Assembly: GCF_023250475.1 (NCBI RefSeq)
Contig: NZ_JAHFAQ010000005.1
Span: 1-39,171, forward strand
DNA length: 39,171 nt
From: Sulfuricurvum sp.
Lineage (GTDB): Bacteria; Campylobacterota; Campylobacteria; Campylobacterales; Sulfurimonadaceae
Reading direction: 5' to 3'
The notes under the pieces were generated by a model, which was not told the DNA's origin, searched no databases, and saw only the letters and a program-made list of their open reading frames with translations. Both the position numbers and the translations under genes were made by a program. This document shows positions 1 to 39,171 of this stretch, piece by piece (within the stretch, counting starts at the first letter, position 1; each line of letters opens with the position of its first letter).

Positions 1-868
1 TAGCGACCGTAATGTTTCTTTGATCAAACAGGTACGAAACATTGTAGTTCAAGCCGTCTTCTTTGTGCAGAGTTCCCGTGAGGATGGCGATGTGAAGAGA
101 ACGCTCCGAAAGGGCTTCGGAGATGTCGGTATGCTGATTCATATAGAGGGGAAATGCCGATTCGGGGAGGACGACTAGATCGTACCCTTGTTGGATCGCC
201 TCGTCGATGGCATTGAAGTTTTCTTGGATTGTTTGAGGCAATTGATCATTTTGCCATTTAAAATCTTGAGAAATATCGGTGGAGACAAGTTTGATTTTGA
301 CATCGGGCAACGGAGGAGGAGTATAGTGTATTTGGATTGCTCCCAACAGCAGGAGCAACGGGATGATTTTTTTGAGCCCGCCGAACCATGCGGTCGATGC
401 GAGAGAGACAAGGATGAGGGCAAACTGCCATTTGGCAAATCCCATATAACTTTCGACAAAGATGAGCTCAGGTTGCATCCAGTTGAAATCCATCGGCCAT
501 ATAAAGGTGAGACCAAAAAGAATGGCGGCTCGGATAAGGGGGTTCGAGGAGAGAGACATAGCCCCGTAATAGAGGGCATAGACGATTCCGAAGCCTAACG
601 CCACGAGCCATGTCGCCCATCCCAAACCGTAATACTGAAAGCTGAACCCGATCCAATAGCACCAGAGCAGTCCGATCCAAAATCCGCTGATAAGTATCGT
701 CCGTTTCGGAGCATGCAAAAGGGCGTACACGGCAATAAGCCCTGACAAAGTGTTCAAAGCTTTGGAGGTGAGCGCAAAATGTTCCCAATAGATAAAGGCT
801 GAGAAAAAGAGGGCAATAAGCAAAGGGGCGACAAAGAGTTCGATAAGGGGCGTTGATCGATATTTCAT
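1..868 (-). CDS. lnt: Apolipoprotein N-acyltransferase (partial; C-terminus beyond the left edge)
   Basis: Manual reverse-strand translation from ATG at 868-866 gives MKYRSTPLIELFVAPLLIALFFSAFIYWEHFALTSKALNTLSGLIAVYALLHAPKRTILISGFWIGLLWCYWIGFSFQYYGLGWATWLVALGFGIVYALYYG..., then ...LVVLPESAFPLYMNQ...; multi-TM start plus nitrilase-like PESAFP. Open to the window edge, which explains its absence from the ORF track. Confidence 0.9.
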   Translation of the reverse strand, partial: MKYRSTPLIELFVAPLLIALFFSAFIYWEHFALTSKALNTLSGLIAVYALLHAPKRTILISGFWIGLLWCYWIGFSFQYYGLGWATWLVALGFGIVYALYYGAMSLSSNPLIRAAILFGLTFIWPMDFNWMQPELIFVESYMGFAKWQFALILVSLASTAWFGGLKKIIPLLLLLGAIQIHYTPPPLPDVKIKLVSTDISQDFKWQNDQLPQTIQENFNAIDEAIQQGYDLVVLPESAFPLYMNQHTDISEALSERSLHIAILTGTLHKEDGLNYNVSYLFDQRNITVA

Positions 869-937
869 AAAGCAATTATATCGTTGTTAGCCACATTTCA
901 GTATAATGCCCCAATTTCACATTACCCAAGGATATCC

Positions 938-1204
938 ATGGAAATTGTTACCCAAATTCTCCCATTTGTCTTTTTGATCGCTATTATGTACTTTGTGATC
1001 ATTCGTCCTCAAAACCAGCAGGCTAAAAAACACAAAGAGATGGTTGAAGCCCTCACCAAAGGGGATAAAATTATTACAACCGGCGGATTGATCGTCGAAA
1101 TCAAAAAAGTCGAAGATACATTTTTCGTGATTAAAATGAACAATGAAACCGAAGTGCGCCTCGTTAAAGATGCGGTTGCCAGAAAGTACGAGGATGAAGC
1201 TTAA
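938..1204 (+). CDS. yajC: Preprotein translocase subunit YajC
   Basis: MEIVTQILPFVFLIAIMYFVIIRPQNQQAKKHKEMVEALTKGDKIITTGGLIVEI; YajC signature, directly upstream of secD. Internal ATG at 938 preferred over the ORF-track start at 884. Confidence 0.95.
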   Translation: MEIVTQILPFVFLIAIMYFVIIRPQNQQAKKHKEMVEALTKGDKIITTGGLIVEIKKVEDTFFVIKMNNETEVRLVKDAVARKYEDEA

Positions 1205-2768
1205 TTTCCGTGTCGTTTTACTGATAGCAGCTGCCCTTTTTGGAATCATTTTCTCGATTCCTTCACTCACCCAAAGTCAGCATGGAGCGAAAGTTACTCT
1301 GGGGCTTGATCTTCAAGGGGGATTGCATCTTCTTTTGGGGGTCAAAACCGAAGAAGCTGTCAATTCACAACTTAAATCGGTTGCTTCGGGGATCAAACAC
1401 TTTACCGAGCAGAATGATATTTTGGTTGACGGTTTGAGTGTGCAGGGAGACGGTGTCGTATTCTCCCTTTTGGATGCCGAAGACGGCACTAAACTCGGTG
1501 AACATCTGAAAAATGTTCAAGGGGCTGTTGTTAAAGTTTCAGGTGAATCGTACCGTGTTTCTTTTAAACCTGAAGAGGTTGAAAAACTAAAAGCGCAGGC
1601 GGTTGATCAGGCAATTGAAACGATCCGAAACCGTCTTGATCAATTCGGTTTGGCCGAACCTGTCGTCGCACGGCAGGGTGTTGATAAGATATTGGTTGAG
1701 CTTCCGGGGATTAAAACACCTCAAGAAGAGCAGCGTGCACGTGAGTTGATCTCTCGTGCGGCAAAATTAGAGTTGATGGCGGTGGATGAAGACCGCTCCA
1801 TGCGTGTTAATGATCTGAGCGACGTTGAAGCAGCCAGTTACGGCGATAAAATCCTCGAAGATGCCCTGCAACCGAACATGAAACATTTGGTGAATGAGAT
1901 TCCGATTTTGGATGGAACCGTGTTAACCGATGCGCAAGTCGGATACGATCAAAATAACCGCCCGGTCATCAACTTTTCGTTGAACTCCGCAGGGGCGCAG
2001 ATATTTGGTGATTTTACCGGTAAAAGTGTCGGAAAACGCCTTGCTATCGTATTGGACGGAAAAGTTTACTCGGCTCCGGTGATCAACGAGCGTATCGGCG
2101 GCGGAAGCGGGCAAATCAGCGGTAACTACAGTGTTTCCGAAGCAAATGATTTGGCAATCGCCCTTCGTTCGGGGGCATTGTTGGCACCGATCTATATGTT
2201 GGAAAAACGCTCCGTCGGGCCGAGTCTGGGTGCCGATAGCATTAAAGCCTCTTTGCTCGCATTGGTCAGCGGATTTGTCCTCGTTATGATCTTTATGATT
2301 ATGTACTACGGATTGGCCGGTATTATTGCCAATCTTGCCGTTATGATTAATATCTTTATTATTTTGGCGATGATGGCGCTGTTGGGTGCAACCCTGACAT
2401 TACCGGGTATGGCGGGTATCGTCTTGCATATCGGTCTTGCGGTCGATGCGAATATTATTATTAATGAGCGTGTTCGAGAGCAGATTCGTCTGGGGTTAGG
2501 GCTTAAAAAGGCTTTGCAAGAGGGATACAGTAAGGCTATGAGGGCTATTTTGGATTCCAATATCACCCAGATTATTGCCTGTACGATTCTTTATGTATAC
2601 GGAACGGGAGCGATCAAAGGGTTTGCCGTAACGCTTAGCATGGGTATTTTGGCCTCAATGCTGACGGCGATTGTTGGAACGTACGGAATTTTCCAGCTCT
2701 TTACCAATCGTATCGAAAAATCGAAAAACTACAAATTGTGGTTTGGTATGACGAGAAAGGTTAACTAA
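1194..2768 (+). CDS. secD: Protein translocase subunit SecD
   Basis: MKLNFRVVLLIAAALFGIIFSIPSLTQSQHGAKVTLGLDLQGGLHLLLGV...; LDLQGG motif. Start at 1194 overlaps yajC by 11 nt. Confidence 0.96.
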   Translation: MKLNFRVVLLIAAALFGIIFSIPSLTQSQHGAKVTLGLDLQGGLHLLLGVKTEEAVNSQLKSVASGIKHFTEQNDILVDGLSVQGDGVVFSLLDAEDGTKLGEHLKNVQGAVVKVSGESYRVSFKPEEVEKLKAQAVDQAIETIRNRLDQFGLAEPVVARQGVDKILVELPGIKTPQEEQRARELISRAAKLELMAVDEDRSMRVNDLSDVEAASYGDKILEDALQPNMKHLVNEIPILDGTVLTDAQVGYDQNNRPVINFSLNSAGAQIFGDFTGKSVGKRLAIVLDGKVYSAPVINERIGGGSGQISGNYSVSEANDLAIALRSGALLAPIYMLEKRSVGPSLGADSIKASLLALVSGFVLVMIFMIMYYGLAGIIANLAVMINIFIILAMMALLGATLTLPGMAGIVLHIGLAVDANIIINERVREQIRLGLGLKKALQEGYSKAMRAILDSNITQIIACTILYVYGTGAIKGFAVTLSMGILASMLTAIVGTYGIFQLFTNRIEKSKNYKLWFGMTRKVN

Positions 2769-2770
2769 TT

Positions 2771-3742
2771 ATGGAACTGTTTAAAGAAGATAAAGTCTAT
2801 AATTTTCTCGGAAAAGGGAAAATCTTTTTCGTTGCGTCATTTGTCCTTTTCTTTGTAGCGATAGCGCTTATCGCCACAAAAGGGTTTTCATTCGGTATCG
2901 ATTTTACCGGAGGAACGGTTGTTCAGGTCAAATATCAGGGTGTTGCCCCGATCGATAAAGTTCGAGAAGCACTTGAAAAGAACGAACTCTTTAAACACGC
3001 CGCAGTGAGCGAATTCGGCTCACCTGAAGAGATCGTTATTAAAACAGCGGCATCGACGGACGGTTTGAGTAAAGATATCGGCGATGTTACCCGAGAGATA
3101 CTCAAAGGGACGGGCGATTTTGAGATTCGCCGTGTCGATATGGTCGGCCCGAAAGTCGGTGATGAACTTCGGGTTAAAGGGCTTACCGCGTTTCTTTTGA
3201 CGCTGAGCGCTATTATGGCGATGGTGACATTTCGATATGAGTGGCGTTTCGCGTTAGCGGCCATCATCGCGATTGTTCACGATATCGTTATTACGTTCGG
3301 GTTTGTCTCCTATTTTGAGATCGATTTCAATATCGAAAGTGTTGCGGCATTGCTTATGATTTTGGGATATTCGATCCACGATACGATTATCGTGTATGAC
3401 CGTATCCGCGAGCACATTCAAGAGTCTAAGAACAGCGATTTCGTTATGATCGTCAATGAAGCGGTTTCCCGAACACAGTCACGAACCACGTTGACCTCTT
3501 TAACGGTCTTTTTCGTTGTTTTGACCCTTTTCTTATTCGGCGGAGATATTATGCTCGGCTTCAGTTTTCCAATGCTCGTTGGTGTTATAATCGGAACCTA
3601 CAGTTCGATTTTCGTTGCGGCTCAGCTCGTTGTTTGGACGGGATTCAGTGTCGGACGGTATCGTGAAAAAATGGCGGAGAAAATAAAACTTCAAGCCGAA
3701 AAAGAGAAAATGCGTGCGCAGTTTGAGCAAGGTATCGTCTAA
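2771..3742 (+). CDS. secF: Protein translocase subunit SecF
   Basis: GIDFTGGTVVQVKY and VSRTQSRTTLTSLTV motifs; follows secD. Confidence 0.96.
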   Translation: MELFKEDKVYNFLGKGKIFFVASFVLFFVAIALIATKGFSFGIDFTGGTVVQVKYQGVAPIDKVREALEKNELFKHAAVSEFGSPEEIVIKTAASTDGLSKDIGDVTREILKGTGDFEIRRVDMVGPKVGDELRVKGLTAFLLTLSAIMAMVTFRYEWRFALAAIIAIVHDIVITFGFVSYFEIDFNIESVAALLMILGYSIHDTIIVYDRIREHIQESKNSDFVMIVNEAVSRTQSRTTLTSLTVFFVVLTLFLFGGDIMLGFSFPMLVGVIIGTYSSIFVAAQLVVWTGFSVGRYREKMAEKIKLQAEKEKMRAQFEQGIV

Positions 3743-3747
3743 AATCT

Positions 3748-3817
3748 GCCTCGAAGAGGCTAGCTTTAGTGCCTTAGCGGCTAGCGTCGTCAAAAGGGAT
3801 TTAATTCCTTTTGACGT
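3748..3817 (+). repeat. Structured intergenic repeat, copy 1 (two stem-loops)
   Basis: GCCTCGAAGAGGCTAGCTTTAGTGCCTTAGCGGCTAGCGTCGTCAAAAGGGATTTAATTCCTTTTGACGT. Hairpin A: GAGGC(3756-3760)/GCCTT(3771-3775), 10-nt loop. Hairpin B: CGTCAAAAGG(3788-3797)/CCTTTTGACG(3807-3816), 9-nt loop GATTTAATT. Related to 19108-19170. Confidence 0.8.
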
Positions 3818-3841
3818 TCTATACAGAATTAGGAGTTTTTT

Positions 3842-6289
3842 TTGAATTACACCCCCGCATCGATTGAGGCCAAATGGCAAAAAACATGGAGTACGACTAA
3901 GGCGTATGAACCCTCAAACGACTTTAGCAAACCTAAAAAATATGTCCTCAGTATGTTCCCTTACCCATCAGGACGTATCCATATGGGGCACGTCCGTAAC
4001 TACACCATCGGCGATGCATTCGCCCGTTACTACCGTCAGCAGGGGTTCAATGTTCTTCACCCGATCGGATGGGACAGTTTCGGAATGCCGGCGGAAAATG
4101 CGGCGATCAAACACGGTGTTCATCCTAAAAAATGGACCTATGAGAATATTGCTACGATGCGCGGAGAACTTGCGGGTCTTGGGCTATCTTTCTCCGAAGA
4201 TCGCGAATTTGCGACCTCCAATCCGGAGTATACGGCATTCGAGCAGGGTTTTATTATCGATATGTTCAACAAAGGACTGCTGTACCGCAAACAAGGTTTT
4301 TTAAACTGGTGTCCGCACGATTTGACCGTTTTGGCGAACGAACAGGTGGTTGACGGCGGATGCTGGAGATGTGGAACGGAGATCGTCCAAAAAGAGATGT
4401 ATCAGTACTACCTCAAAATCAGCGATTACGCCGAAGAGCTCCTCGAATCACTCAAAACACTTGAGGGGAAATGGCCGAAGCAGGTTCTGACGATGCAGGA
4501 GAACTGGATCGGAAAATCGTACGGCTTGGAGTTCGGGTTTAAACTTGACGATGAGAGCGAGGCTGCGCTCGGTGCCGTGTACCAAAGTTTTGATGTCTTT
4601 ACGACCCGTCCCGATACGATTTACGGAGTGAGCTATGCGGCGCTTGCACCGGAGCACGAGATTGTTCGCCATATGCTCTCTTTCAATCTTTTGGATCAAG
4701 CCGCTGCCGATGCGATCAAAGCGATGCAGCGTGTCAGCGCTCGTGATCGTGCCACAAGTCCGAAAGAGGGTGTGGCTCTGGGCATTAATGTTATCCATCC
4801 GCTAACCGGGGCTAAAATCCCCGTCTGGGTTGCTAATTTCGTTTTGACCGATTACGGCTCCGGTGCGGTTATGGCCGTCCCTGCCCATGATGATCGTGAC
4901 TATGAGTTCGCAACCAAATACGATCTTCCGATCAAAGCGGTCATCTACCCATCTGAGGGTGAATTACCGCTTGGATGTGCGTATACGGAAACGGGAATAT
5001 TGCGTGAGAGTGGAGAGTTCAGCGGTTTGGATAACACTACGGCCAAAGCTTCGATCATGGACCATTTTGAGACTCAAAAACTGGGTAAAAAAGTGATCAA
5101 CTTCCGTCTTAAAGACTGGGGGATCAGCCGTCAGCGCTATTGGGGTGCTCCGATTCCGTTGATCCACTGTGAATCGTGCGGAATCGTCCCTGAGGACAAA
5201 GCCAATCTTCCGGTGGCATTGCCCGAAGATGTCGTGATTAACGGCGAGGGCAATCCGCTCGAACATCATCCGTCGTGGAAACACTGTCCTTGTCCAAAAT
5301 GCGGCAAGCCGGCCGTTCGTGAAACCGATACGATGGATACGTTTATTCAGTCGTCATGGTACTTTTTACGTTATACGGTCAAAAATGATTTTAAAGAGGC
5401 ATTGGATAAACAAGCCCTCGATTATTGGATGGGTGTGGATCACTACATCGGCGGGATTGAACATGCGATACTGCATCTGTTGTATGCCCGTTTCTTCACG
5501 AAAATGCTCCGCGATTTGGGATATGTCAACAGCGATGAGCCGTTTGAACACCTCTTGACGCAGGGGATGGTTCTTAAAGACGGTTCAAAGATGTCGAAGT
5601 CTAAAGGAAATACCGTCGATCCGGGAGAACTGGTATCGAAATACGGTGCCGATACGGCGCGGCTCTTTATCCTTTTTGCCGCCCCTCCGACCCAGGAGCT
5701 GGAGTGGAATGACAGCGCGGTTGAGGGGGCATATCGCTTCCTCAAACGATTTGCCGACCGGAGCCAATACGTCAATGTTACCGATACATTACCGATTATC
5801 GATCACAGTACCCTATCCAAAGAGGAGAAAGCTGCTCGTAAAAAGGTGTATGAAGCCCTCAAGCGGGCTCAAGAGGTCTATACCGAACGTCACACGTTTA
5901 ACACGATGATAGCCGGTGTGATGGAAGCAATGAACGCTTTGAACGAACAGAGCAATCGCGATGTATGGACGGAGGGGTACTGGATTTTGACCTCTGTGCT
6001 GGAACCGATTGTCCCCCATATCTGTTGGGAACTCTCAACCAATCTTTTCGGCGGTAAAAATTTCGGTGTTCAAGTGGTTCGCGAAGAGGTATTTGAGGTT
6101 GAAGCTTTGAGTCTGGGTGTATCGATTAACGGTAAAAACCGTGCCACGATTGAAGTCGGAGTGAATGAGTCTCAAGAGACGATCATCGAGATTGCCAAAG
6201 CCTCTGTTGAGAAATGGATAGAGGGGAAAGAGATCGTGAAAGCGATTGTGATTCCCGGCAAGCTAGTCAACCTTGTGATAAAAGGGTAA
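3842..6289 (+). CDS. leuS: Leucyl-tRNA synthetase (TTG start)
   Basis: [20 protein letters not shown] (HIGH-type) and [12 protein letters not shown] (KMSKS). TTG at 3842 preceded by AGGAG (3831-3835). Confidence 0.97.
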
Positions 6290-6292
6290 CCT

Positions 6293-6862
6293 ATGAAATA
6301 CTGGATACTGAGTGCTGTGATCGCTCTAGCCGGCTGCGGCTATCAGCCGGCCAGCCATTTAGCTAAGAATGTTTTGGGTGACAGTGTCAGTACCGAAGTC
6401 GTTATTCGGATGGAAGACCCTCAAAATACCGTTATTATCAAAGATGCCATCGATACCGCCGTTATAACAAAATTTAGAACGGCCCTCGTTTCCAAAAACA
6501 GATCGCAAACGCATCTTAAAATTTCGATCAGTTCGGTATCGTTTAGCCCCCTCCGATACGATACAAACGGCTATGTAATTACCTATCGTACTACGGTCGT
6601 GATGGGAATAAGCCGAACGACAGCAGGAAAAACGGCGAATTATTCGACCAGAGGGACGTATGACTTTGATATAGAGCCAAACGCAATTATTTCGGATCAG
6701 GCACGTTTTGAAGCGATCCGTCAAGGGGCGCAAAAAGGGATAGATTCGTTTATTGCACAAGTTGCGGCACAGGGTACAGATGCGAATATCACACAAGCTG
6801 AGGCCCTGGGTACTGATTTGAATGTATCGCAAGATACGCTGCAGGGTGTTGAGTCGAAATAA
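6293..6862 (+). CDS. lptE: LptE-like LPS-assembly lipoprotein
   Basis: Lipobox MKYWILSAVIALAGCGYQ; position directly after leuS as in the classical leuS-lptE order; size fits LptE. Confidence 0.75.
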   Translation: MKYWILSAVIALAGCGYQPASHLAKNVLGDSVSTEVVIRMEDPQNTVIIKDAIDTAVITKFRTALVSKNRSQTHLKISISSVSFSPLRYDTNGYVITYRTTVVMGISRTTAGKTANYSTRGTYDFDIEPNAIISDQARFEAIRQGAQKGIDSFIAQVAAQGTDANITQAEALGTDLNVSQDTLQGVESK

Positions 6863-6871
6863 GGGGTAATT

Positions 6872-8407
6872 ATGACCATTAACCAAATTGTTCGAAACAC
6901 AGTAGAACGGCTAAAAGCGGAGGGGAAAGTCTGGACTCCGGATGCGTATGCCGAAACCTTTTGTTCGGAAGCTAAAAAAGCGGGATTTGCCGTAGAAGAT
7001 TGCAGCGGAATAGAGCGTTACGTCTCTTTGATGGATAAAAAAACGGTTGAAGAGATTAAACAATACCGTGTCCGAACGACGGCCGAACTTATCCGGTTTT
7101 TAATTTCCAAGTTAAGCCGTATGAACCCCAATGAAGCGACAATACTGGTAGAACTCTTAAACGGTCTTGCCAAAAAAATGGCACAGAGCATTGACCTTCT
7201 GCACAATCCTGATGCTTCGGCATTGGCGAAAAAAACGATCGCTATCCTCGAATCCCAAGGGGGATCGACACAAATCGATCTGTTGAAGCAGGCATGGGCT
7301 AATTTTCTTACGGTTTACGATGATTCATTTTTGATGAAGTTGGCTCATTTCGGTTCGGTCGATTCGTCGAATTTGCGCAGTACGATTGAGAGTCTTAAAT
7401 TTCAAGCGAGCTCAGGGGAAGCGGTTGATCATGAGAGAACGATTCGTCTCCTCGTCTCCTCTCTTGTCCCCTCTATTGCCCCCACGATGGACAATGCAAC
7501 GATAGAACTCTCCCAAAAGCTTCATAACAATCCCGCATACGTCGCCACCGATGAGTGTGAAAAAGAGCTTAAAACCGCAATTGCGATGCGGATAGCGCTC
7601 GACAAACACAGTGTAGAGGAGATGGTCAATGCACTGGATGTACTTCTTGAAAAACTTTCAGCGCAATTGATCGACTTGATAGAGAGAAGCGAAAGTTCAA
7701 GCAGCGAAATCCGCGAGGTGAAACGTGATCTTGAAGCATTGGAAACCCATAAGCCTACCGACTTTAAGACAGCGCATAAACGGCTTTATACCATTGCCAG
7801 CACGCTGGAAGAAAAAGTTGAAGTGTTGAGTAAAGATCTGAAGGTTCACAACGAGAAAGTGAACCAAATGGGGAAAAAGATCGCTACCTTAGAATCTGAG
7901 CTGGCGCAGGCAACTCAAGCGTCGCGTGAAGATTTTCTGACAAAGCTATTTAACAAACGGGCAATCGAAGAGCACTTGAATCTAAAAGAGGCTGAATATG
8001 AGCGTCACGGCCATTCGTTTTGTGTCGCAATGCTCGATTTGGATCATTTCAAATCCGTCAATGATACCTATGGACATGAAGCCGGAGATGCGGTTCTGAT
8101 CGCCTTTGCCAAAATTTTGAAACTGGAAGTCCGCACAAGCGATACCGTAGGGCGATATGGCGGAGAGGAATTTATGGCCATTTTGGGAGAGACCGATTTG
8201 GAGGGGGCTAAAACGTTTTGCGAAAAAGTGCGCGCCCATGTCGAACAAGCCCATTTCATGTATCAGGGAGAGCGTATCGGGGTCAGTGTCAGTATCGGAG
8301 TCGCCCAACGCAGTGATTTTCCTTCCCTTAAAGCATTGATCAACGGGGCGGATGAGCGTCTTTACGATGCTAAACGCAAAGGGCGAAACCGCGTCGAGCC
8401 TGCATGA
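6872..8407 (+). CDS. Diguanylate cyclase (GGEEF) with uncharacterised helical N-terminal region
   Basis: GRYGGEEFMAIL active site; RTSD (RxxD) five residues upstream, matching the inhibitory I-site position; DLDHFKSVNDTYGHEAGD. Confidence 0.93.
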   Translation: MTINQIVRNTVERLKAEGKVWTPDAYAETFCSEAKKAGFAVEDCSGIERYVSLMDKKTVEEIKQYRVRTTAELIRFLISKLSRMNPNEATILVELLNGLAKKMAQSIDLLHNPDASALAKKTIAILESQGGSTQIDLLKQAWANFLTVYDDSFLMKLAHFGSVDSSNLRSTIESLKFQASSGEAVDHERTIRLLVSSLVPSIAPTMDNATIELSQKLHNNPAYVATDECEKELKTAIAMRIALDKHSVEEMVNALDVLLEKLSAQLIDLIERSESSSSEIREVKRDLEALETHKPTDFKTAHKRLYTIASTLEEKVEVLSKDLKVHNEKVNQMGKKIATLESELAQATQASREDFLTKLFNKRAIEEHLNLKEAEYERHGHSFCVAMLDLDHFKSVNDTYGHEAGDAVLIAFAKILKLEVRTSDTVGRYGGEEFMAILGETDLEGAKTFCEKVRAHVEQAHFMYQGERIGVSVSIGVAQRSDFPSLKALINGADERLYDAKRKGRNRVEPA

Positions 8408-9555
8408 TTCTAGAGCATTTTTTAGCCCAAAAGCCTTTATTTTACGATGTGATTGATGTCGAGCGTTTTCCCAAAGCGTATCGGGCTGTTGCCCATCTTC
8501 TTCCTCACCCAAAGATTATTCATCTCGTCGGGACAAACGGAAAAGGGTCAACAGGGCGGTTTTTAGCTCTTGCATTGCATCGTTCGGGAAAACGGGTAGG
8601 CCATTACACTTCTCCTCATATTGTACGCTTTAATGAACGGATATGGATGGATGGGGAAGATATAACGGATGAAGCCCTCGAAGCCGCGCACCAAAAACTT
8701 TTGGGATTTTTGGAGAAAGAGGCGGCTGAGTCGTTAAGCTATTTTGAGTACACGACCCTATTGGCCATGGTCACGTATGAGGGGTGTGAGTACGTCGTAT
8801 GCGAAGCGGGGCTGGGCGGTGAGTTTGATGCGACGAACGTCTTTGATAAAACATTGAGTATTTTTACCCCTATCGACTTCGATCATGCGGCATTTTTGGG
8901 GACAACACTCGATTCCATCGCGACAACCAAGCTGCGAAGCATGGAGCATATCGCCCTTTTAGGAAAGCAAAAACACCCTGAAGTGGAACGGATCGCCCGA
9001 AGTATCGCCGAAGAAAAAAAATGTACGCTTTACATATTCTGCGAGGGTGCTGAACCGGATATTGAAGTGAAAGCATTGCACATTGCCACGAAAAACAATC
9101 TTAGTGACTATTTGCGGGATAATCTCGCTCTCGCGATGAGGGGATATGAGCTTTTAGGCTATACCGTGACCGAAGCGCTTTTTGATCAGAATGCACTGTT
9201 TGGGCGTTTGAGTAAAATAGCCCCGAATATCACGCTTGACGTGGGGCATAACGCATTGGCCGCAGAGTCGATAGCCAAAACGTATTCGGGGAAAAAAGTG
9301 ACTCTGATTTACAATACGTACGGTGATAAAGATTACCGCGGTATTTTGGCTCTTTTAAAACCGATTATCGAAACGGTAGAGATTATTGATGTCGATGAAG
9401 GGCGGATTGTCGAACGGTGTGCATTGGAAAAAGCATTACAAGATTTGAATATACCGTTCGAGACATTTGAGGCAATCCGCGAGGATAAAGAGTATTTGGT
9501 TTTCGGCTCGTTCAGCGTAGCCGAGACCTTTTTAAAGAGGATGAATAAGCACTGA
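8404..9555 (+). CDS. folC: Folylpolyglutamate synthase/dihydrofolate synthase
   Basis: HLVGTNGKGSTGRFLALALHRSGKRVGHYTSPHIVRFNERI; FolC P-loop signature. ATGA overlap with upstream gene. Confidence 0.93.
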   Translation: MILEHFLAQKPLFYDVIDVERFPKAYRAVAHLLPHPKIIHLVGTNGKGSTGRFLALALHRSGKRVGHYTSPHIVRFNERIWMDGEDITDEALEAAHQKLLGFLEKEAAESLSYFEYTTLLAMVTYEGCEYVVCEAGLGGEFDATNVFDKTLSIFTPIDFDHAAFLGTTLDSIATTKLRSMEHIALLGKQKHPEVERIARSIAEEKKCTLYIFCEGAEPDIEVKALHIATKNNLSDYLRDNLALAMRGYELLGYTVTEALFDQNALFGRLSKIAPNITLDVGHNALAAESIAKTYSGKKVTLIYNTYGDKDYRGILALLKPIIETVEIIDVDEGRIVERCALEKALQDLNIPFETFEAIREDKEYLVFGSFSVAETFLKRMNKH

Positions 9556-12542
9556 TGTCACAAGCACGATGGTATGAATACGTAAAAAACAATCCGAAGA
9601 ACCTCCCGGGCATACTTCTTTGCGAGGATGCGAAAGAGGCCTCGGAGCTGAGCGACGTATCGACATTTTTGGAAATTCCCCATATCGTATTGCCCGATTT
9701 CCGTGCAACTTATTTGGACGATCTCCGCCCGTTCAGTGAAGAGTTGTTTGCCCTTTTTGCCGCGCTTCGTACCTATTACACGGCGGTTAAAAAACCGCTG
9801 ATTATTTCACCCCTCAAAACGCTTCTCTTTCCCCTCCCGAATGCCTCATTGCTTCAAAGCGAGACGATCGAGTTTGCGTCTCGAATCGATCTGAGTGCAT
9901 TCAAAGCAAAATTGCTCCATTGGGGGTACACCTTTGTCGACATGGTGGAGATGGAGGGGGAAGTTTCGCATCGGGGCGATATCCTCGATATCTACATCCC
10001 GAATCAAAGCAACCCGTACCGTATCAGCCTCTTTGACGATGAGGTCGAAGAGATTAGAGCTTTTGACGTCGAAACCCAGCGTACCGATAAAGAGGAACTG
10101 GTTTCCATCGAAGTCACCAGTGCATTTTTTTCCCTTGATGCGGAGCAGCATAAAGCGTTCGAAAAAGCGATAGCGCTAGCGCAGAGTGACAGTTTTGTTA
10201 AAGACATTGCCTCCCTTGGATTTTGGGTATTGGGAGCTGAGGGGATCGATCTGTGCGAGGGGAAAAAAGTCGTTCGCATCCGTGAGATGAAATCTACCCT
10301 TGACGAAGCGTACGGTCTCAATCAGAAGGTATTGCCGCGCGAACGGCTGGAAGCGGATATCCTCCCTGAATCGGAGCGGTACTCTCCTTTGGGGGGAGGC
10401 AATTTCGAGACACTCCGAAGCGTTCATAAAAACAAAAAATTCACCCTTATCGCCGCCAGCGACACACAGCTCAAAGCGGCAGGGATCTTTGAACTCAAAG
10501 GTATCACGGTAAAAACGTCGGGAATTGTCCTCAACCTTATCGGTCCGGATGAGATTATTCTCTCTTTGAATCGCCATGAGAAAAAACGCCGCCGCCGCCG
10601 TACCTCTATCCTCCTCGATGATTTGAAAGTGGGCGACTATGTCGTTCACGAAGAGTACGGAGTGGGGATTTTTGTCGGGATCGAGCAGGCGGAGATTCTG
10701 GGAGGGATTAAAGACCTCGTCGTCATCAAATACATGGGAGATGACAAGCTTCTCCTCCCCGTTGAAAACCTCGATGCGATTGATCGATACATCGCCTCAG
10801 GAAGCCTCCCTGTCCTTGATCGCTTGGGCAAGGGTAGTTTCGGCAAGCTCAAAGAATCGGTCAAAGCGCGATTGTTCGAGATCGCTTCGGAGATCGTAGG
10901 GATTGCGGCAAGCCGTGCGTTGATTAAATCCGCCGTCATCCGTGTTGATGCGGGTGAATTGCATCGTTTCCAAGCTGCGGCAGGATTTGATTATACTCCG
11001 GATCAGGCGAGTGCCATCGCTTCCATCGTCCGCGATCTCTCTTCGGGACAGATTATGGATCGGCTCCTCAGCGGAGATGTGGGATTCGGAAAAACCGAAG
11101 TAGCGATGAACGCTATTTTCACCGCCGCAAAGGGGGGATACCAATCGCTTCTCGTGGTTCCGACAACGTTGCTCAGTTCTCAGCACTTTCAATCGCTTAA
11201 AGCCCGTCTGGCTCCTTTCGGGCTTCGGGTGGCGAAGCTGGACCGTTTCGTGAGTACCAAAGAGAAAACGGCGACTCTTCGGGCATTAGAAGCGGGAGAA
11301 CTGGATTGTGTCGTCGGAACCCATGCGCTGTTTGGGGTGAACTGTGCGAAGCTCGGTATTGTGATTATCGATGAAGAACACAAATTCGGGGTGAAACAAA
11401 AAGAGAAACTCAAATCGCTCTATGAGAATGTTCATCTCCTCAGCATGAGTGCGACGCCGATTCCTCGAAGTCTCAATCAAGCCCTCAGCTCGATCAAAAC
11501 TATGTCGGAACTCCTCACTCCGCCGAGCGAGCGGCTTGGGGTACGGACATTTGTCAAAAACTACGATGAGAAACTGATCAAAGAGGTGATATTGCGCGAA
11601 CTTCGCCGCGGCGGACAGGTGTTTTACGTTCATAATTCGATCGACTCAATGATTATCAAATCGGGTGAGCTTAAAGCGATCCTTCCCGATCTGCGTATCC
11701 TCATTCTTCATTCTCAGATCAGTGCAACCCATACCGAGGAGGAGCTGGCGAAATTTGCCGACCGTCAGTACGACGTCCTTCTGGCTACCTCGATTATCGA
11801 ATCGGGGATCCATATGCCGACGGTGAATACGATGATTATCGACGGGGCGGATCGTTTCGGAATGGCCGATCTGCACCAGTTGCGCGGACGGGTCGGACGG
11901 GGACATACGGAAGGGTATGCCTATTTCATCGTCGATGATAAAGATCACCTTACCGAAGAGGCAAAAAAACGGCTTGTGGCATTGGAGTCGAACTCCTTTC
12001 TGGGAAGCGGATCGATGCTTGCCTATCACGATCTCGAAATCCGTGGCGGTGGAAATCTTGTCGGGGATGCCCAAAGCGGCCATATCAAAAATATCGGATA
12101 CGCTCTCTATCTGCGTATGCTCGAAGATGCGATCAAAATCCTCACCAATCAGACGACTGCGGTACGGGCAAAAGTCGATATTAAACTCACTGTCAGCGCC
12201 TTTATCAGCGATGAAGTTGTCAGCGAAGACCGTCTTCGTCTTGAACTCTACCGCCGTCTCAGCCAATGCGAAAGCCCGAGTGAGATTTATGAGATCGAAG
12301 AGGAGGTCGGGGATCGTTTCGGCAAGCTCGACACACCGACGAAACAGTTTTTTGAAATCATGGTCATTAAACTCCTAAGCATCGAGAAAAAGATTAAAAT
12401 GGTGAGCAACTACAATCAGAATATCACGATTGAGTTCACGAGCGGTGCCAAAGAGACGATGCAGAGCAAGAGCAAAGACGATGATGATCTTATCGGCACG
12501 GTATTGCACTATTTGCGTACGGCAAAGCCGAAGGGGGTATAA
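9555..12542 (+). CDS. mfd: Transcription-repair coupling factor
   Basis: CarD-like DLKVGDYVVHEEYGVGIFVGI; helicase motifs LLSGDVGFGKTEVAMNAIF, IIDEEHKFGVKQKE, MSATPIPRSL, QLRGRVGR. Confidence 0.96.
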   Translation: MSQARWYEYVKNNPKNLPGILLCEDAKEASELSDVSTFLEIPHIVLPDFRATYLDDLRPFSEELFALFAALRTYYTAVKKPLIISPLKTLLFPLPNASLLQSETIEFASRIDLSAFKAKLLHWGYTFVDMVEMEGEVSHRGDILDIYIPNQSNPYRISLFDDEVEEIRAFDVETQRTDKEELVSIEVTSAFFSLDAEQHKAFEKAIALAQSDSFVKDIASLGFWVLGAEGIDLCEGKKVVRIREMKSTLDEAYGLNQKVLPRERLEADILPESERYSPLGGGNFETLRSVHKNKKFTLIAASDTQLKAAGIFELKGITVKTSGIVLNLIGPDEIILSLNRHEKKRRRRRTSILLDDLKVGDYVVHEEYGVGIFVGIEQAEILGGIKDLVVIKYMGDDKLLLPVENLDAIDRYIASGSLPVLDRLGKGSFGKLKESVKARLFEIASEIVGIAASRALIKSAVIRVDAGELHRFQAAAGFDYTPDQASAIASIVRDLSSGQIMDRLLSGDVGFGKTEVAMNAIFTAAKGGYQSLLVVPTTLLSSQHFQSLKARLAPFGLRVAKLDRFVSTKEKTATLRALEAGELDCVVGTHALFGVNCAKLGIVIIDEEHKFGVKQKEKLKSLYENVHLLSMSATPIPRSLNQALSSIKTMSELLTPPSERLGVRTFVKNYDEKLIKEVILRELRRGGQVFYVHNSIDSMIIKSGELKAILPDLRILILHSQISATHTEEELAKFADRQYDVLLATSIIESGIHMPTVNTMIIDGADRFGMADLHQLRGRVGRGHTEGYAYFIVDDKDHLTEEAKKRLVALESNSFLGSGSMLAYHDLEIRGGGNLVGDAQSGHIKNIGYALYLRMLEDAIKILTNQTTAVRAKVDIKLTVSAFISDEVVSEDRLRLELYRRLSQCESPSEIYEIEEEVGDRFGKLDTPTKQFFEIMVIKLLSIEKKIKMVSNYNQNITIEFTSGAKETMQSKSKDDDDLIGTVLHYLRTAKPKGV

Positions 12543-13664
12543 ATGAGTTTCTGTTCTTATTATGATGCGCATGTCTGTCACTCCTGCCGATGGATTGATT
12601 ATCATTATGCCGAACAGCTGAAGCTGAAAAGTGATCATTTGCATGCTCTTCTCAACCGATATCAACCGCAAGAGTGGCTCAAACCCGCCACTTCTCCTCT
12701 GCGGGGATTTCGCAACAAAGCCAAAATGGTAGCGACCCCGACGCTGGAGGGTATAGTGCTCGGACTCTCTGAAGAGGTGAGTTTGATAGAGTGTCCGCTT
12801 TATGATATAAGCATGCAGAAAGTTTTGCACACGACCCAAGAGTGGCTTCGGGAATTAGGGGTCAAAGGGTATGACATACGGTTGCGAAAAGGGGAGCTGA
12901 AATACGTCCTCCTCACCCGCAGCAAATCGAACGGCTCTATGATGCTCCGTTTTGTCCTCCGATCTCATGGTATCATCGCCAGACTTGAGAACGGGTTGGA
13001 AGATCTGATGAAACGCGCACCGGAGGTGACAGTCGTCACCGTCAATATACAGCCCGTCCACATGGCGATTTTGGAAGGGGATGAGGAGATATTTTTGAGC
13101 GAACATCGCCGCCTTGAAGAGCGGTTCAACGGTATTCCCCTCTATATCCGCCCCAAAAGTTTTTTTCAAACCAATCCTGAAGTCGCTGAAAAACTTTATC
13201 ATACTGCGGCGGCATGGGTAGCTGAGATAAAGCCTGCACGCTTATGGGATCTATTTTGCGGAGTAGGGGGATTCGCTCTGCACTGCGCTACGGCGGAGCG
13301 TGAGATTGTGGGGATCGAGATCGAACCTGAAGCGATAGAGTGCGCCTGTGATTCGGCGGCACAGCTGGAGATGAAGAATATCCGTTTCGAGTCGCTGGAT
13401 GCCGCAAGTTTCGGAGCAAATTCAGGGGAAAAACCCGATGCGGTGATTGTCAATCCGCCGCGCCGCGGGTTGGGAGAACAACTGTGCAAATGGTTGGAAA
13501 AAGTCTCTCCGGAGCATCTGATCTATTCGAGCTGCAACGCGACGACACTGGCAAAAGATTTGGAACGTTTGAGTTCATATGAGATACGGAAGGTTCAGCT
13601 GTTTGATATGTTCCCGCACACGGAACATTATGAAGTGCTTGTTGAATTAATACGAAAGAGTTAA
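12543..13664 (+). CDS. rlmC: 23S rRNA (uracil-747-C5)-methyltransferase RlmC-like
   Basis: MSFCSYYDAHVCHSCRWIDY (N-terminal Fe-S cysteines), GFRNKAKMV, WDLFCGVGGFALHCA, VNPPRRGLGEQL, LIYSSCNATTLAKDL, QLFDMFPHTEHYEVL; resembles remembered E. coli RumB/RlmC over the full length. Confidence 0.88.
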   Translation: MSFCSYYDAHVCHSCRWIDYHYAEQLKLKSDHLHALLNRYQPQEWLKPATSPLRGFRNKAKMVATPTLEGIVLGLSEEVSLIECPLYDISMQKVLHTTQEWLRELGVKGYDIRLRKGELKYVLLTRSKSNGSMMLRFVLRSHGIIARLENGLEDLMKRAPEVTVVTVNIQPVHMAILEGDEEIFLSEHRRLEERFNGIPLYIRPKSFFQTNPEVAEKLYHTAAAWVAEIKPARLWDLFCGVGGFALHCATAEREIVGIEIEPEAIECACDSAAQLEMKNIRFESLDAASFGANSGEKPDAVIVNPPRRGLGEQLCKWLEKVSPEHLIYSSCNATTLAKDLERLSSYEIRKVQLFDMFPHTEHYEVLVELIRKS

Positions 13665-13669
13665 AGGCT

Positions 13670-14173
13670 TTAATATAAGCGGCCGCATTTATCGAGGTAA
13701 GTGAGGTAGAGACGCACCTCAAATTCGAGCTGATGGTATTGCGGCTCGATGTGGGTACAAAGTTTGTAAAACGCTTTATTATGTTCTTTTTCTTTCAGAT
13801 GGGCGAGCTCATGGGTGACGATCATCCGCAAAAACGGTTCGGGGACTTTTTTGAAAAAGTGGGAAATGCGAATCTCGTTTTTAGCTTTGAGCTTCCCCCC
13901 CTGCACCCGAGAGACGAAAGTATGCGTTCCCAGTGCGGAGTGCATATCTCGGATTTTTGTATCATAGAGCACCTTCGAGATAACGCCGGAACTGCGAAAA
14001 TGGGTATTTTTAATCTCCATGACATAATCGTAGAGATTTTTATCCGTCGTACAGGTATGGAGGGAAGGATATTTGTGTAAAAGACGCTCACCCAGCGTGC
14101 CGGCATCGATCAGGTTCTGCACCTGAGTCCGTATCTCTTGGCTGTAATGGGTTAAATATTTAAGTGATTGCAT
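13670..14173 (-). CDS. YgjP-like zinc metalloprotease/hydrolase (DUF45)
   Basis: VTHELAHLKEKEHNKAFYKL (HELAH) with downstream PQYHQLE. ATG at 14173 chosen; the ORF-track start at 14179 is TTG. Confidence 0.8.
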   Translation of the reverse strand: MQSLKYLTHYSQEIRTQVQNLIDAGTLGERLLHKYPSLHTCTTDKNLYDYVMEIKNTHFRSSGVISKVLYDTKIRDMHSALGTHTFVSRVQGGKLKAKNEIRISHFFKKVPEPFLRMIVTHELAHLKEKEHNKAFYKLCTHIEPQYHQLEFEVRLYLTYLDKCGRLY

Positions 14174-14217
14174 ACGCAATTGTAGTATAGTTACACAACA
14201 TAATGCAAAGGTTCGGG

Positions 14218-14799
14218 ATGGAACATCAAAAGATCGACGAGCTTGTAGCTCGGATCAAAGCACTCGAATCGGAGTTGGAAGCGGAACTGCATCAAGAGTA
14301 TGAGCGCTTTACCTGCGAAATAACAAAAAAGCGCGAAGAGATTCTAGCCTCGTATCGACACGATCGGCAGGGACTTTTTCGCTATTTAGCGACGACACCG
14401 ATTTTACATCTGCTGAGTGTTCCGGTGATCTGGTCGGTTTTGATTCCTGCTTTTATTTTAGATGCTTTTGTAACGTTCTATCAATGGATTTGTTTTCCGA
14501 TTTACAAGATTGCCAAGGTCAAGCGGAAGGATTATATCCTAGTGGATCGTCATCGGCTGGCGTATCTCAATATTATCGAAAAAATCAATTGCCTTTATTG
14601 CAGTTATTTTGGCGGTTTGATGGGTTATGTTACCGAGATTGCCGCCCGTACCGAGCAATACTGGTGCCCGATCCGCCACGCATCGCGGGTAAAATCGATC
14701 CATTCTCGGTATCAAAGGTTTTTTGAATACGGCGACAGCGGTAATTACCGGCAAGGGATAGAGTCATTGAGAAAGGAACTCATGGAGGAGAAAGAGTGA
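14218..14799 (+). CDS. Conserved membrane protein of unknown function with Cys motifs
   Basis: Coiled-coil N-terminus, hydrophobic stretch LLSVPVIWSVLIPAFILDAFVTFYQWICFPIY, then INCLYCSYFGGL and ARTEQYWCPIRHA. Start at 14218 favoured by AAAGG at 14207-14211; alternative ATG at 14203. Confidence 0.7.
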   Translation: MEHQKIDELVARIKALESELEAELHQEYERFTCEITKKREEILASYRHDRQGLFRYLATTPILHLLSVPVIWSVLIPAFILDAFVTFYQWICFPIYKIAKVKRKDYILVDRHRLAYLNIIEKINCLYCSYFGGLMGYVTEIAARTEQYWCPIRHASRVKSIHSRYQRFFEYGDSGNYRQGIESLRKELMEEKE

Positions 14800-15605
14800 A
14801 AATAGCATTTATCGGAGACATCGTCGGTCGTCCGGGACGGATGATGATTAAAGAGCACCTTATGAAGCTTCGGCGTGAGCATGGGATCGATTTTGTAATC
14901 GCCAATTATGAAAATGCCTCTCACGGTTTCGGGGTGACGATGAAAAATGCCAAAGAGTTGTTCGGGATGGGGATCGACGTGATGAGCGGCGGGAACCATA
15001 CATGGGATAAAAAGGAGATCGAACCGCTCTTGGAGAGTTTGCCGATTTTGCGTCCTCACAATTATCCTGAGGGTGTCAAAGGGACAGGGTGCCGTATTTT
15101 CGATGTTGCGGGGGAAAAGCTCGCGGTATTGAACATAATGGGGCATTACGGGATGCCGTATGTCGATAATGCGTTTCGATGCGCCCGTGATACGGTTGCG
15201 AAGCTTAGAAACGACGGAGTCAACCATATCTTCCTCGATTTTCACGCCGAAGCGTCCAGCGAAAAACGTGCGATGATGATGTTGCTTCAGGGAGAGGTAA
15301 GCGGACTGATCGGAACGCACACCCACGTGGGGAGCGATGATTTCCAGATTGCCAAAGGGACGGCATATATGACCGACATCGGCCTTTCGGGCTGCCGCGA
15401 TAATGTGATTGGGATGGATTCGAGAGTTCCGCTGGAGCGGTTTATTACGGGGGTATCGGGACGATTCGAAGTTCCCGAGAAATGCCGCAAGATTCTTCAA
15501 ATCGCTATCATGAATCTCGAAGAGGGAAAATGCACCGAAGCATTTAAACTTAAAATCTTCGATGACGGACGGGTGTTCCGCACCGATGCGTGGGTAGAGG
15601 GATAA
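14796..15605 (+). CDS. YmdB-family metallophosphoesterase
   Basis: MKIAFIGDIVGRPGRMMIKEHL...NYENASHGFGVT...DVMSGGNHTWDKKEI...LDFHAEASSEKRA...GTHTHVGSDD. Confidence 0.9.
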   Translation: MKIAFIGDIVGRPGRMMIKEHLMKLRREHGIDFVIANYENASHGFGVTMKNAKELFGMGIDVMSGGNHTWDKKEIEPLLESLPILRPHNYPEGVKGTGCRIFDVAGEKLAVLNIMGHYGMPYVDNAFRCARDTVAKLRNDGVNHIFLDFHAEASSEKRAMMMLLQGEVSGLIGTHTHVGSDDFQIAKGTAYMTDIGLSGCRDNVIGMDSRVPLERFITGVSGRFEVPEKCRKILQIAIMNLEEGKCTEAFKLKIFDDGRVFRTDAWVEG

Positions 15606-16259
15606 ATGGAACTCTCTGATTCTTGGGAGCTTTTTAGCGCACTTGAAAAACTGAAACTGTTAGAGAACTCTCCGCCGTTATGGTGGCCCGCGTACGGCAA
15701 TTTTGAGGTGGTCGTTGGGGCGGTGCTGACCCAAAATACCCAATGGAGCCGTGTCGAAATCTCTCTCGAAAATCTTCGCAGCCATGAACTGCTCGATCCC
15801 GCCGTCCTCTCCCAATGTCACAACGAGAGCCTGATGGAATTGATCCGTCCGAGCGGTTTGTTCAAAGCCAAAGCATCGAATCTGATCCGTTTGTCCCATA
15901 ATATGATCGAGAAATTCGGCGATTTCGAGACCTTTTCCCTCTCTGTCGAGCGTGATTGGCTATTGTCTCAAAAAGGGATTGGTCCCGAGACGGTGGATAG
16001 CATCCTCTGCTATGCCTGCGCCCATCCTGCGATGGTTGTGGATAGCTACACGGCACGATTGCTCAATGCATTCGGGTATGAGTTTGAGAGTTACGATGAG
16101 CTTCAGGAATGGTGCGAAGCGGGGATACGCGGCTATTTCGATACCGTTCAACTCCCTGCCGCATTTGCGCGGTTTCATGGGATGATTGTGGAGTATGTGA
16201 AGCGCAATTCTAAGGGAAAAGTGGTAAGCAAGGAACAATTGCTCATTCAAAAATATTAA
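15606..16259 (+). CDS. EndoIII-superfamily (HhH-GPD) glycosylase, MagIII-like
   Basis: VVVGAVLTQNTQWSRVEISLENL, HhH region LLSQKGIGPETVDSILCYA, catalytic-type VVDSYTARLL; lacks the C-terminal four-Cys Fe-S loop. Confidence 0.82.
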   Translation: MELSDSWELFSALEKLKLLENSPPLWWPAYGNFEVVVGAVLTQNTQWSRVEISLENLRSHELLDPAVLSQCHNESLMELIRPSGLFKAKASNLIRLSHNMIEKFGDFETFSLSVERDWLLSQKGIGPETVDSILCYACAHPAMVVDSYTARLLNAFGYEFESYDELQEWCEAGIRGYFDTVQLPAAFARFHGMIVEYVKRNSKGKVVSKEQLLIQKY

Positions 16260-16447
16260 AAAACCTCTTTAACCCGTCCCACTTCCCCGCTCATAAGCCG
16301 TACTTTGATCCCGTGGGGATGATTCGGCGATTTGGTAAGGATGTCACGGACAACCCCCTCTGTGAGTCTTCCCGTCAATTGATCCTCTTTGAGGACGATA
16401 CTCACCCGTTTGCCCGACATGATATTTTTTCGTTCTTTGCCGTTCAT
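16256..16447 (-). CDS. YwbE-like small protein
   Basis: MNGKERKNIMSGKRVSIVLKEDQLTGRLTEGVVRDILTKSPNHPHGIKVRLMSGEVGRVKEVF; ATG at 16447 chosen inside the longer ORF. Confidence 0.85.
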   Translation of the reverse strand: MNGKERKNIMSGKRVSIVLKEDQLTGRLTEGVVRDILTKSPNHPHGIKVRLMSGEVGRVKEVF

Positions 16448-16458
16448 TTGTATCCCTT

Positions 16459-17091
16459 TTAGTTGAGTAGTGTTAGTAATTCTTCGAGTGTTTTGATCCG
16501 ATGCTTCGCCGCACTGAAATCGTGCTTTTCGGTAAAGCGGTTGTGGACAATGACGCAATCGATCCCCGCACTTACCGCCGAGCGCAGTCCCCGCTCCGAA
16601 TCCTCGACGATGATTGTCTCGTGTTTCTCTCCTCCCAGACGTTCCAATCCCAGCAGGTAGGGATCGGGGTAGGGCTTGGCACGGGGGTATTCTCCGCTGC
16701 AGAGGACGAAGTCCATATAATCAACGATTCCCCGTGAGGCATGAATGAGTTCAAAATCACAGCGAAGCGCCGAGGTGACGATCCCCATGCGATAGCGGGG
16801 TGAGAGTTCGGCAAGCACCTCTTTGACTCCCGGTATAGCAATCTCTTCACTGCGGAGGTAGTGCTGATAGAGTTCGTTTCGGCGTGTGCGCCATTTGTCG
16901 GTCTCAGATATCGGCACCCCCGATTCTTCGGCAATCAAAAAGGCACTCTCTCCCGCGATCATAATGTCGCGATAGCGATCCTCGCTCAGATGAAATCCCA
17001 TCGTCTGTAAAATCTCGGCGCTGGCGGTGAAATACCAGTGCTCGGTATCGACGAGGACGCCGTCATTGTCAAAAAGGATCTGTTTTCTCAT
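16459..17091 (-). CDS. HAD-superfamily hydrolase (phosphatase/phosphoglucomutase-like)
   Basis: LFDNDGVLVDTEHWYF, MGIVTSALR, RAKPYPDPYLLGLERLG, IIVEDSERGLRSAVSAGI. Confidence 0.9.
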   Translation of the reverse strand: MRKQILFDNDGVLVDTEHWYFTASAEILQTMGFHLSEDRYRDIMIAGESAFLIAEESGVPISETDKWRTRRNELYQHYLRSEEIAIPGVKEVLAELSPRYRMGIVTSALRCDFELIHASRGIVDYMDFVLCSGEYPRAKPYPDPYLLGLERLGGEKHETIIVEDSERGLRSAVSAGIDCVIVHNRFTEKHDFSAAKHRIKTLEELLTLLN

Positions 17092-17175
17092 AGTGCAATG
17101 ATATCCAATGATAAATATAATGTGAACAGTAAACGGGTTATAATTCCGTATCTATTTAAAAATTTAGGAGAAAAT

Positions 17176-17307
17176 ATGATCCGTTTGGTACTGGCAGGTA
17201 TGATAGCAATTTTGATGTTGAGCGGTTGCACCGTCAAAGAGTTCAGTGACGGTGTGGGCGACGGGATCAATGATGTTAAGCGTGTTGTTAAGGGAACCAA
17301 TAACTAA
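17176..17307 (+). CDS. Small lipoprotein (43 aa), entericidin-like
   Basis: MIRLVLAGMIAILMLSGCTVKEFSDGVGDGINDVKRVVKGTNN; lipobox LSGC, AGGAG RBS (17166-17170), TATAAT at 17139-17144. Confidence 0.7.
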   Translation: MIRLVLAGMIAILMLSGCTVKEFSDGVGDGINDVKRVVKGTNN

Positions 17308-17308
17308 G

Positions 17309-17672
17309 TTAGCACGCTAATACTTCGATAATGTCTGTCCCTTTCGGGACAAGACAGAGAAAGCTGTACGTGTCGTCTCCGAGGGTCTCATAACTGTGAG
17401 GGACACCTGCGGGGATGAGCAGCACGTCTCCCTCTCCCGCTTCTATCGTTTTATCTCCGATCACAACACGTGCTCGTCCGCTGAGGACATATTGTTCATG
17501 TTCAACCGTATTGGTGTGCAGAGGCATATGGCCTCCTGCTGCAATGAATGGTAAAGTTGCGCATGGCAAAATTTGGGGATTCATCCGGGGATAGAAGCAT
17601 TTTCATAGCCACGCCTTTGCCCGCTTTTTGGGAAGTCGCTTCGATGGTGTCGATTGATTTGTGCAGAAACAT
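17309..17672 (-). pseudogene. Cupin-domain protein, apparently frameshifted
   Basis: ATG 17672 frame: MFLHKSIDTIEATSQKAGKGVAMKMLLSPDESPNFAMRNFTI; next frame continues AAGGHMPLHTNTVEHEQYVLSGRARVVIGDKTIEAGEGDVLLIPAGVPHSYETLGDDTYSFLCLVPKGTDIIEVLAC to 17309. Junction is tandem AATGAATG (17543-17550). Confidence 0.8.
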
Positions 17673-17728
17673 AACAGTACCTCGTCGTGGTAAATTACGA
17701 AAGGGTAGCATAGGGTAGTTGAAAATTT

Positions 17729-18382
17729 CTAACGGAGATAGCGTAAAAGCTGCCCTTTAAAGGGGAGGGTAAGATAGTGGGTATCAAGGGGTTTGCTTTG
17801 GGTATGGGAAAAATCGAGGCTCACCATCTTTTTGCTAAAGTTGGCGTGGTTGCCGCGACCCGGATCGACAATGATCACTTCGCATTTTTGTGAAGTATGA
17901 CGATCGATAAAGCCCGCCAGAAGGTTGATATGGTCTCTCTCATAGAGAAGATCGCTTCCGATTATAAGATCGAATTCGCCCAGCGTATCGTCTAAGTCTC
18001 CCCACCCCGCACGGGTAAAGGGGATGTGCTGATCGTTATTGATTCGGACGTTTTCATCCATAAAACGCTCCGCTTCGGGATGATAATCGGTGGCGGTGAT
18101 ATCGGCGGAGCGATGGTTGAGGACGAGACTGGCCAATCCGATACCGCATCCAACCTCTAAAATCCGCTTTCCCGCAATATCAAAATCGCTCATGAGGTGG
18201 GCAAGAATTTTGCTTGAATCCCAGATAACTCCAAACATCGGCCATGAAGCGGAGGAGATACCGAGTTTTTCTGCCATACCGTCAGTGTCAAAGTATTGTT
18301 GCGTATCTCTAAGGGTTCGGATGTGGATGTCAGCGTTGATAAATTCGAAGGTCTGGTAGCGAAATCGTAAGGTGGAGGGCAT
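17729..18382 (-). CDS. Class I SAM-dependent methyltransferase
   Basis: WDSSKILAHLMSDFDIAGKRILEVGCGIGLASLVLNHRSADITATDYHPEA; FDLIIGSDLLYERDH; VIIVDPGRGN. Confidence 0.85.
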   Translation of the reverse strand: MPSTLRFRYQTFEFINADIHIRTLRDTQQYFDTDGMAEKLGISSASWPMFGVIWDSSKILAHLMSDFDIAGKRILEVGCGIGLASLVLNHRSADITATDYHPEAERFMDENVRINNDQHIPFTRAGWGDLDDTLGEFDLIIGSDLLYERDHINLLAGFIDRHTSQKCEVIIVDPGRGNHANFSKKMVSLDFSHTQSKPLDTHYLTLPFKGQLLRYLR

Positions 18383-18395
18383 AACTACCTTGCGC

Positions 18396-18581
18396 TTACG
18401 CGCGAAGGTTTAACCATGAGGGGGGATTGTCGAAACTGAGTTCACTTTCGTGCCAGTCAGTTTTTTCACTGTTGCGGGCATGAAGTTGTCCGCCGATAAG
18501 GGTGTATTGCAACCCTGTAACGTTACTGGTAAGCTTTTTACCCTCTTTTAATGCGTTTAAAACGGCTTCTTTGCTTTCCAT
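18396..18581 (-). CDS. Small conserved-looking protein (61 aa), unknown function
   Basis: MESKEAVLNALKEGKKLTSNVTGLQYTLIGGQLHARNSEKTDWHESELSFDNPPSWLNLRA; start at 18581 after AGGACCACT. Confidence 0.6.
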   Translation of the reverse strand: MESKEAVLNALKEGKKLTSNVTGLQYTLIGGQLHARNSEKTDWHESELSFDNPPSWLNLRA

Positions 18582-18648
18582 AGTGGTCCTTTTAAATCGG
18601 CTTGGAAAAACACCCAATAGTGTCTTAGTAAAATGATTTAGGGAGGAA

Positions 18649-18668
18649 CGGGCAGAGAAATCTGCCCG
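18649..18668 (-). terminator. Hairpin downstream of the cold-shock gene
   Basis: CGGGCAGA(18649-18656)/GAAA/TCTGCCCG(18661-18668), perfect 8-bp stem 9 nt after the cspA-like stop on the minus strand. Weak T-tract. Confidence 0.6.
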
Positions 18669-18677
18669 AGGGGAGAG

Positions 18678-18896
18678 TTACAGTGCTGTAACGTTTTCTG
18701 CTTGTGGGCCTTTATCGCCCTGACCTACAGTGTAAGTCACTTTTTGACCTTCGTCAAGAGAAACACGGCCATAACCAGTGCTGTTGATTTGACGGAAATG
18801 TACGAATACATCTTTACCGCCGTTGTCTTGTTGGATAAATCCAAAACCTTTTTCGCTGTTGAACCATTTAACTGTTCCGTTTAGTACTTCTGCCAT
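18678..18896 (-). CDS. Cold-shock protein (CspA family)
   Basis: [75 protein letters not shown]1 KGFGFI and RNP2 VFVHF. Confidence 0.95.
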
Positions 18897-19052
18897 GTGA
18901 GATCCTTGTGTTGTTATACACTCCGTTACCAGAGTGGTCGAAAATATAAAGTGGAGCATTCTTATGGCAGATCGTACTGTTAACTAAAAGGTCTTCAATA
19001 AAAAACAAACCAAAGATGAAACTCTAAATCATCTTTCTATAAGGGTATTGTA
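18897..19052 (-). promoter_or_regulatory. Putative promoter and structured 5' leader of the cold-shock gene
   Basis: TACAAT -10-like at 19052-19047 (minus), then about 145 nt to the ATG with hairpins AAGATGA/TCATCTT (19013-19019/19029-19035) and CACTC/GAGTG (18919-18923/18932-18936). Confidence 0.45.
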
Positions 19053-19107
19053 GCTGAAAAAAAACTTAATAGCAAGGAAAAGTGCATTTAAAATATTATG
19101 CTTTGAA

Positions 19108-19170
19108 AAGGGAAGCTTTAGCCCCTTAGCAGCGAGTGTAGCCGGAGGGATTTTATTCCTTCGGCGGTTT
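19108..19170 (+). repeat. Structured intergenic repeat, copy 2 (two stem-loops)
   Basis: AAGGGAAGCTTTAGCCCCTTAGCAGCGAGTGTAGCCGGAGGGATTTTATTCCTTCGGCGG. Hairpin A: AAGGG(19108-19112)/CCCTT(19123-19127), 10-nt loop. Hairpin B: GCCGGAGG(19141-19148)/CCTTCGGC(19158-19165), 9-nt loop GATTTTATT. Confidence 0.8.
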
Positions 19171-19173
19171 CAT

Positions 19174-20805
19174 TTAGACTTTGGATTGGACGGTTATTTT
19201 GGTTGCTTCGAATAGTTCCGCCGCTTTTTGGATCATCGGCTCTTTGAGAACATCGCCGCCGTCAAACTCTTTGATACTGCTCTCATCGCATTGGCTCACG
19301 CAGCTTCCGACACCGATTTCGGCATCTTCTACCATTGAAGCAGGTTCAGGGATACTCGCTTCAGCCGGTTCTTCAACACCAGCGGCAGCTACTTCGGGAG
19401 TCGGAGCTGATTCCTCGGGAGATTTGGTACACCCTTGAGATTTGATCTGGGTATCGATACCGTAAATCTCTCGGACAAACTGTCGGATAATCCCGAAACT
19501 GTTCTTCAATAACTCTTTATCTTCATTTTCCGCACAGCTTTCCCAGGTAAGGGTGGAATTTTCATAAGAGAGGAATGTAACGTTGTTTTTAAAACAGATT
19601 CCCAGTTCGGCACTTCGATCGCTGATCCGTTCACACAACTGCTCGTACGGAGATCTAACCGCCGCAGGGGCAGGGGCGACATGAATAGTAGGGGCTTGGT
19701 CAACATTCATCGGTGCAGGTGCTTTGGTCGGCGTATGGCTAACGCGCGACTCGAGGGATTCGATCATATCGTCGATCTCTTTGATCTTGAGCGCTTCGAT
19801 CATTTTAAACAATACCAGACTCACGACGAACCCGCCGTCGGCATTGATCGCAAAGAGAGTTTTGGCATCGCTCAAGATTCGGAAAAAACGCTCGATCACG
19901 AGAGGACTGAAACGGTGGTCCCCCTCATAAAGGCGCTCTTTGAGATAGGCGATCAGTTCATCGACCACCATCTCCGATTCGTAGGCTTCGAGCTCTTGTA
20001 GCATACCGATGAGTGCTGTGCGGTCTTTGGCAAAAATGGCGTCAAAGAGCCGGCTGATGTAATCGGGATCGAGAAGTCCGAGCATATCGGCAACGGTTTT
20101 AACGTCGACGAACCCTTTGGAATAGATGATGGCCTGATCCATGAGGGTGAGGGTGTCGCGAAGACTTCCCGAACCGCTGCGGGCCAAAATGTCGAGTGCT
20201 TCGGCCTGATATTCGATATTCTCCAAATGGAGGATATGGCTCAGGTGGTGGACGATGTTGGGGTGGCTGATCCGTTTAAACCGAAAATGCTGCGTTCGAC
20301 TGAGAATCGTCGGGGGAAGTTTCAGCGGATCGGTCGTTGCAAGGATAAATTTGACGTATTCGGGTGGCTCTTCGAGGGTTTTAAGGAGGGCGTTATGCGC
20401 CTCTTTGGTAAGCATATGCACTTCGTCGATGATGAAGATTTTGATGTTGGCGCTGGCGGGGCGGTATTTGGTGTGCTCGATCAAATCGCGGATATCATCG
20501 ATTTTGCGGCTTGATGCCGCATCCATCTCGATAATATCAATATGCCGACCTTCGTTTGCCATAACACAGTGACTGCAGACATCGCACGGCGAGGAGGTCG
20601 GGCCGTTTTCACAAATAAGCGATTTGGCAAAAATACGTGCGGTAGAGGTTTTTCCCGAGCCGCGAAGTCCTGAAAAAAGGTAGGCGTGAGAGAGCCGTTT
20701 GGTATCGAGGGCTAGAGAGAGGGTCTGGGAGATACTCTCCTGACCGATGAGCTCCTCGAAACGTCGTGGACGGTATTTTAACGCTAAGACTTCGGATGTG
20801 CCCAA
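19174..20805 (-). CDS. dnaX: DNA polymerase III subunits gamma/tau
   Basis: LALKYRPRRFEELIGQESISQTL, LFSGLRGSGKTSTARIFAKSL, zinc module CDVCSHC, IDEVHMLTKEAHNALLKTLEEPP. Confidence 0.96.
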   Translation of the reverse strand: MGTSEVLALKYRPRRFEELIGQESISQTLSLALDTKRLSHAYLFSGLRGSGKTSTARIFAKSLICENGPTSSPCDVCSHCVMANEGRHIDIIEMDAASSRKIDDIRDLIEHTKYRPASANIKIFIIDEVHMLTKEAHNALLKTLEEPPEYVKFILATTDPLKLPPTILSRTQHFRFKRISHPNIVHHLSHILHLENIEYQAEALDILARSGSGSLRDTLTLMDQAIIYSKGFVDVKTVADMLGLLDPDYISRLFDAIFAKDRTALIGMLQELEAYESEMVVDELIAYLKERLYEGDHRFSPLVIERFFRILSDAKTLFAINADGGFVVSLVLFKMIEALKIKEIDDMIESLESRVSHTPTKAPAPMNVDQAPTIHVAPAPAAVRSPYEQLCERISDRSAELGICFKNNVTFLSYENSTLTWESCAENEDKELLKNSFGIIRQFVREIYGIDTQIKSQGCTKSPEESAPTPEVAAAGVEEPAEASIPEPASMVEDAEIGVGSCVSQCDESSIKEFDGGDVLKEPMIQKAAELFEATKITVQSKV

Positions 20806-20862
20806 TTGAGACCTCTTTGATTTTGTGTGAGAGAGTTTACCGTGGTTACGATAAATTTTTGA

Positions 20863-21609
20863 TTACAGCGATAACCACTCTTTGGCGACACGGCGAAGCC
20901 CTTCCGGATTTTCGGAGGCGAAAAATTTGAGGCTTGTCGCTTCAAAACGTTTTGTAAAATCATAATGGCTCTCCAGATATTCGACAATCGCTTCACCGGA
21001 GTGGATCAGCGAACTTTTTCCTTCGAAATACTCATCAATAGCACGGGCGACTAACGGAAAATGGGTACATCCGAGGATAATCGCATCGGGGGTATTTTCC
21101 AAGTGGTGAAAGTAGTGATGCAACGTACTTTGGAGTACTTCACCCTCATACAGCCCCTCTTCGACGATCGGAACAAGGAGGGAGGTGGCTATGGCACTGA
21201 GATTTTCGTAACCCAGTTCGTGAAGCCCTTTTTCATAGGCTCCCGATTTGACGGTTGCTTTGGTTCCGAGAATGAGAATGTTGGCATCGGTGGAGGGGAT
21301 CGCATTTTTAAGTGCCAATACTCCCGGATCGACCACCCCGATAACGTCGCAGTCTGAGTGAAGCCGCATCTCATCGAGTGCATAGGCGCTGACGGTATTG
21401 CAGGCGGTGATAAGCAAATCAATTTCAAAATTTTTGAAAAATTCGAGGGCTTCGAGGGAGTAGCGGATAATGGTGTTTTGATCTTTGACCCCGTAAGGGA
21501 CGCGGGCGGTATCTCCGAAGTAGATAATCTCTTCAAAGAGTTTGTGCTCCAGCAGCGACTTTACAACGCTTAAGCCTCCGACACCGCTATCAAAGACCCC
21601 GACTCTCAT
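20863..21609 (-). CDS. murI: Glutamate racemase
   Basis: MRVGVFDSGVGGLSVVKSLL, FGDTARVPYGVKDQNTI, ITACNTVSAYAL, ILGCTHFPLV. Confidence 0.96.
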   Translation of the reverse strand: MRVGVFDSGVGGLSVVKSLLEHKLFEEIIYFGDTARVPYGVKDQNTIIRYSLEALEFFKNFEIDLLITACNTVSAYALDEMRLHSDCDVIGVVDPGVLALKNAIPSTDANILILGTKATVKSGAYEKGLHELGYENLSAIATSLLVPIVEEGLYEGEVLQSTLHHYFHHLENTPDAIILGCTHFPLVARAIDEYFEGKSSLIHSGEAIVEYLESHYDFTKRFEATSLKFFASENPEGLRRVAKEWLSL

Positions 21610-21610
21610 C

Positions 21611-22936
21611 TTATTTGCTTGACTCGTTCATACTGTCGAGAAATTCGATATTCGACTTGCTTTTGAGCATCGTACTGTAGAGGAAGCGGAGGGCTTCAAC
21701 TTCGTCTTCTTGTTTATGCAGCATAGAACGAAGAACAAATACTTTTTGCAAAACATCCGGTCCGAGGAGAAGTTCCTCTTTGCGGGTTCCCGATTTAAGG
21801 ATGTCGATAGCCGGGAAGATACGGCGATCGGAGATTTTGCGGCTAAGGACAATCTCGGAGTTTCCGGTCCCTTTGAACTCTTCGAAAATAACTTCATCCA
21901 TACGGCTTCCCGTTTCGACGAGGGCGGTTGCGATGATCGTCAAACTTCCGCCGTTTTCGATGTTGCGCGCGGCACCGAAGAATCGTTTCGGCTTATGGAG
22001 CGCATTGGCATCAACCCCACCCGAGAGAACTTTTCCCGAACTCGGGGTAACGGTATTGTAGGCACGGGCAAGACGGGTGATCGAGTCTAGAAGAATCACG
22101 ACGTCTTTTCCGAGCTCGACACGTCTTTTTGCCCGCTCGATGACCATCTCCGCCACTTTGACGTGGTTTTTTGCCGGTTCGTCGAACGTTGAACTGTACA
22201 CTTCCCCTTTGACGGAGCGTTCCATATCGGTAACCTCTTCGGGACGTTCATCGACGAGGAGAACCATCAGTTCGATTTCCGGGTGGTTGTTGGTGATACC
22301 GTGAGCAATCTCTTTCATCAATTCGGTTTTTCCCGAACGCGGCGGTGCAACGATCAATCCGCGCTGACCTTTACCGATAGGGGCAAAAAGGTCCATCATG
22401 CGGCCGGTTAATTTGGTCGGCTGATATTCGAGTTTGATCTGCTCTAGTGCATAAAGCGGAGTAAGATTTTCAAAAAGAGGGCGTTTTTTCGACTCTTCGG
22501 GCGGGAGATAGTTGATCGCTTCGACTTTGAGAAGGGCGTAGTAACGCTCCTGATCTTTCGGAGCACGTACCTGACCGGTGACAATATCCCCGTTACGAAG
22601 GGCGAAACGGCGGATTTGGGTGCTGGAAACATACGCATCGTGCATCGAGTCGCTGAAGCTTTGGTCTACCGCACGTAAAAAGCCGTAGCCGTCTTGCATG
22701 ATCTCCAAAATTCCCGTGAAGAGGATGAATCCCCCTTGTTGAACCTGAGTTTTAAGGATTTCGAAAATCAAATCTTGACGTTTGAGTTCGTTGGGGTCTT
22801 CGATGTTTAAAGACGTAGCAATCTCTAGGAGATCTTCGAGTTTTTTAGTACGGAGTGCTTCAATCGTAAATCCGTCAACCGGTATATGGGTTCGGTTTTT
22901 CGAGTTGTTTCGAGGAGTTTTTGCGGTATCGCTCAT
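21611..22936 (-). CDS. rho: Transcription termination factor Rho
   Basis: [35 protein letters not shown] (RNA-binding), [44 protein letters not shown]. Confidence 0.97.
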
Positions 22937-23147
22937 GCGTGGAATGCCTTAAAGTGTGTGGATTTAATCGGCGAGTTTTAGGTGAGATGTCATTGACAGG
23001 TCATGGTTTTATTATGACATTATAAACTATAGAGAAGCGGGTTGTCAAGAATGCCTTCGGAATTAAGTTTCAGAAAACATTTAGGAAATATAAGAGAGTA
23101 TCTTTTTAAGTATAAAGTTATGAATAAACAAAAGTTGGTGAATACGT

Positions 23148-24773
23148 ATGAATTGGTTGTATCGGATTTCTATCAGAAGCATATTAAAAATAATTATGGG
23201 GGTTATCGGATTTTTTCTCCTTATAAGTACGGTAACGATGTATACCTCAACGGCGCAGATGGAAACAAAGCTTGAGATTCAAAGCAAAGAGACTATCCCG
23301 CAAGCGATGGATTATATTAATCTAAAAATCAATGTAATCCAGATTCAGCAGTGGTTGACCGATATTTCGGCAACCCGCGGCGCAAAAGGGTATGATGACG
23401 GATTTAAAGAAGCGGAAAATTATTATAAAGATTCCAATGCGCTTCTGGATCAAATGATTCTTGCGCAAAAAGATAATAGTTCCAAGAGAGCAGAACTGGA
23501 AAAGTTCAAATACGATTTAGATGAGTATTACACTATTGGGAAAAAAATGGCTGAGGCGTATATCACCGGTGGCCCTGAAGCCGGAAATCCCTTGATGGGA
23601 AAAGTTGATCCTTATGCGGAAGAGTTAAGCAAGCGTTTGAATGGCTGGAATGAAGAATATGTCAAGAAGGTAAAAGAGGGATCTGTTGAGCTTGCCAGCA
23701 ATGCTAATTCGGCAAAATATTCAAATTTTATTATTTCTTTATTGGTTTTGGCCGTAGTGATTGTCGGATTCGGACTGATAGCGTTGGTTCTGGATGGTGT
23801 GAAGCTACTGATTGTTCAGATCAGTCAAATCGCAGAGTTGGATTTGAGCCGTTCATTTGCGATGAAAGGGAATAACGAATTAACGCTTATTGCGACGCAG
23901 TTGGAAGATTTTCGTCTCAAACTGAGACGATTTATCGGTGAAGCCAAAAATACGTCGAATGAAAATGCATCGGTAGCGTACGAACTTTCGGCATCGTCCG
24001 TCCAAGTCGGTAAAACCGTTGAAGAGACGGTTGCCGTGATTACACAGGTTGCTCATGAAATCCAAGAGATTAATAAAGATACGCAACATATTATCGATAA
24101 AGCAGATCAGAATAAAATCGAAATTATAGAAGCGGGTAGTGCCCTCAATCAAACCGCTTCAAAAATTATGGCATTGACGGTGCAAGTACAAAAAAGTTCG
24201 CAGACCGAAAATGATATGGCTGGACGTATACAGCAGTTAAGCAATGATACAAAACAAGTTAAAGAGGTTCTTGCCATCATTTCAGATATTGCCGAACAGA
24301 CCAACCTGCTTGCACTGAATGCCGCTATTGAAGCGGCACGGGCAGGGGAACACGGACGCGGTTTTGCCGTTGTTGCCGATGAGGTACGAAAATTGGCCGA
24401 ACGAACACAAAAAAGTTTGGTCGAGATTCAATCCACCATCAATATCATTGTTCAGGCAATTATCGAGACGAGCGAAGAGATGAACCTTAGTTCGAAAAAT
24501 ATGCATGCGCTTGCCGAAATATCCAATGAAGCGGAAGACGAGATTGAAAGAGCCTCCTCGAGTATGATGAGTGCAACGAAAACAACGGAAGAGACCGTTT
24601 TGATTATTACCCATACCGCAGAGATGATTGCCGCAATCAACAAAGAGATTCAACAAATCAAAACACTAAGCGGTGAAAATGCTCGCAGTGTCGAAGAAAT
24701 TGCTTCCGCTGCCGATCATCTCAACGATATGACGGAAAATCTGAATGCCCACTTGAATCAATTCAAAGAATAG
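23148..24773 (+). CDS. Methyl-accepting chemotaxis protein
   Basis: Two TM segments flanking a periplasmic helical domain with [12 protein letters not shown]; signalling tip [42 protein letters not shown]. Confidence 0.93.
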
Positions 24774-24874
24774 AGATAAAAAGAGATTAACAGTATCGGA
24801 TTTGATTCAGATGTGAACGATTTTTGCTATGCTCATTTCATTAAGTACAATAAACATATTTTAAAAGGTTTGCC

Positions 24875-25684
24875 TTGTTCGATTTTTTAAAAAAGAAAAC
24901 CGAAGAAACACCCGCAGCTAATGCGGTAGAAACGCCAAGAAATTTTACAAATTCAATAGGTATAGAGTTTCTTTATGTTGACGGCGGAGAATATATGATG
25001 GGTCGCAATCCACAGTACAATGAGGGGGGAGAGGTCGAATCACCTGAACACCCCGTAAAAGTGGGGGGATTTTGGATCGCGAAATATCCGGTAACGCAAG
25101 AGCAATATTTCAAATTGACCCGCGTTAATCCGTCGTTTTTTAAAAATGATAAAGTAGAAGAAGAGAGTTCCCGCCGCCATCCGGTGGAGCAGGTGAGCTG
25201 GTTTGATGCCAAAGCCTACGTAGAACTGATGAACCGATATGAAGGAAAAACGCGCTTTTACGCATTACCGACCGAAGCACAGTGGGAGTATGCCACTAAA
25301 GCGGGGGGAAATACCCGATTTTCCTTTGGCGATTCGGAGGCACTGCTTGATGATTATGCTATTTATGAGTACAGTTCCAACGCTCGAACGGCTGTTGTAG
25401 ATGGAAAAATACCGAACAGATTAGGCATTTACGGATTGCTCGGAAACGTATGGGAGTGGTGCGAAGATGACTTTTTTGCCAATTATAACGGCGCTCCGAG
25501 CGATGGCAGTCCCCGTATCGGCGGAGCCGAGGGGGAGTCGTTCAAAGTGCGTCGCGGGGGAAGCTATAAAACGAGTTATTTGTGTCTTCGCAGTGCGTTT
25601 CGCGGCTATTCTCGTCCCGATCTGATCTCAAACGATATCGGATTCCGTCTGGTTATAAACGGAAATCCCCTTGGACAAGGATAA
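24875..25684 (+). CDS. SUMF1/FGE-domain protein (probably not a canonical formylglycine-generating enzyme)
   Basis: [112 protein letters not shown] start at 24875 after AAAAGG. Confidence 0.85.
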
Positions 25685-25740
25685 ATTTCTTATGTATGGT
25701 ATTATTTGTCCATTCTAGAAGACGGTTTGAAGGAATTTAT

Positions 25741-27369
25741 GTGAACAGTAAATACAGTATTCGACAAAAAGTTATTGCAATCATAGGTGTATTCGTTATT
25801 GCTCTATTGATTATGGCGATTAGTGCGAAAGTTGTCGTACAAAATTTGATTGAAGTATTTAACGCTCAATCCGAACGATATGAACAGATCGGTATCATCA
25901 AAGATTTCCGTCAGACGCAGACCGAAGTGGTTTTGACTGCAATGGACATGATTGTCGATAAAGAGAGCGGAGTCTCTGCCGAGAGAAGCCGTTTCTTGGA
26001 TGAAGGATTTGCTTCGATGTCAACAATGCAAAAACAACTCGTTGAGTTGGCAGATACTCCTGAGGAGAAAAATAACGCTGAAAAAATCACTTCGATTATT
26101 CAGATGCTTGATACTGCGGTTAGGAAAGATTTGACGGAAGCAATTCACAGGGGTGCTTCACAAAGTGTTTATGATGAACTTGATGATCGTATAGACGGTG
26201 TCGGCGAGCAGCTTAATGTAACGCTAAAGATGATAGGTGACTCCGTCAACCAAGAAGTTTCAGCGGCAAAAGATCAGGCGGCATCGGAAGCGGACGGAGC
26301 TCAAATAGCTATTTTGATTGCAGGTATTTTGATTTCAATCGGCGGATTTGCCTTTGGAATGATATTGATCCAAAGTATCCGAAAAACGTTAGAACATTTG
26401 CAAAAGGTTGCCGAGGATTTAGCTCAGGGGGATGGGGACCTGACTAAGCGGATCGGGATACACGGGCAGGGAGAGATACCGAGTGTTTCGGCAGCGATTG
26501 ACCGGTTTATCGGCAAAATTCATAATTTAGTCGAAAATGGGAAATCATCAAGTATGGAAAATGCCGCGGTTTCTGAAGAACTGAGTCGTACATTTGAAAT
26601 TATTGCCAGAGAATCGGAAAAAGAAGCGAAAATTGTTATCGAAACGGCCGATACAGGGGAAAAAATTCGTACGATGATTCAAAATTCACTTTCTCAGCTT
26701 GAAAACAGTAAACAGGAGATTTTGGGAGCCAATGCTATGCTCTCCGAAGCGAAAGAGAAAGTTCTGATTTTGACATCTGGGATACAATCTAGTAGCAAGC
26801 GGGAGACGGAATTGGCCTCCAAGCTTAATCAGCTCAGCGGAAGTGCCGATCAGGTAAAATCGATTTTGACCGTCATCAGCGATATCGCCGATCAAACCAA
26901 TCTGCTTGCACTGAATGCCGCTATTGAAGCGGCACGTGCAGGGGAACATGGACGTGGTTTCGCCGTTGTTGCCGATGAGGTACGAAAACTTGCCGAACGG
27001 ACACAAAAAAGTTTGTCTGAAATTCATGCCACCATTAATATTTTGATACAAGCGATTAATGACAGCGCCCAAGAGATCAACGAAAATTCAGAGCATGCGC
27101 TTGAACTTATCCATACGGCCGATGAAGTAGAAGAAAAAATTATCGAAGCGGCCAGAGTTATAGAAAATGCGGTTCATACGACAGAAAATTCGTATGCCGT
27201 TTCCGTACAGGTAGATACGGGCGTTAACGGCATCCTCGATCAAATCGCTTTGATTAAGAAAATTGCCGAACACAATGCCAACAGTATGGATGAGACACTG
27301 GTAGCCTTTGAACAGGTAAATCGTGTCAGCGCTGAGCTTAATCGGGGCCTTGAGCAGTTTAAAGTGTAG
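25741..27369 (+). CDS. Methyl-accepting chemotaxis protein (HAMP-containing, GTG start)
   Basis: [31 protein letters not shown]-like [24 protein letters not shown]; signalling tip identical in protein to the upstream MCP. GTG 25741 with GAAGGA RBS preferred over the ORF-track start 25582. Confidence 0.92.
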
Positions 27370-27769
27370 CGGGGCTGAAGTCCCCGCTCTCATAAAGCCA
27401 TTTTCTCTCCTCTTTCAAAAAGCGGCTTTTTTCCTTAAGAATACTGCTGTCTAAAACGGCTTCAAAAGTAACAAATGCTTCGTTCTCTCCCTCCACAAAT
27501 TCATTGATGATCAATCCTAAAAAACGGGTATTGAGTGAAAAATTCAGGATACTTTGCTTCCATTGTTCTTTATCTTCCGTATAATCGGAGTTGTTTGGAT
27601 GGGTAGTTGCCATAATGTAGTCTGATAAATTCAAAGCAAATGCACTGTAGCGTGAACGCATTAGTCTGAGGGCATTGGAGGGGAGTATCCCTTTGTGATA
27701 GGGTTGACAACATTGTTTGTATTTTTTTCCGCTGTGACAGGGGCAGGACGAATTAGGGGATAGTTTCAT
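27359..27769 (-). CDS. YchJ-like SEC-C motif protein
   Basis: [62 protein letters not shown] [13 protein letters not shown] plus LMRSRYSAF. Start ATG 27769; ORF track uses TTG 27799. Confidence 0.88.
27368..27388. terminator. Hairpin within overlapping convergent gene ends
   Basis: AGCGGGG(27368-27374)-CTGAAGT-CCCCGCT(27382-27388), spanning the MCP stop and the last codons of the YchJ-like gene. Confidence 0.5.
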
Positions 27770-27903
27770 ACCGCCATAATAGTCAATGGCTTCTTGCAAA
27801 GTGCTTATTATTAATAGTTTTTGTTAATAAGAATTGAATAAGGGTGAACTGAGTACTCTACTTTATTGAAGATAAATCATTCGAATCAAAAAAGGGGATA
27901 ACG

Positions 27904-28338
27904 ATGTCCTATTTTATTTGGCTCATGTTAGCGGTTGCGGCATTTGTGGTTGAGATGACGTTGCCGACTTTCTTTGCGTTATTTGCAGGAATCGGTTTTA
28001 TTTTTGCGGCGTCTGCCGCTTTTTTCTTTCCCGATTCGCTTGTCCTCCAGTTGATTATTGCATCGGTTTTCATGGTTTTCGGGGCAATTATATTCAAAAA
28101 ACGGGGTTTCGGAGATGATCCGCGCGACGCGGTCGGAACGCACAACGAATTTATCGGTATAGGCGGAATGGTAAAAACAGCGCTATCGCCTCACCAAGAG
28201 GGGGAAGTGGAATTGTATGAAGCGATTGTAGGAAGTCGGCACTGGCCGGCTGTTTCCGAAGATGGTGAGATAAACGAAGGGACAGAAATACAGGTAGTGA
28301 AGCTTAACGGCAACACTTTGATCGTCGAAAAAATTTAA
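27904..28338 (+). CDS. NfeD-family membrane protein
   Basis: Hydrophobic N-terminal half and C-terminal OB-like domain (VGTHNEFIGIGGMVKTALSPHQEGEVELYEAIVGSRHWPAVSEDGEINEGTEIQVVKLNGNTLIVEKI), followed by SPFH gene. Confidence 0.85.
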   Translation: MSYFIWLMLAVAAFVVEMTLPTFFALFAGIGFIFAASAAFFFPDSLVLQLIIASVFMVFGAIIFKKRGFGDDPRDAVGTHNEFIGIGGMVKTALSPHQEGEVELYEAIVGSRHWPAVSEDGEINEGTEIQVVKLNGNTLIVEKI

Positions 28339-28351
28339 GAAGGAGTTTTCA

Positions 28352-29269
28352 ATGGATACAAGTATTGTTTTTTCGCTGGTACTGGTTGTCGCGGCGATCT
28401 ATAGTCTTTCGCAAATGGTTCGAATCGTTCCGCAAGGGGAGGAGTGGGTCGTCGAGAGGCTGGGTAAATATCATACGACCCTTTTACCGGGTCTTCACCT
28501 ACTGATACCTATCGTCGATATTGTCGCCTATAAGATTGTGACGAAAGAGCTGATCCAGCAGACACGCGAACAAGAGGTTATCACCAAAGACAATGCCGTC
28601 GTGATCATCAGTGCGGTGGTTTTTTACCGTGTTACCGATCCGGGAAAGGCATCGTATTCGATCAGTAATTTCGAGAGTGCCGTCGGGAATATGACAACGA
28701 CGACATTGCGCGCCGTTATCGGAGGAATGACATTAAACGCTTCGCTCTCTCAGCGTGATGTCATTAAAGCGGAAGTTGCGGGGAAAATCCGTGATTCGCT
28801 CAGCGGATGGGGGCTCACTCTCGGTAATCTGGAAGTTCAGGATATCCGACCGAGCCCGAATCTCCAAGAGGCGATGGAACGCCAAGCCGCCGCCGATCGT
28901 GAGCGGGAAGCGGCAATATTGATTGCCGACGGACAAAAGCGTGCCGCTATTGCGAAAGCGGAAGGGTTGAAAGAGTCGATGATTCTCGAAGCACAGGGGA
29001 GATTGGAAGCGGCAAAACTGGATGCACAGGCCAAAGTGGAACTGGCAGAAGGGGATCGACAGTCTATGGGACTGGTCGCTCAGGGAATTTCCTCAGGGGA
29101 AGCGGCGCCTCACTTTCTCCTTGCGCAACACTATATTGACAGTGTCAAAAAGCTGAGTGAGTCGGGCAATTCGAAGGTGGTATTTATGCCTGCGGATTGG
29201 CAGCAAAGTCTCGCCGGAGCCGTAGGGGCACTGGGATATTTGGGAACGGCTTTGGGGGAGAAAAAATAG
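28352..29269 (+). CDS. SPFH/stomatin-like (paraslipin/QmcA-type) protein
   Basis: MVRIVPQGEEWVVERLGKYHTTLLPGLHLLIPIVD...RQAAADREREAAILIADGQKRAAIAKAEG. Confidence 0.92.
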   Translation: MDTSIVFSLVLVVAAIYSLSQMVRIVPQGEEWVVERLGKYHTTLLPGLHLLIPIVDIVAYKIVTKELIQQTREQEVITKDNAVVIISAVVFYRVTDPGKASYSISNFESAVGNMTTTTLRAVIGGMTLNASLSQRDVIKAEVAGKIRDSLSGWGLTLGNLEVQDIRPSPNLQEAMERQAAADREREAAILIADGQKRAAIAKAEGLKESMILEAQGRLEAAKLDAQAKVELAEGDRQSMGLVAQGISSGEAAPHFLLAQHYIDSVKKLSESGNSKVVFMPADWQQSLAGAVGALGYLGTALGEKK

Positions 29270-29322
29270 GGCAGATTGCCATTTTTTTTAGCTCTTAGCC
29301 GAGCTAAGCTATAATCGCTTTT

Positions 29323-30630
29323 ATGATGTATGAAATAACAACCCTTATAGGCTTTGCAGCCGCCGCAATCCTCGGATGGATGTGGAATCAATCCCGCCAA
29401 CACTACGCACTGCTTGAATCACGCGCAGTGCAGATTCAAGAGCTGTATGGACAAGAACAGTCGCTAAGGTCAAAAATCCAAATCGAATTAGAAAATACCC
29501 ATAAAGAGTATCATGCACTGGAACGCGATTATGCGGTGCTTCATACCCGTCATGAAGAAACATCACGCTCGTTTGAAGAAAAAATACGTTTGCTGGATGA
29601 GACCAAACTCCAGATGAAAGCGCAGTTCGAACATTTGGCCACCCAAATCTTTGACCAAAAAGCGAAGACATTTGATGAAGCCCATACAAAAGGGCTGGAC
29701 CTCCTCCTCAAACCGTTTCGTGAACAGATCGCTCAGTTTGCGACGCAGAGCAAAGAGCAGTTTATTCACGATGCGAAAGAGCGCCAAAGTATCAAAGACG
29801 AAATCCTCCGTCTCAAAACGCTTAATGAACGTTTGAGTCAAGATGCGATCAATCTTACCCAAGCGCTTAAAGGGGAGAATAAAACTCAGGGGAACTGGGG
29901 AGAGATTGTACTGGAGCGGATTCTGGAAGAATCAGGTCTGCGTGAGGGGCATGAATATGAAACCCAAAATACCTACAGTGACGAAGAGGGGAAAAAATTC
30001 CGTCCCGATGTCGTTGTCCATTTGCCTCAGAATAAAGATATCATCATCGATTCGAAAGTCTCTCTGGTCGCTTACGATGCATTTATCCGTGCCGACAATG
30101 ATGAAGATCGCGCGCATGCCCTCAAACAGCATCTTCTCTCCATTCATGCCCATATCAAAGGGCTTGGCGGCAAACGGTATGAACAGCTCAGCGGGGTTCG
30201 TACCCTTGATTTTGTCCTCCTTTTTATGCCGATAGAGGGGGCTTTCTTGCTTGCATTAGAGCAAGACAATACTTTTTTCAAAACCGCATATGAGCAAAAT
30301 ATTGTCGTTGTCTCTCCCTCCACCCTTTTGGTGACCCTTCGCACGATCGAGCACATTTGGCGAAGCGAATATCAGGAGCGAAATGCCAAAGCGATTGCCG
30401 AATCGGCCGAAGCGCTCTATGAAAAACTGGTAGCGTTTGTGGAGGATATGGAGAAGATCGGCGAGCAGATCGGACGGACCCAAAAAAGCTATGAGGGGGC
30501 GATGAATAAGCTCTCTACCGGAAAAGGAAATCTGATTCGTCGTGTGGAATCAATGCGCAAACTCGGATTGAAGCCGAAGAAGATGCTCCCCTCGTCTCTG
30601 AGAGATGGGGAGGACGAAGAAATTCTATAA
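29323..30630 (+). CDS. rmuC: DNA recombination protein RmuC
   Basis: QGNWGEIVLERILEESGLREGHEYETQNTYSDEEGKKFRPDVVVHLPQNKDIIIDSKVSLVAYDAF; coiled-coil N-terminus. Confidence 0.94.
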   Translation: MMYEITTLIGFAAAAILGWMWNQSRQHYALLESRAVQIQELYGQEQSLRSKIQIELENTHKEYHALERDYAVLHTRHEETSRSFEEKIRLLDETKLQMKAQFEHLATQIFDQKAKTFDEAHTKGLDLLLKPFREQIAQFATQSKEQFIHDAKERQSIKDEILRLKTLNERLSQDAINLTQALKGENKTQGNWGEIVLERILEESGLREGHEYETQNTYSDEEGKKFRPDVVVHLPQNKDIIIDSKVSLVAYDAFIRADNDEDRAHALKQHLLSIHAHIKGLGGKRYEQLSGVRTLDFVLLFMPIEGAFLLALEQDNTFFKTAYEQNIVVVSPSTLLVTLRTIEHIWRSEYQERNAKAIAESAEALYEKLVAFVEDMEKIGEQIGRTQKSYEGAMNKLSTGKGNLIRRVESMRKLGLKPKKMLPSSLRDGEDEEIL

Positions 30631-31173
30631 GTGAGGGATTTTCACTTTAGAGTTTAATAATGCTCCGATGATGATCATCAGGGCAAGCACCCCTATCCAT
30701 CCGATAAATCCTGATCCCAACCACACAATCCAGAGTAAAATTGCCCCCAGCGGTGTCGGCACTCCGATAAAATGTTTCGCGACCTCTCCCGCATCCGTAT
30801 TGATGTTAAACTGGATCAATCGACGTAGACCGCTGATAACATAGTAAATGGAAGCGATTGAAGTGATAATGAGAGGTAGGCCTGAGAGGTGAGTATAGAC
30901 ACCTTGAAAAATAAAGAATGTCGGGACGAGGACGAAACTGAGAAAATCGGCGAATGAATCAAGCTGCACCCCGAATTCATTCGAGAGTGCGTATTTGCGG
31001 GCAATTTTACCATCGAAAATATCAAAAGCTCCCCCCATCCATGCCAAAACTACGGCGATCGTAAATTGGTTTTGGGTGATAAAATAAGTTGCGAGGAGTC
31101 CGCAGGTGATATTTGCCATCGTCACTAAGTTAGCGAGGTTAAAGTGACTGGTTGCGCGCCATAAAAATTGCAT
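30625..31173 (-). CDS. pssA: CDP-alcohol phosphatidyltransferase (phosphatidylserine synthase-like)
   Basis: FDGKIARKYALSNEFGVQLDSFAD matches the D-G-x2-A-R-x8-G-x3-D-x3-D family motif; multi-TM. Confidence 0.82.
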   Translation of the reverse strand: MQFLWRATSHFNLANLVTMANITCGLLATYFITQNQFTIAVVLAWMGGAFDIFDGKIARKYALSNEFGVQLDSFADFLSFVLVPTFFIFQGVYTHLSGLPLIITSIASIYYVISGLRRLIQFNINTDAGEVAKHFIGVPTPLGAILLWIVWLGSGFIGWIGVLALMIIIGALLNSKVKIPHL

Positions 31174-31246
31174 AGAAGTCCTATTAGGGTATTATTTGTA
31201 ATGGAATTATAGCCAATGCAGGGAAGAAATAGACTAATTGAAAAAG

Positions 31247-31290
31247 GTTATCATTATTAAGGATATTGTAAGTTGATAATGTTTATCATT
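31247..31290 (+). promoter_or_regulatory. Candidate Fur-box-like operator upstream of porin-feoAB
   Basis: TTATCA (31248-31253), TGATAA-TGT-TTATCA perfect 6-3-6 palindrome (31274-31288), TTGATAATGTTTATCATT overall. Confidence 0.5.
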
Positions 31291-31324
31291 CTATAACGAA
31301 TAAAAAAATAGAAGAGGAGTGTAT

Positions 31325-32515
31325 ATGAGAAGAACAATCATGATAAGTTTGGCTATTGCAAGCGCATTAAACGGAGCAACTATTGATGAAGCACTCAAAA
31401 CAGGCAAAGTCAGCGGACAGATTCGTGCAGCGTATGTGAATCAAGACAATGCACTTGATCCTGATACCTATGGCTCAGCAATCGGCGGACAGCTCAAGTA
31501 TGAGATGGGAGCTTGGAATGACTTTAAACTTGGTATAGCGGCATACATAAGTCAAAAGCTCCCTTTTGCAACCGGAGACGGAGAAAAAGCGAATAATGAT
31601 TTGTTTGCCAACAATGCGGATTCGTATGTCTATTTGGGTGAAGCGTATGTAGACTACAGTATCCATGATTTCAGTCTTCGAATCGGCCGTCAACAGATCG
31701 ATACTCCTCTGGCCGACACCGATGATATCCGAATGCACCCTAACACTTTTGAAGCGGCGATTGCTACGTACAAAGGATTTGAAGGGACAACCATAGTGGG
31801 GGGCGTTGTTAAACGTTTTGCGGGATACGACTCGGGCAATGATATTTCAGAGTTTAAAAAACTTGATGGTGTAGACAGCCGTGGTGCGGCAATAGCCGGT
31901 ATTATTAATGAAAGTGTAGAAAATCTTGCTGTTCAAGGATGGGTGTATAGTATCGACAACATGGCGAATATCCTTTATACGGATGCGGTGTATACGGTTC
32001 CTTTGAGTGAAACAACGGGGCTAGAGTTTGCAGGGCAATTCGGACATTTTAATGAAGAACAAAACAGCGGTATTGACGGTAATGTTTACGGTGTAGGCAC
32101 GAGTTTCAATATCGATATGCTTACGGTCGGCGTTGCGTATAACAAAGCAACCAACGATGGCAAAGCGATTGTAAACGGATTCGGCGGCGGACCGTATTAC
32201 ACGTCTATGGAAGAGATGACCATCGATGGATTGGAAGATGCACGGGCGTATCAGATTAATACGCAGCTGGATATGAGTGATGCGGGGATTGAAGGGTTGA
32301 AATTGGCCGTATTGTACGGAAATTTCAAAGGAAAAATGCAAGGTTTGGATGCCAAAGTAACTGAGTACGATGTTGTTGTTGCGTATACGTTAAATGAAAA
32401 TATATGTGCCGACGTGAGTTATGCATCGCTCAATGATAAAAATAAAAATAGCAGTGAGATGGGAACGGATGGCGGATATGATCGCTTTTTGGTTCGCCTG
32501 AATTATAGTTTTTAA
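31325..32515 (+). CDS. Outer-membrane porin-like beta-barrel protein
   Basis: Signal-peptide start MRRTIMISLAIASALNGATIDEALKTGKVSGQIRAAYVNQDN; alternating barrel-like strands; terminal aromatic DRFLVRLNYSF. ATG at 31325 after GAGGAG. Confidence 0.8.
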   Translation: MRRTIMISLAIASALNGATIDEALKTGKVSGQIRAAYVNQDNALDPDTYGSAIGGQLKYEMGAWNDFKLGIAAYISQKLPFATGDGEKANNDLFANNADSYVYLGEAYVDYSIHDFSLRIGRQQIDTPLADTDDIRMHPNTFEAAIATYKGFEGTTIVGGVVKRFAGYDSGNDISEFKKLDGVDSRGAAIAGIINESVENLAVQGWVYSIDNMANILYTDAVYTVPLSETTGLEFAGQFGHFNEEQNSGIDGNVYGVGTSFNIDMLTVGVAYNKATNDGKAIVNGFGGGPYYTSMEEMTIDGLEDARAYQINTQLDMSDAGIEGLKLAVLYGNFKGKMQGLDAKVTEYDVVVAYTLNENICADVSYASLNDKNKNSSEMGTDGGYDRFLVRLNYSF

Positions 32516-32526
32516 GAAGGATTATT

Positions 32527-32766
32527 ATGAATACGATGACATTGCTGAGTGCCTGCACCAAAGGCGGGGTTGCTACAGTTGTCAAAATAAACGCCAAAGG
32601 GCCGTTAAAACAACGGCTGATTTCATTTGGCTTGATGAAGGGCTCGGAAGTAAAAATGCTGGAGTGCGCCCTTAATAACAGTACCTATGAAATAAAAGTA
32701 GGGAACATGAGTATAGCGCTGCGTCGTGAAGAAGCCGAGCTGATAGAGGTATCCGATGTCCGATAA
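32527..32766 (+). CDS. feoA: Ferrous iron transport protein A
   Basis: MNTMTLLSACTKGGVATVVKINAKGPLKQRLISFGLMKGSEVKMLECALNNSTYEIKVGNMSIALRREEAELIEV; precedes feoB. Confidence 0.9.
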   Translation: MNTMTLLSACTKGGVATVVKINAKGPLKQRLISFGLMKGSEVKMLECALNNSTYEIKVGNMSIALRREEAELIEVSDVR

Positions 32767-34867
32767 AAAAATAAAAGTTGCTCTCGTAGGTCAGCCCAAT
32801 GTGGGCAAAAGTATGCTTATTAACTCGATTAGCAACGCACGTCTTCATGTAGGAAATTTTACAGGTGTGACGGTCGAGAAAACGGAAGTCATATTTGAAT
32901 ACGACGGATACGACTTTAATATCGTCGATCTACCGGGGACGTATGCATTTACCGATTATTCGATTGAAGAGAGAGTGACACACGACTTTCTCTGTGATGA
33001 GCAGTATGATTTGATAATAAACGTTCTTGACTCAACGAATTTAGGGAAAAATCTCCAGCTTACGGCTGAACTGATGACTATGAGTAAAAAAATCGTCATG
33101 GCCCTTAATATGTCGGATGAGGCGGACAAAGAGGGGATAGAGGTCAATGCTCCGTATTTAACCCAATTGCTCGGTATTCCGTGTATCCGAGTCTCTGCGG
33201 CGGCCAAATCGGGACTGGATGAGCTCATGAAATCAGTGATCGGTGTTTACGAAGCACCTGCTCAGGAGCAAAAACTGATTTTCAGCGAAGCGGTTGAAGA
33301 AGAGATCGCTCTGATCAGCGATTATCTGGATAAACACAAGTTCAAAGCATCGATCAGTAACCGCAATATTGCAATCAATCTTCTCCAACAGGAGAAAAAA
33401 ACGTATCGTGTTTTGCATGATAATCCGATTTGGACTGAACTGCAACCGCTGTTGATCGAAGCGGATCATCACATTTCACTGCACCATGACAGCAATGATA
33501 TCAAAGAGATTTTTGCCGAAGAGTATTTCTCTTATAATCGCGGTATTTTGGCGGAAGCGGTTAAAGTGAAACCCAAAGCGATCCAGCAGAAAACGATGAC
33601 GGAGAAGATTGATAGCGTACTGATCCATCCGATATTCGGGATACCGATTTTTCTCTTTTTAATGTGGGGACTGTTTCAGCTTACGTTTGAAATCGGATCC
33701 ATTCCGATGGATTGGATCGATGCTTTCTTTGTTTGGTTCGGTGAGACGGTGGGTGCAACCATCGGAAATGATGAGATACGTTCTTTGATCGTCGACGGTG
33801 TGATTGCGGGGGTCGGTGCGGTTGTGTTATTCGTCCCCAATATCGTCATTTTATTTATCGGTATCGCCTTGCTTGAATCGACGGGGTATATGTCGCGTGT
33901 CGCATTTTTGCTGGATGGGTTTTTTCATAAATTCGGTTTGCACGGACAGTCGTTTATTCCTCTCGTAACAGGGTTTGGATGCTCGATTCCGGCATATATG
34001 TCGGCACGGATTTTGAAAAATGACCGAGATCGTCTTTTGACCCTTTTTGTTATCGGATTTATGAGCTGCGGTGCACGCTTGCCGGTATATGTTCTCTTTA
34101 CCGGAGCATTTTTCGGGTCTGAAATGGCGGGGAATGCATTGTTCGGTATTTACATACTAGGAGCTATGATCGGCCTCGTTGCGGCTAAAGCACTTAAAAT
34201 GACGGCATTTAAAGGGATTGACGAGCCGTTTGTCATGGAGATGCCGAAATACCGTCTCCCTTCGATAAAGTTGGTTTGGCATACGGTTCAAATTAAAACA
34301 ATGATGTACGTGAAAAAAGCGGGGACATTTATCGCTGCGGCATCACTGCTTGTATGGTTTTTGAGCACTTATCCCAAAGATGCCTCTTTGGATGCGATTT
34401 ACGGGACAAAAATCGAAGCGGCTGTATCGGCAGACGACGTCAAAAAACTGGAAAACCAGCTTGCCGAAGCGCAGTTGGAACAAAGCTTTCTGGGACAAAT
34501 CGGACATGCAATCGAACCTGCATTCGCACCGCTTGGATTTGATTGGAAAATGGCGGTAGCGCTGCAGACCGGATTGGCAGCAAAAGAGGTTGTCGTCTCG
34601 ACGATGGGAGTTTTGTATTCACTCGGAAGCAATGCGAGCGAAGCGGACAATTCACTGATGAGTGCGATAAGCTTCCATATCCCTTTGGCCTCGGCAGTAG
34701 CGTTTATTGTCGTGATTATGACCTATCTGCCGTGTTTGGCGGCATCGGTTGTTTTTACCCGTGAAGCGGGAGGGATCAAATATTTCGTCTATTTGTTTCT
34801 CTTTACGTCCATCGTAGCATATACACTGGCATTTATAGCCTATCATCTAACTTTGCGATTAACGTAA
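32756..34867 (+). CDS. feoB: Ferrous iron transport protein B
   Basis: KVALVGQPNVGKSMLINSISNARLHVGNFTGVTVEKTE (G1/G2), VDLPGTYAF (G3), GFGCSIPAYMSARIL; overlaps feoA by 11 nt. Confidence 0.96.
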   Translation: MSDKKIKVALVGQPNVGKSMLINSISNARLHVGNFTGVTVEKTEVIFEYDGYDFNIVDLPGTYAFTDYSIEERVTHDFLCDEQYDLIINVLDSTNLGKNLQLTAELMTMSKKIVMALNMSDEADKEGIEVNAPYLTQLLGIPCIRVSAAAKSGLDELMKSVIGVYEAPAQEQKLIFSEAVEEEIALISDYLDKHKFKASISNRNIAINLLQQEKKTYRVLHDNPIWTELQPLLIEADHHISLHHDSNDIKEIFAEEYFSYNRGILAEAVKVKPKAIQQKTMTEKIDSVLIHPIFGIPIFLFLMWGLFQLTFEIGSIPMDWIDAFFVWFGETVGATIGNDEIRSLIVDGVIAGVGAVVLFVPNIVILFIGIALLESTGYMSRVAFLLDGFFHKFGLHGQSFIPLVTGFGCSIPAYMSARILKNDRDRLLTLFVIGFMSCGARLPVYVLFTGAFFGSEMAGNALFGIYILGAMIGLVAAKALKMTAFKGIDEPFVMEMPKYRLPSIKLVWHTVQIKTMMYVKKAGTFIAAASLLVWFLSTYPKDASLDAIYGTKIEAAVSADDVKKLENQLAEAQLEQSFLGQIGHAIEPAFAPLGFDWKMAVALQTGLAAKEVVVSTMGVLYSLGSNASEADNSLMSAISFHIPLASAVAFIVVIMTYLPCLAASVVFTREAGGIKYFVYLFLFTSIVAYTLAFIAYHLTLRLT

Positions 34868-34875
34868 AAAATCGG

Positions 34876-35223
34876 CTAGTTCCCTGGCAACAGCTTGGGG
34901 ACTAAAAATCGAGAGAGAAAAATTCCGATAACGACCCCTGTCCCATCCGCCGCAATATCCAAGAGCGAAAAATAACGACCCGGAATAAAGTATTGGACGA
35001 TTTCGATCTGAAAAGCGATAAAGCTCATGGCCGCTACTTTTGTAAAGGTTGAGAAAGATGTATGAGCCAATGCTAACAAAACGTATAACACGAAAAAAGC
35101 GATGAAATGGTTTTGTTTGTCCCAAAAGCTTTCAATGATCTCAATATGCTGCGGCGTGAGCGCCAGATATTCGACTGTGAGTAAATTGAGGTAAAAGAGA
35201 ATTTGATAATGGGTTGTTTTCAT
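34876..35223 (-). CDS. VanZ-like membrane protein
   Basis: LTPQHIEIIESFWDKQNHFIAFFVLYVLLALAH...IVQYFIPGRYFSLLDIAADGTGVVIGIFL. Confidence 0.8.
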   Translation of the reverse strand: MKTTHYQILFYLNLLTVEYLALTPQHIEIIESFWDKQNHFIAFFVLYVLLALAHTSFSTFTKVAAMSFIAFQIEIVQYFIPGRYFSLLDIAADGTGVVIGIFLSRFLVPKLLPGN

Positions 35224-35280
35224 AATGAGTATTGTACTGCATTAGGAAACTATTAACCCACCCTGCGTTACAATATCTTC

Positions 35281-35943
35281 ATGAGTAAAATATTAATGAT
35301 AGAAGACGATCTTGAGCTTGCCGAGATCCTGACCGAATTTTTAGAGCAGTTTGATTTTCAAGTGACGACGGAAGATGATCCGTTTAAAGCCCTGAGCATT
35401 CTCAAGCTTGAGCAGTTTGATGCGGTTATCTTGGATTTGACGTTGCCGGGGATGGACGGACTGGAAGTATGCGAATCGATCCGCGCCCGCCAAAACATCC
35501 CGATTATTATCTCTTCGGCACGTTCGGATGTGACCGACAAGATCAATGCTCTCGAACTCGGAGCGGATGATTATCTTCCTAAACCGTATGACCCACGAGA
35601 ACTGGTTTCTCGTATCCATTCGGTACTGCGCCGATACGATGCGGTCTCGGTTGCCGCTTCCGAAAGTGCGTGTGATTTCAAACTTAACGAATCAGCGATG
35701 CAGATCAGTTATAAAAATCGTCCCTTAGACCTTACCAATGCAGAATACGGTATTTTGGCACATATGATCAAAAAACAGGGGATGGTTGTGTCTCGAGAGG
35801 ACTTGATTCATAATGTTTCGGCGATCAATGAGGACTCTTCGAACAAAAGTATCGATGTAATGATGGGGCGTATCCGCAATAAACTCGGAGACAAAGCGTT
35901 GATCGAATCGATCCGCGGTATCGGGTACAAACTCCTCAAATAA
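35281..35943 (+). CDS. OmpR-family response regulator
   Basis: ILMIEDDLELAEILTEFL, VILDLTLPGMDGLEV, GADDYLPKPYDPRELVSRI, winged-helix C-terminus ending IESIRGIGYKLLK. Confidence 0.95.
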   Translation: MSKILMIEDDLELAEILTEFLEQFDFQVTTEDDPFKALSILKLEQFDAVILDLTLPGMDGLEVCESIRARQNIPIIISSARSDVTDKINALELGADDYLPKPYDPRELVSRIHSVLRRYDAVSVAASESACDFKLNESAMQISYKNRPLDLTNAEYGILAHMIKKQGMVVSREDLIHNVSAINEDSSNKSIDVMMGRIRNKLGDKALIESIRGIGYKLLK

Positions 35944-37241
35944 TGATTAAAAACAATGCCGTTTTAGCCACCGTCGTCTTTGCCATGGCGGTGACCGTTT
36001 CGAGTGTCAGTTATACTTTTTATCAGCTTTACGAAACCAATCGTGCGAAACACATTGATAATATCTTTACCAAGCACTCTCTCATCAGTCAGATTTATCA
36101 CACCTATCTGATTAAACAGATTTCCCAGCCGATTTTTGAAGCCAATCTCGCCCTTTACAATTTGGATGAGATTTTAGACCATCGTGAATACGAAGCCATT
36201 GTACGCCATGGAAAAATATTGAAAAGTGACGGCAATACGGATAATCTGATAGGAGAATACGCACTCTCCTCCTCCCCATACGATATGCATGTGTCTCAAC
36301 AGGTTATTACCTCCATGATCGAGTACAAGGACAATATCTATTTTTGGGTCGAATCTTCACGCCACAGTGTGCTGCTGGAAGATCGGAGTATCGAACCTTA
36401 TCGGCCGGTCAATCTCTATTCAGCCTATGGAACGCTGATGACGATTCTATTGGTTTCATTTGCCCTAATCATTTACCGGTTGCGTCCTTTACGCCGTTTA
36501 CGTAAACAAATTGCCCGTTTCGGGGAAGGGGATATGGGGGTAAGGTTTCGTATCGAAGGCTCAGATGAGATAGCGCTGATCGCCAATGAGCTTGATTCGA
36601 CACAAAATAAAATCCGATCCCTTATCGAAGCGCGTACCCTCTTTTTGCGTAATATTATGCACGAGCTCAAAACCCCGATCGCCAAAGGGAGGATTGTCGC
36701 CACAATGCTGAGCGACGAGAAACAGCGCGGGCGGTTTGAGGGGATATTTGAACGGCTGGAATCGCTCATCGGCGAGTTTGCCCTTATTGAAGAGATTGCT
36801 TCGGGAAATCAGCATCATGATAAAAAAGAGTATCGGCTAGTCGATATTATGGACGGCGCGATCGATCTGGCTATGGTAGAGTACGATGCGGTTGATTGCA
36901 ATATTGATGCATCGATAAAAGTAGAAGTGGACTATCGCCTGTTTGTTACGGCTATAAAAAACCTGATTGATAATGCCATAAAATACTCTTCTGAGAAAAA
37001 GATGGAGATATGGACTCACGATGGAGAGATCGTTTTTGCCAATGAAGGCGAACCGCTCAAAAATCCGCTTAGCTATTACATCGAGCCTTTCACCAAAGAA
37101 CGGCCGACAAAAGACAGTTTCGGTTTGGGACTCTACATCGTCGATGCGATTTTAAAAGAGCATGATTATGTATTGGCGTATGAACGGCGGGAAAATCGCA
37201 ACTGTTTTATTTGCGTCCCCGTAAGAACAAAAAGGAGATAA
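35943..37241 (+). CDS. Sensor histidine kinase (ArsS-like family)
   Basis: TM + HAMP-like region, H-box FLRNIMHELKTPIAKGRI, N-box NLIDNAIKYS, SFGLGLYIVDAI; starts at the stop of the response regulator. Confidence 0.9.
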   Translation: MIKNNAVLATVVFAMAVTVSSVSYTFYQLYETNRAKHIDNIFTKHSLISQIYHTYLIKQISQPIFEANLALYNLDEILDHREYEAIVRHGKILKSDGNTDNLIGEYALSSSPYDMHVSQQVITSMIEYKDNIYFWVESSRHSVLLEDRSIEPYRPVNLYSAYGTLMTILLVSFALIIYRLRPLRRLRKQIARFGEGDMGVRFRIEGSDEIALIANELDSTQNKIRSLIEARTLFLRNIMHELKTPIAKGRIVATMLSDEKQRGRFEGIFERLESLIGEFALIEEIASGNQHHDKKEYRLVDIMDGAIDLAMVEYDAVDCNIDASIKVEVDYRLFVTAIKNLIDNAIKYSSEKKMEIWTHDGEIVFANEGEPLKNPLSYYIEPFTKERPTKDSFGLGLYIVDAILKEHDYVLAYERRENRNCFICVPVRTKRR

Positions 37242-38009
37242 ATGAAAAAAATTTTGATTACTAACGATGACGGATACGAATCAGCCGGGCTGTTAGCCCT
37301 TATCGAGGCATTAGACGGGTTGGGGCAGATCACCGTTGTCGCACCTTCTACCGAAAAATCGGCGTGCGGCCATTCATTGACCCTGACCCGCCCTTTGAGT
37401 TTTATCAGTGTCGGAGATGATTTTTACAAACTCGATGACGGAACGCCGAGCGATTGTGTTTATCTTGCCCTTCATTCCCTTTTTGAAGAGTCAAAACCCG
37501 ATCTGTTGATCAGCGGCATCAACAAAGGCTCCAATATGGGTGAAGACATTACCTATTCGGGGACAGCGGCGGCGGCCATGGAGGCGGTTCTTCACAGCGT
37601 TCCGGCGATTGCTATTTCTCAGGTGATGGATTTTACACAGCCGTTTGGCGATTTCACTTTGGCCAAAAAAGCGATCCGTCACCTTGCCGAAAAGATTTTG
37701 AGCGGAGATTTTCCGCTGAATGAGCGGGAATTTCTGAATGTCAATATCCCTCATGATGTCGAGGAGTTGGAGTTTGCCGTCACCTATGCGGGATATCGCT
37801 ATTACGCGAACGACGCCCATCTGCATCGTAACCCAAGAGGGATGGAATATTACTGGCTCGGACTTCATCCGCTGGAATATAAGCCCCGAGAAAAACGGAG
37901 CTCGCTGTGTGATTTCGAAGCGATTGAGGCGGGGAAAGTTTCCCTTACCCCCATCAAACTCGATATGAGTGCGTATAAATCGATGCAGCAATTGAGAGAG
38001 TGGCTGTGA
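37242..38009 (+). CDS. surE: 5'/3'-nucleotidase SurE
   Basis: MKKILITNDDGYESAGLLALIEAL, APSTEKSACGHSLTL, SGINKGSNMGEDITYSGTAAAAMEA. Confidence 0.97.
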   Translation: MKKILITNDDGYESAGLLALIEALDGLGQITVVAPSTEKSACGHSLTLTRPLSFISVGDDFYKLDDGTPSDCVYLALHSLFEESKPDLLISGINKGSNMGEDITYSGTAAAAMEAVLHSVPAIAISQVMDFTQPFGDFTLAKKAIRHLAEKILSGDFPLNEREFLNVNIPHDVEELEFAVTYAGYRYYANDAHLHRNPRGMEYYWLGLHPLEYKPREKRSSLCDFEAIEAGKVSLTPIKLDMSAYKSMQQLREWL

Positions 38010-38644
38010 GACATACCCGAACCCGTCTGGTATTCGGCGAAGAGAACTTCGACAAATTCCGCAATGCCAAAATTTTACTCCTTGGTGTCGGCGGTGTCGG
38101 CAGTTTTTGTCTCGACTGCCTTTACCGTTCAGGTGTTCGTGATATTACCATCATCGATTTTGACCGCTATGACGTAACAAATCAAAATCGGCAGATGCAC
38201 TCGGAATCTCACGAGGGGGAACTGAAAGTCGAAGCGCTTAAAACCCACTATCCCGAAGTGATCGCGATGGCGGAGAAAATAACCCCCGAATGGGTCGAAG
38301 CATTCGATTTTGAACCGTATGATCTCATCCTCGATGCGATTGATGACATGCGTGCCAAACTTGCCCTCATCCAAAAATGCTATCCCAAGCTCATCTCTTC
38401 CGTCGGTTCCGCCAAGCGGCTTGATCCGACGAAGATCGAAATACGTTCCATCTGGAAAACGGAGGGAGATCCCTTTGCCTCCAAAATCCGCAACGAACTG
38501 AGAAAACGGAAATTCAAAGGGGATTTTAGCTGTATCTGCTCAACGGAACTTCCCCGTATTAAAGAAAAAGGGAGTTTTGTCGCTGTGACGGGAGGATTTG
38601 GGCTGGCAATGTGCTCGCTGGCATTACGGCGAATCACCTTATAG
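38006..38644 (+). CDS. ThiF/E1-like family protein, TcdA-like (tRNA ct6A dehydratase)
   Basis: RTRLVFGEENFDKFRNAKILLLGVGGVGSFCLDCLYRSGVRDITIIDFDRYDVTNQNRQ; GTG at 38006 gives GTGA overlap with surE (alternative GTG 38000). Confidence 0.85.
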   Translation: MRHTRTRLVFGEENFDKFRNAKILLLGVGGVGSFCLDCLYRSGVRDITIIDFDRYDVTNQNRQMHSESHEGELKVEALKTHYPEVIAMAEKITPEWVEAFDFEPYDLILDAIDDMRAKLALIQKCYPKLISSVGSAKRLDPTKIEIRSIWKTEGDPFASKIRNELRKRKFKGDFSCICSTELPRIKEKGSFVAVTGGFGLAMCSLALRRITL

Positions 38645-38756
38645 CCAGAAATCCGGTAAAGTATAAATAGACAATAAACTTATAATTAATATAATTTTAT
38701 TGGATGATTTATTTTATCTACGGTACAATTCCCGAAATTTTTCAAGGGAACTTTGT

Positions 38757-39113
38757 ATGATCTTTTACAGTGCACTTTTTTTAGCTTTTTTGTATTTCAA
38801 AATTGCCCGTGTTCACAAAAAAGAGGAACGAGTTTCCTCTTCCGATTTTATTCAGAACCTTTTTGTCGGTGCAGCCATTGTAAGTTTGTTGGTATATGGT
38901 TTTATGTATAAAAATCTTTATCAACTCATACCGACTTTTTTTCTATTTTCTACGATTGTATCACTGATGGTTACGGCTGTACAGGTAGGTATCTTTGTGG
39001 ATGGAAAACCTCTTTTAGGGCTGAAACAAATCTACCGAAGTCTTCCTCTTTTAAGAGTTTTCATTGTGTTGCTTATAGCTGTTCTTTGGAGTATGCACGC
39101 TCAAAATATTTAG
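38757..39113 (+). CDS. Small membrane protein of unknown function
   Basis: MIFYSALFLAFLYFKIARVHKKEERVSSSDFIQNLFVGAAIVSLLVYGFMYKNLYQLIPTFFLFSTIVSLMVTAVQVGIFVDGK...; about four hydrophobic segments. Confidence 0.6.
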   Translation: MIFYSALFLAFLYFKIARVHKKEERVSSSDFIQNLFVGAAIVSLLVYGFMYKNLYQLIPTFFLFSTIVSLMVTAVQVGIFVDGKPLLGLKQIYRSLPLLRVFIVLLIAVLWSMHAQNI

Positions 39114-39171
39114 CCATTTTTTGCTTGGATTTTGATATTTTTCTTTTATAGATCAAATCAGAGATATTTTA

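Follow-up and report, generated by a model that had tools for sequence, protein, structure and literature searches.

A structured intergenic repeat in Sulfuricurvum and other Campylobacterota with an invariant core between two covarying hairpins

In a stretch of Sulfuricurvum sp. DNA of 39,171 nt (hereafter the window; contig NZ_JAHFAQ010000005.1 of GCF_023250475.1, forward strand), an initial annotation had pointed to two copies of one repeat whose stems seemed to differ while still pairing, which raises the question of what such an element is and how it is kept. Both sequences are present, and a covariance model matches both (82 and 59 bits); the repeat was found where it had been placed, although the true element is a few bases longer on both sides (Table 1). 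The model and its alignment were built from 67 sequences that included copy 1, and copy 2 was outside this training set, so that its match represents an independent test. Copies with a named source come from records of Sulfuricurvum, Sulfurimonas, Sulfurospirillum and other Campylobacterota.

Table 1. Features of the two repeat copies in the window and their neighbouring genes
Feature	Positions	Strand	Basis
Repeat copy 1	3743..3825	+	cmsearch 82.4 bits, E 4e-16
Neighbours of copy 1: secF (stop), leuS (start)	3740-3742 (secF); 3842 (leuS)		genes by Pfam
H1 of copy 1: GCCTC/GAGGC, loop GAA (3748-3752 with 3756-3760)	3748..3760	+	family alignment, pair counts
Core of copy 1: AGCTTTAGTGCCTTAGCGGCTAGCGTCG	3762..3789	+	column conservation
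Inner hairpin P2 of copy 1: GCC-TTAGC-GGC	3771..3781	+	compensated variants elsewhere
H3 of copy 1: GTCAAAAGGGA/TTCCTTTTGAC	3789..3815	+	covarying stem
Repeat copy 2	19094..19175	+	cmsearch 58.6 bits, E 8e-11
dnaX CDS, with copy 2 antisense at its 3' end	19174-20805	-	dnaX by Pfam
Core of copy 2, with substitutions	19114..19141	+	alignment to covariance model
H3 of copy 2: GCCGGAGGGA/TTCCTTCGGC	19141..19165	+	alignment to covariance model

The repeat is about 80 nt long and is composed of TCT, a first hairpin (H1; 5-6 bp with a loop of 3-4 nt), a core, a further hairpin (H3; 10-11 bp across the family) and the tail CGTTCAAAT, its ends reading TCTGCC and CGTTYAAA. The invariant 28-nt core, AGCTTTAGTGCC(A/T)TAGCGGC-N-AGCGTAG, contains an inner hairpin, P2 (GCC-NNAGC-GGC), which is almost invariant itself and occurs in the compensated forms GGC/GCC (genome G191) and GACC/GGTC (loci L252 and L346). 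Columns 45-48, directly 5' of H3, mostly read GTAG, with the variants GAAA, GCAG and GTCG, the last of which is carried by copy 1. Copy 2 is partly decayed, with H1, the inner hairpin and the core all affected. A long subfamily of about 120 nt has about 38 nt and a further hairpin inserted after AAGCTTT. A search for an autonomous parent whose two halves enclose a gene turned up only this variant, longer by 38 nt.

This anatomy differs in one respect from that initially proposed. The segment AGCTTTAG, which had been drawn as the loop of an upstream hairpin (hairpin A), is the start of the invariant core and not a free loop, and among the 49 copies in which the 3' arm has changed from GGC, hairpin A keeps its three pairs in only 9, whereas H1, which lies upstream, holds at least four of its five pairs in 46. 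Thus, the conserved upstream hairpin is H1. On the other hand, the second proposed hairpin (GTCAAAAGGGATTTAATTCCTTTTGAC versus GCCGGAGGGATTTTATTCCTTCGGC) was confirmed, with covariation in the family.

The repeat is widespread among relatives of the bacterium. An initial pattern search matched the core in most genomes of the same genus, and scanning with the covariance model revealed further copies both in this genome, which has about 11 in total, and in other Campylobacterota: the repeat is present in 40 of 41 genomes of the genus (with up to 44 copies), in 128 of 151 genomes and 15 of 18 genera of the family, and in 21 of 200 genomes of the class, Sulfurospirillum-like and other Campylobacterota included. 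One genome of the genus with high completeness (G003) has zero copies. Tandem arrangements were also observed, as pairs in several gene gaps of a Sulfurospirillum-like genome (G105; L404, L408), and as a duplication that includes flanking sequence and in which the inner stem is inverted to GGC/GCC (L304 1719-1900; G191:C1:210818-210999). No Rfam family matched above its gathering threshold, in agreement with the initial annotation, which had recognised no named family, and the core string was not found in the literature. Plasmids, phages and viral contigs gave no repeat match, in a set that probably included few relevant plasmids.

Family-wide covariation bears out the proposal that the stems covary, although the comparison of two copies and the hairpin A on which it had partly relied were not sound. 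In 164 non-redundant copies, the top ranks by APC-corrected mutual information were taken by the five pairs of H1 and the majority of those of H3, with values of up to 1.25 against a shuffled-null maximum of 0.10, and covariation was seen at each variable pair of both stems. In addition, there is covariation between columns 46 and 74, which do not form a Watson-Crick pair. Fixed loci were examined in 44 pairs of orthologous copies with flanks 65-96% identical; these are non-independent pairs, with overlap inside orthologous groups. Change amounted to 32% in the loops and 30% in the tail, to 49% in the upstream flank (an upper bound, from an ungapped comparison), and to 2.6% in the core, whose conservation is partly ascertained because the copies were found via the core. 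Stem changes in these pairs comprised 81 compensated doubles versus 31 that break a pair. Orthologous sites located via their flanks were mostly intact or wholly different, and few held decayed copies (for example, L424). Structural selection on the repeat, as first suggested, is therefore strongly supported by the covariation of H1 and H3 together with the compensatory changes at fixed loci, and resident copies are kept under purifying selection, beyond what mobility alone predicts. The existence of further copies, and pairing that is kept more often than broken, are both the reverse of what the initial annotation had named as speaking against it.

Which strand is folded could be judged from the mismatches tolerated in H3. 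Across four neighbour classes and with the characteristic G.T position 56-64 excluded, there were 70 G.T versus 8 A.C pairs; the ratio was 32:0 where the copy is sense to both neighbours and 27:8 where it is antisense. Since G.T exceeds A.C in both gene orientations, one fixed strand folds, whatever the local direction of transcription. The structure had initially been read as acting as RNA or as a cruciform or protein site; the bias marks a single folded strand and thereby argues against the cruciform.

Orientation relative to genes (based, like the neighbour analysis, on simple ORF calls) was evenly divided, with 67 sense and 71 antisense copies. Gene pairs around copies were codirectional in 138 of the 170 that could be classed, the background being 70-74%. 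The copies are located at stop codons, and antisense copies very often carry the stop codon of the neighbouring gene within their tail. No significant replication-strand bias was found (15:14 and 24:14, with origin and terminus placed from sampled GC skew), and no positioned promoter box was found upstream of the copies.

The occupancy of gene junctions is polymorphic. The repeat lies between secF and leuS in three genomes and is absent from about ten others that have these two genes as a pair as well; similarly, of 28 copies in one genome (G013), five are missing from a close relative (G002), in which about 21 can be detected. Instead of a clean pre-insertion site, empty alleles usually have another spacer, and some hold other hairpins. 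No target-site duplication was seen in pairs of filled and empty sites. No near-identical recent copies occurred within the two genomes inspected, and any movement of the repeat is accordingly read from presence and absence only. As separate observations, CGTC-type REP-like palindromes (core CCCGCCTTCGCGGG) occur at sites orthologous to G013 copies (L418, L426, L427 and L391), where a close relative has the repeat at the same junctions, and these palindromes are absent from the window; moreover, leuS (3842-6289 in the window; orthologues L258-L287) exists in the genus as two divergent versions (N-terminal identities 93-100% versus 73-76%) that differ in their upstream genes, a pattern that suggests gene replacement.

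Candidate mobilising or reading factors were also sought. The Y1-transposase family PF01797 was detected in 19 of 41 genomes and gave no match in the other 22, several copy-rich and near-complete ones among them (G013 and G024 included), and none of the 30 PF01797 loci fetched carried the repeat. TnpB (PF07282) was detected in one genome, and a TnpB/omega-RNA relationship was dropped because this protein is absent from the remaining 40 of 41. The search for a shared neighbour gene at clustered copies yielded, at two clusters, ordinary genes (such as sox-like and transporter genes, judged from translations). Neither of the tested transposase families (Y1, TnpB) accounts for the repeat.

The reading that we prefer, with a probability of about one half, takes the repeat as a non-coding intergenic element of the REP class whose active form is a folded single strand, which would be read as single-stranded DNA rather than RNA. 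A putative trans-acting factor conserved in these bacteria would recognise the invariant core, which would be exposed between H1 and H3, the stems mattering only through being paired. On rare occasions, recognition would result in a copy being inserted at a gene junction, facing either way and without target-site duplication, and such a copy would then be inherited vertically and maintained by purifying selection. More tentatively, the repeat might belong to an undescribed Campylobacterota system, in which a 28-nt core between two freely varying hairpins is served by a putative single-strand-reading factor other than RAYT or TnpA/TnpB, and each resident copy has a fitness effect independent of gene and replication direction.

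Several other explanations share part of this evidence. A multi-copy structured RNA, with the + strand transcribed at most copies and the RNA acting in cis or binding a protein, would suit the tolerance of G.T wobbles (with a common G.T position in H3) and avoidance of A.C, the non-Watson-Crick covariation of columns 46 and 74, the further hairpins of the long variants and the purifying selection on resident copies; however, the flanking genes lie antisense to one half of the copies, where a read-through mRNA would contain the wrong strand, and neither an upstream promoter box, an Rfam match nor a poly-U end speaks for it, which leaves this explanation possible but doubtful. A generic role between cistrons, in which any hairpin could stabilise or terminate mRNA irrespective of its orientation, is rather unlikely: the location at stop codons and the replacement of the repeat by unrelated hairpins (CGTC-type REPs included) at orthologous sites fit such a role, but the invariant core and the fixed folded strand of antisense copies would be left unexplained.

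Two further explanations have very little probability. If the copies were dead relics, their stems could be kept perfect by quasi-palindrome template-switch correction instead of selection, a process able to produce compensatory changes (a point of general knowledge rather than a result obtained here); this explanation is already disfavoured, since resident copies show no decay of the core and an excess of G.T over A.C would not be expected from a symmetric DNA process. An ordinary RAYT-driven GTAG REP or an IS200/IS605 miniature element, equally improbable, would be expected from the GTAG tag, the hairpins, the intergenic location and the lack of target-site duplication, but not from transposase loci without a flanking repeat, copy-rich genomes in which the transposase is missing, the near absence of TnpB and the lack of replichore bias.

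The REP-class reading can be set beside several known systems. BOX, ERIC and RUP-type repeats are likewise structured, orientation-independent and intergenic, with a mobiliser that is unknown or indirect; their sequences and taxa are not known to be related to those of the present repeat. Integron attC sites resemble it in that a folded single strand is recognised by structure more than by sequence, but the repeat has no RYYYAAC/GTTRRRY boxes at its ends and occurs as dispersed single copies. A possible likeness of GGCTAGCGTAG to the ops site of RfaH is opposed by the random orientation of the copies relative to genes. Unlike IS200/IS605 elements, with their lagging-strand transposition, the repeat displays no significant replication-strand bias, and TnpB, expected together with TnpA for a miniature element of that group, was detected in one of 41 genomes; the ends of the repeat are not inverted repeats and lack a target-site duplication, in contrast to TIR-type MITEs.

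The closest likeness is to REPs. GTAG REPs are reported to lie mainly downstream of genes and to contain G.T pairs (PMC3733652), and to have long persisted alongside RAYTs (PMC8049555). GTAG REPs and REPINs share with the repeat the intergenic location, mostly after genes, a covarying hairpin stem with GTAG at its 5' foot, G.T pairs, tens of copies and vertical persistence (PMC3733652, PMC2817692, PMC8049555). CGTC REPs are also intergenic palindromes without a known transposase, but their sequence is unrelated and they form a single short palindrome (PMC3733652); in the related genomes examined here, such palindromes sit at gene junctions that the repeat occupies elsewhere. The survey of these REPs found both GTAG and CGTC repeats in a Sulfurovum (PMC3733652), where part of the present family may already have been seen, with a possible overlap at H3. 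Like GTAG REPs, whose palindrome has a GTAG or GYRG-type tag on one side, the repeat mostly carries GTAG next to H3; the tag may also be GAAA, GCAG or GTCG, the repeat spans about 80-120 nt with two main hairpins and a 28-nt core instead of the single 20-40 bp palindrome of GTAG REPs, and no RAYT flanked by the repeat, or otherwise linked to it, was found in the genomes analysed. Its size, second hairpin, core and lack of RAYT linkage set the repeat apart, and we regard it as working like a REP without assigning it to the RAYT-associated GTAG class. The usual account of REP-like repeats makes them by-products of RAYT transposases; with neither Y1 nor TnpB accounting for it, this repeat offers a clean natural data set on what keeps such repeats alive and which protein reads them, and it would add a new structured family to the annotation of many sulfur-oxidising Campylobacterota.
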